The position numbers and the translations under genes are program-made. From positions 744,001 to 808,000 of the forward strand of contig NZ_CP102287.1 of assembly GCF_025151385.1 (NCBI RefSeq): a stretch of 64,000 bases of DNA, given 5' to 3'. Source of the stretch: Hoylesella buccalis ATCC 35310 (GTDB lineage: Bacteria; Bacteroidota; Bacteroidia; Bacteroidales; Bacteroidaceae). Positions 1 to 64,000 of the stretch are shown one piece after another (within the stretch, counting starts at the first letter, position 1; each line of letters begins with the position of its first letter). The notes under the pieces are model-generated. The model saw only the letters and a list, made by a program, of their open reading frames with translations. It made no database searches and was not told where the DNA came from.

Positions 1-1443
1 GTACCTGCAAAACTCAAAGAATTATATCCCCAGGCCAATATTAAGTATCTGGGTAGATGGGCAGGCTTCAGTGATGATTACCGGTGTCACTTCCTCAATC
101 CCGAAGACCCTCTGTTTGCCAAAATCCAAAAAATGTATCTCGAGGAACAAAAGGCTTTGTTCGGAACAGATCATATCTACGGAATCGACCCATTCAACGA
201 AGTAGACCCGCCCAGTTGGAAGCCCGAATATTTAAAAGAAATATCACATAATATATATCGTACCGTTACATCTGTTGATCCTGGAGCCGAGTGGATGCAG
301 ATGTCGTGGATGTTCTACCATAACAAGAAACAATGGACGCCAAAACGAATAAAAGCTTTGTTAACGGGAGTTCCACAAGGAAAAATGTCTCTACTGGATT
401 ATCATTGCGAAAACGTAGAACTTTGGAAGACAACCAATAACTTTTATGGGCAGCCATATATTTGGTGTTATTTGGGAAATTTTGGAGGAAACACAACGAT
501 TACTGGAAATGTTAAAGAAAGTGGGCAGAGGCTGAACGAGGCTCTCAACAAGAAGAACAAAAACCTGATAGGCATAGGCTCCACACTGGAAGGACTTGAC
601 GTTATACAGTTTCCTTACGAATATATTTTGACACAAGCATGGACGGCAAAACCTGCTGACAAGGAGTGGATAGACAATCTTGCAGATCGGCATGTCGGCT
701 TTTCATCTCCTAAAATGCGGCAGGCTTGGCAGATATTGTTTAATGATATTTATACTCAAATCCCGAGATCATTGGGCATACTGCCAGCATTACGACCCAT
801 ATTAGGGAAGAATCAGGAGCGTCGAACAGGAATTACTTACCCAGCAAAACGCCTGGAAGAGGTTTGGAAACTTATGAGTCACGTTTCCGAATGTGATAGA
901 AATGAATATCAGTTGGATCTTATTGCTGTTGGCAGACAAGTTTTAGGCAATAAATTTTTAAAGTTAAAGTTGGAACTTGATTCATGCTATGTAAATAAAG
1001 ATTTAGTTGGCTTACAGCGTACAGGAAACACAATGAAAGAGATTTTGGTCGACTTGGATTATCTCACTGCTGGCAACTCTCGCTGCTCCATTGGTAAATG
1101 GATTGATGATGCGCGTGACTATGGAAATAATGACCTGGAAAAAGCATACTATGAAAAGAATGCACGAAATCTCATTACAACATGGGGAGGCTCACTTAAC
1201 GACTATGCCAATAGAACGTGGAGCGGGCTTATTCGAACCTACTACGTTCGTAGGTGGAGTATGTATATTGACGAGTTGACAGCATCTGTTATGTCAGGAA
1301 AGCCGTTCGATCAGCAACAGCTTGATAAGACAATAGGTGAATTTGAACAAAACTGGGTTAACTCAACAGAAAAGATAGATTGTATCGAAACAAGTCATGT
1401 TCAGCAGTTCTGCCGTTATCTTATTCAAAAATATGGAATATAG
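1..1443 (+). CDS. Alpha-N-acetylglucosaminidase, GH89 (5' end outside the window)
   Basis: Exo-hydrolase removing terminal alpha-linked N-acetylglucosamine from glycans such as heparan sulfate or mucin-type chains; probably exported, although the N-terminus is not visible. The frame is open from base 1, so at least 480 residues of the C-terminal part are present. It carries the family signature FNEVDPP, whose Glu (codon 199-201) matches the first catalytic Glu of NAGLU. The conserved QPYIWCYLGNFGG block follows, then STLEG, whose Glu (codon 589-591) matches the second catalytic Glu. The remainder fits the all-alpha C-terminal domain. It ends at TAG 1441-1443 with no clear terminator. The next gene on the strand is an ECF sigma factor. 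The family call is sure; the substrate is inferred. Confidence 0.93.
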   Translation, partial: VPAKLKELYPQANIKYLGRWAGFSDDYRCHFLNPEDPLFAKIQKMYLEEQKALFGTDHIYGIDPFNEVDPPSWKPEYLKEISHNIYRTVTSVDPGAEWMQMSWMFYHNKKQWTPKRIKALLTGVPQGKMSLLDYHCENVELWKTTNNFYGQPYIWCYLGNFGGNTTITGNVKESGQRLNEALNKKNKNLIGIGSTLEGLDVIQFPYEYILTQAWTAKPADKEWIDNLADRHVGFSSPKMRQAWQILFNDIYTQIPRSLGILPALRPILGKNQERRTGITYPAKRLEEVWKLMSHVSECDRNEYQLDLIAVGRQVLGNKFLKLKLELDSCYVNKDLVGLQRTGNTMKEILVDLDYLTAGNSRCSIGKWIDDARDYGNNDLEKAYYEKNARNLITTWGGSLNDYANRTWSGLIRTYYVRRWSMYIDELTASVMSGKPFDQQQLDKTIGEFEQNWVNSTEKIDCIETSHVQQFCRYLIQKYGI

Positions 1444-1504
1444 GTTCTTGCCATGTGAAATTTCTTCTTGTAACATAAACTTCATCACATTTTAGCATAT
1501 TAAA

Positions 1505-1536
1505 GTTGTTGATAATCAATATTTTTTATAGATTTG
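1505..1536 (+). promoter_or_regulatory. Bacteroidetes-type promoter for the ECF sigma gene
   Basis: GTTG at 1505-1508, a 20-bp spacer, then TAGATTTG at 1529-1536, matching the TTTG / TAnnTTTG pattern of Bacteroidetes housekeeping promoters. The implied leader is about 55 nt. Confidence 0.55.
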
Positions 1537-1595
1537 TCATGTAATAAACTGAACAGTTAATTCGTCAGTAAATGTACATGAAATAGCAGTTTTGT

Positions 1596-2156
1596 ATGAA
1601 TCAAGAAGACGTAGTATCGATAAAAGAACTCAAAAATGGCAGTCAACTTGCGTTTGCTGGCATATATAAACTATATGCCAGCCGAGCTTATCTTCTTGCA
1701 TTTAAATATTTCGGAGACAAGTATATGGCAGAAGATGCTGTTCAAAATGCATTTATCAAGTTATGGAATAATAGAAAAACGCTTAACGAGTCTTGCCCAA
1801 TCCAAAATTATCTTTTCTGCATTCTCAAAAACGACATCATAAATACTCTCCGAGACAATAAGAAGAAAATAGCAGGAGCTCACTTCTGGCTCAAAGAATT
1901 GGTATCCGAAGATGATGGCGATGAGGTGCGATTCGTCAGAGAAAAACAGTGGAAAAAGGTGATGAGAGCTGTGGAAGTCTTACCGCCACAACAAAAGAAG
2001 ATATTCAAACTAAAACTTAGTAATTATTCTAATTCTGAAATTGCCAACATGTTAAATGTTTCTGTCAATACTATAAAATACATGTATTATATTTCGCTCA
2101 AACAAATAAGAACACTTGTCAAGGTGCTTCTGGTCGTCTTTGTTTTTAATCCGTGA
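1596..2156 (+). CDS. ECF-family RNA polymerase sigma-70 factor
   Basis: Alternative sigma factor of 186 residues. Region 2 spans about residues 20-85 (AYLLAFKYFGDKYMAEDAVQ, then AFIKLWNNR). Region 4 spans about residues 125-175, with PPQQKKIFKL and the helix-turn-helix SNSEIANMLNVSVNTIKY. The hydrophobic C-terminal tail (VKVLLVVFVF) is typical of Bacteroidetes members. In this phylum such factors usually sit beside a FecR-like anti-sigma gene and a SusC/D pair; here neither follows, because the next genes are ribosomal and on the opposite strand. It may control glycan genes upstream of the window, next to the GH89 gene, or act without a local anti-sigma partner. ATG 1596 keeps the full region 2. 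Confidence 0.9.
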   Translation: MNQEDVVSIKELKNGSQLAFAGIYKLYASRAYLLAFKYFGDKYMAEDAVQNAFIKLWNNRKTLNESCPIQNYLFCILKNDIINTLRDNKKKIAGAHFWLKELVSEDDGDEVRFVREKQWKKVMRAVEVLPPQQKKIFKLKLSNYSNSEIANMLNVSVNTIKYMYYISLKQIRTLVKVLLVVFVFNP

Positions 2157-2182
2157 TGTTAGCTTATAAAAAATGAGGCAGA

Positions 2183-2220
2183 TCTCTTTGACAAGTTTGG
2201 CTTGTTAGATGTCAAAGAGA
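2183..2220. terminator. 11-bp perfect hairpin after the sigma gene
   Basis: TCTCTTTGACA at 2183-2193 pairs perfectly with 2210-2220, with a 16-nt loop that can itself pair (CAAG/CTTG). It lies 27 nt after the sigma stop codon but has no T tract on the plus strand, so it could be a weak terminator or a 3' stabilising stem. Confidence 0.45.
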
Positions 2221-2265
2221 AACCAATGGTTCTCGGATAGTTACAGACAATAGACATGTTAGTCA

Positions 2266-2306
2266 AATCAAAAATCCCGATTGGTCAGCTGTGCGACCAA
2301 TCGGGA
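2266..2306 (-). terminator. Intrinsic terminator of the rpsF-rpsR-rplI operon
   Basis: A perfect 12-bp stem (2275-2286 with 2295-2306, arm CCCGATTGGTC plus one T) has an 8-nt loop. Read on the minus strand it is followed by TTTTTG and more T-rich sequence. It lies about 110 nt past the rplI stop codon. Confidence 0.75.
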
Positions 2307-2415
2307 ATACATATAGATTTGCTTTACAGTGCAATTATATATCTAAAAATAATATCCACTGAAGAACATGGATGGGTGTTGGGCAATCAACAATGCGCGC
2401 AACAGATCCCGCCAC

Positions 2416-3006
2416 TTATTCAGCAGCCTCTTCAGCGTTTTCAGCTGCTGGGGCTTCTGCCTCTTCTGTTACTTCGGTTTCTGCAACAGGTGCTTCAGCA
2501 TTTGCTGCCTCTTCAGCAAGTTCTGAAACCTTCTTCGTTTCAGCTGCTGACTCTTCCTTTGGTGCATTTTCAGCTACCACTTTCACAGGAATCTTCACTT
2601 CTACTTCCTTGTGGAAGTGAACGACAGCCTCATAGTCACCTACCTTCTTGATGTCACGCATGGTAACAATCTTGCGGTCGATGTCAAAGCCTTTCTTAGC
2701 CAACTCTTCTGCCACAGTAGCAGCGGTAACCGAACCATAGGTAACACCGGAAGCAGAAACCTTGGCCGTTATTTCCAAAGCTACATTTTCCAATGCGGCG
2801 GCCTTCTTCTCAGCTTCTGCTTTCAAAGCAGCCAACTTGTGAGCCTGCTGTCTCATGTCCTCTGCAAGAACCTTCTTAGCAGATTCTGATGCGATAACTG
2901 CCTTGCCTGTTGGAATCAAATAGTTACGTCCGTAACCCTTCTTTACGTTCACTATATCGTTCTTGTATCCAAGACCGATGATGTCTTCTTTCAGTATAAT
3001 CTCCAT
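2416..3006 (-). CDS. rplI: 50S ribosomal protein L9
   Basis: Large-subunit ribosomal protein L9, 196 residues. The N-terminal rRNA-binding domain is clear (EIILKEDIIGLGYKNDIVNV, then KKGYGRNYLIPTGKA), followed by the long linker helix and the C-terminal domain to about residue 148. The last 45 or so residues are a low-complexity acidic tail rich in Ala and Glu, which makes the protein longer than the usual 148-165 residues. The start is ATG at 3004-3006, with a very strong purine-rich ribosome-binding site (GGAGGAGG) just upstream. It is the last gene of rpsF-rpsR-rplI; there is no ssb between rpsF and rpsR. Confidence 0.97.
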   Translation of the reverse strand: MEIILKEDIIGLGYKNDIVNVKKGYGRNYLIPTGKAVIASESAKKVLAEDMRQQAHKLAALKAEAEKKAAALENVALEITAKVSASGVTYGSVTAATVAEELAKKGFDIDRKIVTMRDIKKVGDYEAVVHFHKEVEVKIPVKVVAENAPKEESAAETKKVSELAEEAANAEAPVAETEVTEEAEAPAAENAEEAAE

Positions 3007-3025
3007 TCTGTTTCCTCCTCCTTAT

Positions 3026-3298
3026 TTATTTCATCAAATCGGTTACGTAAGGAAGCAGTGCAATCTGGCGAGCACGCTTAACAGCCTGTGCCACACGACG
3101 CTGATACTTCAAAGATGTTCCTGTAATACGACGTGGCAAAATCTTGCCTTGCTCGTTCAAGAATTTCTTGAGGAACTCAGGATCCTTATAGTCAATATAT
3201 TTGATACCGCTCTTCTTAAAACGGCAATACTTTTTCTTCTTAGTGTCCACTGAAGGTGGAGTCAAATAACGAATTTCTGATTTATTCTGTGCTGCCAT
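3026..3298 (-). CDS. rpsR: 30S ribosomal protein S18
   Basis: Small-subunit protein S18, which partners S6 in the platform of the 30S subunit. It has 90 residues with the expected core: [18 protein letters not shown], [24 protein letters not shown] sequence and the basic [19 protein letters not shown] helix. It starts 2 nt after the rpsF stop and ends 19 nt before rplI, so translation is probably coupled within the operon. Confidence 0.97.
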
Positions 3299-3300
3299 GA

Positions 3301-3645
3301 TTATGCCTCCTTTTTGTTTGCATATTTCTGCTTTCTCTTCAATGCATACTCAGCAGCATACTTGTCGAGCTTAACAGTCATATAACGAATTACTTTCTCG
3401 TCGCGACGGAAGCCGGTTTCGAGCGTTTGTACCAATGTGGGCTCACCCTTGAACTCAAACAGGCAATAGAAGCCCGAGTTTTTCTTCTGAATTTGGTAAG
3501 CCAATTTCTTCATACCCCAGGCCTCTTCATTCAGAATCTCGGCACCATTGTCGGTGAGCAGCTTCTTGAACTTAGCGACCGTTTCCTTCATCTGTTCATC
3601 AGACAAAACGGGAGTCAAAATGAAAACGGTTTCGTATTGATTCAT
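3301..3645 (-). CDS. rpsF: 30S ribosomal protein S6
   Basis: Small-subunit protein S6, 114 residues. It begins [18 protein letters not shown] and contains the conserved [18 protein letters not shown] strand and the [16 protein letters not shown] segment. It is the first gene of rpsF-rpsR-rplI, with a good Bacteroidetes promoter 47 nt upstream. In many bacteria S6 and S18 together bind an element in this operon's leader. The leader here is only about 40 nt and I do not see a clear S6:S18 motif. Confidence 0.97.
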
Positions 3646-3691
3646 ACTACTTTAAAAATTAATGATTAAATATTTTTTGCAAATTGCGGTG

Positions 3692-3723
3692 CAAAGGTAC
3701 TGTTTTTTTGCAAGTCTGCCAAA
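3692..3723 (-). promoter_or_regulatory. Promoter of rpsF-rpsR-rplI
   Basis: On the minus strand TTTG (3720-3723) is separated by 20 bp from TACCTTTG (3692-3699), an excellent match to the Bacteroidetes consensus. It overlaps the divergent promoter of the small membrane-protein gene. Confidence 0.7.
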
Positions 3724-3740
3724 TAATTTTCGTACTTTTG
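3707..3740 (+). promoter_or_regulatory. Divergent promoter for the small membrane-protein gene
   Basis: TTTG at 3707-3710 and TACTTTTG at 3733-3740 with a 22-bp spacer, slightly longer than usual. The start codon follows 20 nt downstream of the -7 box. Confidence 0.5.
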
Positions 3741-3760
3741 TCGACAAATACAGATTACTG

Positions 3761-3943
3761 ATGAGAAACAAGTTATCTCCCACGATGGCACTCTACTGCG
3801 TATACCTAGGGGTGTTCCTTCTCGTGCTCAGCCACGTTACTGGCTGGAACAGGATGAACGGTCTGTTGCTCACGGCTTTATTGCTCATTTTCTTGGGTAT
3901 TATCGGTTATATTCTCATCCAAAAGCATCAAGACAAATACTAA
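3761..3943 (+). CDS. Small membrane protein of unknown function, two transmembrane segments
   Basis: 60-residue protein starting at ATG 3761. An upstream in-frame ATG at 3662 would place the start before the promoter's -7 box, so it was not used. Two hydrophobic helices are visible, about residues 9-24 (MALYCVYLGVFLLVLSHV) and 32-50 (GLLLTALLLIFLGIIGYI), separated by a short polar turn (TGWNRMN) and ending in a charged tail (QKHQDKY). It lies divergently next to rpsF. I do not recognise the family. Confidence is for the gene being real, given the promoter and membrane topology. Confidence 0.65.
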   Translation: MRNKLSPTMALYCVYLGVFLLVLSHVTGWNRMNGLLLTALLLIFLGIIGYILIQKHQDKY

Positions 3944-4070
3944 AATCCAAGCAGCTTGTTTCTTGTCCACACCTATCACTGCCTACCTTGTTTACAGGTA
4001 CCTTGTTTATAAGTACCTTTCATGTCATTGAGTAGAATACTGTTAGTAGCTGTTTTGTATTATTATACAA

Positions 4071-4874
4071 CTAAATGCTCAGCTCATATTTTCCCTCGAA
4101 CGTGATGTTTACTTTGATTACATAACTTGTTGTAGAGTCGGGTATTGGCAGGTACGCTTTAAAATTCACGCTCTGTGAGGAATGATGATCAAAAACAATG
4201 TCTGAAAGAATACATTGCGTGTAAAATTGTTGCGGAATGAATTTTTGAAAGTCTGCTTTTTTGAAATCTCGTGAGAACAATTTGTTGGCACCATTGTAAA
4301 CACTGATGTGTACAATGTTATCGTAATAAACGTTGCCCACCTCAACACCTTCGTCGGTATAAGAATTCTTGATGATTTTATACGTTGTAGGGTTTACCTG
4401 AACATAAAGGTGGTAACGCTGTTTATCGACATTGATGACGGTATCGCGTTTGATTAAACTATTTTGGTTTAACGCCACAGGTTGTTTGCGCATAAAGGCA
4501 AATTCGTTCTCCGGATTGTCACTCTTGACCAAACGAACCACGTCACCATACTGGTTTTTAAATTCAAAAAGATGCTCCGTTTGTCGGACAATAGCATATT
4601 TGACAGCAGACGAGCTTTGTAAAATCAGTGAGTCTTGAACAATCTTGAAATAGACAGGGATGCTGGTTGAGTCAGGATAATAAATCGTATCCTTTTGAAC
4701 TTTGAAAACAACATCTTCTTCGTCATCATTCAACCAAATGCCTTGCAAAAGCTGCTTGGCCTTCACATCTTCTTGCGCCAATGCTTTCTCGTCCTGCTTA
4801 CTCTTATTTGCGCAACCGGCAGCAAAGAACATGAGGACGAGTAGAAAGACAGTTGTGGAGATAGATGTTTTCAT
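4071..4874 (-). CDS. Exported lipoprotein, possibly DUF4738 family
   Basis: 267-residue protein starting at ATG 4872-4874. The nine upstream in-frame codons begin with TTG and are less likely. The N-terminus is a lipoprotein signal (hydrophobic TTVFLLVLMFFAAGC with Cys at about residue 21), followed by a charged linker. The mature part resembles the DUF4738-type lipoproteins of Bacteroidetes (GIWLNDDEEDVVFKV, later YVIKVNITFEGKYEL). That family name is from memory and should be treated as tentative. The gene lies 42 nt downstream of rfbC on the same strand and is probably cotranscribed with it. No catalytic motif is seen. Confidence 0.8.
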   Translation of the reverse strand: MKTSISTTVFLLVLMFFAAGCANKSKQDEKALAQEDVKAKQLLQGIWLNDDEEDVVFKVQKDTIYYPDSTSIPVYFKIVQDSLILQSSSAVKYAIVRQTEHLFEFKNQYGDVVRLVKSDNPENEFAFMRKQPVALNQNSLIKRDTVINVDKQRYHLYVQVNPTTYKIIKNSYTDEGVEVGNVYYDNIVHISVYNGANKLFSRDFKKADFQKFIPQQFYTQCILSDIVFDHHSSQSVNFKAYLPIPDSTTSYVIKVNITFEGKYELSI

Positions 4875-4916
4875 CGCTACATAAAGACGTTTTTGTGTCA
4901 AAATCCTAATGCAGAA

Positions 4917-5465
4917 TCAATCAAAAAGTTCGGCATCAGCTAAAGAGCAGGCTTTTAAATCTTTTTCACTGGTCACTATCTTATCTTTGTCTATGGGCCA
5001 GCTGATATTAATAGTTTCATCATCCCAACGTATTCCAGCCTCTTGTGCTGGCGCATAGTGATTGTCCACTTTATAAGTAAAGATGGCCTCGTCACTCAAA
5101 ACCAAAAAACCATGAGCAAAGCCGCGGGGAATAAACAATTGACGCTTGTTATCTTCGCTCAACTCTACACTGACATACTGGCTGAAAGTTGGTGACGACT
5201 TACGAAGGTCAACTGCCACATCAAGCACACGGCCTTTGATAACCCTTACCAATTTAGCTTGCGAACACTCACCTTTCTGATAATGCAAGCCGCGCAAGAC
5301 ACCAAAGCTGGATTTAGATTCATTGTCTTGAATAAAAACAACCTGTCCAATCTGTTTCTGAAAATCAGCCTGCTTCCATGCTTCAAAAAAATAGCCACGC
5401 GCATCCTCAAACACTTTTGGTTCGATGATCCATACTCCTTTGATTTTTGTTTCTGTGTACTTCAT
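4917..5465 (-). CDS. rfbC: dTDP-4-dehydrorhamnose 3,5-epimerase
   Basis: RmlC/RfbC, third enzyme of dTDP-L-rhamnose synthesis for cell-surface polysaccharide. It has 182 residues from ATG 5463-5465, preceded by AGAAGGG; an upstream in-frame GTG is less likely. Cupin-fold motifs are intact: EDARGYFFEAW, GVLRGLHYQ (active-site His), RVIKGRVLDVAVDLR, FIPRGFAHGFLVLSD and YKVDNHYAP (conserved Tyr). The rfbA, rfbB and rfbD genes are not in this window, so the pathway genes appear scattered. It shares a transcript with the downstream lipoprotein gene and has its own promoter. Confidence 0.95.
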   Translation of the reverse strand: MKYTETKIKGVWIIEPKVFEDARGYFFEAWKQADFQKQIGQVVFIQDNESKSSFGVLRGLHYQKGECSQAKLVRVIKGRVLDVAVDLRKSSPTFSQYVSVELSEDNKRQLFIPRGFAHGFLVLSDEAIFTYKVDNHYAPAQEAGIRWDDETINISWPIDKDKIVTSEKDLKACSLADAELFD

Positions 5466-5495
5466 TATTGACCCTTCTGAAAGTATTCTATAAAG

Positions 5496-5526
5496 CAAAG
5501 GTACCACAATTCAACAGAACTGCAAA
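5496..5526 (-). promoter_or_regulatory. Promoter of rfbC
   Basis: On the minus strand TTTG (5523-5526), a 19-bp spacer and TACCTTTG (5496-5503). This gives a leader of about 25 nt to the ATG. Confidence 0.65.
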
Positions 5527-5572
5527 GTTTTTGTTGCTTTTATTTATCACCGTTGCAATTTTCACGTTTTTA

Positions 5573-5604
5573 GTTGCTCTATTCGTAAAAAAACGATAAA
5601 TTTG
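5573..5604 (+). promoter_or_regulatory. Promoter of the HU-like/SPOR gene, nearly on top of its start codon
   Basis: GTTG at 5573-5576, a 20-bp spacer and TAAATTTG at 5597-5604. The GTG start codon begins at 5610, only 5 nt beyond the -7 box, so the transcript would be leaderless or nearly so. Confidence 0.6.
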
Positions 5605-5609
5605 CAAAC

Positions 5610-6716
5610 GTGATTGAATTGGAAAAACATATCGAAACGCTGCTTTTGGACAATGACTGTGTCATCATTCCAAATTTTGGTGGGTTCATGGCTCATCCCG
5701 TTCATGCTCACTATGAAGAGCAAGATGAGTTGTACTATCCCCCACTCCGCACCATTGGGTTCAATCCACAACTTACCATCAACGATTCATTACTGGCACA
5801 GTCGTATGTAGACGTATACGATATCAGTTATCCCGAGGCTCTTCGCCGGATTGAACGTGAGGTTATTGAAATCAAAGAGCATCTCTCAAACGAGGGGCAA
5901 TTCCATTTGTCAGACATTGGCACGCTACATTATAATAATAGTGAAGGGATATTTACATTCATACCATGCGAGGCCGGCATCTTGACGCCCACCCTGTATG
6001 GTCTGAATTCATTGGATATATCCCCTATTTCAAGCGTCACTTCTACTCAACAAGCTACTCAAACAAGCTTTATTGAACAAGCTGAATCACAGCTCAATAA
6101 GGCTGATCATGCAGACACTTCAAAGCCATCGGAAGAGCAGCTCATGCCCGCAGAAGTGAAGCTACCTGACACTGATGATAATTCGGGCAAAACTATCCGA
6201 GTTAAAGTCAGCGTCATCAGAAACCTGGTTGCAGCTTGTTTGGTGGCTGTGGCGTTCTTTTTGTTTCCGACAACGCTAAACCATCAGGGAAACAATGCCA
6301 AATTATTTGGCAACATTGATACCAGCTTGCTGTATCATATCATGCCCAAAGACATTATCACAGGCTCTGTAGACGTACCCAACAACGCTCCTGAGAGAAC
6401 TGAAGCAAAACCCATTTTAAAAGAAACGAAAGCGGCTGAACCTATTAAGAAAGAGGTAGAAGAGAAAACAACAGCCTACGTTATTGTTTTGGCCAGTAGG
6501 GTAACGGTCAGAAATGCAAATGCATACGTAGAAAAGTTACATCAAGCAGGCTATTCTCAGGCAAAAGTTTACACGAAAAATAAAAGCACAAGAGTAATCT
6601 ACGGACAGTATGAAACCGAAAGTGCCGCATACAATGCCTTGAACAACCTTCAAAACCAAAAGGAATTTGCGGATGGTTGGATTTTGAAACTCTCCCCCAT
6701 TTCCTCTCATAAATAA
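5610..6716 (+). CDS. HU-CCDC81-type SPOR domain protein
   Basis: 368-residue protein with a GTG start; the next in-frame ATG would remove conserved sequence. Residues 1-130 match the prokaryotic HU-like domains of CCDC81 type (IETLLLDNDCVIIPNFGGF, then the LTINDSLLAQSY and FHLSDIGTL blocks). A low-complexity linker follows, then one transmembrane segment at about 206-222 (NLVAACLVAVAFFLF), a second linker, and a C-terminal SPOR domain at about 290-365 (AYVIVLASRVTVRNANAYVE, then RVIYGQYETESAAYNAL). SPOR domains bind denuded peptidoglycan at division sites, so the expected layout is a cytoplasmic HU-like part and a periplasmic SPOR part. A FHA gene follows after 9 nt. Confidence 0.88.
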   Translation: MIELEKHIETLLLDNDCVIIPNFGGFMAHPVHAHYEEQDELYYPPLRTIGFNPQLTINDSLLAQSYVDVYDISYPEALRRIEREVIEIKEHLSNEGQFHLSDIGTLHYNNSEGIFTFIPCEAGILTPTLYGLNSLDISPISSVTSTQQATQTSFIEQAESQLNKADHADTSKPSEEQLMPAEVKLPDTDDNSGKTIRVKVSVIRNLVAACLVAVAFFLFPTTLNHQGNNAKLFGNIDTSLLYHIMPKDIITGSVDVPNNAPERTEAKPILKETKAAEPIKKEVEEKTTAYVIVLASRVTVRNANAYVEKLHQAGYSQAKVYTKNKSTRVIYGQYETESAAYNALNNLQNQKEFADGWILKLSPISSHK

Positions 6717-6725
6717 CCTGTAACA

Positions 6726-7259
6726 TTGAAAAGAGTTCGATGTCCCAAATGTGACAATTACATCACATTTGACGAGACAAAATATTCTAACGGTCAATCT
6801 TTAGTTTTCCAATGTCCTGAATGCAACAAACAATTCAGGATTAAGATAGGTGTATCCAAACTGAAAGAAAGACAAAAGGACATGAAAATCGATGAAAACG
6901 CTCATCAACAAGCCTATGGAGCAATTGTTGTTATAGAGAACGTTTTCCACTACAAACAAGTTCTTCCCCTTCAGTTCGGCGTCAATCACATTGGACGCTA
7001 CGTGAAAGGCAACAACATAGAATGCCCTATCGAAACGACCGACCCCAGCGTTGACCTGACGCACTGCAACATCACAGTGTCCAAAGACAAACATGGTAAG
7101 CTGAAATACGAGCTCAGCGACGGCCCCAGCTATACCGGTACATTCGTAAACAACCAACTACTGGGCGACCGCGAACGCAGAATCATCCGAGAAGGTTCGC
7201 TGTTTACCATCGGGGCAACCAGCATTATTTTACGAACGTCTGACCAGGATGATGAATAA
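6726..7259 (+). CDS. Zinc-ribbon / FHA domain protein
   Basis: 177-residue protein with a TTG start at 6726, the only usable start that retains the N-terminal zinc ribbon. The ribbon is CPKC at residues 5-8 and CPEC near 29-32. The FHA domain spans about residues 75-170 (GVNHIGRY, then DPSVDLTHCNITV and NDQ/NNQLLGDRERRIIREGS-type strands), where the conserved Arg and the Ser/His region are the phosphothreonine-binding positions. The gene begins 9 nt after the stop of the HU-like/SPOR gene and in the same reading frame, so translation is probably coupled. A partner kinase is not seen nearby. Function is inferred only as phosphoprotein binding. Confidence 0.85.
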   Translation: MKRVRCPKCDNYITFDETKYSNGQSLVFQCPECNKQFRIKIGVSKLKERQKDMKIDENAHQQAYGAIVVIENVFHYKQVLPLQFGVNHIGRYVKGNNIECPIETTDPSVDLTHCNITVSKDKHGKLKYELSDGPSYTGTFVNNQLLGDRERRIIREGSLFTIGATSIILRTSDQDDE

Positions 7260-7309
7260 AAAGCGAGTCACGTGCCATATTTTTTCAATATTGTTACATT
7301 CGCTATTCG

Positions 7310-8104
7310 TTATTTGTTCACAACCTCGTCAAATTGTTTGTTCACTTCAAGCATCCATTCGGGAAGTTTCGCGATTGCGTTATCAATCAATTCTTTTGGC
7401 ATGGTCTTGTAAAAAGCGTATGCCATGGGGCCAGAAATGGCAGCCAAAGTGTCTGCATCACCGCCTAAGGCAATTGCCAACTTCAAACAGTCCGCATAAT
7501 CTGTGCTTTCTAAGAAGCAGATAAGGGCAGTTGGGACTGTCTGTTGGCAGCTCTCATCAAAATCATAGTTGGGTTTTATACCTTGATAAGTCAAGTCCGA
7601 CCAATTTGGGTAGTATTTTTCAAGCACATGTTCTCGAATAAAATCTTTGTTTTTCCCGTGCATACCATAGAATATAGCCAAAGCAGTTGCTACTGCTCCT
7701 TTAATTCCCTCGGGATGATTATGGGTAGGCATCGCTGTCTGTGTAGCCAGTTCTATACATTCTTTGACATCCTTAGCCATAAATCCAGCCGATGAAACCC
7801 TCATGGCACTACCATTACCACAAGAGTAATAAGATGGCTGAATATCTTTTGCAATCAGCCATCTTGCAAACCGTCCGCCAAATCCACGATAAAAGTCTGC
7901 ACGGCATCTCTTCCATAGGTTTTCAGCCATATTCAAATTCTTAATAAGTGCTTCCGCGCATGCAAACGTGCAAACGGTATCATCAGTATAAGTATTCGAT
8001 GAAAGTAGTAAATCGACCGCATTATAATTTTTTGTTCGATTTTCAAATTCGTACGGCATTCCTGCGATGTCGCCAATTGCTGCGCTTAATAGTAGATTCT
8101 TCAT
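7310..8104 (-). CDS. ADP-ribosylglycohydrolase family protein
   Basis: 264-residue member of the DraG/ARH family, which removes ADP-ribose from proteins or related adducts using two Mg ions. The metal-binding motifs are present: N-terminal AAIGDIAGMPYEF, TYTDDT (residues 38-43), MPTHNHPEGIKGA near residue 128, and the C-terminal ALGGDADTLAAI with its conserved Asp pair near 215-220. The length is normal for the family. It stands alone, convergent with the FHA gene (50 nt between stop codons), with no toxin or ADP-ribosyltransferase beside it. The physiological target is unknown. Confidence 0.9.
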   Translation of the reverse strand: MKNLLLSAAIGDIAGMPYEFENRTKNYNAVDLLLSSNTYTDDTVCTFACAEALIKNLNMAENLWKRCRADFYRGFGGRFARWLIAKDIQPSYYSCGNGSAMRVSSAGFMAKDVKECIELATQTAMPTHNHPEGIKGAVATALAIFYGMHGKNKDFIREHVLEKYYPNWSDLTYQGIKPNYDFDESCQQTVPTALICFLESTDYADCLKLAIALGGDADTLAAISGPMAYAFYKTMPKELIDNAIAKLPEWMLEVNKQFDEVVNK

Positions 8105-8215
8105 AGTTAATATTTTTTTTGTATAGCATTCAAAACCCTTGCCATCAATGGCTGAATTTCTCTTCAGAATCGAGAAATAATAATACTCTCTTTTGCAACA
8201 CTTGTCATGTAAGGC

Positions 8216-10792
8216 TCACATGGTTAATTTCACGGAACAAACACATTCTCTTCCTCTCAATTGATAGTTATAGGTAAATGTATTGACAGAGTTGTAAATG
8301 GTATATCCATATTGTTGTTGGTTCAGAATGTTTCTGATGTCAAGAGAAACCTTGAGTGCTTTCTTTCGATAAGATAATCCCATATCCAATAGACTCATGG
8401 TCTTCGTCAAATCTTTCGTCAATTCATTCTTCACAATATCAGCAGAAGTGTCGAATGTGAAGCCATCGAATGGCATGATTTTCAAGGAAATCTTGTGCTG
8501 CTGACTTAGATAGCTGTTGCTCTGATACTCGGTAGAAAGATAAGTCTTAGCAAACATTCCATGATAATCTAACTCCACATACTTAAAAGGTTGTGAAGTA
8601 AGTTTTGGAGAGAGAATCCAACTTTTCCAGGTGTACTTCTGCTGAACATCATTCTGCAAAGTCGTTTGTCGCTTCCATTGATAAACAGCATTTAATGAAA
8701 TTTTGGTCTTGATAGGCTCTATAAATTTTGTGATACCTACTTGCTCCATCAAACTTCTTCCTGTATTTGGGGCGTATATTTTCGACATGGTGACGAGCTT
8801 CGAGCTTGCGTTTTGGCTCAAAAGCAAGTTGTTCTTTTCCTGATTATAAAGAAAATCTACATTGAGAAACCACATTTTCAGTGGTATCTTATAGTCGTAA
8901 TGTAGCGAGGCATCCCAACTTTTGTTGTCTGCCAATACACCAGAGCCAATCTTCAATGAGGTGTCATTGACTCTGACAGGTGCTTTCAAGAAGTCCAATA
9001 TGTCGCCAAAGTTACGGGAATAGAACAGGTTGGTACGCAGCACAGAACGGGAGGTTACCTTATAGTTGCCATACACGCTTGGGCAAATGGAATAATACCA
9101 AGATCCAGACGATGATGCTGACATGTGGTCTCTATGAGCTATATAGTCTATGCGCATCGGTATTCCCAATCGAAAGACGTATTTGTACTGAGGATGCGAA
9201 TACTCATATTGTGGTGCCAACGCCATTCTGAGGTTCTGCATACTCACATCGTTGCCTTCATCTGTGGGCTGCAAGTTCGTTTTCACCTTATCTATATAGT
9301 AGTTCAACAACAATGGCAAATAGATGCGAGAGTTGAGATGCTTCTTTGATACAGAGATGGTGTTCTCTGTTCTGAACGTTTGTCCATTGGCATTTTGCAC
9401 TACACCACCAGCAGTTTCCTTGTCAAGCATTATCTTTCCCATAGGCGAACCTTGATATGACAATACAGATGTAACCGACCAACGCAAGTCCTTGTGATTC
9501 CACAAGGTAGAGAACTTGTTGTTCAAATCAAACGCTCGCATCTTCTGTTTCTGGTTAAAGAAAGATTCATTTTCTTTAGTTGGCAACTCAGATGTTAGAA
9601 AAGAACCAGTGCCAGACAACGTGTTGCTGAGATAAGTCTTATCCGAATTGTCCTTATATTCCAACAGAATGCTTGGGCGATGTACGGTTAATAGAGGTGA
9701 ATACGCTTGAGCGATGATGATATGATGGTCTGCATCCGCATAACTTCTCGTCAAACTATAATCGTACTTACTTTTGACATAACTATACCCAATATTCCCT
9801 TTTAAGGTAACATCCTTTTGAATCTTTTTCAATAGGTTGAAAGATACCAACCTGTCTGTTGGTGAAGCATATCTGTCAACATCAATAGGAGGTTTGGAAG
9901 CAGAGAGATTCTCCAACAAATTAGATACGGTAGATGATTTCTCTCTCTTGGCAAAGTGATTGGTTCCGTCTGTCAATGCAAACTGATTGATGTTGCCAGC
10001 CTTTAGTGAAGCCAACATTTGGAAGTTTGACATGAAGAGCATTCCTGCACCATTCACTTCATACAAAGTATGCTTGCCTGCACCAAGTGACACACCATAA
10101 GAACCAATTGGTTTGAACTTTGCCTTGTTGCTCATTTTTACATTAATCGCCACGTTGTCGGAAAAGACATCCTTTTTGGCTTTCACAGCTTGATGGTTGC
10201 TCAACACTTGCACGGTGCTTACTAACGAAGCAGGAATGTTTGTGGTTGCTATGTTATAGCGTCCACCCAATAAATCCATGTTATCAATGTAAAAGTTAGA
10301 AATCTCTTTGCCCAGATATTTGATGGAACCTTTGTCCTCAACTTCAATGCCTGGGAGCTTCTTCATGGCATCTTTCAAAGTGTAGTCATTCTTTCCTATA
10401 TACGAGGCTAAGTTGTAAGTCAGGGTATCACCTCGTTGGTAGATGGCGGGCGCTTTTACCACGACTTCTTTCAATGCAGTTGTTTTCTCTTTCAGGATGA
10501 AGTCGCACTTCTGTGAGATATTCTTGATTTCTCTCTTAGCTTTCTCATATCCAATGGTTTCGGCTGTGATGATGATCTGTTTGGCATCTGTCTTCAGCGT
10601 TAACTGATAAGCTCCCTTCTCGGTTGTTCGTGCAAAGGCTAAAGTTGCTTTGTCAACAGTTGCCTTTACGATGACTCCTTCCAAAGCCAAACCAGTGGTA
10701 TCACGCACTATTCCTGTAACTACACTTTGGGAAAAAGAGGAGTTACAGAGGCATGTCAACAGCATGAAAATCAAGAATATTCGCCTATTCAT
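8216..10792 (-). CDS. TonB-dependent receptor-like outer-membrane beta-barrel protein
   Basis: 858 residues with a signal peptide (MNRRIFLIFMLLTCLCNSSF, cleaved near SQS). A carboxypeptidase-regulatory-like beta-sandwich covers about residues 22-100 (VVTGIVRDTTGLALEGVIVK). A plug-like domain covers about 110-215 (LKDAMKKLPGIEVEDKGSIK, then ISNFYIDNMDLLGGRY). The remainder is beta-barrel strands rich in aromatic and polar alternation, ending with a C-terminal strand (CVCSVKLTM). It differs from SusC proteins in lacking a SusD partner. It follows a GLPGLI-family gene by 14 nt; that pairing recurs in Bacteroidetes. The ligand is unknown. Confidence 0.87.
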   Translation of the reverse strand: MNRRIFLIFMLLTCLCNSSFSQSVVTGIVRDTTGLALEGVIVKATVDKATLAFARTTEKGAYQLTLKTDAKQIIITAETIGYEKAKREIKNISQKCDFILKEKTTALKEVVVKAPAIYQRGDTLTYNLASYIGKNDYTLKDAMKKLPGIEVEDKGSIKYLGKEISNFYIDNMDLLGGRYNIATTNIPASLVSTVQVLSNHQAVKAKKDVFSDNVAINVKMSNKAKFKPIGSYGVSLGAGKHTLYEVNGAGMLFMSNFQMLASLKAGNINQFALTDGTNHFAKREKSSTVSNLLENLSASKPPIDVDRYASPTDRLVSFNLLKKIQKDVTLKGNIGYSYVKSKYDYSLTRSYADADHHIIIAQAYSPLLTVHRPSILLEYKDNSDKTYLSNTLSGTGSFLTSELPTKENESFFNQKQKMRAFDLNNKFSTLWNHKDLRWSVTSVLSYQGSPMGKIMLDKETAGGVVQNANGQTFRTENTISVSKKHLNSRIYLPLLLNYYIDKVKTNLQPTDEGNDVSMQNLRMALAPQYEYSHPQYKYVFRLGIPMRIDYIAHRDHMSASSSGSWYYSICPSVYGNYKVTSRSVLRTNLFYSRNFGDILDFLKAPVRVNDTSLKIGSGVLADNKSWDASLHYDYKIPLKMWFLNVDFLYNQEKNNLLLSQNASSKLVTMSKIYAPNTGRSLMEQVGITKFIEPIKTKISLNAVYQWKRQTTLQNDVQQKYTWKSWILSPKLTSQPFKYVELDYHGMFAKTYLSTEYQSNSYLSQQHKISLKIMPFDGFTFDTSADIVKNELTKDLTKTMSLLDMGLSYRKKALKVSLDIRNILNQQQYGYTIYNSVNTFTYNYQLRGRECVCSVKLTM

Positions 10793-10806
10793 TGATGTTC
10801 CAATGT

Positions 10807-11637
10807 TTACTTCAATTCCAGCGGAACATATCCATTAGGGCGAACTCTCACCACCACACCATTGACCAAGGTTTTGTATTCGCCGTTATCGAATTTCTGA
10901 ACGCTCATCTCGCTGATGGCTTCTCCTGGGATGTTGCCCATCGGATCTATCTCAAACTTGTTCTTCGCTTTAATAAATTGCTCTCTTGAAATATTGATGG
11001 GATTGGCGTATGGCTTCAAGTTCATCGGAGTGTTGGATTTACGAAACGTGATTGCCTTGAACTGATGTAAGTTTTCGGCATCGTTAGCCGCCAATACCAA
11101 TCCTGGCAGACCGCATAGTTTCCAAGGTCCAAAGGACACTGGTATCTCAGAAGAATACCAAACCGTCCATGTTCTGCCACCATATTCTCCCACTGCCTTT
11201 TGACAAGTGTATCCACAAATAGTGTCAGTTTCCTCTGAAAGTTTCCAATTAATCGGTGTGGCGCTCTCGGTATAACTGTAGTAATTTGGTGTGATGACGC
11301 TATAAACCGTCAACTTACCTTTGGGCTCATTTTGAGAAACAGACTGGTCGAAGAGTATATCGTTTCTCGTTTCTTGTGCCTTGAACTTCTGGATGTCCGC
11401 TTCGGGAGCCTTGCAAGCTATGGCTGAGTCTACTTGAAAGGTGGTATAATCAGAAAACTTTGCTGTGTTTCTACCGATTTGAAGAATGGTAGAGGTCGCA
11501 TCAATAGAACCTTTGGTGTTTTTTACTTGATACTCGTAGATGCACTCGTATTCATCCACGGGAGAAGAACTTGCATTCTGCCCGAATGCTACAGATGTTA
11601 AGCTAACAGCAGCTGTCAGTAAGACAAACTTTTTCAT
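10807..11637 (-). CDS. GLPGLI family exported protein
   Basis: 276 residues with a signal peptide (MKKFVLLTAAVSLTSVAFGQ). It carries the family hallmark as CGLPGLVLAANDAE near residue 178, preceded by the usual TWTVWYSSEIPVSFGPWKL strand. A DTICGYTCQKAVGEY segment lies before it, with the two Cys positions often seen in the family. The function of GLPGLI proteins is not established; they are periplasmic or outer-membrane associated and often lie next to a TonB-type receptor, as here. The start is ATG 11635-11637. I see no consensus TAnnTTTG promoter directly upstream, but two palindromes lie at 11744-11786. Confidence 0.9.
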   Translation of the reverse strand: MKKFVLLTAAVSLTSVAFGQNASSSPVDEYECIYEYQVKNTKGSIDATSTILQIGRNTAKFSDYTTFQVDSAIACKAPEADIQKFKAQETRNDILFDQSVSQNEPKGKLTVYSVITPNYYSYTESATPINWKLSEETDTICGYTCQKAVGEYGGRTWTVWYSSEIPVSFGPWKLCGLPGLVLAANDAENLHQFKAITFRKSNTPMNLKPYANPINISREQFIKAKNKFEIDPMGNIPGEAISEMSVQKFDNGEYKTLVNGVVVRVRPNGYVPLELK

Positions 11638-11743
11638 ATTCTATGTTTTTTATAGTTGTTACTCATGTGATTTCGGTTGACTCATTGGACAATTTAAAGA
11701 TGTCGAAGGCTCAATTTTTGAATGAGACGATACTTTATACCCC

Positions 11744-11786
11744 TGTTGGTCGAATTTATTCAACCAACACATATTTGAATATATGT
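11744..11786. promoter_or_regulatory. Two adjacent palindromes upstream of the GLPGLI/receptor operon
   Basis: The first is a 26-bp near-perfect palindrome (11744-11769): arms TGTTGGT and ACCAACA, inner half-sites GAAT and ATTC, one mispaired position per arm and an AT centre. It abuts a second palindrome, ACATAT-6 nt-ATATGT (11769-11786). They lie 107-150 bp before the GLPGLI start codon, so they could be operators for this operon. This is inference from symmetry only. Confidence 0.4.
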
Positions 11787-12179
11787 CATCATTGCTGCTA
11801 AATTACAATAAATCTCGGAAAATCAGTAATACTCTACAGATTGTTTTATGAAATATCCAACACCTTAACAAGTTTTAAACTCCGCAAGATGATACGTCAA
11901 CCCAAGGCTCTTTCATTGAAACAAGGTTGTTCGGTGTAAAAAAAACACCATGTTCTTTTGTATGAATACGAATGGAACTACCATTTTCGACGCGATGTGA
12001 AAATAATGCTGGAGGACAATCAACGACACCCGCCTTTTTTGTTAACAAACCTTTCGTTTGTTAAACCGATTCGTTTTCTTTGACAAAATAAAATTGAAAA
12101 ATAGACAAAATTGGGAGTTATTTTAGGTATTCAAACCCTTAAACGCATCATGTTGTACTCAATTCACATGGAATTAATC

Positions 12180-12450
12180 AGCAATTAGCATGCTTTTACC
12201 GCCCAATTTGCATGCTTTAGCCGCCCAATCTCAATCCTATAAAAGGTCTTTTTTACACAAAATAGAGGGTTTTATGCGCCAAACACATTGCTTTTGGATT
12301 TCTCTTTCGGACTAAAAATCACATAAGATACTAACAATCAAACAGATAACAAAACTCTACCATAATGCGCTTATTTACAACACACGAACAAGTTGTTTGA
12401 AAAACGTCCAGCATTTGTGTTAAAAAGACGTTGCGACAGAAGACATTTCA
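12180..12450 (+). repeat. Diverged copy A of the 22-bp-period intergenic element
   Basis: Units beginning GCATGCTTT at 12188 and 12210 are 22 bp apart and share CCGCCCAAT; CAATCC follows at 12232 and CATTGCTTTT at 12286. A degenerate hairpin (12367-12381 with 12392-12406, core TTTACAAC/GTTGTTTGA) and a right-end motif GACGTTGCGACAGAA (from 12427) match the order and spacing of the clear copies. The left end is not recognisable. Confidence 0.55.
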
Positions 12451-12572
12451 CAGGTGAACCACCCGTTCGATTAAATAACAAAAAACGGAAAGCAACATGG
12501 CTAAATAATAGAGCCATGTACGCCAACCAACTCTTTTCCACCCCGAGAGGCTTATAATTCGGAAAAATTGCC

Positions 12573-12580
12573 TAAATTTG
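12573..12580 (+). promoter_or_regulatory. Possible -7 box for the ftsE operon
   Basis: TAAATTTG followed by C fits the Bacteroidetes -7 element, but no good TTTG lies 19-21 bp upstream. The leader to ftsE would be about 130 nt. Confidence 0.4.
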
Positions 12581-12717
12581 CATCATACTTCAAGCGTATA
12601 AAATGTTTCGTTTAAAAGTAAAAAGACCAACAACGACCTCAATTATAGGACAACCATTCTTGGCTATGACATACCCCAACTGGCATTAAACAAAATCATC
12701 AAAAGGAAAAATCAGAT

Positions 12718-13458
12718 ATGTTAGTAGATTATCAAAAAGTTCAAATATTTCAAGCAGACAATCACATCTTGCAAAACGTTGACTTCAAAGTAGACGAAGG
12801 AGAGTTTATCTATATCATCGGGAAGGTTGGTTCTGGCAAGAGTTCGCTGCTTAAAACCATGTATTGCGAATTGGATATCGAAGGCGATTCAGACACAAAA
12901 GCCGAAATCCTTGACAGAGATATCACAAAGGTAAAACGCAACGAAGTGCCTGCGTTGAGAAAAGAAATGGGGATTATCTTTCAAGATTTCCAGCTTCTTC
13001 ATGACCGGGATGTTTACAAAAACTTGTATTTCGTCTTGAAAGCCACTGGATGGAAAGACAAGAACGAGATTAACCAGCGAATTGATGAAGTGCTCAATGA
13101 TGTTGGTATGATTGAGAAAAAGTATAAGATGCCTTACGAACTCTCTGGTGGCGAGCAGCAACGTATAGCCATTGCGAGAGCTTTGTTGAACAAGCCGAAG
13201 ATCATCATCGCCGACGAGCCTACTGGTAATTTGGATCCCGAGACGGCAAGTCACATCGTGAAGCTACTGAAAGACATCACCCAAACGGGAACAGCTGTGG
13301 TGATGTCCACACACAACATCCCCATGTTAGACAAATTCCCAGGTATTGTGTACCGTTGCAAAGATGGTCGCATCGTAGACATAACGAACGAATACAACAA
13401 AATTGACTTGCAAGAAGAAGCCGAGAGCGATTCGCAACCGTGTCTATCGGTTGAGTGA
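12718..13458 (+). CDS. ftsE: Cell division ATP-binding protein FtsE
   Basis: ABC-type ATPase of 246 residues. Walker A is GKVGSGKS (about 36-43), the Q-loop is IIFQDFQLL, the signature is LSGGEQQR (about 143-150) and Walker B is IIIADEPTG, followed by the switch His in STHNIP. With FtsX it couples ATP hydrolysis to activation of septal peptidoglycan hydrolases. No ftsX is next to it, so that partner must be elsewhere. It is longer than many FtsE by an acidic C-terminal tail of about 25 residues. It leads a run with aspartokinase 39 nt downstream. A general lipoprotein-type ABC ATPase is the alternative assignment. Confidence 0.85.
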
Positions 13459-13497
13459 TAAACAATTCATATACGAAGCAATGTAAATATAATAAAG

Positions 13498-14835
13498 ATG
13501 AAGGTGATGAAATTTGGGGGAACCTCTGTAGGTTCTCCAGAACGAATGAAGAATGTAGCTTCACTCGTGACACGGTCAGGTGAGCAGACATTTGTTGTTC
13601 TGTCGGCCATGGCCGGCACTACCAACACGCTGATAGAGATAGCCGATTATCTCTACAAGAAGAATCCGGAAGGCGCCAATGAGGTAATTAACACATTGGA
13701 AGAAAAATACATGCAGCATGTAGACGAATTGTATGCGACGGATGAATACAAGGCGAAAACCCGCGACTTCTTAGCAAGCGAATTCGAATATCTTCGTTCG
13801 TTTACCAAAGATCTTTTTACATCGTTCGAAGAGAAGTGCATTGTAGCGCAAGGCGAAATCATGAGTACCAACATGGTGGTAAACTATTTACAGGAGCAGG
13901 GTGTTCATGCAGTTCTTCTATCGGCTTTGGATTTTATGAGAACAGACAAGAATGCTGAACCAGACCCACCCTACATCAAGGAAAAACTCTCTGCCATCAT
14001 GGCTGACAATGAGGGTTACCAGATTTATATCACCCAAGGTTTTATCTGCCGAAATGCTTATGGAGAGGTAGACAACCTACTGCGGGGAGGTTCCGACTAT
14101 ACAGCTTCTTTGATTGGTGCCGCGCTCAACGCTGAAGAAATTGTTATTTGGACCGATATTGACGGCATGCACAACAACGACCCACGCATCGTCGACAAGA
14201 CCGATGCCGTGCAACAACTCAACTTTGAAGAGGCTGCCGAGCTGGCTTACTTTGGGGCCAAAATCCTCCACCCCACTTGCATCCAGCCAGCCAAATACGC
14301 AGGCATTCCCGTTCGACTGAAGAATACGATGGAACCCGATGCGTATGGCACGATCATTGACAACGTGATCGTTCGCGGAAAAATCAAAGCCGTTGCGGCC
14401 AAAGACAACATCGTTGCCATCAAAATCAAATCGTCCAGGATGTTGCTTGCGACAGGATTTCTGAGAAAAGTGTTTGAGATTTTTGAAAGCTACCAAACGC
14501 CCATTGACATGATTGCCACCAGCGAGGTGGGCTTGTCCATGAGCATTGACAACGCTACGCATCTGGATGAAATTGTTGATGAATTGAAAAAATACGGTAC
14601 CGTGACCGTTGATATCGACATGTGCATCATCTGCGTGGTTGGTGATTTAGACTGGAGCAATGTTGGATTCGAAACACTTGCCTTGGATGCAATGAAGGAT
14701 ATTCCGGTTCGCATGATTTCCTATGGTGGCAGCAATTATAACATTTCTTTCTTGGTAAGGGAAGCTGACAAGAAGCAAGCATTGCAAAGTTTGAGTGACT
14801 TGCTGTTTGAAACAACCTGCGCGAACGGTAATTAA
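13498..14835 (+). CDS. lysC: Aspartate kinase, monofunctional
   Basis: Phosphorylates aspartate, the first step toward diaminopimelate, lysine, threonine and methionine. 445 residues: the kinase domain begins MKVMKFGGTSVGSPERM, with GGSDYTASLIGAAL and WTDIDGMHNNDPRIV motifs, and two C-terminal ACT regulatory domains span about 310-440 (LRKVFEIFESYQTPIDMIAT, then SYGGSNYNISFLV). lysA follows after 9 nt, which suggests this isoform serves the diaminopimelate/lysine branch. The ACT domains make lysine feedback likely, but that is inference. Confidence 0.95.
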   Translation: MKVMKFGGTSVGSPERMKNVASLVTRSGEQTFVVLSAMAGTTNTLIEIADYLYKKNPEGANEVINTLEEKYMQHVDELYATDEYKAKTRDFLASEFEYLRSFTKDLFTSFEEKCIVAQGEIMSTNMVVNYLQEQGVHAVLLSALDFMRTDKNAEPDPPYIKEKLSAIMADNEGYQIYITQGFICRNAYGEVDNLLRGGSDYTASLIGAALNAEEIVIWTDIDGMHNNDPRIVDKTDAVQQLNFEEAAELAYFGAKILHPTCIQPAKYAGIPVRLKNTMEPDAYGTIIDNVIVRGKIKAVAAKDNIVAIKIKSSRMLLATGFLRKVFEIFESYQTPIDMIATSEVGLSMSIDNATHLDEIVDELKKYGTVTVDIDMCIICVVGDLDWSNVGFETLALDAMKDIPVRMISYGGSNYNISFLVREADKKQALQSLSDLLFETTCANGN

Positions 14836-14844
14836 CGGGAAGCT

Positions 14845-16002
14845 ATGCATCAGTTGGTTTCATTAGACAAACTTAGCACCAAGCAAACGCCGTTCTATTA
14901 TTATGACACGGCTTTGCTGAAAGAAACGCTCCAGGCCATCAAGACTGAAATTGAGCCGTATGAACGTTTCCAAGTGCATTATGCCGTCAAGGCAAATGCC
15001 AACGCAAAGTTGCTCAACATCATCAGTCAGGCCGGATTAGAGGCCGATTGCGTGAGTGGCGGAGAGATATTGGCTGCCATTGATGCGGGCTTCTCACCTA
15101 ACAAAATTGTTTATGCTGGCGTTGGCAAAAGTGACTGGGAAATCGCTTTGGGCATTGACCAAGAGATTCTTTGCTTCAACGTTGAGAGCATTGCCGAACT
15201 TGAGGTTATCAACGAGATTGCTGAGAAGAAAGGTAAAATCGCACGCATTGCTTTGCGAATCAACCCTGACGTGGAAGCTCATACCCATGCGAACATCACG
15301 ACAGGACTGGCCGAAAACAAGTTTGGTATTGCCCTGTGCGAGATGGAAACCGCCCTTGAGGCGTGTTTACGGATGAAGAATGTGAGGTTTACCGGCCTAC
15401 ATTTTCATATCGGTTCACAAATTCTTGACATGCGTGACTTTGTTTCTTTGTGCGACAGAATCAATCAATTGCAGGAAGAACTGCATCAACATCATGTTCA
15501 TGTTGAAAGCATTAACGTTGGTGGAGGATTGGGTGTGAGCTACGAACATCCTGACCAACAACCCATTCCTGATTTCAAAGCATATTTTCAGACATACGCC
15601 CAGCACTTGAAGTTGTACCCACATCAAACACTACATTTCGAACTTGGACGCTCTGTCGTCGCACAATGTGGAAGTTTAATCACCAAAGTGCTGTACATTA
15701 AACAAGGCGTATGCAAAAAGTTTTGTATCGTTGATGCTGGTATGACCGACTTCATCAGACCCGCTTTGTATCAATCGCGGCACCAGATAGAGAATCTTTC
15801 CAGCAATGACGCACATGAATCCTATGACGTGGTGGGACCAATATGCGAGTCGAGTGACGTGTTTGCCAAAGCCATTGATTTGAACCAATGTCATCGCGGC
15901 GACCTGTTGGCCATTCGGTCTGCCGGTGCTTACGGCGAAGTAATGGCCAGTCAATACAATTGCAGGAGACTACCCGAAGGTTATTTAACAGAGGATTTAT
16001 AA
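14845..16002 (+). CDS. lysA: Diaminopimelate decarboxylase
   Basis: PLP enzyme converting meso-diaminopimelate to lysine. 385 residues, Orn/DAP/Arg decarboxylase group 2 fold. The PLP Lys is in QVHYAVKANANAKLL (about residue 51). Other motifs are GLEADCVSGGEI, GLHFHIGSQI, the phosphate-binding SINVGGGLGVSY, and the C-terminal GPICESSDVFA with the substrate Cys, then SAGAYGEVMASQYN. It is slightly shorter than the usual 400-420 residues. It is part of the ftsE-lysC-lysA run. Confidence 0.96.
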   Translation: MHQLVSLDKLSTKQTPFYYYDTALLKETLQAIKTEIEPYERFQVHYAVKANANAKLLNIISQAGLEADCVSGGEILAAIDAGFSPNKIVYAGVGKSDWEIALGIDQEILCFNVESIAELEVINEIAEKKGKIARIALRINPDVEAHTHANITTGLAENKFGIALCEMETALEACLRMKNVRFTGLHFHIGSQILDMRDFVSLCDRINQLQEELHQHHVHVESINVGGGLGVSYEHPDQQPIPDFKAYFQTYAQHLKLYPHQTLHFELGRSVVAQCGSLITKVLYIKQGVCKKFCIVDAGMTDFIRPALYQSRHQIENLSSNDAHESYDVVGPICESSDVFAKAIDLNQCHRGDLLAIRSAGAYGEVMASQYNCRRLPEGYLTEDL

Positions 16003-16024
16003 TATTGTAGAATCATTCGTGTCT

Positions 16025-17254
16025 ATGTTTTTTGACCAGTTGACCATCATACTAAGCTCTATCACACTGCTGCTGGCAGTGATTGCTCCTTTTTTCTCTC
16101 CCTTCTACCGGTTTAGAAAAATTGTGAAGAGGCTTCAATCCTCGCACCTCCAGGAGAAAGAATCTACTGCTTTGGACAGTTTTCAAGAAGAGAACTCTTC
16201 CCAAGAGCAATTAACAGCTTGCTCAATCCCTGCGAAACAATCAGTTCCTATCACGGTACTGCTTACCGTACACGACCAAGCCAAGGAACTGGAAATGCAC
16301 CTATCCTCCTTCCTTTCACAAGAGTTTGACCACGATTTTCAGGTCGTTGCCGTAGCCGAACAAGGTGACAGCGAGACGGAAGACGTATTGAAGCGGTATG
16401 AAAACAATGAACATCTTTACGCAACGTTCATCCCTTCGTCCTCACGCTACATGAGTAAAAAGAAGTTGGCTGTCACCCTTGGAGTAAAGGCGGCAAAGTA
16501 TGAATGGATCATTATGACCGATGCCAGCTGTACACCCGCTTCTCCTTATTGGTTGCAATGCATGTCGAAGGCTTGCAATGAGAACAACAAACTGGTGCTG
16601 GGGTATAGTAACTACACGGCGGAAACAGCTGACTTTCGCCGACTTGAGCAGCTGTATACAGAACTGTACCTTATGAGAAAAGCTGAAAACGGTATTGCCT
16701 ATCGCACCAACTCTGCCAATTTGGCGTTTAGAAAAAGTATGTTTCTACAAGGAGAAGGTTATCGGGGAAACCTTCACCTGCTACGCGGTGAATACGATTT
16801 CATCGTCAACAAGTATGCAGACGAAGGCTCATCCGCACTCATGATGGAGCAAGATGCCTGGATTATAGAAGACGAACCACTGCAAAAGAAATGGCTCAAC
16901 AAGCATCTTTTCTATCAAGAAACACGCAAATACCTCAACCGATCAACGCCCATGCGCATGCTGTTCAATCTGGATACGATACTCTTGCATACCTCCTACC
17001 TATTCATCTTGGCCATGATGGTATATGGTGGTGTACTCATGAATTATACTTTACTGCTGACAGCCGTGGTTTCTTTGCTCCTTACGGTCATCCTGCGTGT
17101 ACGATTCGCCAAGAGAACGCTTACATATTTCTTGGACGACATCGCACTTTGGAAGGTCATACCTTTTGAAATCAGCATGATGTGGAGAAATCTATCTTAC
17201 CGTTTGAGATACGTCAGAGCAGATAAAAACGATTTCACCAGCCATAAACTATAG
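16025..17254 (+). CDS. Membrane glycosyltransferase family 2
   Basis: About 409 residues from ATG 16025; an in-frame GTG at 16019 is the alternative start. A transmembrane segment at about residues 5-27 is followed by a GT2 domain at about 75-290 (PITVLLTVHDQAKELEMHL, then WIIMTDASCTPASPYWL, where the TDAS site holds the metal-binding Asp). Two further hydrophobic segments lie at about 318-360. Such enzymes transfer sugars to surface polysaccharide or lipid acceptors at the inner membrane. It begins 22 nt after lysA and ends 2 nt before the next gene, so the two are tightly coupled. The acceptor is unknown. Confidence 0.87.
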   Translation: MFFDQLTIILSSITLLLAVIAPFFSPFYRFRKIVKRLQSSHLQEKESTALDSFQEENSSQEQLTACSIPAKQSVPITVLLTVHDQAKELEMHLSSFLSQEFDHDFQVVAVAEQGDSETEDVLKRYENNEHLYATFIPSSSRYMSKKKLAVTLGVKAAKYEWIIMTDASCTPASPYWLQCMSKACNENNKLVLGYSNYTAETADFRRLEQLYTELYLMRKAENGIAYRTNSANLAFRKSMFLQGEGYRGNLHLLRGEYDFIVNKYADEGSSALMMEQDAWIIEDEPLQKKWLNKHLFYQETRKYLNRSTPMRMLFNLDTILLHTSYLFILAMMVYGGVLMNYTLLLTAVVSLLLTVILRVRFAKRTLTYFLDDIALWKVIPFEISMMWRNLSYRLRYVRADKNDFTSHKL

Positions 17255-17256
17255 AG

Positions 17257-18084
17257 ATGAGAGTAGAGCTATACATGTCCAAGAAGGCAGCTGGCTGTCC
17301 CGATAATCAAGCTCATCTGTCGATGATTCAACAGTATCTTCAAAGATACGACGAGATAGAGCTGTCCCATGAGTTCCCCGACATCGTGCATGTTTTCGGG
17401 GCTTGGGATGCTTCGGCTCATAAGAAATTGGAACAATGCCACAGATTATTGATTCCAACAGTCTATTCTTCCTTGGGACAACTGGCTCCGTGGCATTTCA
17501 CAAAGCACCCGACTCCCACCCAAGTTTTGCGGATATCTGCTCAGAAACAAGCAACCCAACAGGCTTCGGCTCTCATCGTTTGGGGAGGAATTGAAAAGCA
17601 GGAAATGGAAAAGAGGAAATGGAATGAGCAAATCCACGTCATACCCAATGCCGTGACCACCTCCATGATCTCGCCCGAAGCAATGGCTCATGAAACGATG
17701 AAGCTGTATCAAGAAATCCTCGAGGCACACGACCGGCTGACACACCAACGCATCCAAGAGAAATTAAACATCTTTCCAAATGACGACAGTCCTGAAAAAG
17801 AGGTGTGCCAAGCCCTTCTCTATCTGCGTTATCAATATCACCGTCGCAACATCAAGAAACAGACATTGCAGGAACTGAACGATACGCTGAACAGCTTGGA
17901 ATACGATGAAGACGTGCTCAACGATATGCTTGAGCAACTCAACGAAGAACAATTCGCGGCTCGTATCATGCAGGTTTTGAGTGAAAATTACCAACTTACA
18001 GAAGGCTTCATGCCGTTAGACGCATTGAATGACAAACAAACTCAAAGAATAAGAGAGGCCATCAACCCAACAAGCAATATATAA
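17257..18084 (+). CDS. Glycosyltransferase-like protein lacking a catalytic C-terminal domain
   Basis: 275 residues. The first 135 resemble the N-terminal Rossmann half of GT4-type enzymes: FPDIVHVFGAWD, PTVYSSLGQLAPW, SALIVWGGIEKQEM and the boundary IHVIPNAVTTSM. After this point GT4 proteins have the donor-binding half with its EX7E motif. Here there is instead an all-helical, charged segment rich in Gln, Glu and Leu (about 145-265). It may therefore be a non-catalytic partner of the GT2 enzyme encoded 2 nt upstream. I do not recognise a named family for the helical part. Confidence 0.75.
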   Translation: MRVELYMSKKAAGCPDNQAHLSMIQQYLQRYDEIELSHEFPDIVHVFGAWDASAHKKLEQCHRLLIPTVYSSLGQLAPWHFTKHPTPTQVLRISAQKQATQQASALIVWGGIEKQEMEKRKWNEQIHVIPNAVTTSMISPEAMAHETMKLYQEILEAHDRLTHQRIQEKLNIFPNDDSPEKEVCQALLYLRYQYHRRNIKKQTLQELNDTLNSLEYDEDVLNDMLEQLNEEQFAARIMQVLSENYQLTEGFMPLDALNDKQTQRIREAINPTSNI

Positions 18085-18104
18085 TGAACGAAAGATAAAA
18101 ACAG

Positions 18105-20108
18105 ATGATGAATATGAAACATGAGGAAATTGAACAAGATTTGCGATACTTAGATTTGTTATCATTATCGTTTCCAACCATAGCTGATGCAAGTACAGAG
18201 ATCATTAACCTGCAAGCCATTCTCCATCTACCAAAGGGAACAGAGCATTTCATGGCAGACATTCATGGAGAAGACGAAGCTTTTCAACATGTATTGAAGA
18301 ACGCGTCAGGCAACATCAAGCGCAAGGTGAACGAGCTTTTCGGCAACTCACTTCGTGAAAGTGAGAAATGCGAGCTGTGCACACTTATCTATTATCCCGA
18401 GCAAAAACTCGAGTTGGTGAAAGCTACAGAGAAGGATATTTACGACTGGTATCACATCACACTCTACCAACTGGTGAAGGTATGCAGAGATGTTTCCAGC
18501 AAATACACGCGCTCAAAGGTTCGCAAGGCGCTGCCAAAGGAGTTTAGTTACATCATCCAAGAGTTGTTGCACGAGGACTCGCAGGTGAATGACAAGATGG
18601 CTTATTATCAAGTGATCATCGAAACCATCATCTCTACTGGAAGAGCTGACGATTTCATTATCGCCTTGGCCAACGTCATCCAGCGACTTGTTGTTGACCA
18701 ACTGCACATCCTTGGCGACATCTACGACCGAGGACCCGGTGCACACATCATCCTGGACTTCATGGAAAAGTATCACAATTGGGACATTCAATGGGGAAAC
18801 CACGACATTATCTGGATGGGAGCCAGCGCCGGAAACAATGCTTGTATCTGCAGCGTCATCCGTCTTTCGCTACGGTATGCCAACCTCGTTACACTGGAAG
18901 AAGGTTACGGCATCAACCTCGTTCCCTTGGCAACCTTTGCCATGGAGACCTATGGCGATGATCCATGCGAGGAATTCTACCCTCGTCTCACAGGTGGATC
19001 GAAAGAGATGGACGAGAAGACGCTCCGCCTCACAGCGCTGATGCACAAGGCCATTGCCATTATTCAATTCAAGGAAGAGGGCAAACTGTTTGAGAAACAT
19101 CCGGAATGGAAGATGCAAAACCGCGCACTGTTCAACAATATTGATTATGAAAAAGGAACCATTCTGCTGGATGGAAAAGAATATCCGCTGCATGGAAACA
19201 ACTTTCCTACCGTCGATCCAAAGCATCCAAATGAGTTGACTCCCGAGGAACAGGACTTGATGAACCGGCTGAACCATTCTTTCATGGTGAGTGAAAAGCT
19301 GCACAAGCACATCAAACTCTTGCTGCAACATGGCTGTATGTATGGCGTCTACAATGGCAACCTGCTCTTCCATGCCTCCATTCCATTGAACGAAGATGGT
19401 TCTTTGAAGGAGGTAGAAATATATCCAGGTAAGAAATACGCTGGTAAAGAACTGATGCACAATACGGGTATGATGATTCGTGCGGCGTTCCAGAACGACA
19501 CATGTAAAGAAGAACGTGAATACGCCATCGACTACTTTACTTACCTGTGGTGCGGACCAGACAGTCCTTTGTTTAACAAATCAAAGATGTCTACCTTCGA
19601 ACGATACTTCATTACCGACAAAGAGACGCACCATGAAGAGAAGGGCAACTATTTTAAATTGCGTGACCAAGAAACGACCGCCGACCGCATTTTGGATGCT
19701 TTCGGCGTGACGGGCGAGAACAGACACATCATCAACGGGCATGTCCCCGTGCATGTTACGAAGGGAGAGAACCCCATCAAGGCAAATGGTAAGTTGATTG
19801 TCATCGACGGAGGATTCTCACAAGCCTATCACAAGGAAACGGGTATCGCTGGCTATACGCTGGTTTATCACAGCCGTGGACTACAACTTGTTCAGCACGA
19901 ACCTTTCACCAGCACCAACGATGCCATCTTGCAGGGTACCGACATCGTAAGCACCACGCAGATTGTGGAGATGAGCAGCCACCGCATGCTGGTTTCCGAC
20001 ACGGACAAAGGTGCTGAGATTAAGCAACAAATCAAGGACCTCGAAGCACTACTATACGCCTACCGACACGGTTTCTTGAAAGAAAGAGACCGTCAGATGC
20101 GAAAATAA
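18105..20108 (+). CDS. fbp: Fructose-1,6-bisphosphatase, class III
   Basis: Gluconeogenic phosphatase converting fructose 1,6-bisphosphate to fructose 6-phosphate. 667 residues, the length expected of class III enzymes, which are unrelated to class I and use a calcineurin-like metallophosphatase core. Metal motifs: FMADIHGEDEAF (Asp52 and His54), GDIYDRGPG and WGNHDIIWMG. A second start, ATG 18108, is equally possible. It is last of the ftsE-to-fbp run and is followed by a strong terminator. Linkage to lysine synthesis has no obvious functional reason. Confidence 0.96.
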   Translation: MMNMKHEEIEQDLRYLDLLSLSFPTIADASTEIINLQAILHLPKGTEHFMADIHGEDEAFQHVLKNASGNIKRKVNELFGNSLRESEKCELCTLIYYPEQKLELVKATEKDIYDWYHITLYQLVKVCRDVSSKYTRSKVRKALPKEFSYIIQELLHEDSQVNDKMAYYQVIIETIISTGRADDFIIALANVIQRLVVDQLHILGDIYDRGPGAHIILDFMEKYHNWDIQWGNHDIIWMGASAGNNACICSVIRLSLRYANLVTLEEGYGINLVPLATFAMETYGDDPCEEFYPRLTGGSKEMDEKTLRLTALMHKAIAIIQFKEEGKLFEKHPEWKMQNRALFNNIDYEKGTILLDGKEYPLHGNNFPTVDPKHPNELTPEEQDLMNRLNHSFMVSEKLHKHIKLLLQHGCMYGVYNGNLLFHASIPLNEDGSLKEVEIYPGKKYAGKELMHNTGMMIRAAFQNDTCKEEREYAIDYFTYLWCGPDSPLFNKSKMSTFERYFITDKETHHEEKGNYFKLRDQETTADRILDAFGVTGENRHIINGHVPVHVTKGENPIKANGKLIVIDGGFSQAYHKETGIAGYTLVYHSRGLQLVQHEPFTSTNDAILQGTDIVSTTQIVEMSSHRMLVSDTDKGAEIKQQIKDLEALLYAYRHGFLKERDRQMRK

Positions 20109-20126
20109 AATGACTCTAAACTCGTA

Positions 20127-20158
20127 AAAACGCTCAACACTGTTGTTGAGCGTTTTTT
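20127..20158 (+). terminator. Strong intrinsic terminator after fbp
   Basis: Perfect 13-bp stem (20127-20139 with 20144-20156, arm AAAACGCTCAACA), 4-nt loop and TTTTTT at its 3' side. The A run on the left means it may also work for the convergent hutI transcript. Confidence 0.88.
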
Positions 20159-20225
20159 CGTCAAGAAAGGGGAACAGAGAAGAAGGCAAACGAACGGGTT
20201 TGAATCCAGAACATCTGCCAGTTTT

Positions 20226-21488
20226 CTACAAAACTGTTTGTGGAATGTACTCCTCGCCCCGCAAAAATATCCTGTCCACAATTGGTGTGGTGTAAGCATA
20301 AGGAATAAAGTCAACCGACGGGATGGGCTTTGTGATGTAAAAATTAGCAACCTTTCCCTTCGTGATAGAACCGTAATCCTTGCTCAATCCCATGGCATAC
20401 GCACTGTTCATAGTACCAGCATTGATGGCTTCTGCTGGTAAGAGACGCATCTTGATGCACGCCAAGGAAATGACAAACTTCATGTCGCCCGATGGTGTCG
20501 ACCCCGGATTGTAGTCGCTTGCCACCGCTAAAGGCAACCCCTCGTCAATGACTTTGCGCCCCAACGCAAACGGCATGTTCAAGAAGAACGATGTACCGGG
20601 AAGGGCGGTAGGCATGGTTTCGCTGCCACGTAGTGTCTCTATCGTTTCTGCGGTCATACTCTCGAGATGGTCTACCGATAGGGCATTGCATCTAACTCCT
20701 ACCTCTACCCCACCAGAGGACGCCAACTCGTCGGCATGTATCTTGCCTCTCATGCCATATTTTGCTCCAGCTTCAAGAATACGTGCGGTCTCTTCGGGCG
20801 TAAAGAAGCCCGTATCGCAGAACACATCAATGTATTCTGCCAAGTTTTCCTTGGCTACAGCGGGAATCATCTCACGGATTACCAAGTCGACATATTCACT
20901 TTGCTTGCCTGCATATTCGCGCGAAACAGCATGCGCACCTAAGAAAGTAGCAACGACCTTGAGCGGTGTCGTCTCTTTGATGCGCTTGATGACGCGCAAC
21001 ATCTTCAGTTCGTCAACGGTGTTCAAACCGTATCCACTCTTGATTTCTATGCACCCCGTTCCTTTTCGGATGACTTCGTCTACACGACGCATCGCCTGTT
21101 GGTACAGTTCGTCTTCGGACATGTCGTGCAACTTGTCGGCAGAATTGAGGATGCCACCACCGCGTTTGGCGATTTCGGCATAGCTCAAGCCACGTATCTT
21201 GTCTACAAACTCCTGCTCACGACTCCCTGCAAAGACAATGTGTGTGTGCGAATCGCACCACGAGGGCAGCACACTTCCGCCTTTGGCATCTATCTGCTGT
21301 ACATCAGAAGGAAGGTTGCATTTCGCTAAATCGCTCATGGCACCATACGAATGGATGCGTCCGTCCTCGACATAGAGAAAGGCATTCGCTATCGTTTCGA
21401 GCTGCGCCATCTCCTTACCCTCCAATCGTAGCTTGTCTGTGGGTTGGATGCCTGCCAGAAAAGCAATGTTGGTTACTAAAAGTTTCAT
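20226..21488 (-). CDS. hutI: Imidazolonepropionase
   Basis: Hydrolyses 4-imidazolone-5-propionate to N-formimino-glutamate, the third step of histidine breakdown. 420 residues from ATG 21486-21488; four extra upstream codons begin with TTG and are unlikely. Amidohydrolase motifs: the metal site SHTHIVFAG, GTGCIEIKSGYGLN, ATFLGAHAVS, GKIHADELASSGGVE and VASDYNPGSTP. It is last of the ftcD-hutU-hutH-hutI operon. Its start codon lies only 19 nt beyond a hairpin terminator that follows hutH, so its expression may depend on read-through. Confidence 0.96.
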   Translation of the reverse strand: MKLLVTNIAFLAGIQPTDKLRLEGKEMAQLETIANAFLYVEDGRIHSYGAMSDLAKCNLPSDVQQIDAKGGSVLPSWCDSHTHIVFAGSREQEFVDKIRGLSYAEIAKRGGGILNSADKLHDMSEDELYQQAMRRVDEVIRKGTGCIEIKSGYGLNTVDELKMLRVIKRIKETTPLKVVATFLGAHAVSREYAGKQSEYVDLVIREMIPAVAKENLAEYIDVFCDTGFFTPEETARILEAGAKYGMRGKIHADELASSGGVEVGVRCNALSVDHLESMTAETIETLRGSETMPTALPGTSFFLNMPFALGRKVIDEGLPLAVASDYNPGSTPSGDMKFVISLACIKMRLLPAEAINAGTMNSAYAMGLSKDYGSITKGKVANFYITKPIPSVDFIPYAYTTPIVDRIFLRGEEYIPQTVL

Positions 21489-21500
21489 ATCATGTAACAA

Positions 21501-21540
21501 AATGAAAATCCCACTCCTCCTGTCCGAAGAGAGTGGGATT
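21501..21540 (-). terminator. Hairpin terminator between hutH and hutI
   Basis: AATCCCACTC (21507-21516) pairs perfectly with 21531-21540, with a 14-nt loop. On the minus strand the stem runs into TTTTCATTTTG. It starts 7 nt after the hutH stop and ends 13-19 nt before the hutI start, so it probably reduces hutI transcription. Confidence 0.7.
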
Positions 21541-21546
21541 GATGAT

Positions 21547-23022
21547 TTATTTCCTTAAAAATTCTACCGATTGCGCAATGTGTGGCGACATAAACTCATC
21601 GTTTTCGATGAATGGTACCACCTTGCGATAAGCCGCATAGATAGCCTCAATGGCTGGCGACGACTTCAATGGGCGACGGAACTCGAGTGCTTGGGCTGCA
21701 TTGAACAGCTCGATAGCTAACACTCGCTCGGTGTTGAGCACTACCTGATACAACTTTGTGGCTGCATTGGCACCCATACTTACATGGTCTTCCTGCCCCT
21801 GCGACGACGGAATGCTGTCGACCGAAGCTGGCGTGCAGTACATCTTGCTTTGACTGACAATAGAAGCAGCGGCATATTGTGGTATCATGAACCCACTGTT
21901 AAGACCGGGCTTTGCCACCAAGAAGCTGGGCAGATTGCGCGTACCCGAAATCAACTTATAGATTCGTCGCTCGGAGATGTTGCTCAATTCGCACAGGGCA
22001 ATTGCCAAAAAGTCCATAGGTTGGGCGATAGGCTCGCCATGGAAGTTGCCTGCAGAGATCACCAAGTCGTCGTCAGGACAAACAGTTGGGTTGTCAGTTG
22101 CCGCATTCAACTCTATTTCAATGACCGATCGCACATAAGCCAACGTGTCTTTTGATGCGCCATGCACCTGTGGCATACAACGGAACGAATAGGGATCTTG
22201 CACGTTCACCTTTGGTTGCTTGATGAGTTCACTGCCCTCTAACAGCTCTCGAATATGTGCAGCGGTGTCTATCTGTCCCTTGTGTGGACGGACAGCATGC
22301 ACGGCATGCGTGAATGGTTCGATACGTCCGTCGTAGGCTTCCAATGACATTACGCCAATCTTGTCTGCCCAATCACAGAGACGCTCGCTCTGCAACACTG
22401 CCCAAACGGCATAAGCGTTCATGTTCTGCGTACCGTTGAGCAGGGCAAGTCCTTCTTTGGAAGCCAACTGTATAGGTTCCCAGTTCATCTTTTGCAATAA
22501 CGCCTTGCCGCTCATTCGTTCACCTTTATACTCTACCTCGCCCATTCCTAACAGTGGCAAGCAAAGGTGAGCCAACGGAACGAGGTCGCCCGATGCACCC
22601 AGTGAGCCTTGCGTATAGACCACGGGATAAATATCATTGTTGAAGAAGTCAATCAATCGCTCAACTGTCTCTACCTGACAGCCAGAATAGCCATAACTCA
22701 AAGACTGCGCTTTGAGAAAGAGCATAATCTTTACAATGTCATTTGGCACCCTGCTGCCCACGCCGCAAGCGTGCGACATGATGAGGTTTACTTGCAACTG
22801 AGCCAGCCGGTCTTTGTCTACCGACACGTTGCACAATGAACCGAAGCCTGTGGTAACGCCATAAATAGGAACGTCCGACTCGGCAATTTTCTTGTCTAAA
22901 TATTTGCGACAGCGCACAATTCGTTGACGTGCGTCATCAGATAATTCTAAAGTAGCATGGTTTTCTAAAATCGCTCCCACCTCTTCAATCGTGAGGTGTG
23001 CTGCGCTAATTTTGTGTATCAT
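21547..23022 (-). CDS. hutH: Histidine ammonia-lyase
   Basis: Converts L-histidine to trans-urocanate and ammonia, the first step of histidine use. 491 residues. The self-forming MIO cofactor comes from Ala143-Ser144-Gly145 in TQGSLGASGDLVPLAHL. Also present are the active-site Tyr loop (VPIYGVTTGFGSL), LLNGTQNMNAY, QDPYSFRCMPQVHGA and SSQGQEDHVSMGANAA. Length and motifs are normal. It is third in the operon, after hutU, with an 82-nt gap that contains a hairpin. Confidence 0.97.
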   Translation of the reverse strand: MIHKISAAHLTIEEVGAILENHATLELSDDARQRIVRCRKYLDKKIAESDVPIYGVTTGFGSLCNVSVDKDRLAQLQVNLIMSHACGVGSRVPNDIVKIMLFLKAQSLSYGYSGCQVETVERLIDFFNNDIYPVVYTQGSLGASGDLVPLAHLCLPLLGMGEVEYKGERMSGKALLQKMNWEPIQLASKEGLALLNGTQNMNAYAVWAVLQSERLCDWADKIGVMSLEAYDGRIEPFTHAVHAVRPHKGQIDTAAHIRELLEGSELIKQPKVNVQDPYSFRCMPQVHGASKDTLAYVRSVIEIELNAATDNPTVCPDDDLVISAGNFHGEPIAQPMDFLAIALCELSNISERRIYKLISGTRNLPSFLVAKPGLNSGFMIPQYAAASIVSQSKMYCTPASVDSIPSSQGQEDHVSMGANAATKLYQVVLNTERVLAIELFNAAQALEFRRPLKSSPAIEAIYAAYRKVVPFIENDEFMSPHIAQSVEFLRK

Positions 23023-23040
23023 AGTGTGATTGTTAATGTG

Positions 23041-23096
23041 CCAAGTCGCAATGCCTCTCGTTCAAAGAAGTGTTTAGCGTGAAGCACTGCGACTGG
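23041..23096 (-). other. Imperfect hairpin between hutU and hutH
   Basis: CCAAGTCGCAATGC (23041-23054) pairs with GCACTGCGACTGG (23084-23096) with one bulged base and one G-U pair. No T run follows on the minus strand, so it is more likely an mRNA processing or stabilising stem than a terminator. Confidence 0.5.
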
Positions 23097-23104
23097 ACGT
23101 TGAT

Positions 23105-25102
23105 TTAGAAGTTAAGTTTCTCTATTTCGCTATCATCCACGAAGTTGGGTAAGGTTACCTTCAAGCCGGGAGTGCGTTCCATTTCTCGTTGAATGGCATC
23201 GATAGAACCCTTGTTGCGAGCCCAGCTACGGCGTGCGATACCGTTGTTGACATCCCACAGAAGCATCTCGCGGATGTGGCGATTCGCATCTTCGCTGCCA
23301 TCGACCACCATACCGAAGCCGCCATTGATTACTTCGCCCCAGCCTACGCCGCCACCGTTGTGAATGGAAACCCATGTGGCACCACGGAAAGCGTCGCCGA
23401 TGACATTTTGAATGGCCATGTCGGCACAGAATTGCGAACCGTCGTAGATATTACTGGTTTCACGGAAAGGAGAGTCCGTACCAGAGACATCGTGATGATC
23501 ACGACCAAGGACAACGGGCTGACTGATTTCGCCTTTGCGCACTGCCTCGTTGAATGCCAACGCTATCTTGGTTCTGCCCACACTGTCTGCATAGAGGATG
23601 CGAGCCTGAGAGCCTACAACCAAATGATTCTTGCCAGCTTCCTTAATCCAATGGATGTTGTCATCCAACTGACCGATAATATCTTTTGTGGCAGTTTTTC
23701 TCATTTCTTCCAGCACCTCAGTTGCCAAGCGGTCGGTTACCTCCAAATCCTTCGGGTCGCACGATGAGCATACCCAACGGAATGGACCGAAACCATAATC
23801 GAAGAACATCGGTCCCATGATATCCTGCACATACGAAGGATAACGGAACTTACCGTCCTTGCGAAGGATGTCAGCACCTGCACGACTTGCCTCCAAGAGG
23901 AAGGCATTGCCGTAATCGAAGAAGTACATTCCCTTTGCGGTGAGCTTGTTGATGGCATCTACCTGACGGCGCAATGACGCCCGAACCTTTTCCTTGAACT
24001 GCTCGGGAGCTTCCGCCATCATGCGATTAGACTCCTCCAAGCTCATGCCTACTGGATAATAACCACCTGCCCAAGGGTTGTGCAAAGATGTTTGGTCGCT
24101 ACCCAAGTCCACACGGATATTCTCTTCGGCAAGGCGTTCCCACAGGTCAACGATGTTACCAACATATGCCATGGACACCACGCGCTTTTCTTCGACAGCT
24201 TTTCGGATAGCAGGTATCAGTTCGTCAAGATTGTCGTGTAGTTCATCTACCCATCCTTGTTCGTATCGTTTGTTAGCTGCCAAGGGGTTGATTTCAGCAG
24301 TCACACTCACCACGCCAGCGATGTTGCCAGCCTTTGGCTGTGCGCCCGACATGCCGCCAAGACCTGCCGTGACAAACAGTTTCATGTTGTCGCCACCTAC
24401 CTTGCGTGCCGCATTGAGCACAGTAATGGTAGTGCCATGCACAATTCCCTGTGGACCAATATACATATACGAGCCTGCGGTCATCTGTCCGTACTGACTC
24501 ACACCGAGTGCATTGTCTCTCTCCCAATCGTCCTGCTTAGAGTAATTGGGAATCACCATACCGTTCGTCACCACCACTCGTGGCGCATCCTTATGCGAAG
24601 GGAATAAACCAAGCGGATGACCAGAGTACATCACCAATGTTTGCTCGTCTGTCATCTCGCTGAGATACTTCATCACAAGTCGATACTGCGCCCAGTTTTG
24701 GAACACGGCGCCGTTGCCTCCGTAGGTAATCAGTTCGTGTGGATGTTGCGCTACTGCTTTATCCAAGTTGTTTTGTATCATCATCATGATAGCGGCAGCC
24801 TGCTTGCATTTGTGTGGATATTCGTCAATGTGACGAGCGTGCATATCATACGTAGGACGGAAACGATACATATAGATACGTCCATAAGTCTTCAACTCGT
24901 CCAAAAACTCTGGTGCCAATGTGGCATGAAACTTCTTTGGGAAGTAACGCAATGCGTTGCGCAATGCCAACTTCTTTTCTTCTGGTGTAAGAATGTCTTT
25001 TCTCTTAGGTGCATGGTTCACCGTATGGTCATACGGTTGTGGGTCGGGTAAGGTGTTAGGAATACCTGCCCGAATGTCCGCTATGAATTCTTCGTGCGTC
25101 AT
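23105..25102 (-). CDS. hutU: Urocanate hydratase
   Basis: Adds water to urocanate to give 4-imidazolone-5-propionate, using tightly bound NAD. 665 residues, about 110 longer than the classical 556-residue enzyme, as in other Bacteroidetes members. Key motifs: the NAD-binding TAGLGGMSGAQPKAGNIAGV, LGSDQTSLHNPWAGGYYPVG, the conserved Cys region FRWVCSSCDPKDLEVTD, RDHHDVSGTDSPFRET, and the Gly-rich HNGGGVGWGEVINGGFGMV. It is second gene of the operon, starting 19 nt after ftcD. Confidence 0.97.
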   Translation of the reverse strand: MTHEEFIADIRAGIPNTLPDPQPYDHTVNHAPKRKDILTPEEKKLALRNALRYFPKKFHATLAPEFLDELKTYGRIYMYRFRPTYDMHARHIDEYPHKCKQAAAIMMMIQNNLDKAVAQHPHELITYGGNGAVFQNWAQYRLVMKYLSEMTDEQTLVMYSGHPLGLFPSHKDAPRVVVTNGMVIPNYSKQDDWERDNALGVSQYGQMTAGSYMYIGPQGIVHGTTITVLNAARKVGGDNMKLFVTAGLGGMSGAQPKAGNIAGVVSVTAEINPLAANKRYEQGWVDELHDNLDELIPAIRKAVEEKRVVSMAYVGNIVDLWERLAEENIRVDLGSDQTSLHNPWAGGYYPVGMSLEESNRMMAEAPEQFKEKVRASLRRQVDAINKLTAKGMYFFDYGNAFLLEASRAGADILRKDGKFRYPSYVQDIMGPMFFDYGFGPFRWVCSSCDPKDLEVTDRLATEVLEEMRKTATKDIIGQLDDNIHWIKEAGKNHLVVGSQARILYADSVGRTKIALAFNEAVRKGEISQPVVLGRDHHDVSGTDSPFRETSNIYDGSQFCADMAIQNVIGDAFRGATWVSIHNGGGVGWGEVINGGFGMVVDGSEDANRHIREMLLWDVNNGIARRSWARNKGSIDAIQREMERTPGLKVTLPNFVDDSEIEKLNF

Positions 25103-25121
25103 TTTCTTTATCTTTAAGGTC

Positions 25122-26825
25122 TTATAATTTACTTTCTACTATTTTCATAATCTCTACTTCGGCTTGGTTTGCCTTGTCAATGAGTTGGTTAGCCTCGCCC
25201 ACCAACTGGTCAGCTACCTCACGATTTTTCAGTCCAGAGGCGTTAATCTTAACATTGAGTCCTGCTCCCAAAACGGCAGCACGGGCAGCCAACACGCCCA
25301 CACCAGCATCCGAAATGCTGTTGGGGTTGCCTTCTTGTGCCATCGCCTTACAGAGTTCAAACACTTTATAGGCAGCCTTCATGGTGTGAAGAGGTACCTG
25401 TGTGGCATAAAGAGTAGCTTCTTGAATTGCTGCGGAACGGGCAGCTTTGTCCTCGTCCGTCTTCTTAGGCAAGCCAAAGGCAGCCATGATGCGGTTGAAA
25501 GCCTCGGTATCTTCGTCGACAAGGTGCATCAGCTCTACCTTGATTTCCTGTCCTTTGTCTGCCCAGTTGCTGAACTCTTCCCAGCGATCGTCCCATCCTG
25601 CCTTGTGACTTGACAGGTTGGCAACCATCGTTCCCAAGGTAGCACCTAATGCACCCATATAAGCGGAGATGGTTCCACCACCGGGAGCGGGAGACTCGCG
25701 CGAAGTCTCATCGGCAAACTCCTTCACGGTAAGGTCTATCAGTTTGGCTTTCTTGTTATCGTCCTCCAACAAGTATTCAATGACCTTCTCACGAGGATTG
25801 AACGGTTTGAGGTCGTCCAATCCCATCGACTTGATAGCGATGGTCAAGATATCCTCTTCAGGAATACCAGTAGAGCGGTTCTGTTTCCGCAAGAAGTACT
25901 TGCCTGCATCTATCAATGTACGTTTAGGAACCAGTCCTACTATCTCCGTTCCCGTGACACGGATGCCTCGGTTCTGCGCACAACGGCAAACCTCATCAAA
26001 GGCAACGTGCAATGGAGTGGCGTTGATATCCGTGATATTCATAGATACCTGCGCAATGGCGTATTCGTCAATATACCACCCAATCGCCTTTGTCCCTTTC
26101 AAGGTACCCGGAATCATGATGGTTTTGCCATGCTCATCCTTCATGGGCTTACCCACAGGAGAGTTGCCCTCTCGGCGTGGACGTCCCTTCTCACGCACGT
26201 CAAAAGCAATGGCATTGGCGCGACGCGTAGAGGTTGTATTGAGGTTGAAATTGGTAGCAATCAGAAAGTCACGTGCGCCTACGGCAGTACATCCTGTGCG
26301 TGCCACACCTTCGTCAAAGGGGCGAGCACCAAAGTCGGGTGCCTTGGCAGGGTCATTCATCTTCTCTGGCAGTGCCTCGTATTCTCCTGCACGGCAAACA
26401 GCCAAGTTCTTACGCTCTGGCGTCCGTGCAGCAGCCTCGTAACAATAACAAGGTACGTTGAGTTCGTTGGCGATTCGCTCTGCCAACTGCTGTGCGAGTT
26501 TTGCACATTCTTCCAATGTAATGCCAGCCACTGGGATAAGTGGACAAACGTCTGTGGCACCCATTCGTGGATGCGCTCCATGGTGATTGCGCATATCAAT
26601 GAGCTGGGCTGCCTTTTTCACGGCTTGGAATGCAGCTTCTAATACATTATCGGGCGAACCGACAAACGTCACCACCGTTCTATTGGTAGCCTCACCCGGG
26701 TCTACATCTAAAAGTTTAACACCCTTCACGCGCTCAATCTCATCTGTAATTTGCTTGATTACATGCATGTTGCGACCCTCGCTAAAATTAGGGACGCACT
26801 CTACGATTTGTTGTTTTTGTGTCAT
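25122..26825 (-). CDS. ftcD: Bifunctional glutamate formimidoyltransferase / formimidoyltetrahydrofolate cyclodeaminase
   Basis: Moves the formimino group of N-formimino-glutamate to tetrahydrofolate and then releases ammonia to form methenyl-THF, feeding histidine carbon into the one-carbon pool. 567 residues from ATG 26823-26825; an upstream extension lacks conservation and overlaps the promoter. The transferase half is about residues 1-330 (IVECVPNFSEGRN, NHHGAHPRMGATDVCPLIPV) and the cyclodeaminase half about 365-567 (SPAPGGGTISAYMGALGATL). Fused as in vertebrates, whereas many bacteria split the two. First gene of the hut operon; it replaces hutG or hutF, so the route is the THF-linked one. 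Confidence 0.95.
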   Translation of the reverse strand: MTQKQQIVECVPNFSEGRNMHVIKQITDEIERVKGVKLLDVDPGEATNRTVVTFVGSPDNVLEAAFQAVKKAAQLIDMRNHHGAHPRMGATDVCPLIPVAGITLEECAKLAQQLAERIANELNVPCYCYEAAARTPERKNLAVCRAGEYEALPEKMNDPAKAPDFGARPFDEGVARTGCTAVGARDFLIATNFNLNTTSTRRANAIAFDVREKGRPRREGNSPVGKPMKDEHGKTIMIPGTLKGTKAIGWYIDEYAIAQVSMNITDINATPLHVAFDEVCRCAQNRGIRVTGTEIVGLVPKRTLIDAGKYFLRKQNRSTGIPEEDILTIAIKSMGLDDLKPFNPREKVIEYLLEDDNKKAKLIDLTVKEFADETSRESPAPGGGTISAYMGALGATLGTMVANLSSHKAGWDDRWEEFSNWADKGQEIKVELMHLVDEDTEAFNRIMAAFGLPKKTDEDKAARSAAIQEATLYATQVPLHTMKAAYKVFELCKAMAQEGNPNSISDAGVGVLAARAAVLGAGLNVKINASGLKNREVADQLVGEANQLIDKANQAEVEIMKIVESKL

Positions 26826-26867
26826 TTTTAATATGATTAGGTTTAAGTTGTTTTTCGTTTGATGGGG

Positions 26868-26898
26868 TAAAGGTATAAAAAAAGGTTCAACCTGCAAA
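26868..26898 (-). promoter_or_regulatory. Promoter of the hut operon
   Basis: On the minus strand TTTG (26895-26898), a 19-bp spacer and TACCTTTA (26868-26875), one base from the -7 consensus. The leader is about 40 nt. No local hut regulator gene is present. Confidence 0.6.
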
Positions 26899-27002
26899 AA
26901 AAATACATCTAAAGGATGATAAACATGACCTTCTTTTTTTTGAACGATGGTAAACACCCCACCCATGGACCTCACAGAATTGAATATTAAGGACGTAATG
27001 AT

Positions 27003-27360
27003 GATTTCCCCACAAGCTGTTCATCTTATTCTTGACTGGTAGGGTGAAAATGATGAAAAATATTTACTACCCTCTCAAATACTCGCGTATTTGCAACCAG
27101 ACGCATGATAGCACGCAAATACGCGAATTTTGCAGTATACTATGTGTCAGTAACTTAGGTATTCCTATGCCTGATGCGGGTTGTGAACATCAATGCTTTT
27201 ACACCCGAAAAGCAATGACTTTCAATAGAAAACCAATTGCTTTAACATGCCAAACTGTACCTTCTAGAAGACCAAAAGCAATGCTTTTAGGCGGACAGAC
27301 GCGAAATATGACCCAAAAACAGCTGCGTGATGGCGATTTTTTTTCTAGAATGAGAATTTA
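27003..27360 (-). repeat. Copy B of the ~350-bp intergenic element (inverted orientation)
   Basis: On the minus strand it begins with CATTCTAGAAAAAAAATCG (ending near 27359). Units follow at exactly 22-bp steps (minus-strand CATTG or CAATTG beginning at 27283, 27239, 27217 and 27195, with one degenerate unit at 27261). Then comes a perfect 11-bp hairpin (CGCGTATTTGC 27084-27094 with 27115-27125) and a right end CAAGAATAAGATG (about 27020-27035). A 109-codon open frame across it (27032-27361) has no coding character. It fills most of the 588-bp gap between ftcD and the helicase gene. Confidence 0.7.
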
Positions 27361-27413
27361 AAAAACTGAAATAATTCAACAAAATGCGCCTTGTATACGC
27401 TATCCTGCTCTTG

Positions 27414-29846
27414 CTATGACAGCACCTTGAATCGAGCAAACTTTAATAACAACTGCTTGGTTCCCGCATTTCTGAAGGCCACGGTGGCTTTTCGGTTCTC
27501 GCCATCACCCTCCAATCTGAGTACGGTGCCAATGCCGAAACGCTGGTGCTCAATGGTGCAGCCCTCTTGCAAGCCTGAGGCATCAGGACTGGAGGTAGAG
27601 GCTGCTACTGTTCGTCCACCGTTGGTCATGGCATCAGTTACCCGCTTAAAGTTCCCACCTGCCTGTTGGAGTTGGCGCTTAAAGGAGGATGAGAACGGGT
27701 CAACCGCCTGCACGGGACGCTGAATAGAGGTGATTTTTGGTTTGACATCGGCTTGGAATTGGCTGGCCACAGGTCTAGAGTTCTGCATGCGGTCACTATA
27801 TCGACGATTAACATCGCCCGAGAAGGAGCTTCTACTGTAAGGCGTATGGAATGAATCATCGGACGCTTCGACTTCGAATTCGGATTCTATGTGTATAAAA
27901 CGTGAATCAATGTCTTTGATAAATCTACTTGGCGTATCAAACTCCATCTTGCCAAATCGCCATCGGTTTTTGGCACTCGTCATGATACAATGCTTCTCTG
28001 CTCGGGTGATGGCCACATAGAGCAAACGGCGTTCTTCCTCCATCTCGCGCATCGAGCCCATCGACAGCGGACTTGGAAAAATGTTTTCTTCCAGTCCCAC
28101 GATGAAGACGGTGGGAAACTCCAGTCCCTTGGCGGCATGCACGGTCATCAGTGACACCCTACTCTCTTCGCCATCATCGCTGTCCAAATCAGTGAGCAAA
28201 GCAACCTCCTGAAGATAGTCAGTGAGATAAATTTCGTTTTCTCTACCCTCTTCTTTCTTGCTTTCACAGAAATCTTGCATACCCGCCAACAACTCTTCTA
28301 CGTTCTCTTGTCGGGCCAATCCTTCTGGATCGCTGTTGGAATAGATGTCGGCAATGAATCCACTTGTCTTCATAATCTCATTGCCCAACTGATATACGTC
28401 TGTGTTAGAGGCTTTTAAGATATATCCCTCTATGAGTTCTTTAAATCGATTGATTTTGCCAAGTGTGCCTTGATTCACCCCCTGGAGATATTGTGCAGGA
28501 TCGGATATGACCTGCCAGAAACTCACCGCATGGTTGCGTGCCGAGTCGGCTATCTTTTGGATTGTCACATTCCCGATGCCTCTGGTTGGGTAATTGATGA
28601 TGCGCTTGAAAGCCTCTTCATCATCAGGATTGACGACCAAACGAAAATAAGCGATGATGTCTTTAATCTCCTTGCGCTGATAAAAGCTCAAGCCGCCATA
28701 GATTCGGTATGGAATGTTTTGCTTTCGCATCTCCTCCTCGAAACTTCGGCTTTGTGCGTTTGTTCGGTACAAGATAGCAAAGTCGCTGTAGTGTGCGTTC
28801 TCTTGTCTGGCAATACGCTTGATGTCCTTGCAAACCACGAATGCCTCTTCCTTATCTGAGTAAACGGGTTTAAAGATAATCTTCTCCCCCTCATCGTTCT
28901 CACTGAACACATCTTTGGGTATTTGCCGTTCGTTGTGCTTGATTAAGCTATTGGCTGCCTGCACGATTTTCTGTGTAGATCGGTAGTTTTGCTGTAGCTT
29001 GAAGAGGCGCGAACCTTCGTATATCTGTTGGAAATCCAAGATGTTATCGATGTTGGCTCCACGAAATCCGTAGATACTTTGCGCGTCATCGCCCACCACG
29101 CAGATGTGACGATGTTCTTTGGTCAGCAGCCATACGATGCATTGCTGGGCATAGTTGGTGTCTTGATATTCGTCAACCAGCACATATTGAAAGCGCTGGC
29201 AATATTTTTGTCGGATGTCTTCATGCTCTTTCAGCAACTGGTGGGTCAGAACAAGCAAGTCGTCAAAGTCCATGGCATTGGCCTTACGGCATCGCTGTAC
29301 ATAAGCCTCGTAAACGGGATGAAGCTCGGGCATGCGACTGTTTCGGTCGCGATTCATGAATTCTGATCTACTGGAATAATCGCGAGGCATGATGAGTTGG
29401 TTTTTGGCTTTGCTGATAATGGCATGTACGCTGGCTGGCCTGTACTGCTTGTCGTCGAGCCCCATTTCCTTGATGATGGTTTTGAGCAGCGACCGAGAGT
29501 CACTTTCGTCATAGATGGTAAAGCCCGAAGTGTAGCCAATGGCGTCAGCCTCAATGCGTAAAATGCGAGAAAAAATGGAGTGAAAAGTCCCCATTTGGAT
29601 GTATCTGGCTGTCTCTTGCCCAATCAACTGTGCGATGCGCTGCTTCATCTCGTTAGCCGCTTTGTTGGTAAACGTCAATGCTAAGATGGACCAGGGCTTC
29701 AAACCTTGTTGTACCAAATAAGCTATTTTGTAAGTCAACACACGCGTCTTGCCCGACCCAGCACCTGCGATAACCAGTTGTGGACCGTCGTTATAAGTAA
29801 CAGCCAAGCGCTGTTCTTGGTTTAATTGCGACAATAAATCTTTCAT
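27414..29846 (-). CDS. pcrA: UvrD/PcrA-type ATP-dependent DNA helicase
   Basis: Superfamily 1A 3'-to-5' helicase for repair and replication restart. 810 residues. Motifs in order: Q-motif LNQEQRLAV, Walker A AGAGSGKT (about 27-34), LTFTNKAANEMK, DEYQDTNYAQ (Walker B), GDDAQSIYGFRGA, QNYRSTQKIV, VSLMTVHAAKGLEFPTVFIVG, and EERRLLYVAITRAEK. A C-terminal tudor-like segment resembles that of PcrA (GCTIEHQRFGIGTVLRLEG). The start codon overlaps the mtgA stop codon (ATGA), so the two genes are translationally coupled. uvrD is an equally valid name. Confidence 0.94.
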   Translation of the reverse strand: MKDLLSQLNQEQRLAVTYNDGPQLVIAGAGSGKTRVLTYKIAYLVQQGLKPWSILALTFTNKAANEMKQRIAQLIGQETARYIQMGTFHSIFSRILRIEADAIGYTSGFTIYDESDSRSLLKTIIKEMGLDDKQYRPASVHAIISKAKNQLIMPRDYSSRSEFMNRDRNSRMPELHPVYEAYVQRCRKANAMDFDDLLVLTHQLLKEHEDIRQKYCQRFQYVLVDEYQDTNYAQQCIVWLLTKEHRHICVVGDDAQSIYGFRGANIDNILDFQQIYEGSRLFKLQQNYRSTQKIVQAANSLIKHNERQIPKDVFSENDEGEKIIFKPVYSDKEEAFVVCKDIKRIARQENAHYSDFAILYRTNAQSRSFEEEMRKQNIPYRIYGGLSFYQRKEIKDIIAYFRLVVNPDDEEAFKRIINYPTRGIGNVTIQKIADSARNHAVSFWQVISDPAQYLQGVNQGTLGKINRFKELIEGYILKASNTDVYQLGNEIMKTSGFIADIYSNSDPEGLARQENVEELLAGMQDFCESKKEEGRENEIYLTDYLQEVALLTDLDSDDGEESRVSLMTVHAAKGLEFPTVFIVGLEENIFPSPLSMGSMREMEEERRLLYVAITRAEKHCIMTSAKNRWRFGKMEFDTPSRFIKDIDSRFIHIESEFEVEASDDSFHTPYSRSSFSGDVNRRYSDRMQNSRPVASQFQADVKPKITSIQRPVQAVDPFSSSFKRQLQQAGGNFKRVTDAMTNGGRTVAASTSSPDASGLQEGCTIEHQRFGIGTVLRLEGDGENRKATVAFRNAGTKQLLLKFARFKVLS

Positions 29847-30571
29847 CTTTTCTTGTGGTAGATGCCTCCTTTAGTGGTGTTTGGATCAATATCCTCTCCT
29901 TCTTTTGGGAATGACGGAATGAATTTCATCTCATGCTCTATCTTTCTTTGTCTTAACCGGACATACCCACTGGGGGCTTTGCTGCTGAATCGAATGGGGT
30001 TTGGCAGTGTCGCAGCGATGAGTGCGCATTCTGATCGCGACAGATCACTGGCTGTTTTTCCGAAATGATAGCGTGCTACGGCATCCACTCCATAAATCAT
30101 GTCCCCCATTTCGATGGAATTCAAGTACACCTCCATGATGCGTTGTTTGCTCCATATCAACTCAATGAGTGCGGTGAAGTAAACTTCAAAACCTTTTCTA
30201 ACCCACGAACGACCAGGCCAAAGAAATACGTTTTTTGCCGTTTGTTGCGTAATTGTGCTTGCTCCACGCTTCTTTCCCGTCTTGTTTTTGATGTTATGAA
30301 CCGCAGCTTTCTCGATGGCATTGTAGTCAAAACCATGGTGCAACAAGAACCGTTGGTCCTCACTGGCCATCACAGCAACAGGCATGTGTCGTGAAATATC
30401 GTCCATTGCCACCCAATGGTGATGCATCTTGAGTTCTCCTTTCTCGAAGCATCGAATCACCATCAAGGGGGTTATGTAGACGGGTATGAACCGGTAGGCG
30501 ACAACAGTGAGGATTGATGTTGCCAAAAAGAGGACAATAGCCCAACGAAAAAATGATGCGATTTTCTTCAT
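29843..30571 (-). CDS. mtgA: Monofunctional biosynthetic peptidoglycan transglycosylase
   Basis: GT51 enzyme polymerising lipid II into glycan strands. 242 residues with one N-terminal membrane anchor (about residues 8-27). Family motifs: VMASEDQRFLLHHGFD (catalytic Glu in motif 1), KKRGASTITQQTAKNVFLWP (motif 2), RKGFEVYFTALIELIWSKQR with IMEVYLNSIEMG (motif 3, second Glu region), and YGVDAVARYHFGK. It has no transpeptidase domain, hence monofunctional. It overlaps the helicase start by 4 nt and lies just downstream of the OmpA gene's terminator. Confidence 0.95.
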   Translation of the reverse strand: MKKIASFFRWAIVLFLATSILTVVAYRFIPVYITPLMVIRCFEKGELKMHHHWVAMDDISRHMPVAVMASEDQRFLLHHGFDYNAIEKAAVHNIKNKTGKKRGASTITQQTAKNVFLWPGRSWVRKGFEVYFTALIELIWSKQRIMEVYLNSIEMGDMIYGVDAVARYHFGKTASDLSRSECALIAATLPNPIRFSSKAPSGYVRLRQRKIEHEMKFIPSFPKEGEDIDPNTTKGGIYHKKR

Positions 30572-30578
30572 GTTTCAA

Positions 30579-30607
30579 CGAAAAAGGGGTACCTTGTAGC
30601 ACCCCTT
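30579..30607 (-). terminator. Terminator of the OmpA-lipoprotein gene
   Basis: AAGGGGT (30584-30590) pairs with ACCCCTT (30601-30607), loop 10 nt. On the minus strand TTTTT follows directly. It lies between the OmpA gene stop and the mtgA start, so mtgA needs read-through or a promoter I could not identify. Confidence 0.7.
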
Positions 30608-30629
30608 ATGATATTTACCTAAAAATATA

Positions 30630-31307
30630 TTAGTTAAGAGTTCCAGCATTTGCAGCTTCAACCATAGCCGGACTGGCATAGAGGAATACCTCCACGCGGC
30701 GGTTAAGCTGTCGCCCAGCCTTGGTGCCATTGTCGGCCACGGGCTGTGTACTGCCCTGTCCTACCACATTCTGGAACTGACTGGACGGAACGCCACAGCT
30801 CTTGAGATAGTTCACCACGCTGCGGGCACGATCGTTACTCAATGGAATGTTGATGCCGTCATTACCGGTTGAGTCGGTATGCCCATAAACATCAATGTGG
30901 CAATCCTTGTTTTTCTTCAAAACGGTAGAGAACTTTGCCAACTCATTCTTGCTGGTTTGATTTAAATTAGCCTTGCTGCTGGCGAACAAAATGCCGCTGT
31001 CAAAGGTAACCTTTACGGCATCAAGGCCGTTTTTATCTTTCACCTCTTCTACCTTAGCATTCTCCACTTGTGCAGCTGTTTCTTGCGCTACTTTATCCAT
31101 GTGACGGCCAATCATAGCACCAGCGCCAGCTCCTACCGCGCCACCAATGGCTGCTCCAACGCCAGCGTTACCAGCTATCTTGCCAATAATGGCTCCTAAA
31201 GCGGCACCACCGCCAGCACCTGCCAAAGCTCCGGTTCCCTGTTTTGTAGAACAACTAAAGACGGTTAAAAGGCAAAGAGCCAATGTCATAAATTTCATTT
31301 TCTTCAT
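30630..31307 (-). CDS. OmpA-family outer-membrane lipoprotein
   Basis: About 225 residues from ATG 31305-31307. It has a lipoprotein signal ending in LLTVFSC, then a glycine-zipper segment at about 22-68 (alternating Gly/Ala, GAIIGKIAGNAGVGAAIGG) that likely inserts in or lies along the outer membrane. A C-terminal OmpA domain spans about 100-215. Peptidoglycan-binding residues are in DVYGHTDSTG and LSNDRARSVVNYL, with NRRVEVFL at the end. The arrangement matches YiaD-type proteins. It stands alone on its transcript, divergent from proS. Confidence 0.93.
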   Translation of the reverse strand: MKKMKFMTLALCLLTVFSCSTKQGTGALAGAGGGAALGAIIGKIAGNAGVGAAIGGAVGAGAGAMIGRHMDKVAQETAAQVENAKVEEVKDKNGLDAVKVTFDSGILFASSKANLNQTSKNELAKFSTVLKKNKDCHIDVYGHTDSTGNDGINIPLSNDRARSVVNYLKSCGVPSSQFQNVVGQGSTQPVADNGTKAGRQLNRRVEVFLYASPAMVEAANAGTLN

Positions 31308-31340
31308 AATCACTCAGTTTTGTGTTTATATTTATAGTTG

Positions 31341-31348
31341 CAAAGATA
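31341..31348 (-). promoter_or_regulatory. -7 box for the OmpA-lipoprotein gene
   Basis: TATCTTTG on the minus strand fits TAnnTTTG and gives a leader of about 30 nt. The -33 box is not convincing. Confidence 0.45.
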
Positions 31349-31391
31349 ATTCTTTTTATTGCATTATCATGCCCAAGTCAACAATTTTTTG

Positions 31392-31399
31392 TAATTTTG
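31392..31399 (+). promoter_or_regulatory. -7 box for proS
   Basis: TAATTTTG followed by C fits the consensus and gives a leader of about 95 nt. The -33 box is weak and no T-box is visible. Confidence 0.45.
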
Positions 31400-31501
31400 C
31401 GACAAATTTAAGCAATACAAACTTATGGTCAAAAGGGATATCACTAAAATGTAATATGAATTTCCCTATCGTAGAAGTAAATAACTATTCATCAAGATAA
31501 C

Positions 31502-32983
31502 ATGGCAAAAGAATTAAAAGATTTGACCAAAAGGTCGGAAAACTATAGTCAGTGGTATAATGATTTGGTTGTTAAGGCCGATTTGGCTGAACAATCGGCA
31601 GTGCGTGGCTGCATGGTCATCAAGCCATACGGCTACGCCATCTGGGAAAAAATGCAGCAACAGTTGGACAAGATGTTTAAGGAAACGGGAGCACAAAATG
31701 CTTATTTCCCACTTTTAATACCCAAATCATTCCTGAGTCGCGAGGCTGAACACGTGAAAGGGTTTGCGAAAGAATGTGCGGTTGTTACACACTATCGACT
31801 TAAATCATCAGAAACAGGCGACAGTGTGGAAGTTGATCCCGCTGCAAAACTGGAAGAAGAGCTGATTATTCGCCCTACCTCAGAAACCATTATATGGAAT
31901 ACATATAAGAACTGGATACAATCTTGGCGCGACCTGCCATTGATGTGCAACCAGTGGTGCAACGTCATGCGCTGGGAAATGCGTACACGTCCATTCCTAA
32001 GAACATCAGAATTTTTATGGCAAGAAGGCCACACTGCCCACGCAACGCGTGAGGAAGCGGAAGAAGAAGCACAGAAGATGCTCAAGGTATATGCCGACTT
32101 TGCTGAACAATGGATGGCCGTTCCCGTAGTGCAGGGTGTGAAGAGCGAAACCGAACGCTTTGCAGGAGCCTTGGATACTTATACCATTGAGGCCATGATG
32201 CAAGACGGAAAAGCATTACAGAGCGGTACCAGTCATTTCTTAGGTCAAAACTTTGCCAAATCATTTGATGTCACCTATTTAAATAAGGAGAATAAACCAG
32301 AATATGTGTGGGCGACAAGTTGGGGTGTATCTACACGACTGATTGGCGCACTCATCATGACCCACTCTGATGATAATGGTTTGGTATTGCCTCCAAAGCT
32401 GGCCCCCATACAGGTCGTCATTATTCCAATCGCTAAGAATGAGGAGCAGCTCAAGGCCATTTCTGATAAGCTGAATCCGTTTATGGAGGACATGAAAAAG
32501 CTTGGCATCACCGTGAAATACGATGACAGCAACAACAAACGTCCGGGATTCAAGTTTGCGGATTACGAGTTAAAAGGTGTTCCTGTGCGCCTGGTTATGG
32601 GTGGCAGAGATCTTGAAAACAACACGATTGAAGTGATGCGCCGCGACACTTTAGAGAAAGAAACCATTCCTGTTGAAGGATTGGCCGACTACATCAATAA
32701 GCTGCTTGACGACATTCAAGCAAACATTCTGAAGAAAGCCAAAGACTATCGTGACGCTCATATTTATGAATGCGATAACTATGACGAGTTTAAGGAGAAG
32801 ATAAAAGATGGTGGTTTCTTCCTTTGTCACTGGGATGGAACCGAAGAGACCGAGGCCAAGATTAAAGAAGAGACACAAGCAACCATTCGCTGTGTCCCAT
32901 TTGGCTTTGAACAAACACCAGGTGTAGACATGGTTTCAGGTAAACCAGCTAAACATCGTGTTATCATTGCTCGCAGCTATTAA
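31502..32983 (+). CDS. proS: Prolyl-tRNA synthetase
   Basis: Charges tRNA-Pro. 493 residues, the short archaeal/eukaryotic-type enzyme without the editing insertion found in E. coli ProRS. Class II motifs: motif 1 with [12 protein letters not shown], motif 2 in [20 protein letters not shown] with [21 protein letters not shown], the proline pocket HTAHAT, and motif 3 in [13 protein letters not shown]. The C-terminal anticodon-binding domain is followed by the family's extra C-terminal domain ending in a Tyr (RSY). The gene ends 16 nt before the transporter gene. Confidence 0.97.
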
Positions 32984-32999
32984 TTATAAAACCACAGAC

Positions 33000-34688
33000 A
33001 TGGACTGGATAATTGAATTGTTTACCAACAACGAGTCAGTTGCGCACATTGTTTTACTCTACGCAAGTGTCATCGCTGTTGGCGTTTTATTGGGAAAAGT
33101 TAAGATAGGTGGCATCTCTTTAGGCGTTACCTTCGTGCTCTTTGCCGGCATTGTTGCGGGACACATTGGATTCACCGCACCTGTCAGTCTGCTGACATTC
33201 ATTCAGGATTTTGGTCTGATTCTATTCGTTTTCTGTATCGGATTACAAGTAGGTCCTGGCTTTTTTGAAAGTTTCAAACGTGGCGGTGTCACCCTCAACA
33301 TGCTTACCACAACGGCTGTTTTGCTCAACATCGCCGTGATGTTTGCCTGTTATTTCATCTTTTTCGACACCTCTGATGTGACCAATCTGCCCATGATGGT
33401 AGGAACGCTTTATGGCGCTGTAACCAATACACCTGGATTGGGAGCTGCTAACGAGGCGCTTACCTCCGTTTTTACAAATGGTAACGTTCCACAAATAGCC
33501 AGTGGTTATGCCTGCGCTTATCCACTTGGCGTGTTGGGTATCATCGCTGCAACCATTGCCATACGCTTCATTTGCAAAATTAACTTGAATGAAGAAGAAG
33601 ACAAACTGATGCAAACAGAAGAAGACAACACGTCTGTCAAGCCGTGCCAAATTCGTCTTAGCGTGGACAACACCTACATCGAGGGACGATCGTTGCACGA
33701 GATTTCAGAATTCCTGAATCGAGAATTCATCTGTTCGAGACTGAAACACGATGACATCATCCAGATACCAAATGGTGAAACCGTGGTGCACAAAGGCGAC
33801 GAGATGCTCATCGTTTGTGCTGAGTCAGACGCTGAGGTCATCAAGAGCTTTGGACATGTTGCAGAGTTGCCTTGGGTTGAAGAAGAAAAGAAACAACCTA
33901 TGATTTCTAAACGAGTAGTCATTACGAATCCGTCGATGAATGGAAAGGTACTGGGCAAGATGCATTTCTCCAGTATTTACGGTGTTAACATCACGAGAAT
34001 CACGCGTCAGGGCATCGACTTGTTTGCCAGTCACGACCTTCACCTGCACGTAGGCGACCGCATCATGATGGTAGGACATGAAGAAAACGTCAATCGCGTA
34101 GAACGCATGATGGGCAACTCCATGCGACGACTCAACGCACCTAACATTGCAACCATCTTCATTGGTATCTTTATAGGAATCCTGTTTGGTAGTTTCCCCA
34201 TTGCCATTCCTGGCATGCCTGTCCCCATGAAACTGGGTCTTGCAGGCGGTCCGTTGATCATCGCTATCTTGATTGGGCGCTATGGCTATAGAATGAAGCT
34301 TGTGACTTATACCACAACATCGGCTAACATGATGCTGCGTGAGATTGGTTTGGTTCTTTTTTTAGCCAGTGTGGGTATCAAAGCCGGAGATGGATTTGTT
34401 AACACAGTTATTCAAGGTGACGGATTGAAGTACGTCTACACAGGTATTCTGATCACCGTCATTCCCATTCTTATTGTCGGCACCATTGCCCGTTTGAAGT
34501 ATAAATTCAACTATTTCACCATTATGGGCATGATAGCAGGTACATATACCGATCCACCTGCGCTGGCATACGCCAATCAAGTTTGTTCGCATGACGCACC
34601 ATCAACGGGTTATTCCACTGTTTATCCGTTAAGCATGTTCCTCCGAATCTTCACAGCTCAGCTGATTGTTCTGTTCTGCTGTGGATGA
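33000..34688 (+). CDS. YidE/YbjL-type putative transporter with RCK_C domains
   Basis: 562 residues from ATG 33000; an earlier in-frame ATG at 32958 lies inside proS and was not used. The family is the AspT/YidE/YbjL antiporter group: five N-terminal membrane helices ([16 protein letters not shown] motif near 140), two cytoplasmic RCK_C (TrkA-C-like) domains at about 205-385, and a second set of helices at about 390-560 holding the mirrored motif [13 protein letters not shown]. The duplication and the acidic or proline-containing motif in each half are characteristic. The substrate is unknown; AspT itself exchanges aspartate for alanine. Confidence 0.9.
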
Positions 34689-34714
34689 TGTAAATTAGGA
34701 TATTACCCTTTCTA

Positions 34715-34805
34715 AAATTAATTTAGCATATAAGTCAGTCTGCAAGATGTAAACTTCATCTTCAACAACTCTTACTGCAGAATGATTTATATGCTAAATT
34801 AATTT
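34715..34805. repeat. 91-bp element with perfect 19-bp inverted ends
   Basis: The left arm (34715-34733, AAATTAATTTAGCATATAA) and the right arm (34787-34805) are exact reverse complements. A 53-bp interior holds a further AAGATG/CATCTT hairpin. It begins 27 nt after the transporter stop codon. It may be a MITE-like insertion, since it has terminal inverted repeats, or an extended 3' stem. No clear target duplication flanks it. Confidence 0.65.
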
Positions 34806-35013
34806 CACTCGTTTAACTTAAGTACTTATGATATGATCTATCAACCTACCTTATAGATGGAACGTATCAACCAAGAATAACTGAACCAACAAGTACTTTA
34901 TATTTCTATTCAAATTTGTTTTTACTACATCACTGCCGAACATTATTAATAGAATACTGCACAAATCAATGTCCGCTTTTTTTATCAAAAAATAGCTCAA
35001 AAACGGCACTTAA

Positions 35014-35363
35014 AAACTTTCAATCTAGAAAAAATCAATAGGCTTGCAGGAAGCACATCATTCATTATTTTTCCTAAAAATCGATTTCATTGCACAAAAG
35101 CAATGAGCTTATTCGATAAAAGGCAACACTTAATCAGTCATGTAACATGCTTTTGGATGGCAAATGCTTGTTAATTGCGCGCTAAAAACAATGTTTTTAA
35201 GCTTAAACAGTTTGAAAAACAGATCAGAAAATCTTTGTTTTAGCAACAACTCGTTGATTAACAGATACATAAACAAATCGCTCATATTTGCCGTATTTGC
35301 AATCGTAAGTTTGTTTGTTTGCAAATACGCCAAAGAATAAGATGTTCGTTGTCAAGAAAATTC
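35014..35363 (+). repeat. Copy C of the ~350-bp intergenic element
   Basis: The left end is AAACTTTCAATCTAGAAA (from 35014). Five units begin at 35101, 35124, 35146, 35167 and 35189 (CAATGAGCTT, CAACACTTAA, CATGCTTTTG, CTTGTTAATT, CAATGTTTTT). A 15-bp hairpin with one mismatch has arms 35288-35302 and 35319-35333 (CGTATTTGCAA). The right end AAGAATAAGATG...GTTGTCAAGAAAATTC stops at 35363. It aligns along its whole length with copy E. Confidence 0.75.
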
Positions 35364-35542
35364 ATCATAACTACTAATTGCTTTTTCATTCAGCCCACGA
35401 ATGAAAAGCGTTCGCATGAAATCTTCGACAACATGTCTATCGCTTACTGGCTATGAATGCCTGTCTGCGCTTTGTTTGAGAAAAGTCGCTGGAATTTGAG
35501 CTTAAAGTCAGCTATTTATTTCTGTTTACCAACTTTTTATCT

Positions 35543-35550
35543 TAATTTTG
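35543..35550 (+). promoter_or_regulatory. -7 box for the mannan locus
   Basis: TAATTTTG followed by C fits the Bacteroidetes -7 element. The -33 position shows only a weak TTCTG. The predicted leader before susC is about 170 nt. Confidence 0.45.
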
Positions 35551-35722
35551 CATCCTACTATTCTAAGACATTTGTGAAAAATGACTTTAGAAAAGCTATT
35601 ACTAAATGCATAAACTAGATGACGAACTAAACTGGAAATTGATTTCTAATCAACTTCAAAACTGTGTTGTCAAAAGCATAACAATAAAATAAGTCTAACA
35701 ATTTTAATTTAAAAGTAAACAA

Positions 35723-38700
35723 ATGAAAAGCAAACAAGGCAGTAAGCTGTACTTGTGCTTGTGTGTTTCGCTGTTCTCTATCTCTCCCAGTGCGTATGCA
35801 ACGGTGAATACAGGACAGGGGAAGAACACCATTGATAAGGCTGTTCTAAAGAACGAAACACGGCAGTCACTAACCATCAGTGATAAGCAACAAGACAACA
35901 ATCAGCTTGTAAAAGGAACAATTGTCGATGTGAACGGCGAACCCATTATCGGGGCTACCATCAAGGTGGTAGGCAGTAATGAGGGTGCCGTGAGCGATAT
36001 CGATGGTAATTTCCAAATCAATGCACCTTCACAGGGCAAGTTGCAAATATCCTATGTAGGGTACGTAGATCAGGAAATCAACATTCAAGGACGTAAGAAT
36101 CTACAAATCACCCTAAAAGAAGACCAAAAAGTATTGGATGAAGTGGTGGTCATTGGTTATGGCACTACCACAAGACGCAGCATTACGGGTGCGGTTGACC
36201 AGGTGAAAAGCGACATCTTAGAAAACAAGCCTGTGGCTAATGTCACACAAGCTTTGCAAGGTGCTGCGCCCAACTTAATCATTCAACGTAAGAGCTATAA
36301 CCCCAATGGGGAGAACACCAACCTGAACGTGCGCGGTATCAGCACCACCAACAGTAACTCTCCCCTGATTGTTATCGATGGATTGGTGACCAATGAAGGC
36401 AGCTTGAATGACCTGAACCCTAATGACATTGAGAACATCTCCATCTTAAAAGATGCAGGTGCCGCTGCCATCTATGGATCTCGTTCATCCAATGGTGTCA
36501 TCCTGGTAACCACTAAGAAGGGACGAGTTAATGAGCCTACGCGTGTTCGATTGAACACCGCAGTGGGATGGGAAGACCCTGATATTCTGTTTACGCCTGT
36601 AAAAGGTTACCAAAATGCAACGCTAAAGAATCTGGCATTGACCAACTCGGGCATGACACCAGAGTTCACTCCTGAACAGATTCGTGACCTATACGAACAC
36701 AGAGATGAGGAAAACTGGTTCATGAATCAAATCTTCCGTACAGCCTTGCAACAGAGCCATAACTTAAGTGTTTCAGGTGGTAGTCAGAAAACCACTTACA
36801 TGGTAAGTCTGGGTTACTACGATCAGGAAAGCAACTATGTTGGGAATGATGCTTTTGGCATACAACGCTATAACTTACGTTCGAACATTACGACCGAAGT
36901 TGGACGCTTCAAGATTCAGGCCTTGCTGGCCTTTACGCGCAACAATAGCGTGTCGACTACCGGTGGAAGCTTGGAAATTGATGCTACGCGTGTTCCTCCT
37001 TATTATTATAATCAGCTGAAATCTAATGGAAAATATTTGCTCAACAGCTACCTCACCGAGTTTACTCCATTGGGTAACCTTGAGGCTGGAGGAACCAACA
37101 AATACCGCAATAACGATTTTGTAGCCAACCTTAATGCCGAATATAAAATCATTGACGGATTGAAGCTACGTGGCGTTTTTGGCGTTGACGTTGCCGGACA
37201 ATCGCGTTATACCCGCACATTGAGGGTACCTTATTATTATAGTGCCGACCAGGAGAAGCCATCGCGTTACGGTAATGATAAGAACTATACCGAAAACTGG
37301 AATTATGATTCGTACATGATCAACACGCAGTTGTTGCTCGATTATAACAAAAGTTTCGGTGACAACAATGTAAGTGGTTTGTTGGGTGTTACCAATGAGT
37401 CGGAGACAGGTCGCGGAAACCAGGTCAGAATAGACTATGCCAATGCCGATCTGGGTACATCTGCCAGTGACAAGGCAGAGATTACAACCAGTAATGGTTC
37501 TCATGTCTTCCCGGAAGATATGAGAAGAACCAGTATTACATCCGTATTGGGTCGCCTGGCTTATAACTATCGGGAACGTTATTATGCTGAGATTAACTTC
37601 AGATACGACGGCTCTTCCAAGTTCGCCAAAGACTATCGTTGGGGATTTTTCCCATCACTATCCTTGGGATGGAGAATCTCTGATGAACAATGGATGAAGA
37701 GCTATCAAGAGCATGTGGGCGACTTGAAGATTCGAGGGTCTTATGGTGTCCTAGGAAACCAAACCATCGGAATTTATGACCGATACACCATTTACAACAT
37801 GTTCAACAACACCTATGCTTATAACAACAAAGAAGTAACCGGAGCGGGCTTTGTGCTTGGTACCGATAAGCTGAAATGGGAACGGACAAGAACCTTCAAT
37901 ATAGGTTTTGATGCCACATTCTTCAAAAACAACTTGACGGTTTCTTTCGATTACTTCAACAAGCGTACAGTTGACATCTTAATGAAGCCGGTTGTTCCTT
38001 CTGTATACGGAACCGTCCAAAATATGGATAATCTTGGTGAGGTTAGCAACCGCGGATGGGAGCTGGCACTGAACTATCGATTGCAGTCAGGTGATTTCGT
38101 TCATAACTTCATGGCAAATATTGGAGACAACTTCAATAAGTTGGAAAAGTTTCCTAATGAAGAACAAATTACACAGGCCGACGAGATTTATATTCTTAAG
38201 CGTGTAGGTGTACCTTTGGGCTCATATTATGGATATCGCACTGACGGTTTCTTCAAAAGTTATGAAGAGATAGAAGCCTCTGCCCTACCCGTGGGTTTAA
38301 CCGTTCAGCCCGGTGACAATAAATATGTAGACCGCAACAACGATGGCATCATCGACCCTAAAGACCGGTTCATACTGGGTAATGCATTTCCACGCTACAC
38401 CTTCGGTTTCAACTACGCTGTTGCCTGGAAAGGATTCGATTTCAGCCTTTTTGCACAAGGTGTAGGCAAGCGTGACATGGTTGTACGTGGAGAATTGCTC
38501 GAACCCTTCCACTCTAATTACTCGTATGTGATTTTCAAACATCAGCTGGATTATTGGACTCCAACCCATACAGATGCAAAATATCCTCGGTTGAGCGCAC
38601 CGGGATCTACCTCTACAGCCAATAATTTCCGTTTGGGATCAGACATGTACTTGCTCAATGGCGCCTACCTTCGTTTGAAAAACATCACACTGGGTTACAC

Positions 38701-38908
38701 ATTGCCTAAGGCTTGGACAGATAAGATGTCAATGCAGAAACTAAGAGTGTATGTCACTGGGCAAAACCTGTTTACGTTCAGTAGCTGTTCATTCATCGAC
38801 CCAGAGTCTTCTGAGTTCAACAACCAGATGAGAAATGGCGGTGCCAATAGTGGGCGCAACTACCCTACGCTGAAGTATTATGGTTTTGGTTTAGACATTG
38901 AATTCTAA
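35723..38908 (+). CDS. susC: SusC/RagA-family TonB-linked outer-membrane transporter
   Basis: Imports oligosaccharide across the outer membrane with its SusD lid. 1061 residues: signal peptide (about 1-27), a carboxypeptidase-regulatory-like domain at about 70-140 (VKGTIVDVNGEPIIGATIKV), a TonB-box-like stretch (LDEVVVIGYGTTTRRSITGA), a plug domain at about 155-265 (NLNVRGISTTNSNSPLIVID), then a 22-strand-type barrel. The Arg/Asn-rich SRSSNGVILVTTKKG signature is present. It lacks the STN domain that would signal to an anti-sigma factor. It leads the susC-susD-susE-GH76 locus. The ligand is inferred as mannan from GH76. Confidence 0.95.
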   Translation: MKSKQGSKLYLCLCVSLFSISPSAYATVNTGQGKNTIDKAVLKNETRQSLTISDKQQDNNQLVKGTIVDVNGEPIIGATIKVVGSNEGAVSDIDGNFQINAPSQGKLQISYVGYVDQEINIQGRKNLQITLKEDQKVLDEVVVIGYGTTTRRSITGAVDQVKSDILENKPVANVTQALQGAAPNLIIQRKSYNPNGENTNLNVRGISTTNSNSPLIVIDGLVTNEGSLNDLNPNDIENISILKDAGAAAIYGSRSSNGVILVTTKKGRVNEPTRVRLNTAVGWEDPDILFTPVKGYQNATLKNLALTNSGMTPEFTPEQIRDLYEHRDEENWFMNQIFRTALQQSHNLSVSGGSQKTTYMVSLGYYDQESNYVGNDAFGIQRYNLRSNITTEVGRFKIQALLAFTRNNSVSTTGGSLEIDATRVPPYYYNQLKSNGKYLLNSYLTEFTPLGNLEAGGTNKYRNNDFVANLNAEYKIIDGLKLRGVFGVDVAGQSRYTRTLRVPYYYSADQEKPSRYGNDKNYTENWNYDSYMINTQLLLDYNKSFGDNNVSGLLGVTNESETGRGNQVRIDYANADLGTSASDKAEITTSNGSHVFPEDMRRTSITSVLGRLAYNYRERYYAEINFRYDGSSKFAKDYRWGFFPSLSLGWRISDEQWMKSYQEHVGDLKIRGSYGVLGNQTIGIYDRYTIYNMFNNTYAYNNKEVTGAGFVLGTDKLKWERTRTFNIGFDATFFKNNLTVSFDYFNKRTVDILMKPVVPSVYGTVQNMDNLGEVSNRGWELALNYRLQSGDFVHNFMANIGDNFNKLEKFPNEEQITQADEIYILKRVGVPLGSYYGYRTDGFFKSYEEIEASALPVGLTVQPGDNKYVDRNNDGIIDPKDRFILGNAFPRYTFGFNYAVAWKGFDFSLFAQGVGKRDMVVRGELLEPFHSNYSYVIFKHQLDYWTPTHTDAKYPRLSAPGSTSTANNFRLGSDMYLLNGAYLRLKNITLGYTLPKAWTDKMSMQKLRVYVTGQNLFTFSSCSFIDPESSEFNNQMRNGGANSGRNYPTLKYYGFGLDIEF

Positions 38909-38923
38909 TTTGGAGGAACGAAA

Positions 38924-40537
38924 ATGAAGAAAATAAAATATTTGATAACATGCTTTATAGCTGTATTCATACTGGCTGGTTGCAACGGAATGGACAACGA
39001 GCCAACGAACAGCTACACAAACAAATCCTTCTGGACATCCATTGACAAGGCACAGTACATGCTCAATATGGCATACAACCAGTTGTACAGTGCCGGAAAA
39101 ATGTGGCAAGACGAAGCTTTGAGCGACAATGTGTTCCAAGGACGTGGATTCACTGACCAACGAACCATTCGCAATGGTATCGCTGACCCAGCCACATCTA
39201 TCTTTGCCAACGAGTGGAGTAATCTCTATGGCGGTATCAAGACCACACATGTCATCTTGGAAAACATCGATAATTTGGATGCACCGGAAGCAGTGAAGAA
39301 CAACATGAAGGCACAAGCCCGATTCATCCGTGCGTCACTCTTCTTCCGTCTAACTAATTTCTATGGTGACATTCCATTTTTCACCAAAGACATCACGCTG
39401 GAAGAAGCGAATACGATTAGTCGAACACCACGTGCAAAGGTCATCGAATTCATTCATCAAGAACTGGACGACATCTTGCAGTATTTGCCCACCCGTGACC
39501 AACTTTCTGCAGAGGAAAATGGCAAAATCACCCAGGCTGCCGCATTGATGCTCCAAGCACGTGTCTACCTTTATGACAACGACTGGGCCAATGTAGAAAA
39601 GTATACCGGACAAATTATGGATGGAAGTCATGGAACTTACAAATTGTTCCCTAACTTCAGCGGATTGTTTGAAAGTGAGAACGAATACAATGCGGAGGTC
39701 ATTATGGACTGTGCTTATGTTCCCTCTACCCGCACTTGGGGTGAGATGAACGATATGGCTCCACTCTCTAAAGATGCTCGCGTTATCTCTACGGCTCCAA
39801 CACAGGAACTAGTAGACAACTTCATTACACTCGATGGAGATCCTATCAGCAGTTCTAAAACCTACAACGAGGCTCGTCCTTATGTCAATCGCGACCCTCG
39901 TCTCACCGGAACCGTTATCTACGATGGGTACGATTGGAGTGGAAATATCAAGGATGGCTCTGTTGGTGAGATTATCTACACCAATCCGAAGAAGAACACC
40001 CCCGATGGATATAAAGGGCTCACGGGCAACTCTTCGGCAACAGGCTACTATGTTCGAAAATACTACGACAAGCATCATGAAGCAGGTATGGCCTCAGGTT
40101 TAAACATCATTACCATGCGTTATGCCGACGTACTCTTGATGTATGCAGAAGCCATGAACGAACAAGGAAAGATGACTGCCGAGGTTTGGAACAAAACTAT
40201 TCGTCCCATCCGCGAACGTGCCGGCTTCACAAAGCCAAAAGCTCTTAACTTCCCAGCAGAACAGTCACAGGAAGAAATGCGCCAGACGCTGCGCGTAGAA
40301 CGTCGTTCAGAGCTTGCTTTAGAAGGTTTAAGATGGTTTGATATCAAACGATGGAAGGCCGGAACCGAATATCTCAATGGCTACATGCATGGTGCCAGAT
40401 ACGGAACCAACAACACCTACATTCGTTTGGACAATTATCAGTTCCTCGATGCGCGTGACTACCTATGGTCAGTGCCTCAGTCACAGATGGACATCAATCC
40501 AAACTTGAAGCCAAACAACCCCGGATATGCTAACTAA
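38924..40537 (+). CDS. susD: SusD/RagB-family glycan-binding lipoprotein
   Basis: Surface lipoprotein that captures oligosaccharide and closes over SusC. 537 residues. The lipoprotein signal is IAVFILAGC (Cys at about 20). The N-terminal SusD-like domain has tetratricopeptide-type helices (FWTSIDKAQYMLNMAYNQLY), and the conserved RFIRASLFFRLTNFYGDIPF block lies near residue 130. The C-terminal RagB/SusD domain ends with RVERRSELALEGLRWFDIKRW. It starts 15 nt after susC. Confidence 0.95.
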   Translation: MKKIKYLITCFIAVFILAGCNGMDNEPTNSYTNKSFWTSIDKAQYMLNMAYNQLYSAGKMWQDEALSDNVFQGRGFTDQRTIRNGIADPATSIFANEWSNLYGGIKTTHVILENIDNLDAPEAVKNNMKAQARFIRASLFFRLTNFYGDIPFFTKDITLEEANTISRTPRAKVIEFIHQELDDILQYLPTRDQLSAEENGKITQAAALMLQARVYLYDNDWANVEKYTGQIMDGSHGTYKLFPNFSGLFESENEYNAEVIMDCAYVPSTRTWGEMNDMAPLSKDARVISTAPTQELVDNFITLDGDPISSSKTYNEARPYVNRDPRLTGTVIYDGYDWSGNIKDGSVGEIIYTNPKKNTPDGYKGLTGNSSATGYYVRKYYDKHHEAGMASGLNIITMRYADVLLMYAEAMNEQGKMTAEVWNKTIRPIRERAGFTKPKALNFPAEQSQEEMRQTLRVERRSELALEGLRWFDIKRWKAGTEYLNGYMHGARYGTNNTYIRLDNYQFLDARDYLWSVPQSQMDINPNLKPNNPGYAN

Positions 40538-40568
40538 TAACAAGAATAAAGATAATACATACAAAATT

Positions 40569-41729
40569 ATGAAAACAAAAATATTTTCATCCCTGCTTAT
40601 GATCAGTGCCCTTTTTCTTGGCACGTCATGCACAGAAGACATGGAGTATAAAGATGTAAACGTTACAGCTGTCAAACAACTCATGTCGCCAAAAGACGGA
40701 CAGACCGTACAACTGAAAGCTTCTGAAACGGCAACAACCTTCTTTGAATGGTCTTCCGCCTTGGCCGAAGACGGTAACACACCACTGTACGAAGTATTGT
40801 TCGCCAAAGAGGATGGCGATTTCTCAACGCCTGTTTACCGCATTACTTCTGACAACAACGGCTCTCGTAATTATGCAACCATCAGTCATAAGAACCTTGA
40901 TAAGATTGCATCGTTGGCCGGATTGGGAAGTGGTGAGACCGGAACCTTGAAGTGGACGGTTGTATCATCACGTGGCATCAATCAGGTAACCAGTACAAAA
41001 GTGCGCACCATTAAGATCACTCGTCTGTTAGGTTTTGCAGAAATTCCTACGCAACTGTTCATCACCGGCGAAGGTTCTGAAGGCCACAACGACGTGAACA
41101 AGGCATTGGCATTCTCGGCACCGAAGAGTGGTGAATTCGAGATTTTCACCAAATTGGAAGCTGGTAAACCCTATTATTTTATTGACAACAAGAAAGATGA
41201 ACCCCGAAAATTCTTCATTGATGGCGCTACTCTGAAAGAGAGCAATGCTACATTGGGTACGGCTACAGTAGCCGAAACGGGTGTGTATCGCATCAATCTC
41301 GATTTCTCCATCGCAACAGCTAAGCTTTCAAAGGTAGAGAGTGTAGGCTTCTTCTTCAGTCCTAAGAATACTGTAACCATACCTCTAGCATACCAAGGCA
41401 ACGGAACATGGATCGGTTCGGGGGCTACACCGTTCAAACAAGAAGGTTGGGGACGTGATCAACGTTACAAATTTGAAATGGTGCTCGAGAAAGATGGCGT
41501 ACGGTCTACTGTCCATTGGGGTCCTACCAACGCCGGACTTGATAGTGCTCCTGGAGACGCCGAGGCTGATTCATACTACGAAATGAAGGAATACAGACCT
41601 TCACAATGGGATCAGAAGTGGAAGCTTCAAAACAAATTTGACACGGAGAAGACTGGTAACAAGTCAAAGTTTACATTCTACCTTAATGGCGATGGTGCAT
41701 ACCGTCACACTGTAGAGATAGCAAAATAA
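40569..41729 (+). CDS. SusE/SusF-like surface glycan-binding lipoprotein
   Basis: 386 residues from ATG 40569; an upstream in-frame ATG at 40527 overlaps susD. The lipoprotein signal ends in LFLGTSC. The N-terminal half has the SusE fold (LMSPKDGQTVQLKASETATT, FFEWSSALAEDG, YEVLFAKEDGDF), an immunoglobulin-like spacer. The C-terminal part (about 175-386, LFITGEGSEG, GKPYYFIDNKK) resembles the SusE/SusF carbohydrate-binding modules. It probably holds the polysaccharide at the cell surface for the GH76 enzyme. Third gene of the locus. Confidence 0.85.
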   Translation: MKTKIFSSLLMISALFLGTSCTEDMEYKDVNVTAVKQLMSPKDGQTVQLKASETATTFFEWSSALAEDGNTPLYEVLFAKEDGDFSTPVYRITSDNNGSRNYATISHKNLDKIASLAGLGSGETGTLKWTVVSSRGINQVTSTKVRTIKITRLLGFAEIPTQLFITGEGSEGHNDVNKALAFSAPKSGEFEIFTKLEAGKPYYFIDNKKDEPRKFFIDGATLKESNATLGTATVAETGVYRINLDFSIATAKLSKVESVGFFFSPKNTVTIPLAYQGNGTWIGSGATPFKQEGWGRDQRYKFEMVLEKDGVRSTVHWGPTNAGLDSAPGDAEADSYYEMKEYRPSQWDQKWKLQNKFDTEKTGNKSKFTFYLNGDGAYRHTVEIAK

Positions 41730-41737
41730 TGGAAAGA

Positions 41738-41811
41738 GGTAGAGGACGAGCTATTACATTGGTTGACATTCAACCAGCCAACTGCACAAGCTGACAGGCC
41801 CTTCCTCTACC
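41738..41811 (+). other. Nested hairpin between the SusE/F-like gene and GH76
   Basis: GGTAGAGGA (41738-41746) pairs with TCCTCTACC (41803-41811), enclosing a perfect 7-bp hairpin TGGTTGA-cat-TCAACCA (41760-41776). No T run follows, so it is unlikely to be a terminator; it may set relative transcript levels inside the locus. Confidence 0.5.
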
Positions 41812-41839
41812 CCACTCATTGATAATAAATAAGCATAAA

Positions 41840-43006
41840 ATGAAAAAAACATTTCTATATCTATTCCTGTTCGTGTTAGGAGCATCAACCTGGCAGTCAT
41901 GTTCTGACATCGAAGATGAATATACCTATGGGCGTGATCAATATACTATTGATTGGAACGCAGCTGCCGACAGTGCAACGTCATCGCTCATCAAGCATTT
42001 CTGGGATCAGAAAAATCATTATTTTGTATATCACGCCGACCGCTTTGAGCTCGGTCACGATAATAATTACTGGCCACAAGCGCATGCCATGGATGCGGTC
42101 ATCGACGCCTATCTGCGTACGAAAGACGCCAAGTATTCACAATTGTTCGACCAATGGTTCGAAGGTATCAAAGCTGCAAACTTCTCCAATCCCGGACGTA
42201 ATTATCTAAACGACTTTTATGATGATTCCGAATGGATTGCACTCACCATGCTACGCCTCTACGAAGCGACGAAAGATACCAAATATCTCGACGCCACAAA
42301 GGAGCTTTGGACCTGGATCAAAGGCGGATGGAACGAGCTGGGAGAAGGTGGCATCGCCTGGGAACGAAAGAAGAATCAACACAGCAAGAATGCTTGCTCT
42401 AACGGCCCAGCAGCCATTTTGGCAGCTCGGTTATACTGGACAACAAAGGATGAAAATGATTTAAACTGGGCAAGAAAAATCTACGAGTGGGAAAAACAAA
42501 CCCTCTTCAATCAAGCTACAGGTGCCGTTTATGACAACCTGAACACAAAAACAGGCGAACTGAACACCATGACCTTGACCTACAATCAAGGAACGTTCGT
42601 GGGTGCTGCATACGAGTTGTACAAGCTCACTGGCGACGACATTTACTTGAACGATGCCCGCAAAGCGGCTTATTACTGCATCAGCAATGCCTCGATGATT
42701 GATATTGGCAATAATATATTGCGCAACGAGGGCGAAGGCGATGGCGGTTTGTTCAAAGGTATCTTTATGAGATACTTCACACAGTTGGTTTTGGAACCCA
42801 ATTTGAATGCTGCTTATGCCAAGAAATTCACCACATTCTTGGACAACAACGCAGAAGTGTTGTGGCGCAAGGGTGTCAACAAGAAGGTCATGCTCTTTGG
42901 ACCCAACTGGGCTTTGGCTCCAATTGGAACCACACAGCTTACCTCACAAACATCGGGGGCTACCTTGATGGAAATGAGAGCCTATTATGAAAAGAACAAA
43001 AAATAA
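41840..43006 (+). CDS. GH76 endo-alpha-1,6-mannanase lipoprotein
   Basis: 388 residues from ATG 41840. A lipoprotein signal (LFVLGASTWQSC, Cys21) suggests surface display. The (alpha/alpha)6 barrel of GH76 is recognisable, with the catalytic pair Asp128-Asp129 in NDFYDDSEW and conserved blocks GGIAWERK, NACSNGPAAILAARLYW and LTYNQGTFVGAAYEL. Family members cleave the alpha-1,6 backbone of fungal mannan. As the only enzyme in the locus it supports a mannan-fragment target; side-chain GH92 or GH125 enzymes are absent here. The gene is last in the locus; an IS sits in the terminator that follows. Confidence 0.92.
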   Translation: MKKTFLYLFLFVLGASTWQSCSDIEDEYTYGRDQYTIDWNAAADSATSSLIKHFWDQKNHYFVYHADRFELGHDNNYWPQAHAMDAVIDAYLRTKDAKYSQLFDQWFEGIKAANFSNPGRNYLNDFYDDSEWIALTMLRLYEATKDTKYLDATKELWTWIKGGWNELGEGGIAWERKKNQHSKNACSNGPAAILAARLYWTTKDENDLNWARKIYEWEKQTLFNQATGAVYDNLNTKTGELNTMTLTYNQGTFVGAAYELYKLTGDDIYLNDARKAAYYCISNASMIDIGNNILRNEGEGDGGLFKGIFMRYFTQLVLEPNLNAAYAKKFTTFLDNNAEVLWRKGVNKKVMLFGPNWALAPIGTTQLTSQTSGATLMEMRAYYEKNKK

Positions 43007-43008
43007 CG

Positions 43009-43053
43009 CTATAGTTTAGCTTTTTCAGATATTCATATATAGCTAAACCATAG
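43009..43053 (+). repeat. Inverted repeat just after the GH76 gene
   Basis: CTATAGTTTAGCT (43009-43021) pairs with AGCTAAACCATAG (43041-43053) with one mismatch, 19-nt loop. It starts 2 nt past the stop codon and is probably a 3' stabilising or weak terminator stem preceding the main terminator. Confidence 0.5.
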
Positions 43054-43068
43054 AAAGTTATTAACACC

Positions 43069-43098
43069 AAACGGCAGGATGCATGATATCTTGCCGTT
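43069..43098 (+). terminator. Terminator hairpin of the mannan locus, split from its T tract by the IS
   Basis: AAACGGCAGGAT (43069-43080) pairs with ATCTTGCCGTT (43088-43098, plus one T lost to the insertion), 7-nt loop. In the ancestral sequence it ran straight into the T-rich stretch that now follows the right end of the IS at 44464-44475. The remaining hairpin is now followed by the IS end, so its terminator function is probably reduced. Confidence 0.75.
43090..43098. repeat. Left target-site duplication of the IS (CTTGCCGTT)
   Basis: The 9-bp CTTGCCGTT here is repeated exactly at 44457-44465, immediately outside the other IS end, as expected of a recent insertion. Confidence 0.85.
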
Positions 43099-44456
43099 CA
43101 CTACTGTCCACGAAAATCTTTTAATAATCTCTTGAAACGCCTATAAATACAAGCTTGTAGGAGATAAAATAGACTCCCTACTTTTGAAAAGAGTATCTTT
43201 GCCACAAATTACAATTTGAAAGCAGATACTTATGAACAAAGGTCGATACGTATTTTCACAGCTGTGCGACTTTCTGCCGACAGACCATTTCAAATGGTTG
43301 ATAAAAAAGTATGAAGGTAATAAATATGTGAAGAGTTTCACTTGTTGGAATCATCTGATGGTTCTTCTATTTGGTCAGTTGTCTAATCGTGAGGGATTAC
43401 GAGACCTTATTGTAACCATCACTCCGTTCAAGTCAGCGTTCCACCATCTTGGTTTTGGAAAGAATGTCAGTAGAAGCAATTTGAGCAAGGCCAATGAAAT
43501 ACGCGAAGTCAAGATATTCCAAGAGTTTGCAGACAAGATGGTTTCCATAGCAAGAGAGAAACGAGGAGTCGTCAAGGACTTCTTCATATCGAACAATGTC
43601 TATGCGTTTGACTCCTCAACAATATCATTGTGCCTTTCTGTATACTGGTGGACTAAACTGCATCATGGGAAAGGAGGAGTGAAATTGCATGAACTGTATG
43701 ACGTGAAGACAGACATTCCGACATTTTCTGTCATTACAGACGCTTCAGTTCACGATTCTCAAGTGATGGAGCTAATTCCCTATGAGAAAGAGAGTTTCTA
43801 TATATTTGACAGAGCGTATATGGCAACTAGGAAACTTTATATAATAGAAGGAGCAGAAGCTTACTTTGTCGTGAGAGAGAAGCATAAAATGCCGTTTGAG
43901 GTCATAGAGGATAAAGAATACAACAACCCTTCATCTGGAATTATGGCTGACCAAATTATACGTTTCAAGGGATACAAGACTAAGAAGCAATATCCAAATA
44001 AACTTCGACGAGTGGTATTCTATGACTATGATGGTAATAGGACATTTGTATTTTACACGAACAATTTTGAAATTACAGCGGAACAGGTTGCTATGCTTTA
44101 CAAATACAGATGGAGAGTAGAACTGTTCTTCAAATGGCTGAAGCAACATCTGCGCATCAAAGAGTTTTATGGAACCTCGGAGAATGCTGTAAAAATACAA
44201 ATCTATGCAGCTATCATTGCATATTGTCTTGTCGTTATCGTACAAGAATGTATGGGGCTAAAGCTTCAAACCTATGATGTTCTAAGAATTTTAAGCACGG
44301 CATTGTTGACAAAAATGCCATTGTGTGACTTGCTCATTGAACAGAAAGAGGAAGAATTTACTGAAGGAAAAAACCTGCAGCTCTGCCTCAATTTTGATGG
44401 GTAACTATCAATTTGTTACTTTTTGAAATGTTAAAGGGTTTTCGTGGACAGTAGTG
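43099..44456 (+). mobile_element. Complete IS4-family insertion sequence, 1358 bp
   Basis: The ends are inverted: the outer 18 bp are identical (43099-43116 and 44439-44456, CACTACTGTCCACGAAAA), with weaker pairing continuing inward (TTTAA). It is flanked by a 9-bp duplication and contains one intact transposase gene. Intact ends, an open frame and perfect duplications suggest recent movement. It is the only copy in the window. Confidence 0.92.
43232..44404 (+). CDS. IS4-family transposase
   Basis: DDE transposase of 390 residues. The N-terminal region (about 1-75, FSQLCDFLPTDHFKWLIKKY) matches the DUF4372-type domain of this IS4 subgroup. The catalytic core follows: first Asp in VYAFDSSTISLCL (about 128), second Asp in FYIFDRAYMATRKL (about 192), and the Glu inside the IS4 signature Y-2-R-3-E-6-K (YKYRWRVELFFKWLK, near residue 290). 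No frameshift or stop is seen. TAnnTTTG boxes at 43179-43186 and 43194-43201 could drive it. Confidence 0.95.
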   Translation: MNKGRYVFSQLCDFLPTDHFKWLIKKYEGNKYVKSFTCWNHLMVLLFGQLSNREGLRDLIVTITPFKSAFHHLGFGKNVSRSNLSKANEIREVKIFQEFADKMVSIAREKRGVVKDFFISNNVYAFDSSTISLCLSVYWWTKLHHGKGGVKLHELYDVKTDIPTFSVITDASVHDSQVMELIPYEKESFYIFDRAYMATRKLYIIEGAEAYFVVREKHKMPFEVIEDKEYNNPSSGIMADQIIRFKGYKTKKQYPNKLRRVVFYDYDGNRTFVFYTNNFEITAEQVAMLYKYRWRVELFFKWLKQHLRIKEFYGTSENAVKIQIYAAIIAYCLVVIVQECMGLKLQTYDVLRILSTALLTKMPLCDLLIEQKEEEFTEGKNLQLCLNFDG

Positions 44457-44465
44457 CTTGCCGTT
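44457..44465. repeat. Right target-site duplication of the IS (CTTGCCGTT)
   Basis: Exact copy of 43090-43098. It is followed by TTTATATTTC, the T tract of the interrupted terminator. Confidence 0.85.
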
Positions 44466-44491
44466 TTTATATTTCTTATGACTGCCAATAG

Positions 44492-44581
44492 CATTGAGTT
44501 TGGCCTCCAAAGTCAATGCTTTTCAAGGTCAAACTCATTGACTTTACACGCCAATCTACATGCTATTGAAAAGATGTGGAT
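44492..44581 (+). repeat. Fragment D: four units of the 22-bp-period repeat
   Basis: CATTGAGTTT at 44492, CAATGCTTTT at 44514, CATTGACTTT at 44536 and CATGCTATTG at 44559 are spaced 22, 22 and 23 bp. The third unit (CATTGACTTTACACGCCAAT) resembles the CATGCTTTTACCGCCCAAT units of copy A. The left and right ends and the hairpin of the full element are missing. Confidence 0.6.
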
Positions 44582-44657
44582 GACAGGCTTGATACGAACA
44601 TGAAATTTGAGATGATTAGCCGGTTCAATTGTTCTTCAAGAAAATATTGTCAAATTG

Positions 44658-44689
44658 TTTGGACAATTACAGATTTTAGCTTAATTTTA
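44658..44689 (+). promoter_or_regulatory. Promoter of rlmD-ansA
   Basis: TTTG at 44658-44661, a 20-bp spacer and TAATTTTA at 44682-44689, one base off the -7 consensus. The leader is about 15 nt to ATG 44708. Confidence 0.55.
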
Positions 44690-44707
44690 CCAACCAAAAC
44701 AAGCAAG

Positions 44708-46126
44708 ATGTCAAGAAAAAAGAAGCCCTTACCCCTTTTAGAAAATATCCTGATAACCGACGTTGCCGCCGAAGGAAAATCTTTGGCACGCATAGACGAC
44801 ATGGTTGTATTTGTGCCATTTGCAGTTCCTGGAGATGTGGTAGATTTGCAGGTGCGCAAAAAGAAGCACCACTATTGTGAAGCAGAGGTGGTACGTTTCA
44901 TCAAATACAGTGATGTGCGACAAACACCAAAGTGCCAACATTTTGGCATTTGTGGTGGATGTAAGTGGCAAATGTTGCCCTACGAAGAACAACTTAAGGC
45001 TAAACAAAAGCAAGTACACGACCAACTGGAGCGAATCGGTAAGATAGAATTGCCCGAATTCAGACCTATCATGGGGTCGGAAAAGACGTATGAATACCGC
45101 AACAAACTGGAGTTTGGTTGCTCCAACAAACGATGGTTAACCTGGGAAGAGGTGACAAGCGGTGTGAAATACGAGCACATGAATGCCATTGGTTTTCACA
45201 TCACAGGAGCCTTTGATAAAATCTATCCCATTGAGAAATGCTGGCTCATGGATGACCTCTGCAATCAAATCAGAAACTGCATTCGCGACTATGCCATCGA
45301 CCACAACATCAGCTTCTTTGACTTGAGAGCACAAACGGGACTGCTGCGCGACATCATGATACGCAGTGCGAACACAGGTGAGTGGATGGTGCTGATTCAG
45401 TTTAAGTTCCAAGAAGAGGGTGACGAGCAACGCGCACATGGACTTTTGCAGCATGTGGCTGACTCGTTTCCACAGATAACTTCCCTACTTTATGTGGACA
45501 ACCAAAAGTGTAACGATACCTTTGGCGACCAAACAGTAGTGGTGTTCAAAGGAAAAGATCATATCACGGAAACCATGGGCGACCTAAAGTTCAAAGTGGC
45601 AGTCAAGAGTTTCTACCAAACTAATACCAATCAGGCTTACCATCTTTATAGCGTGGCGCGCGAATTTGCCCAACTTACCGGTAAAGAGTTGGTTTACGAC
45701 CTATACACGGGAACGGGCACTATTGCCAACTTCGTAGCCAGAGAAGCCCGGGAAGTCATCGGCATTGAATATGTAGAAGATGCCATCAAGGATGCGAAAG
45801 TCAATTCGGCAGCCAACGACATACACAACACCCTGTTCTACGCAGGCGATATGAAGGACATTCTTACCGAGGAATTCATTACCGAACATGGACGTCCTGA
45901 TGTCATTATCACCGACCCTCCACGCGCCGGCATGCACCCAGATGTGGTTCGTACCATTCTCGGAGCAGCTCCCCAACGTATTGTATACGTTAGTTGTAAT
46001 CCTGCAACACAGGCGCGCGACCTGCAAATGTTGGATGAACAGTACAAGGTCATGGCCGTTCAGCCAGTCGATATGTTCCCTCACACGCCGCATGTTGAGA
46101 ACGTGGTACTGCTTGAGCAACGCTAA
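44708..46126 (+). CDS. rlmD: 23S rRNA (uracil-5-)-methyltransferase, RlmD type
   Basis: SAM-dependent m5U methyltransferase of 472 residues from ATG 44708; an upstream in-frame ATG lies before the promoter. A TRAM-like N-terminal domain covers about 8-65. The iron-sulfur cluster ligands are Cys76, Cys82 and Cys85 (KCQHFGICGGCKWQ), with a fourth Cys in IEKCWL. SAM motifs include YDLYTGTGTIANFVA, and the nucleophile Cys is in YVSCNPATQARDL. Phylum members are called RlmD, but without biochemistry TrmA-like specificity cannot be excluded. ansA follows after 24 nt. Confidence 0.92.
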   Translation: MSRKKKPLPLLENILITDVAAEGKSLARIDDMVVFVPFAVPGDVVDLQVRKKKHHYCEAEVVRFIKYSDVRQTPKCQHFGICGGCKWQMLPYEEQLKAKQKQVHDQLERIGKIELPEFRPIMGSEKTYEYRNKLEFGCSNKRWLTWEEVTSGVKYEHMNAIGFHITGAFDKIYPIEKCWLMDDLCNQIRNCIRDYAIDHNISFFDLRAQTGLLRDIMIRSANTGEWMVLIQFKFQEEGDEQRAHGLLQHVADSFPQITSLLYVDNQKCNDTFGDQTVVVFKGKDHITETMGDLKFKVAVKSFYQTNTNQAYHLYSVAREFAQLTGKELVYDLYTGTGTIANFVAREAREVIGIEYVEDAIKDAKVNSAANDIHNTLFYAGDMKDILTEEFITEHGRPDVIITDPPRAGMHPDVVRTILGAAPQRIVYVSCNPATQARDLQMLDEQYKVMAVQPVDMFPHTPHVENVVLLEQR

Positions 46127-46150
46127 GACAGAGTCTAAAACAAATCTACT

Positions 46151-47206
46151 ATGAAAAGAACAAACAAGGTTTTACTAATCTACACCGGTGGCACCATCGG
46201 CATGGGGCAGAACATCAAGACTGGTGCTTTGGAGCCTCTCGACTTCCATCATTTGGTTGAGAACGTGCCGGAGTTTGAATTAATTCAAACAGAGGTTGAC
46301 GTCTATCAGTTCACTCCGCCCATTGATTCGAGTGACATGACACCCACCATGTGGGCAAAGTTGGTGACCATCATCAGCGAACGCTATGAACAGTATGACG
46401 GATTCGTCATCCTGCACGGAACCGATACCATGGCCTATACCGCCTCTGCCCTATCATTCATGCTGGAAAACCTCACAAAGCCCGTTGTGCTGACAGGTAG
46501 TCAGTTGCCGATTGGGGTGTTGCGAACAGACGGAAAGGAAAATCTCATATCGAGTATCGAACTGGCTTCGGCTCATCACGAAGACGGAACGGCCATTGTT
46601 CCAGAGGTGTGTATTTATTTCAATGGCCGTCTGTTGCGGGGCAATCGCAGTACGAAACAAAATGCAGATGGATTCAACGCCTTCGATTCTTTCAACTTTC
46701 CACACCTCTGTGATGCGGGCGTGAACTTCACCTATCATGAGCATCTTATTTTGAAGCCCAACTTCAACAAACCTATGGTTCCCCATACACACTTGGATCC
46801 TCATGTAATGGCTTTGTCACTGTTTCCCGGTTTACAGGAAGATATTGTGCAACAAATTCTTGAAGTACCCAACTTGAGGGGCATTGTGATGCGCAGTTAC
46901 GGAAGCGGAAATGCGCCTCAGACGCCATGGCTCACCCATCTGCTTAGTCAAGCTGCGGAACGGGGCGTCGTTGTCGTCAATGTTAGCCAGTGCGTATGGG
47001 GCAATGTGGAGATGTCGCGTTATGACAATGGGTATCAATTACAAAATGCTGGTGTTGTCAGCGGTTACGACAGTACTGTTGAAGCAGCCATTGCTAAGCT
47101 GATGTTTTTGCAGGCTCAATATGATGACTATAACACTATCTGCCAAATGATGAAACAATCGATAGCAGGAGAGATTACCCTTCCTCCAAACGTCATCATG
47201 AACTAA
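46151..47206 (+). CDS. ansA: Type I L-asparaginase
   Basis: Hydrolyses asparagine to aspartate and ammonia, in the cytoplasm since no signal peptide is present. 351 residues. The two catalytic Thr motifs are LIYTGGTIGMG (Thr15) and VILHGTDTMAYTASALSF (near residue 90), followed by TGSQLPIGVLRTDGKENL. The C-terminal half carries the allosteric-type domain seen in type I enzymes (VMRSYGSGNAPQTP). It is cotranscribed with rlmD. Confidence 0.95.
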   Translation: MKRTNKVLLIYTGGTIGMGQNIKTGALEPLDFHHLVENVPEFELIQTEVDVYQFTPPIDSSDMTPTMWAKLVTIISERYEQYDGFVILHGTDTMAYTASALSFMLENLTKPVVLTGSQLPIGVLRTDGKENLISSIELASAHHEDGTAIVPEVCIYFNGRLLRGNRSTKQNADGFNAFDSFNFPHLCDAGVNFTYHEHLILKPNFNKPMVPHTHLDPHVMALSLFPGLQEDIVQQILEVPNLRGIVMRSYGSGNAPQTPWLTHLLSQAAERGVVVVNVSQCVWGNVEMSRYDNGYQLQNAGVVSGYDSTVEAAIAKLMFLQAQYDDYNTICQMMKQSIAGEITLPPNVIMN

Positions 47207-47234
47207 CTCTTCTATATGTCAGCATAAGCATAAG

Positions 47235-47312
47235 TTACCCCAGCTAAAGGGATGGCTATAAACGAGTTGGAACAACTCAAATGTTTTCAAAGCCTACCTC
47301 TAACTGGGGTAA
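47235..47312. other. Nested stem structure in the convergent 3' region of ansA and the NagB-like gene
   Basis: TTACCCCAG (47235-47243) pairs with CTGGGGTAA (47304-47312). Inside it GGCT/AGCC can pair, and inside that GAGTTG-gaa-CAACTC (47264-47278) forms a perfect 6-bp hairpin. Three stems share one axis. It starts 28 nt after the ansA stop and lacks a T tract. Confidence 0.5.
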
Positions 47313-47346
47313 ATCATTCATCTAGACCAGCTGCCTTTTATGCGTC

Positions 47347-47379
47347 GCAAATATCTTTTCTTCTGGAAAAGATATTTGC
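47347..47379. terminator. Perfect 14-bp hairpin before the end of the NagB-like gene
   Basis: GCAAATATCTTTTC (47347-47360) pairs exactly with 47366-47379, 5-nt loop. It lies 30 nt past the minus-strand stop codon at 47409. No T run is present on either side, so termination is plausible but unproven. Confidence 0.45.
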
Positions 47380-47408
47380 TTGCATTCAAACAGATGAAAA
47401 AATTTTAC

Positions 47409-49397
47409 CTATACTTTATACTCTACAAATGCCTCCATGGCTTCGTAGCATGCCAATCCTAAACTATCGTAAAGTGCTGCAGTGGCATGATTGCGGTCTT
47501 CAGAGCGCTGCCAGAACAAACGTTCGTCGTTGCCAAGGAATGGTGCACTCTCCATTTGACTCTGATGTTTCAAGATGCTGTTGCGCTTAGCACGCAGCTC
47601 TTCTGGACTCATGGGTACACACATCTCAATGTTTTCAATTTCCCATTCAGCCCAAGCACCACGATACATCCACACTCTACATTCTTTCAGCCATTCTGCT
47701 CCATCTTCTTTTTCAAGTTCAAGAGCAGCCAACACGGCATCAGTACATTTCTTATGAGTACCATGTGGGTCAGCCAAGTCGCCTGCTACATATATTTGAT
47801 GAGGCTTAACTTCTTGCAAGAGTTGGCGCACAATCTCGACATCCTTTTCAGTCATCGGCAGTTTTTCAATCTTACCCGACTCGTAGAAAGGCAAGTCAAG
47901 GAAGTGAACATGGTCTAATGGCACGCCATTATATGTACAAGCTGTGCGTGCTTCGCCTCGCCGAATCAACCCTTTGATAGTTCGTACATCTAAGGTGTCG
48001 ATGTCGCCATCCTTCTTATTTGCTAAGAATTTCTTGATTTCACTATACTTTTGTTTAATCACCTTATCTTTCTCGCCATCGAATATCTGATTAAATCCGT
48101 TGATGAAGTGCATGAATCGCGTTACTTCTTCATCGCCTACAGCAATATTTCCACTGGTTTCGTAAGCCACATGAAGGTCGTGTCCCTGCTGAACCAGTCG
48201 GCGTAAGGTGCCACCCATGGAGATTACATCATCATCTGGATGTGGAGAAAAGACAATTACTCGTTTGGGAAATGGTTTCGCACGCTCCGGACGGTATGTG
48301 TCATCAGCATTGGGTTTGCCACCAGGCCAGCCAGTAATGGTATGCTGTAAGTCGTTAAAAATCTTGATATTGGCATTGTAAGCCGAACCATAAAGCGCCA
48401 ACAACTCGCTCAGGCCGTGGTCGTTGTAATCTTTATTCGTCAACTTCAAGATAGGTTTTCCTGTGAGCTGGCATAACCATACCAATGCTGAACGCACTAA
48501 TTTATCGGTCCATTGGCACGATTTTACCAGCCAAGGGTGCACGATACGAGTCAGACGAGATGCGGCAGGCAGGTCGATAACCACTTCAACGTTGTTGTGA
48601 GTTTGCAAGAATGAGGCAGGAAGAGCATCGGTAATCACACCCTCAACGGTTTTTTGTACAACCTCAGCCTTTTCTTCACTCCACGCTGCAAGAAATATTT
48701 TCTTTGCTTTCAACAAGGTTGCAATACCCATGGTGATGGAACAAGGAGGCACTTGCTCGTTCGTTCCAAAGCTCAAGGCCATTTCTTGTCGCAGCACATT
48801 GTCTACTAAGATAATGCGCGAATTGCTGGTAACAGTAGAGCCAGGCACGTTGCAGGCGATGTTTCCACTACGTCCAATACCTATCAACATCACGTCAATA
48901 CCGCCAAAGGTGTTGATACGTTCCTCGTATAAGCGACAATGATTCTGCACATCGTCTTGCGAAATGCTACCGTCTAGAGTGAATATGTTTTTCTTATCGA
49001 TATCTACGTGATCTAAAAAGCGTGTACACAACTGACTGATACTGCTGTTTTGCGATTTGGATGTGAGTGGAAAATATTCGTATGCATTGAAGACAACGAC
49101 ATTGTGAAAGCTCAACTGTTTAGCTTCGTACATGCTAATCAGCTCTTTGAAAATAGGTGTGAGCGACAAACCTGTACCCAAACCAAGTACACAGAACTTG
49201 CCTTCTTTTTGCTTGCTCTTGATGATGGCGGCTATACTTTCAGCCACATGCTTAGCACCCTCTTCCTCTTGTGCAAAGATGTTCGTGTGTATTTTTTCGT
49301 AACGCGTTAACTCCGAACGGTCTATAGCCGTTTTAGGTCGGTATATTTCAACCGGAATTTTAGTTAATACAATTTCTGAACTTAGATTTAGATTCAT
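47409..49397 (-). CDS. NagB-like domain fused to a PIG-L (LmbE-type) deacetylase
   Basis: 662 residues, matching the Bacteroides proteins called glucosamine-6-phosphate deaminase-like. The N-terminal half (about 40-290) aligns with NagB, but the catalytic positions are changed: FNAYEY has Tyr106 where NagB has Asp72, and GIGRSGNIACNVP has Ser177, Asn179 and Val184 for Asp141, His143 and Glu148. This half should not deaminate. The C-terminal half (about 378-620) is a PIG-L/LmbE domain with intact zinc motif HPDDD (386-390) and the later DPHGTHKKC, typical of N-acetylglucosaminyl deacetylases. It follows nagB in the amino-sugar operon. The substrate is unknown. Confidence 0.9.
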   Translation of the reverse strand: MNLNLSSEIVLTKIPVEIYRPKTAIDRSELTRYEKIHTNIFAQEEEGAKHVAESIAAIIKSKQKEGKFCVLGLGTGLSLTPIFKELISMYEAKQLSFHNVVVFNAYEYFPLTSKSQNSSISQLCTRFLDHVDIDKKNIFTLDGSISQDDVQNHCRLYEERINTFGGIDVMLIGIGRSGNIACNVPGSTVTSNSRIILVDNVLRQEMALSFGTNEQVPPCSITMGIATLLKAKKIFLAAWSEEKAEVVQKTVEGVITDALPASFLQTHNNVEVVIDLPAASRLTRIVHPWLVKSCQWTDKLVRSALVWLCQLTGKPILKLTNKDYNDHGLSELLALYGSAYNANIKIFNDLQHTITGWPGGKPNADDTYRPERAKPFPKRVIVFSPHPDDDVISMGGTLRRLVQQGHDLHVAYETSGNIAVGDEEVTRFMHFINGFNQIFDGEKDKVIKQKYSEIKKFLANKKDGDIDTLDVRTIKGLIRRGEARTACTYNGVPLDHVHFLDLPFYESGKIEKLPMTEKDVEIVRQLLQEVKPHQIYVAGDLADPHGTHKKCTDAVLAALELEKEDGAEWLKECRVWMYRGAWAEWEIENIEMCVPMSPEELRAKRNSILKHQSQMESAPFLGNDERLFWQRSEDRNHATAALYDSLGLACYEAMEAFVEYKV

Positions 49398-49410
49398 ATT
49401 TTTACATATA

Positions 49411-49451
49411 TTAAAAAAGGGCTAGTAGCTTTTAAACACTACTCGCCCCTT
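49411..49451 (-). terminator. Terminator between nagB and the NagB-like/PIG-L gene
   Basis: On the minus strand AAGGGGCGAGTAG (49439-49451) pairs imperfectly with CTACTAGCCCTT (49417-49428), followed by a T run (49413-49418). It lies 7 nt after the nagB stop and about 14 nt before the next start, so it probably lowers expression of the downstream gene. Confidence 0.7.
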
Positions 49452-49457
49452 GGGTTA

Positions 49458-50249
49458 TTAAATATTATCTTTTTCAATATCTTTAAAATAACGATACGTT
49501 CCAACTTTCAGTTCGTCGGTCGCAGGTTCATCACAAACGATGATTCCATGCGGATGTTGCTGGAGTACACTAATTGTCCAATAGTGGGTAACCGGTCCTT
49601 CTACCACAGCTTGTAAGGCGCGAGCCTTGTGATGACCGTTACAGAGTATCATCACTTCTTGCGCATCCATCACGGTTCCTACACCAACTGTCAATGCGTG
49701 CTTTGGAACTTTGTTAACGTCGTTGTCAAAGAATCGACTGTTGGCGATGATCGTATCGCTGGTCAGTGTTTTGATTCGCGTGCGGGAAGTCAAAGACGAG
49801 CATGGCTCATTGAAAGCAATATGACCGTCTGGGCCAATGCCTCCAATAAACAAGTCGATGCCACCTGCAGCTTTAATCTTTTCTTCGTATGCCTTACATT
49901 CAGCCTCCAAATCCTCTGCGTTGCCGTTAAGAATATGAATGTTTTCCTTTGGACAGTCGATATGGTCAAACAAATTCCGCGCCATGAACGAATGATAGCT
50001 TTCGGGATGAGATTCTGGCAACCCCACATACTCATCCATGTTGAAGGTCAACACGTTTTTAAATGACACTCTACCCTCTTTACAAGCCTTAACCAAGCGA
50101 GCATACATGCCTTCTGGAGATGAACCAGTAGGCAAACCTAACACGAAAGGATGCTCAGGTGTTGGGTTGAACTTGTTAATACGTTCAATCACATGTTCGG
50201 CTGCCCAACGTGACAGCGACTCGTAATTTTCTTCTATAATGACTCTCAT
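49458..50249 (-). CDS. nagB: Glucosamine-6-phosphate deaminase
   Basis: Converts glucosamine 6-phosphate to fructose 6-phosphate and ammonia. 263 residues from ATG 50247-50249. All catalytic residues match E. coli numbering exactly: Asp72 in FNMDEYVGL, and Asp141, His143 and Glu148 in [13 protein letters not shown]. The N-terminal phosphate loop is [13 protein letters not shown]. It starts 21 nt after the GH20 gene, so released N-acetylglucosamine and its catabolism are linked, although a nagA deacetylase is not in this window. Confidence 0.97.
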
Positions 50250-50270
50250 CTTCAATTAATTTATTAATGA

Positions 50271-51875
50271 TTATTTCTTCCAAAGGTGCTTTGCATATAC
50301 ATAGTCATAGAGGTCATAGAATCTAACGAACCTTGTAAGACGCTCTTTAAACTCCGGAAAATCTTTCTTCTTATCTGACCATTGGATTTCAGAAATGGCA
50401 GCAAGGCGTGGAAGCAACTGATATTCTGCTAAATTAGGATAGGCGATGTACTCTGTCCACAGATTGGCTTGAACACCAATGATATGGTTACGCACGTCAA
50501 CCGACAGGGTGTCTGGCAAGGGGTCAAAGCTGTAAGTCTTTTCGATGGGGAGATTCCCTCCAATCAAAAGCGGTTCCGAAGCCCGTTTATCTGTCTGATA
50601 ATAGTCAAAATAAGCATAGGTGGTTGGTGACATCACAACATCATGACCTCTCTTGGCAGCTTTAATACCAGGAGCTACTCCACGCCAACTCATGACGGTA
50701 GCGCTCTGATTGATGTCACCGTCCAGGATTTCGTCCCATCCAATGATGCTTCTGCCTTTGCTGTTGACAAACTTTTCTATGCGGTTAGTGAAATATCCTT
50801 GCAGCTTTTTCACCGGTAGATTGTGGTCTTTCATAACCTTCTGACACTTGGGACATTTCTCCCAACGCACACGTGGAGATTCGTCACCACCTATGTTAAT
50901 CAACTTAGAGGGGAAGATATCGATGAGCTCACCCAGCACATCCTGACAGAACTGATAGGTCTTTTCGTTACCCAAACACAGCACATCATCGAAAATGCCC
51001 CATGACGTTGACACTTTATAAGGTCCACCTGTACATCCCAGTTCAGGATAAGATGCCAGCGCAGCAAGCATGTGGCCGGGCATATCGATTTCTGGAATCA
51101 CCGTAATATATCTGTCCGCAGCATATTTAACGATTTCACGAGCTTGGTCTTGTGTATAAAAACCACCATAAGGCACGCCATCATAGACAGCAGAATTATG
51201 TCCAATGACCGTTTCAGAACGTACTGATCCAACTTCTGTCAGCCTAGGATATTTCTTGATTTCTATACGCCAACCCTGGTCTTCACTCAGATGCCAGTGG
51301 AAGACATTCATGTTGTGAAGCGCCAACAAATCTATGTATTTCTTGACAAAATCCAGTGGGAAGAAATGACGGCCACAGTCGAGCATGCCTCCCCGATAAC
51401 CAAAGCGAGGCGCATCTTTAATTACAACGCCCGGAAAAGTGATTTGATCTGCGTCTTTCTGTGTGGGCAACGACTTGCGCAGGGTTTGTATTCCATAGAA
51501 AATTCCATTAGGTGTCTTTCCTGTAACAGTAATTCCTTTGTTTGTCACTGTAATGACATACCCCTCGTCCTCCGTAATTTTCTTGTTTAATGACAGGGTG
51601 ATGGCATTTTTAGATTTACTCGTGGTAGTTGACACCTGAATGCCAGTGACCTCGCGAATATACTGTGCCAGGAATTCGGCATTACGCTTCAAATCTGCAT
51701 TTCCCTCTGGATAAACGATGGGAGTGGCAGCGGTCAACATAAAATCCTTTTTAGCCGTTGCGGTAATCTCCCTCGGCATAGGAACTACTTTGTAATCGGC
51801 TACTGAACTAGCTGTCGCAGATTGAAAGGACAGCGCACTTAAAAATAAAGCTAATACTATTTTTTTTGGTTTCAT
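50271..51875 (-). CDS. Exported GH20 beta-N-acetylhexosaminidase
   Basis: Releases terminal beta-linked GlcNAc or GalNAc from glycans by substrate-assisted catalysis. 534 residues with a signal peptide (MKPKKIVLALFLSALSFQSA, cleaved near TASS). A GH20b-type domain is at about 28-150 and the catalytic TIM barrel from about 155 (RGGMLDCGRHFFPLDFVKKY, NVFHWHLSEDQGWRIE). The catalytic pair is Asp331-Glu332 in NIGGDESPRVRW, with PEIDMPGHMLAAL before it. It leads the GH20-nagB-NagB-like/PIG-L operon. A TAACTTTG box lies 24 nt upstream. Confidence 0.95.
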   Translation of the reverse strand: MKPKKIVLALFLSALSFQSATASSVADYKVVPMPREITATAKKDFMLTAATPIVYPEGNADLKRNAEFLAQYIREVTGIQVSTTTSKSKNAITLSLNKKITEDEGYVITVTNKGITVTGKTPNGIFYGIQTLRKSLPTQKDADQITFPGVVIKDAPRFGYRGGMLDCGRHFFPLDFVKKYIDLLALHNMNVFHWHLSEDQGWRIEIKKYPRLTEVGSVRSETVIGHNSAVYDGVPYGGFYTQDQAREIVKYAADRYITVIPEIDMPGHMLAALASYPELGCTGGPYKVSTSWGIFDDVLCLGNEKTYQFCQDVLGELIDIFPSKLINIGGDESPRVRWEKCPKCQKVMKDHNLPVKKLQGYFTNRIEKFVNSKGRSIIGWDEILDGDINQSATVMSWRGVAPGIKAAKRGHDVVMSPTTYAYFDYYQTDKRASEPLLIGGNLPIEKTYSFDPLPDTLSVDVRNHIIGVQANLWTEYIAYPNLAEYQLLPRLAAISEIQWSDKKKDFPEFKERLTRFVRFYDLYDYVYAKHLWKK

Positions 51876-51898
51876 GATGAATATGGTTATTTATGACA

Positions 51899-51906
51899 CA
51901 AAGTTA
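51899..51906 (-). promoter_or_regulatory. -7 box of the GH20-nagB operon
   Basis: TAACTTTG on the minus strand fits the -7 consensus and leaves a leader of about 20 nt. The -33 box is unclear. Confidence 0.45.
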
Positions 51907-52120
51907 TCATAATTTATTGAAATGACTGCCATCGTTTCTTAAAAAAAAGGTTTTCAATCCATTTTTATAGTTTTGTTAACATATGGCCTGCTATTTGAAA
52001 CGCAAAATCCGCACTATTTTGAGTTTTCATATTTTTGTTCAAATAAAAAAAAGAGCATCTCGCATTTCGTCAAATTTGTAAGATAATTTATCAAAGAAGT
52101 GGGCAAAAAACGACCCTTGT

Positions 52121-52473
52121 AAACTTTCATTCTAGAAAAAATCGATAGGCACAGAGGATGCCAAACAAGCGATTTCGGTACCCTGTCAATCGACTTGATG
52201 ACGTTAGAGCATTGAGTTTACTCGACAAAAAGCATCACTTGATGGAGCAATATGCATGTTGTTGAACAACAAAAGCATACATATAATGGTCTAAAAGCAA
52301 TGCTTTTGATCAAAAATAGCATGAAAAATATTCGCATCACGCAACGAAATATAACTAACACATTGTACTATTGGCACTTGCAGACATTGCAAATTCCTTG
52401 GCGTATTTACAAACTTCAGGGAAAGAGTTTGTAAATATGCCAAGGATAAGAGAGGACGTTGTCAAGAAAATTC
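52121..52473 (+). repeat. Copy E of the ~350-bp intergenic element
   Basis: The left end is AAACTTTCATTCTAGAAA (from 52121). Six units begin at 52210, 52233, 52255, 52276, 52298 and 52320 (CATTGAGTTT, CATCACTTGA, CATGTTGTTG, CATACATATA, CAATGCTTTT, CATGAAAAAT). A 20-bp hairpin with a single G-U pair has arms 52396-52415 and 52426-52445 (CGTATTTACAAAC). The right end has GACGTTGTCAAGAAAATTC, ending at 52473. It is the best-preserved copy and fills half of the 770-bp gap between the GH20 gene and hflX; the rest of the gap holds promoters only. Confidence 0.78.
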
Positions 52474-52591
52474 TTAATCAATCAGCCTCTTGTTTTTACG
52501 CCCTGTCCATCAAACATCAAAGAAATCCTGACATTGCAGATTAGCTGGCATTGTGTTGCATTAGCCACCGTAACAAAAAAGATGTTTTTAT

Positions 52592-52622
52592 TTTGTCGTT
52601 CTATCGCTTTGTTGTAACTTTG
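52592..52622 (+). promoter_or_regulatory. Promoter of hflX
   Basis: TTTG at 52592-52595, a 19-bp spacer and TAACTTTG at 52615-52622, a consensus-level match. The leader is about 18 nt. Confidence 0.7.
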
Positions 52623-52645
52623 CAATCACCATATTTATATACCGA

Positions 52646-53890
52646 ATGAAAGAATTTGTCATATCAGAAGCAAAAGCCGAAACAGCCATACTCGTAGGTC
52701 TCATCACACAGGATCAGAACGAGGAGAAGACCAATGAATATCTGGATGAGTTGGAATTTCTGGCAGACACCGCAGGCGCAGTTACCGTCAAAAGATTCAC
52801 ACAGAAGCTGGGGGGGCCCAACATGGTGAGTTATGTGGGTAAAGGCAAATTGGAAGAAATTAAGCAGTATATAGAAAACGAGAAAGAAAATGACCGACCT
52901 GTTGGGATGGTTATTTTCGATGACGAGCTTTCTGCCAAGCAAATCAGAAACATAGAGAAAGAGCTTCAGGTCAAAATCTTAGACCGAACCTCTCTGATTC
53001 TCGACATTTTTGCCATGCGGGCTCAGACAGCCAATGCAAAGACACAGGTTGAATTGGCGCAATACCGATACATGCTGCCTCGCCTGCAACGCTTGTGGAC
53101 CCACTTGGAACGGCAAGGTGGCGGCTCAGGTTCTGGTGGTGGAAAGGGCTCTGTTGGCTTGCGTGGTCCGGGTGAGACGCAGCTTGAAATGGACCGTCGA
53201 ATCATTTTACAGCGCATCACGCTGCTCAAGCAACGGCTCATCGAGATTGACAAACAGAAAACCACACAGCGCAAGAACCGTGGAAGACTGATTCGCGTGG
53301 CCTTGGTGGGTTATACCAACGTGGGTAAGTCTACCTTGATGAACTTGTTGTCCAAGAGTGAGGTGTTCGCAGAGAACAAACTTTTTGCCACGTTAGACAC
53401 CACGGTACGCAAAGTAGTGATTGAAAATCTTCCCTTTTTGCTGGCCGATACGGTGGGATTCATTCGGAAATTGCCCACCGACCTTGTTGATTCGTTCAAA
53501 TCAACCCTTGACGAAGTACGCGAGGCCGATTTGCTGTTGCATGTCGTAGACATTTCGCATCCCGACTTTGAAGAACAAATCAGGGTGGTTGACAACACAC
53601 TGAAGGAATTGGATGCAGCAGATAAGCCGACCATGATCGTCTTCAACAAGATAGATCAATACAGATGGGTTGAGAAAGCTCCTGATGACTTGACACCTCC
53701 TACACCAGAAAACCTTTCGTTAGAAGACTTGAAACGCACCTGGATGGCTAAGTTGAATGAAAACTGTGTCTTCATTTCGGCAAAACAAAAGCAAAACATT
53801 GACGAATTCAGGGAAACGTTGTACAAAGCCGTGCGGCAGTTGCATGTGCAGAAATATCCGTATAACGACTTCTTGTATCCAACTGATTAA
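52646..53890 (+). CDS. hflX: Ribosome-associated GTPase HflX
   Basis: GTPase that splits stalled ribosomes under stress. 414 residues. The N-terminal HflX domain (about 12-150) has GPNMVSYVGKGKLEEI and RTSLILDIFAMRAQT. The Gly-rich linker GGGSGSGGGKGS (158-169) and GLRGPGETQLEMDRR follow. The G domain begins at about 215: P-loop GYTNVGKST (222-230), switch II DTVGFIRKLP and FNKID. All motifs are intact. Its own promoter is 24 nt upstream; the DUF4954 gene follows after 9 nt. Confidence 0.96.
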   Translation: MKEFVISEAKAETAILVGLITQDQNEEKTNEYLDELEFLADTAGAVTVKRFTQKLGGPNMVSYVGKGKLEEIKQYIENEKENDRPVGMVIFDDELSAKQIRNIEKELQVKILDRTSLILDIFAMRAQTANAKTQVELAQYRYMLPRLQRLWTHLERQGGGSGSGGGKGSVGLRGPGETQLEMDRRIILQRITLLKQRLIEIDKQKTTQRKNRGRLIRVALVGYTNVGKSTLMNLLSKSEVFAENKLFATLDTTVRKVVIENLPFLLADTVGFIRKLPTDLVDSFKSTLDEVREADLLLHVVDISHPDFEEQIRVVDNTLKELDAADKPTMIVFNKIDQYRWVEKAPDDLTPPTPENLSLEDLKRTWMAKLNENCVFISAKQKQNIDEFRETLYKAVRQLHVQKYPYNDFLYPTD

Positions 53891-53899
53891 TTGAAATAA

Positions 53900-55756
53900 A
53901 TGAAAGAGTTCAGGCCATTAACAAGCGAAGAGATTAATGTATTAGAAAGTCATGGCTGTTGGGCAGAAGACTGGTCATCCGTCATGGTTGCCGAGGGATT
54001 CAGTCCAAAGTATTTGAGTCGCGTCCTATTCTATGGCGAGAATCGTCTTGGTGCCTTTGAAGAAATGTTGGAGGTAACGAAGGGGTTTTTCAAGCATTCG
54101 GGCATTATCAACGCCACATTGAGAAACGTAACCGTAGGTGATAACAACCTGATAGAGAACGTTGGCAATTATATCAATAATTATACAATTGGCGACAGTT
54201 GTTTTATTTCAAACATTTGCACACTCGAGACTACCGAGGGAGCCACGTATGGCGAAGGCAACACCATTTCAGTATTAAATGAAGTGGGCGATGGCAACGT
54301 AGTGTTGTTCAGAGAATTAAACAGTCAGTTTGCCGCCTTCATGGTACAACATTTTCAAGACAAGGCACTCAAAGACGCCATACTCCGTCTCATCAAGGAG
54401 AGCATGGCTTTAAACGAATCGGACCAAGCATGGATTGGCAATTGTGTGAAAATCGTGAACACAAAAGAACTCACCAACACCATCATCTTTGATGATTGCG
54501 AAATCAACGGTGCATCACGTCTGAGCGACTGTACGATTCTTAGTTCAGAGGCCGCCAGCGTATATATTGGCACAGGTGTTATTTGCGAAAATTCCATCAT
54601 CTCGCACGGATCTTCCATCATCAATAGTGTAAAGATGCAAGATTGCTTTGTGGGTGAGACCTGCCAGATAACAAATGGTTTTACGGCATCTTCCAGTATA
54701 TTCTTCGCCAACAGCTATATGGCCAACGGCGAGGCTTGTGCAGCCTTCTGTGGTCCTTTCTCATCCAGTCATCACAAGAGCAGCCTGTTGATTGGCGGAA
54801 TGTTTTCATTCTACAATGCTGGTTCCGCCACCAACTTTAGCAACCATGCGTATAAAATGGGGCCGATGCACTATGGCGTGCTGCAACGTGGATGCAAAAC
54901 GGCCAGCGGTGCCTATCTGCTGATGCCAGCGAACATCGGCACATTCTCTGTATGTTTCGGCAAATTGATGTATCATCCTGACACGCGCAGCCTTCCGTTC
55001 TCCTACCTCATCGCCTATGGTGACATCATGTACTTGTCGCCGGGACGAAACATTACGACCGTTGGCCTTTACAGAGACATCAACAAGTGGCCGAAAAGAG
55101 ATTTGCGTCCGCAACATTCACAAAAGAGTATCGTAAACTTCGATTGGCTTTCTCCCTTCTCTGTAGGCGAAATTGTGGAAGGAAAAAAGATTCTGGAGAA
55201 GCTGCGCGAAGCCTCGGGTGATGACGTTTCAACCTACAATTATCATGAATATGTCATCAATGCCAGTTCGCTAAAAAAAGGTATCAAATACTATGACATC
55301 GCACTTCACATCTACATGGGTGCGGTTTTGAAGCGAGTTTTGAAGAAAGACCCGGCACTTACACCGCCCACTACGACGATTGGAACTGGAAAATGGACAG
55401 ACCTGGCCGGACTGCTGCTGCCTGTTTCAGAAGAAGAACGATTGATAGACGACATTAAAAATGGCGAACTCGAGACAATAGATGATGTGCTGCAAAGATT
55501 CACCGACATCAACGAACACTATCGAGAGTACCAGTGGGCTTGGACATACGAACTCATTAAGAATTATTATCAACTCGACACCATCACCTTGGCGGATGCC
55601 GATCGCATTCGTACAGATTACATCAAGGCGCGTCGGGCATGGATAGCCGAGATTAGAAAAGATGCTGAGAAAGAGTTTGCCATGGGTGACGTAGAACAAA
55701 ATTTATTCGATAACTTCATTGAAAAACTGGATCGAGAGGTTGAATACGAGAACTGA
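53900..55756 (+). CDS. DUF4954 family protein with hexapeptide-repeat beta-helix
   Basis: 618 residues, cytoplasmic (no signal). The middle (about 70-300) shows imperfect hexapeptide-like repeats (NATLRNVTVGDNNLIENVG, YTIGDSCFISNICTLE, DCTILSSEAASVYIGTG), predicting a left-handed parallel beta-helix as in acyl- and nucleotidyl-transferases. A conserved SSSHHKSSLLIGGMFSFYNAG block near 295 and a helical C-terminus (about 500-618) follow. Known in Bacteroidetes as DUF4954; no reaction is established. Close coupling to hflX (9 nt) suggests shared expression. The family name is from memory. Confidence 0.82.
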   Translation: MKEFRPLTSEEINVLESHGCWAEDWSSVMVAEGFSPKYLSRVLFYGENRLGAFEEMLEVTKGFFKHSGIINATLRNVTVGDNNLIENVGNYINNYTIGDSCFISNICTLETTEGATYGEGNTISVLNEVGDGNVVLFRELNSQFAAFMVQHFQDKALKDAILRLIKESMALNESDQAWIGNCVKIVNTKELTNTIIFDDCEINGASRLSDCTILSSEAASVYIGTGVICENSIISHGSSIINSVKMQDCFVGETCQITNGFTASSSIFFANSYMANGEACAAFCGPFSSSHHKSSLLIGGMFSFYNAGSATNFSNHAYKMGPMHYGVLQRGCKTASGAYLLMPANIGTFSVCFGKLMYHPDTRSLPFSYLIAYGDIMYLSPGRNITTVGLYRDINKWPKRDLRPQHSQKSIVNFDWLSPFSVGEIVEGKKILEKLREASGDDVSTYNYHEYVINASSLKKGIKYYDIALHIYMGAVLKRVLKKDPALTPPTTTIGTGKWTDLAGLLLPVSEEERLIDDIKNGELETIDDVLQRFTDINEHYREYQWAWTYELIKNYYQLDTITLADADRIRTDYIKARRAWIAEIRKDAEKEFAMGDVEQNLFDNFIEKLDREVEYEN

Positions 55757-55829
55757 AATCAGGTTCAGCCACTTGAAACAAAACCTAACAAAATTGGATA
55801 TTACTAACAAGTCATTAACAATCATAAAA

Positions 55830-58736
55830 ATGAGAACAAGATTTATATGGTCAAGCTTACTGCTCATACTGTTTCAAAGTAGTCTTTATGCAAAAGTATA
55901 CGATTACCAAACAGTGACGGGTGACCCCATGAAAGCCCGCATCTACACATTGGATAACGGACTGAAAGTTTATCTTAGCGTGAACAAAGAGAAACCTCGC
56001 ATTCAAACTTACATTGCCGTTAAGACCGGAAGTAGGAACGATCCGGCTGAAACTACGGGGTTGGCGCATTATTTAGAGCACTTGATGTTTAAGGGAACCA
56101 AGCAGTTTGGCACCACCAATGCAGAGAAAGAGGCTGCTTATCTGCAAGACATCACACAGCGATATGAGAAATATCGCTTGCTGACCGATGCTGCCGAACG
56201 TAAACAGGCATACCATGAAATTGACAGTATATCACAGTTGGCTGCCAAATACAACATTCCCAATGAATATGACAAGCTGATGGCGGCCATCGGTTCTGAA
56301 GGGTCTAATGCTTTTACCAGCAACGACATCACCTGTTATGTAGAGAACATTCCGGCCAATGAAGTAGAAAATTGGGCTAAAATTCAAGCCGACCGGTTTC
56401 AAAATATGGTGATCAGAGGCTTTCATACCGAATTGGAAGCGGTGTACGAAGAATTCAACATCGGGCTTTCGAACGACGGAAGAAAGCAGTGGAACGCACT
56501 CAATGCCAAATTGTTTCCTACACATCCCTATGGCACACAAACCACTATCGGCACACAGGCTCATCTTAAAAATCCATCAATCGTAAACATCCAAAACTAT
56601 TTCAAACGCTACTATGTGCCCAACAACGTGGCTATCTGCATGGCAGGCGACATGAATCCGGATGAAGTGATAGCCATCTTGGACAAATATTTCGGAGCAT
56701 GGAAGAAGAACCCGACACTATCCTACCCTACCTTCGCACCGCAAGCCGACCTGAAAGCCAGTGTAGACACCACAGTAGTGGGATTGGAAGCAGAGAATGT
56801 ATTGTTGGCCTGGAAGTTCGATGGTGCTGCATCCATGCAAAATGACACACTTACCTTGGTGGATAAAATATTGAGCAACGGGCATGCGGGGCTGTTAGAT
56901 TTGAACCTCAATCAAAGCATGAAGGTTTTAGAGAGCGGTTCGTTCGTCAATGCCTTGGCCGATTATTCTTCTTTCTGCATGGAGGGATTACCCAAAGAGG
57001 GACAGTCTTTGGAAGAGGTCAAACAGCTATTGTTGGCCGAGGTTGACAAACTAAAACAGGGAGCATTTGCCGATGACTTGCTCTCGTCAATCATCAACAA
57101 CACCAAACGCGATTATTACAAATCGCTACAGTCAAACCGTTCGCGCGTTTCTATGCTGACCGATGCCTTCATTAACAATCAGAGATGGGAAGATGTGGTC
57201 AATCGTTTGGATAGATTGGCAAAGATTTCTAAACAAGACATCATGGCCTTTGCCAACAAACACTTCAAAGACAACTTTGTTTGTGTGTACAAGAAGCAAG
57301 GCGAAGACACGACGCAAAAGAAGATAGACAAGCCACAAATCACCCCTATCCCCAGCAACCGCAACGAGAGCAGTGCATTTTTGCGTGACATAAAAAATGC
57401 ACACGCCACGCCCATACAGCCGCAATTCCTTGATTTCAAGCGCGACTTAACCTTCACTGAGACTAAAAAGAAGCTACCTATTGTGTACAAACACAACAGC
57501 GATGACGGACTTTTTAACCTTGTTTTCAATTGGGATTTCGGCACAACTGCTAACAAAGAGTATGCAGTGGCGTGTGATTACATCAGCTACCTGGGTACCT
57601 CTAAGAAATCGGCAGAGGACATCAAACGCGAGTTTTACAAACTGGCCTGCAGCTTCAACATCATAGCCAATCCGCGCAAGATCGCCATTTTGTTGTCAGG
57701 ATTGGATGAGAATATGCCCAAAGCGGTAAAATTGCTCAACGAACTGATGACCGATGCGAAACCCGATGCAAAAGCGTACGAACAATATGTTGCATTAACA
57801 TTGAAAGCAAGGCAAGACGACAAGAACGATCAACGCAAAAATTTCAATGCTTTAAGAAGGTATGCCATGTATGGACCGTACAACCAAGTGCGGAATATTG
57901 TAAGCGAACAAGAACTGAAAGCCTTACAGCCACAGCATTTGGTTGATTTGTTTCGATCGCTCAAACAATACGAACAATCTGTGCTATACTACGGCCCAAC
58001 GAGAACACAACAGCTTTCTGCCTGCCTTGACAAGCTGTATGAGCCTGCCAAGAACAGAAAACCTGCATTGAAAAACAAAGACTATCAAGAACAAACCACA
58101 CCGCAAAACGAAGTGTACATTGCTCCATACAATGCTAAAAACATTTACATGGTGATGTATCACAACGAGAACAAACCTTTTGATGCCAAGCAGGCAGCGG
58201 TAGGAACTCTATTCAACGAATACTTTGGCGGTGGCATGAACACCGTTGTTTTCCAAGAGTTGCGTGAAGCAAGAGGGTTGGCTTATAGCGCATCAGCATT
58301 TTACAACAACAGTCCGTTGAGAGGTCATCCTGAGTATGCACAAACATATATTATCACTCAAAACGACAAAATGATGGATTGCATCAAGGTGTTCAACAAT
58401 ATTTTAGACACCATTCCGCAAAGTAAAGCTGCTTTCGACATAGCCAAACAGGGTTTGACGAAGCAGCTGGCCAGCCTTCGCGTCACACGCAGTGGTGTAC
58501 TTCAAGCCTATTTGGATGCCAAAGAAAGAGGCCTTGATTATGATGAAAACGAAAGAATCTATCAAGCCTTGCCTACCATCACCATGCAAGATATTGTCAA
58601 TTTCGAGCAAAAACACATGGCACGCAAGCCCTATCGTTACGTCATTCTGGGCGATGAGAAGAATTTAAACATGGAGGCTCTACAGAAAATTGGCAACATC
58701 AAACGTCTTTCTACCGAAGAGATATTTGGATATTGA
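55830..58736 (+). CDS. Exported M16-family (pitrilysin-like) zinc peptidase
   Basis: 968 residues from ATG 55830; an earlier in-frame ATG lies inside the DUF4954 gene. Signal peptide about 1-21. The first M16 domain has the inverted zinc motif His80-Tyr-Leu-Glu83-His84 (GLAHYLEHLMFKGT) with the third ligand Glu in TELEAVYEEF. Two M16_C domains follow, and the second half is the inactive-type partner (FNEYFGGGMNTVVFQELREA). The fused two-half layout resembles large bacterial M16 peptidases of the periplasm. A role in peptide breakdown is inferred. Confidence 0.92.
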   Translation: MRTRFIWSSLLLILFQSSLYAKVYDYQTVTGDPMKARIYTLDNGLKVYLSVNKEKPRIQTYIAVKTGSRNDPAETTGLAHYLEHLMFKGTKQFGTTNAEKEAAYLQDITQRYEKYRLLTDAAERKQAYHEIDSISQLAAKYNIPNEYDKLMAAIGSEGSNAFTSNDITCYVENIPANEVENWAKIQADRFQNMVIRGFHTELEAVYEEFNIGLSNDGRKQWNALNAKLFPTHPYGTQTTIGTQAHLKNPSIVNIQNYFKRYYVPNNVAICMAGDMNPDEVIAILDKYFGAWKKNPTLSYPTFAPQADLKASVDTTVVGLEAENVLLAWKFDGAASMQNDTLTLVDKILSNGHAGLLDLNLNQSMKVLESGSFVNALADYSSFCMEGLPKEGQSLEEVKQLLLAEVDKLKQGAFADDLLSSIINNTKRDYYKSLQSNRSRVSMLTDAFINNQRWEDVVNRLDRLAKISKQDIMAFANKHFKDNFVCVYKKQGEDTTQKKIDKPQITPIPSNRNESSAFLRDIKNAHATPIQPQFLDFKRDLTFTETKKKLPIVYKHNSDDGLFNLVFNWDFGTTANKEYAVACDYISYLGTSKKSAEDIKREFYKLACSFNIIANPRKIAILLSGLDENMPKAVKLLNELMTDAKPDAKAYEQYVALTLKARQDDKNDQRKNFNALRRYAMYGPYNQVRNIVSEQELKALQPQHLVDLFRSLKQYEQSVLYYGPTRTQQLSACLDKLYEPAKNRKPALKNKDYQEQTTPQNEVYIAPYNAKNIYMVMYHNENKPFDAKQAAVGTLFNEYFGGGMNTVVFQELREARGLAYSASAFYNNSPLRGHPEYAQTYIITQNDKMMDCIKVFNNILDTIPQSKAAFDIAKQGLTKQLASLRVTRSGVLQAYLDAKERGLDYDENERIYQALPTITMQDIVNFEQKHMARKPYRYVILGDEKNLNMEALQKIGNIKRLSTEEIFGY

Positions 58737-58797
58737 TAGCGCAAATAACAATATAATACGTTTAGAATAACAAGACAATAACAACAATAAAAACATT

Positions 58798-60447
58798 ATG
58801 GCACAAACACCTGAATTCAAGTATGCGCCCATGTTTCAAATGGGCAATGACGAAACTGAGTATTATTTATTAACAAAAGACGGCGTATCGGTGAGCGAAT
58901 TTGAGGGCAAACCCATTCTAAAGGTAACCCCAGAAGCTCTAACCATGCTCACCCAACAAGCCTTTCACAACGTGAGTTTCATGTTGCGCCGCACTCACAA
59001 CGAACAAGTAGCGAAGATTTTAACCGACCCTGAGGCGTCGGACAACGACAAGTATGTGGCTCTCTCCTTCTTGCGCAATGCAGAAGTAGCATCAAAAGGC
59101 AAACTGCCACTTTGCCAAGACACGGGTACGGCTATTGTTCACGGTGAAAAAGGACAACAGGTATGGACGGACTTTTGCGATGAAGAAGCCATCTCTCGTG
59201 GCGTTTACAACACCTACACACAAGACAACCTGCGCTACTCACAGAATGCACCCCTCAATATGTACGACGAGGTGAACACCAGATGCAACCTTCCAGCACA
59301 GATTGACTTAGAGGCAACAGAGGGAATGGAATATCGATTCCTATTCGTTACCAAGGGAGGCGGCTCTGCCAACAAGACCTATCTATACCAAATGACCAAA
59401 GCCATTATTCAAAACCCTGGCACCTTGGTTCCTTTCTTGGTAGAGAAAATGAAATCATTAGGTACAGCTGCTTGTCCACCTTACCACATTGCATTCGTCA
59501 TTGGAGGCACCTCGGCAGAGAAAAACCTGCTCACCGTGAAGTTAGCGTCTACTCATTATTATGACAACCTGCCCACCTCGGGAGATGAAACAGGACGTGC
59601 TTTCCGCGATGTAGCACTGGAGAAGGAACTTTTAGACGAAGCACACAAGATTGGACTGGGTGCTCAGTTTGGTGGTAAGTACATGGCTCACGATATTCGG
59701 GTGGTACGCTTGCCGCGCCATGGTGCATCGTGTCCCATCGGAATGGGCGTCAGTTGTTCGGCAGACCGCAACATCAAAGCCAAGATTAACAGAGAGGGTT
59801 TGTGGATTGAGAAGTTGGACGAAAATCCAGGTTCACTCATTCCAGAGGAATTACGTCAAGCTGGTGAAGGCGATGTGGTGAAAATCAACCTCGATCAACC
59901 CATGGCAGACATCTGCAAAGAGCTGTCGCAATATCCCGTATCTACACGTGTGAGTCTCAACGGTACTATCATCGTGGCACGCGACATCGCACATGCCAAG
60001 CTCAAAGCACGTCTCGATGCAGGCGAAGAGTTGCCCGAATACTTCAAAAACCATCCTATTCTCTATGCTGGTCCTGCGAAGACTCCGGAGGGAATGCCTT
60101 GTGGCAGTATGGGCCCTACTACCGCAAACCGCATGGATCCTTATGTAGACGAGTTCCAAGATCATGGCGGTTCGATGGTGATGATTGCCAAAGGCAACCG
60201 CACACAAGTGGTGACCGATGCTTGTCAAAAGCACGGAGGTTTCTATTTGGGTAGCATTGGCGGTCCTGCTGCTGTGCTGTCGATGAACTCTATTAAGAGC
60301 ATTGAGTGCGTGGAATATCCCGAACTTGGCATGGAAGCCATTTGGAAAATTGACGTTGTCGACTTCCCTGCTTTCATCTTAGTAGACGACAAGGGAAACG
60401 ATTTCTTCAAACAACTGAAACCTTGGACACCTTCTTGCACAAAATAA
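58798..60447 (+). CDS. fumA: Fumarate hydratase, class I (iron-sulfur)
   Basis: Interconverts fumarate and malate; in Bacteroidales it works in the reductive branch that makes succinate. 549 residues, single-chain class I type. The cluster region includes [12 protein letters not shown], the middle [21 protein letters not shown] and the C-terminal [19 protein letters not shown] block with [15 protein letters not shown]. Oxygen-sensitive [4Fe-4S] chemistry fits an anaerobe. It starts 61 nt after the M16 gene. fumA and fumB cannot be told apart. Confidence 0.95.
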
Positions 60448-60479
60448 CAGACCGCAATAGCCTCTCATGGTTATGACTT

Positions 60480-60513
60480 AACCGCCAGTTTTGAATATGC
60501 AAAGCTGGCGGTT
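60480..60513 (+). terminator. Probable terminator after the fumarase gene
   Basis: AACCGCCAG (60480-60488) pairs exactly with CTGGCGGTT (60505-60513), 16-nt loop, followed by TGTTCATTG, only moderately T-rich. Confidence 0.55.
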
Positions 60514-60621
60514 GTTCATTGAAAGGTAAACAAGGATTTATTCTGAGTGTATAACTCGCAAATAACAAGAGCTGCAACCCACGAGTATGTAACATACGCA
60601 ATGCAAAAAACAAATCAATTA

Positions 60622-60653
60622 TTTGGGAGTATCAGATTCTTAATTTACCTTTG
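60622..60653 (+). promoter_or_regulatory. Promoter of the small exported-protein gene
   Basis: TTTG at 60622-60625, a 20-bp spacer and TACCTTTG at 60646-60653. The ATG at 60663 lies 9 nt past the -7 box, so the leader is only a few nucleotides. Confidence 0.65.
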
Positions 60654-60662
60654 CAATTGATT

Positions 60663-61229
60663 ATGATACTATTAAGAAGACTTAAAATATTACTCTTATC
60701 CATATTCGCCTCAACGTATTTGTCTGCTCAAACGCCCATCGCAAACCGTGTTAACGAGGCGGCCAGACATGTATCAAAAGATGCCTCTGTGGTGGCCAAG
60801 TATACGGATAACAAGCGTCATAGTCTGTATTACATTCGCAAAGACAAGTTTTTTTGTCTGGATGTAGTGCTCAACATCAATGAAGAGCTCAACCTTACGC
60901 CACAAAAATATGATAAAATTTTATCCTCCTACCTCAGTCCTGACGGTGAATACATGTTCATCTGCCTGGACAAGGGGAACAAATCAGGATGGGTACTGGA
61001 AGATAGATTCGAACTGTGGCGTATCAACTCTTATAACAGAAAATCCTCACGAATAGCCTCAGGATTTACAATTGATAGAACAAAAGAAGGTTTTCTTCTT
61101 CGCAAAACCTCCAGGTGCTTAAATCCAAGAGCACCGAAATCACGACAAAGATGGATGGTCAGGGATCATCATTTCGACATGATGGGGCAAGCTACCGTCA
61201 CCTTGCCTGAATACGAGTACCACTTCTAA
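60663..61229 (+). CDS. Exported protein of unknown function
   Basis: 188 residues from ATG 60663; four upstream codons beginning with TTG overlap the -7 box and are rejected. Signal peptide MILLRRLKILLLSIFASTYL, cleaved near SAQ. The mature part (about 165 residues) has mixed beta-strand character (SLYYIRKDKFFCLDVVLNI, SYLSPDGEYMFICLDKGN), a short basic stretch (NPRAPKSRQRW) and no known catalytic motif. I do not recognise a family. Its stop codon is 1 nt from that of the convergent DUF5715 gene. Confidence 0.75.
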   Translation: MILLRRLKILLLSIFASTYLSAQTPIANRVNEAARHVSKDASVVAKYTDNKRHSLYYIRKDKFFCLDVVLNINEELNLTPQKYDKILSSYLSPDGEYMFICLDKGNKSGWVLEDRFELWRINSYNRKSSRIASGFTIDRTKEGFLLRKTSRCLNPRAPKSRQRWMVRDHHFDMMGQATVTLPEYEYHF

Positions 61230-61230
61230 C

Positions 61231-62058
61231 CTATCGTGTCGTAACGTGAAAGCATCCTTGGTGTATTTCGTATTTTACATAGCAGCGGTTAAGATTGCGC
61301 AAATCGTTCAGCACTTCACTTAACACCCACTTCAAGCTATCGTTACGAACCTGTCGGCGGGCAGGTCCATTTGGGTCTTGTACAGTAATATAACGATTAT
61401 AACCAATGTCGAAAGTTGTTCCATAGAGATGGCAACTGTTTGACTTAGCATTGCCATTATGGCCTCTCAACCGCTCAATGTCCTCACGACTTCGCATCAC
61501 GCTGGTAACAATAATTTTGTGAAGGGGAATTCCTTTCACTTGCAGACTGTCAAAAAAATTGCGGCCAATGTCTTGAAGCAATACGGCAGCCTGTGGCACC
61601 AGATAAGGAATACTGCTTTTTAAGCGATCAACATAGAAATAAGGATTCGCACCAATATATACCAACTCAGCCTTTCTACTTTCAGCTTCGGCACGATCAA
61701 GCACCGGCTTCACCCCCAACTTATTGGCGGCAACGAGCTGAACATCATTCTGATCAGGAAACGATTTGGAAAAATTCTGGACGCTATAAATTCGGTTTTT
61801 AACAAGTGATCCATCTGCATTGAAAAATTTTGAGCGCATATTCGGACGAGCTTCAGGGTTGTTCGCAGCAACGGATTTAACAGCATGATCTTCATGAAAC
61901 TTGTCTTTCAGCGTCAGCGAATCAAAATGATTACTCGGGGAAGAGATATCCTTTGCAGCCCTATTGCCCGCAACATCAGGAAAGACGCAACGCACCATGC
62001 CCAAAAACACAACGCAGAGGGCAAAACCTTGTAAGTATCTCTTCTTTGAAATCTTCAT
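61231..62058 (-). CDS. DUF5715 family protein, M15-like peptidase fold
   Basis: 276 residues or one fewer; ATG 62056-62058 is chosen over an upstream TTG. An N-terminal hydrophobic segment (YLQGFALCVVFLGMVRCVF) acts as signal or anchor. The C-terminal half (about 150-275) carries M15-like zinc positions: His and Asp in SCHLYGTTFDIGYNRY and a terminal His in YEIHQGCFHVTTR, as in VanY/DacA-type D,D-carboxypeptidases. Also present is VTSVMRSREDIERLR, like the substrate-binding turn of that fold. A peptidoglycan role is inferred. The family name is from memory. Confidence 0.83.
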   Translation of the reverse strand: MKISKKRYLQGFALCVVFLGMVRCVFPDVAGNRAAKDISSPSNHFDSLTLKDKFHEDHAVKSVAANNPEARPNMRSKFFNADGSLVKNRIYSVQNFSKSFPDQNDVQLVAANKLGVKPVLDRAEAESRKAELVYIGANPYFYVDRLKSSIPYLVPQAAVLLQDIGRNFFDSLQVKGIPLHKIIVTSVMRSREDIERLRGHNGNAKSNSCHLYGTTFDIGYNRYITVQDPNGPARRQVRNDSLKWVLSEVLNDLRNLNRCYVKYEIHQGCFHVTTR

Positions 62059-62077
62059 CAATACAGTTTCTGAGCGA

Positions 62078-62085
62078 CAAAGTTA
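62078..62085 (-). promoter_or_regulatory. -7 box of the DUF5715 gene
   Basis: TAACTTTG on the minus strand fits the -7 consensus; the leader is about 20 nt. The -33 box is not clear. Confidence 0.45.
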
Positions 62086-62179
62086 ATAAAAAGAAAACAG
62101 TTAATCCTAGTACCAATCTTTTTTTTTCACTTTTATGAAAAAACTCCAATACCACATCTTTAAAGTCTAATCTTTTTCG

Positions 62180-62187
62180 TACATTTG
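62180..62187 (+). promoter_or_regulatory. -7 box of phoH
   Basis: TACATTTG followed by C fits the -7 consensus; the leader is about 24 nt. The -33 box is weak. Confidence 0.45.
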
Positions 62188-62215
62188 CAACAATTATTTA
62201 AACTTATACATCACA

Positions 62216-63187
62216 TTGATTGAGAAGCATATTGTTCTGGAAGACATAGACCCTGTTACATTCTATGGGGTTAACAATGATCATTTGCAGATGCTCAAGT
62301 CGCTGTTTCCCAAATTGCGAATAGTTGCTCGTGGAAACGTCATCCGTATCTTGGGCGACGAGGAAGAGATGGCCAAGATTGAAGAGGACATCGAACTGAT
62401 GCAGAAGCACGTCTTGAAGTACAACTCCATCACGGAAGAAGATATCTTGGACATCGTTCATGACCACAAGACAAAGGCCGATGCCATCAAGGATGTCGTG
62501 GTGTATAGTATTTCGGGACGCCCTATCAAAAGTCGAAGTGAGAACCAGCAAAAACTTATTGAAGCATACAACACTTCGGACATGGTATTTGCCGTTGGTC
62601 CTGCAGGCACTGGAAAAACCTATCTCAGCATTGCTTTAGCTGTAAAAGCCCTGAAAGAAAAGGCTGCCAAGAAGATTATCCTCTCCCGCCCCGCAGTGGA
62701 AGCTGGAGAGAAACTTGGTTTTTTGCCTGGAGACATGAAGGATAAGATAGATCCATACCTACAACCTCTATACGATTCCCTTGAAGACATGATTCCAGCT
62801 GTGAAACTGCAAGACATGATGGAGAAACACATCATTCAGATTGCTCCCCTGGCTTTCATGCGTGGCAGAACGTTAAGCGACGCTGTCGTCATCCTGGATG
62901 AAGCGCAAAACACCACCCCAGCCCAAATCAGAATGTTCCTCACCCGCATGGGATGGAACACCAAAATGATTATCACGGGCGACATGACCCAGATAGATTT
63001 ACCGCACGAACAAAAGAGTGGCTTGAAAGAAGCACTGAAAATATTAGGCGGTGTTGAAGGTATTTCTGTGGTTGAATTGGGCAAAAAGGACATCGTTCGC
63101 CACAAATTGGTCACGAGAATCGTGAATGCCTATGAAGCATACGACAATGCCAGGAACCAAGAAAAGAAACTTGAGTTTAAAGATTAA
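62216..63187 (+). CDS. phoH: PhoH family ATPase
   Basis: 323 residues with a TTG start; no ATG or GTG lies upstream in frame and the N-terminal [18 protein letters not shown] matches the family start. An N-terminal KH-like segment precedes a P-loop ATPase domain: Walker A GPAGTGKT (128-135), [18 protein letters not shown], and Walker [10 protein letters not shown] (near 227), then [14 protein letters not shown]. PhoH-type ATPases are linked to RNA metabolism with YbeY in other bacteria. purC follows after 10 nt, so the two are likely cotranscribed. Confidence 0.93.
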
Positions 63188-63197
63188 ACATACAACA

Positions 63198-64000
63198 ATG
63201 AAAGCATTAACAAAAACTGATTTCCATTTCGATGGACAAAAGAGTGTTTACCATGGCAAAGTACGTGATGTTTATAACATCAACGATGACTTGATCGTGA
63301 TGGTTGCAACTGACAGAATCTCTGCATTCGACGTGATTCTACCTAAGGGAATTCCATTCAAAGGACAGGTTCTCAATCAGATAGCTGCCAAATTTCTTGA
63401 CTCTACCAAAGACATCTGCCCCAACTGGAAGATTGCCACACCAGACCCAATGGTGACAGTAGGCGTAAAATGTGAAGGCTTTCGTGTAGAAATGATCATC
63501 CGGAGCATTCTAACGGGCAGCGCTTGGCGCGAATATAAGGCAGGAGCCAGAGAGCTTTGTGGCGTGAAATTGCCCGATGGCATGAAGGAAAACGAACGTT
63601 TCCCAGAGCCAATCGTCACACCAACAACCAAGGCTGACGAAGGACACGACCTCAACATCTCAAAAGAAGAAATCATCAGTCAGGGGATTGTTCCGGCAGA
63701 AGATTACGCCATCATCGAGGATTACACGCGCAAATTGTTCGCTCGTGGACAGGAAATTGCAGCCAAACAAGGACTGATTCTTGTAGACACTAAGTATGAG
63801 TTTGGCAAAAAAGACGGTAAGATTTATCTCATTGACGAAATTCATACCCCAGACTCCAGTCGTTACTTCTACGCCGATGGCTATGAGGAGAAGTTGGCAA
63901 AAGGTGAACCACAGAAGCAATTGTCAAAAGAGTTTGTACGTCAATGGCTCATCGAACACGACTTCATGAACGAGCCTGGGCAGACCGTGCCAGAGATTAC
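63198..64000 (+). CDS. purC: Phosphoribosylaminoimidazole-succinocarboxamide synthase (3' end outside the window)
   Basis: SAICAR synthetase of purine synthesis, joining aspartate to CAIR with ATP. About 267 codons are visible from ATG 63198; the frame is open to the window end. Recognisable motifs: [10 protein letters not shown] (nucleotide loop), [31 protein letters not shown], the [12 protein letters not shown] site, [17 protein letters not shown] and [14 protein letters not shown] (Asp-containing metal site). This matches the longer (about 310-residue) form common in Bacteroidetes. It is linked to phoH upstream. Confidence 0.95.

Follow-up and report, generated by a model that had tools for sequence, protein, structure and literature searches.

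A genus-wide intergenic DNA element of about 380 bp with locked length and helical rhythm in Prevotella-type bacteria

The stretch of DNA analysed here (64,000 nucleotides, referred to as the window) carries five copies of a non-coding, intergenic element of approximately 380 bp. They are labelled A to E, and their successive starts lie about 15, 8, 9 and 8 kb apart. For their placement we used a profile of 383 positions, R1, built without structure from an alignment (A2) of 27 of the first 30 loci of the window's genome (G000, 3.31 Mb); L012, L019 and L020 were dropped. Copies C and E were part of this alignment and copy B was not. The length-locked core of copy E (model positions 1-383) occupies positions 52089-52474 on the plus strand, with an R1 match from 52092 to 52473 (model 4-382, 216.9 bits, E = 1.1e-65) and ends extrapolated by 1-3 bases. 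It is followed on the same strand by a tail at 52475-52511 (model positions 383-420 in strain pairs), which has few indels and the sequence of which is not conserved.

Copy C (34983-35364, plus strand; 228.9 bits, E = 2.4e-69) has both ends in common with copy E, with 80% identity over 56 nt and 75% identity over 52 nt. Just upstream of it, a separate inverted repeat with 30-nt arms (93% complementary) spans positions 34715-34805. Copy B is a genuine member of the family (61.2 bits, E = 3.7e-18). It is eroded, however, and extends over 27059-27363 of the minus strand, not over 27003-27360 as given in the preliminary description. Copy A (12048-12471) is degraded and was matched on both strands because the core is rich in dyads: at 12145-12415 on the plus strand (45.9 bits, E = 1.7e-13) and at 12048-12299 (36.3 bits) and 12352-12471 (17.5 bits) on the minus strand. 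The weakest of the five is the strongly degraded copy D (44410-44719), with R1 matches at 44410-44563 on the minus strand (27.2 bits, E = 8.9e-08) and at 44481-44719 on the plus strand (19.7 bits). Its low-coordinate part overlaps the right end (arm 44431-44456) of an insertion sequence at 43099-44456. This insertion sequence has 26-nt inverted ends (92% complementary) and encloses an ORF of 390 amino acids with DDE_Tnp_1 (PF01609) and DUF4372 domains.

The element can be subdivided into a left end, a row of boxes, a spacer and a right domain. The left end consists of a weak TTGT-type start, AAAAACGGC and the strongly conserved TTTCAATCTAGAAAAAATCAATAGGC; in copy E we read its motif as TTTCAWTCTAGAAAAAATCRATAGGC (52125-52150, plus strand), and many of the corresponding columns of A2 are near-invariant. 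The centre is built up from about five dyad boxes with the consensus CAAAAGCATGCTTTTG, 22 bp or two helical turns apart. In copy E they extend over 52204-52308 of the plus strand, as read from the sequence and the alignment consensus, with centres at approximately 52212, 52234, 52256, 52278 and 52300. These boxes are what had been described as short periodic units. The subsequent spacer (approximately 52310-52390, plus strand; model 221-300) evolves fast and keeps its length. The right domain, common across the genus, comprises GTAAC, an inverted repeat GGCGTATTTGC/GCAAATACGCC and TTGTCAAGAAAATTC. In copy E it was matched at 52358-52474 (plus strand) by R2, a model of the right domain, and ends with GTTGTCAAGAAAATTC. 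The inverted repeat of copy E (arms 52395-52415 and 52426-52446, 95% complementary) is the previously noted hairpin with CGTATTT arms. By eye, copy E looks mosaic among three strains: the left part of the window's version is nearest to L099 (H. buccalis) and its middle to L094 (BV3P1).

The span between left motif and right end is 346 to 350 bp in 28 of 30 loci; no right end was found in the other two, L012 and L020. The end motifs are TTGTCAA-like, in direct orientation and weak on the left in G000, and inspection of A2 by eye revealed no matching inverted ends. AATAAGA, formerly taken for one form of the right end, is not an end; the right end is GTTGTCAAG, which is missing in copy B. The length of 350 bp given before also had to be revised, to a modelled core of ~383 bp within a nearly indel-free zone reaching to ~420 bp. 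The observations of the preliminary description thus hold for copies C and E, whereas the limits of copy B, the AATAAGA end and the length do not. One copy of G000 is seemingly split by ~13.6 kb: L163 and L012 (~1169620-1183560) cover model positions 147-383 and 4-162 on the same strand, and the H. buccalis counterpart of L163/L012 (L118) is of full length.

The preliminary description knew three copies and suggested a search for more. The element is real, far beyond this scale and beyond chance, and the suggested check came out in its favour. Copy E as a query yielded 74 matching pieces in G000, and R1 gave 183 matches, antisense matches to the same copies included. Among the matches listed, at least 76 loci cover at least 340 of the 383 R1 positions. 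We count ~76 near-full and ~20 degraded copies in this genome, including the five of the window. The mean pairwise identity of the full copies is only 57%. The set of full-length copies analysed below has 62 rows, 61 of them distinct (L018 duplicates L055).

AA/TT dinucleotides recur along the element with a helical rhythm. Their autocorrelation peaks near lags of 11, 22, 33 and 43, and the spectral peak lies at 10.9 bp. At this period the signal of every one of the 62 rows lies above the 95th percentile obtained from 400 random segments of the window, and the copies have one common phase (R = 0.96). When the best period was left free within 10-12 bp, the elements averaged 16.2, compared with a null 95th percentile of 7.3 and a null maximum of 12.8, which 49 of the 62 rows surpassed. 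Since the copies are homologous, the 62 rows are not independent witnesses; phasing in other species provides more independent support. In G016 and G012, which carry different boxes (TGCGTCA-type; AAAGCNNTGCTTTT), the phase is still present in all copies (11 and 4, respectively), and it was found in 39 of 40 further copies of G016. Against the same null, 4 of 5 copies of G014 and 20 of 20 of G029 are phased. G126 is the exception: a long palindrome takes up the middle of its element, and phasing is weak (6.1-11.4), with 12 of 20 copies above the null 95th percentile of 7.3. In two G126 copies, L287 and L290, the central loop between GGTCGAAA and TTTCGACC appears by eye inverted relative to most of the 18 others. 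Between strains, substitutions at positions 75-300 are rarer in the A-tract phase than out of it (0.105 versus 0.142, p = 2.4e-8; the phase bins were chosen after seeing the indel and substitution data of the 47 pairs described below).

A wedge model of the first 300 bp, with assumed wedge angles and untwisting taken as uniform, predicted a bend of 241 degrees, versus 73 degrees for random DNA, if the element is underwound to ~10.9 bp per turn. For relaxed DNA the predicted bend of 76 versus 58 degrees is little above random. PMC7537859 argues that such periodicity need not reflect bending.

Apart from G126 with its weak phasing, species differ in the sequences of their boxes and retain the geometry. 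In G016 the lengths of the element, measured between the left motif and the CGCGTATTT in the right domain, fall into classes of 237, 259, 281 and 303 bp, that is, into steps of 22 bp. The length was measurable in 32 of the 40 further copies, and in 30 of these it lies within 2 bp of one of the four classes (the other two measure 213 and 233 bp). Restricted to the 26 copies whose left motif is good, the lengths concentrate at 22 bp with R = 0.994. A change of length in G016 thus corresponds to one whole box, or two helical turns. Because 24 of the 26 lengths belong to two classes, 259 and 281 bp, the steps may stem from few independent events.

The length is also kept during evolution in place. 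All 50 copies fetched from G060 (H. buccalis ATCC 35310) sit where G000 has a copy, and the loci of all 30 copies fetched from two further genomes (G061 and G062) are likewise occupied in the buccalis group; in both cases the copies are mostly the best-scoring ones. None of the copies seen has therefore moved recently, and the length is nevertheless constrained in place. We compared 47 of the 50 G000/G060 pairs; the partners of L163, L020 and L142 were broken and these pairs were dropped. The element shows 15 indel events (18 bases) per 1771 substitutions and the non-coding flanks 57 (666 bases) per 1423 (Fisher p = 4.8e-9). Over the strain comparisons, indels relative to substitutions are 3 to 5 times less frequent in the element than in the adjacent non-coding DNA. 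Misaligned flanks are not the cause, as the contrast persists after removal of 11 of 77 flank stretches with more than 25% divergence (15/1647 versus 34/689, p = 1.4e-8). Substitutions are tolerated, at 10% in the element compared with 5.8% in well-aligned flanks. The spacer is the fastest part, with 17.6% substitutions and 2 indel events per 652 substitutions in the 47 pairs. The tail (positions 383-420) has no indel per 197 substitutions in these pairs and 2 indel events (31 gap bases) per 186 substitutions in 30 further pairs. These 30 pairs, a repeat with Prevotella sp. BV3P1 and MAG SUG2085 (L224, L230 and L238 were dropped from the 30 G061/G062 loci and L089, L090 and L094 added), gave 18/1219 versus 68/1468 (p = 4e-6), with unfiltered flanks that diverge by 16 and 23% compared with 11% for the element.

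Slippage does not explain the low number of indels, since homopolymer runs of at least 5 are commoner inside the element than outside (13.7 versus 8.9 per kb). Ectopic copying does occur: the spacer of L111 is 52% identical to its ortholog and 92% to copy L045. Among the sampled copies, however, the pairs in which a different copy is closer than the ortholog number only 2 to 6 out of 47 for each segment, in some cases through loss of register. Gene conversion is therefore rejected as the whole cause; as far as the sampled copies go, ectopic copying contributes to the pattern and does not explain it. Faster substitution and ectopic copying could both add to the appearance of many substitutions and few indels.

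The listed copies of three genomes avoid each other over several kilobases, far from a random arrangement. We analysed the matches listed for each genome (125 of 137 for G016, 102 of 129 for G147, 47 of 67 for G080 and 25 of 31 for G126), so that weaker copies may lie closer. In G016 the minimum gap is 4.74 kb, with no gap below 4.5 kb compared with 20.2 expected. For the 95 copies of G000 these values are 6.15 kb and none below 6 kb versus 14.9 expected, and for the 97 gaps of G147 they are 7.56 kb and none below 5 kb versus 15.6 expected. The situation is less clear in the remaining two genomes. G080 has one gap of 3.3 kb, the only one below 5 kb compared with 3.7 expected, which is only suggestive (p = 0.10). 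The 23 gaps of G126 are more even than random (CV = 0.57, p = 0.005), with a minimum of 60 kb and, among the matches listed, one gap below 60 kb versus 7.2 expected; as one weak match (L310, E = 1.6e-06) in the ten wide G126 loci lies 3.5 kb from a copy, the figure of 60 kb holds for strong copies only. A second R1 match in the fetched flanks was found at 1 of 77 G000 loci, a left-end fragment at L150, 1.1 kb from the copy and outside the set of 95; L160 is a single copy with an insert. No second match was found in the fetched flanks of 50 G060 loci and 30 G061/G062 loci, or within up to 3 kb on each side of 20 G029 loci.

Many Prevotella-type bacteria carry the element, with more than 100 copies per genome at most. 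In a survey with R2, matches at E = 1e-3 were obtained in 92 of the 149 genomes sampled from the genus (the window's own included; up to 22 candidates scored per genome), and none in the other 57. A family-wide sample gave matches in 22 of 199 genomes at 1e-4, ten of them in other genera, mostly with one weak match (best 7e-12). Of 197 other genomes sampled across the order, 4 had one marginal match each. At the respective cut-offs the number of matches is 137 in G016, 129 in G147, 67 in G080, 31 in G126 and 2 in G066. Different subfamilies dominate different species. The 20 fetched G029 copies have a mean identity of 79% among themselves, and their closest counterparts in G000 are 7 of the 59 copies compared (a type II burst). 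By reading, 9 of these 20 loci have flanking genes in common with a G000 element locus, and in 7 of 8 compared pairs with common flanks the elements are only 50-56% identical; the eighth pair, L195/L151, is a true common copy with 91% identity. In G126, ten wide loci are 79-95% identical over the element, with sharp borders enclosing 375 to 387 bp. Recent amplification at new places, as in MITEs, thus applies to G126 and G029, whereas no sign of it was seen in the buccalis group. Overall, the family appears to go through bursts of multiplication and to remain in place afterwards.

Six of the ten wide G126 loci (L302-L306 and L308) have a stretch of 1.8 to 2.8 kb beside the element in common. 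At L302 the element lies upstream of a 16S rRNA gene (7499-9028) accompanied by two tRNAs. Part of the similarity may therefore reflect duplication of an rRNA operon, and we discarded a larger parent element as an explanation of the common flanks.

These bursts raise the alternative of a non-autonomous mobile element, in which the boxes would be binding sites of a transposase or integrase, the spacing would reflect target immunity, and the geometry would be kept because only well-built copies are mobilised. Mu and Tn7 show target immunity, and their end sites are also about 22 bp long. The species-specific subfamilies, the divergence of G029 and G000 elements at common flanks, the similar (79-95%), sharply bordered G126 copies and the mutual exclusion all fit this alternative. 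Arguing in the other direction, the terminal motifs are direct and not inverted, and all 50 copies fetched from H. buccalis and all 30 from two further genomes, mostly the best-scoring ones, sit at already occupied loci. A single probe among G126 relatives gave neither a TSD nor a usable empty site. PF01797 (Y1) has no match in G000 and G126 (three in G016), which disposes of a RAYT mobiliser in these two genomes. A phage or plasmid origin was rejected as well: there was no phage match, one plasmid match of 38 bp, and no viral contig matching two end patterns. On balance we consider mobility unlikely to be the main explanation, though it is the strongest of the rivals.

A second alternative is an array of sites of the centromere, origin or gyrase type, with boxes nucleating a segregation, replication or topoisomerase complex, for which parC iterons of plasmids or strong gyrase sites are models. 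The dyad boxes in their 22-bp register, the phased geometry and the minimum spacing would suit such an array. We find it improbable given copy numbers that range from none detected to 137 per genome and given that no strand or position bias was seen (GC skew from fetched loci only).

That the element acts as a transcribed small RNA or a cis-regulatory leader is very improbable, despite its intergenic position and an inverted repeat with some covariation, because RNAalifold predicted no pairs either for A2 (27 G000 copies) or for A3 (26 right domains across species), no Rfam family matches it, it follows no orientation rule relative to genes, and length steps of 22 bp are unexpected of RNA loops. 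For A3, 26 of 33 rows were used (L036, L037, L049, L248, L251, L252 and L254 were dropped). In the window no Rfam family reached its gathering score, in line with the earlier claim that no known RNA family fits, and a search of five loci matched only FopS and two related families beside L031. The FopS-family sRNA (RF04319, 71.7 bits, above gathering score; L031:2059-2125, minus strand) is a separate gene ~180 bp beside the element copy. In G000 the arms of the inverted repeat pair at 80.7% versus 78.2% when shuffled, with a covariation of 0.184 versus 0.135 and 14 double-change cells versus 6.2 shuffled. The right arm decays in other species. The hairpin emphasised in the preliminary description is thus only modestly coupled and was dropped as a selected feature. 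A promoter or gene-orientation role was discarded too: among 78 rows, the left side faces 42 five-prime and 36 three-prime gene ends and the right side 44 and 34 (by a simple ORF rule, with one copy counted twice and one split copy as two).

A protein-coding function can be dismissed, as none of the 62 rows is open in any of the six frames. This supports the original idea of selection on structure rather than on protein; the small-RNA option and the hairpin as key feature were not supported. Helical phasing, locked length and mutual exclusion had not been recognised before. What evolution seems to preserve is the length and the helical rhythm of the element rather than its letters, any RNA fold or any protein, so that the element probably shapes the chromosome itself.

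Based on these results we propose that the copies form a genus-wide family of DNA-architecture elements, protein-wrapped or curved, which organise supercoiled loops and spread slowly with mutual exclusion. We regard this reading as evenly balanced between right and wrong. The dyad boxes every two turns, the A-tracts at 10.9 bp and the scarcity of indels suit the needs of a segment that is curved or wrapped around a protein. From the observed geometry and spacing we infer a binding protein, a role in supercoiling and a mechanism of spreading as follows. A host protein, or a nucleoid protein together with a species-specific reader of the boxes, would bind the boxes, which lie on one side of the helix, and wrap or bend the DNA of the element. 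As the period is 10.9 and not 10.5 bp, the DNA would become curved chiefly in the underwound state, under negative supercoiling, so that the element would act as a pin of a supercoil apex or of a loop. Bound copies could thus hold an apex in place or anchor a loop, and the minimum spacing would arise because one pin serves several kilobases: either two apices cannot sit too close to each other, or a bound copy blocks new insertion nearby. The family would spread slowly, with subfamily bursts as in G029 and G126, and then remain static under selection. In a more specific version, which we hold only tentatively and lean against, the element would be a shape-encoded organiser comparable to a positioned-nucleosome or loop-anchor sequence, with inherited register and spacing, letters and a protein-read box that turn over between species, and a built-in exclusion distance.

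It is an open question how the loops and the supercoil architecture of bacterial chromosomes are determined by sequence. The dozens to more than 100 natural copies per genome, with their variants, stepped lengths and measurable exclusion distance, make it directly testable. If the spacing reflects target immunity instead, it points to an unknown mobile system. In either case the family constitutes a large, so far unnamed part of the intergenic DNA in a genus of bacteria common in the human gut and mouth.

Among the tested features that define known systems, the element lacks the inverted ends of MITEs, the enzyme of REP/RAYT systems, which was not found, and the fold of structured RNAs. Like REP units and BIMEs it is a dispersed, intergenic, palindromic repeat of many copies; REP units are ~30-40 nt long and depend on a Y1 (RAYT) transposase. 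With the end arrays of Mu and Tn7 it has in common 22-bp protein sites (putative here) and an exclusion between copies on the kilobase scale, with no close second copy among those listed for G000, G016 and G147. In contrast to them it has neither a transposase gene nor inverted ends, its boxes are central, and its copies are static across strains.

The element also matches none of the known repeat families tested. In accordance with the earlier claim of an undescribed element, a search of literature available outside subscription journals gave no paper describing it, as far as the entries and abstracts listed show, and we have seen no published element in which a locked length and two-turn modules occur together with species-specific boxes and exclusion. 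The closest published work found deals with A-tract periodicity, treated as a statistical property, and with BrickBuilt, a MITE of Porphyromonas gingivalis. The latter (PMC4596501) has 19 copies in ATCC 33277, 23-nt tandem repeats without spacers, and small inverted-repeat ends, described as leader and tail. It resembles our element in occurring in Bacteroidota, only between genes, and with internal tandem units of similar length. The element differs in its direct end motifs, in its 22-bp boxes, which are diverged yet locked in register, and in its genus-wide family.

The nucleoid A-tract clusters with 10-11 bp periodicity, for which a role in packaging has been proposed (PMC3940949 and PMC4761138), are similar with regard to A-tracts phased near 11 bp and predicted curvature. 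In the element, too, phasing at the helical period exceeds the background, weakly so in G126, and the bend itself is predicted. As described there, however, the clusters are a statistical feature of unrelated sequences, whereas the element forms a family of discrete homologous copies that have fixed ends and a locked length, are built of 22-bp modules and exclude one another. Finally, intrinsic curvature pins plectonemes in vitro, in experiments with positively supercoiled DNA (PMC6301789), and the element resembles such DNA as a curved sequence predicted to localise supercoil tips. There, pinning is a property of promoters and of test sequences of ~75 bp, whereas the element is dedicated and dispersed.
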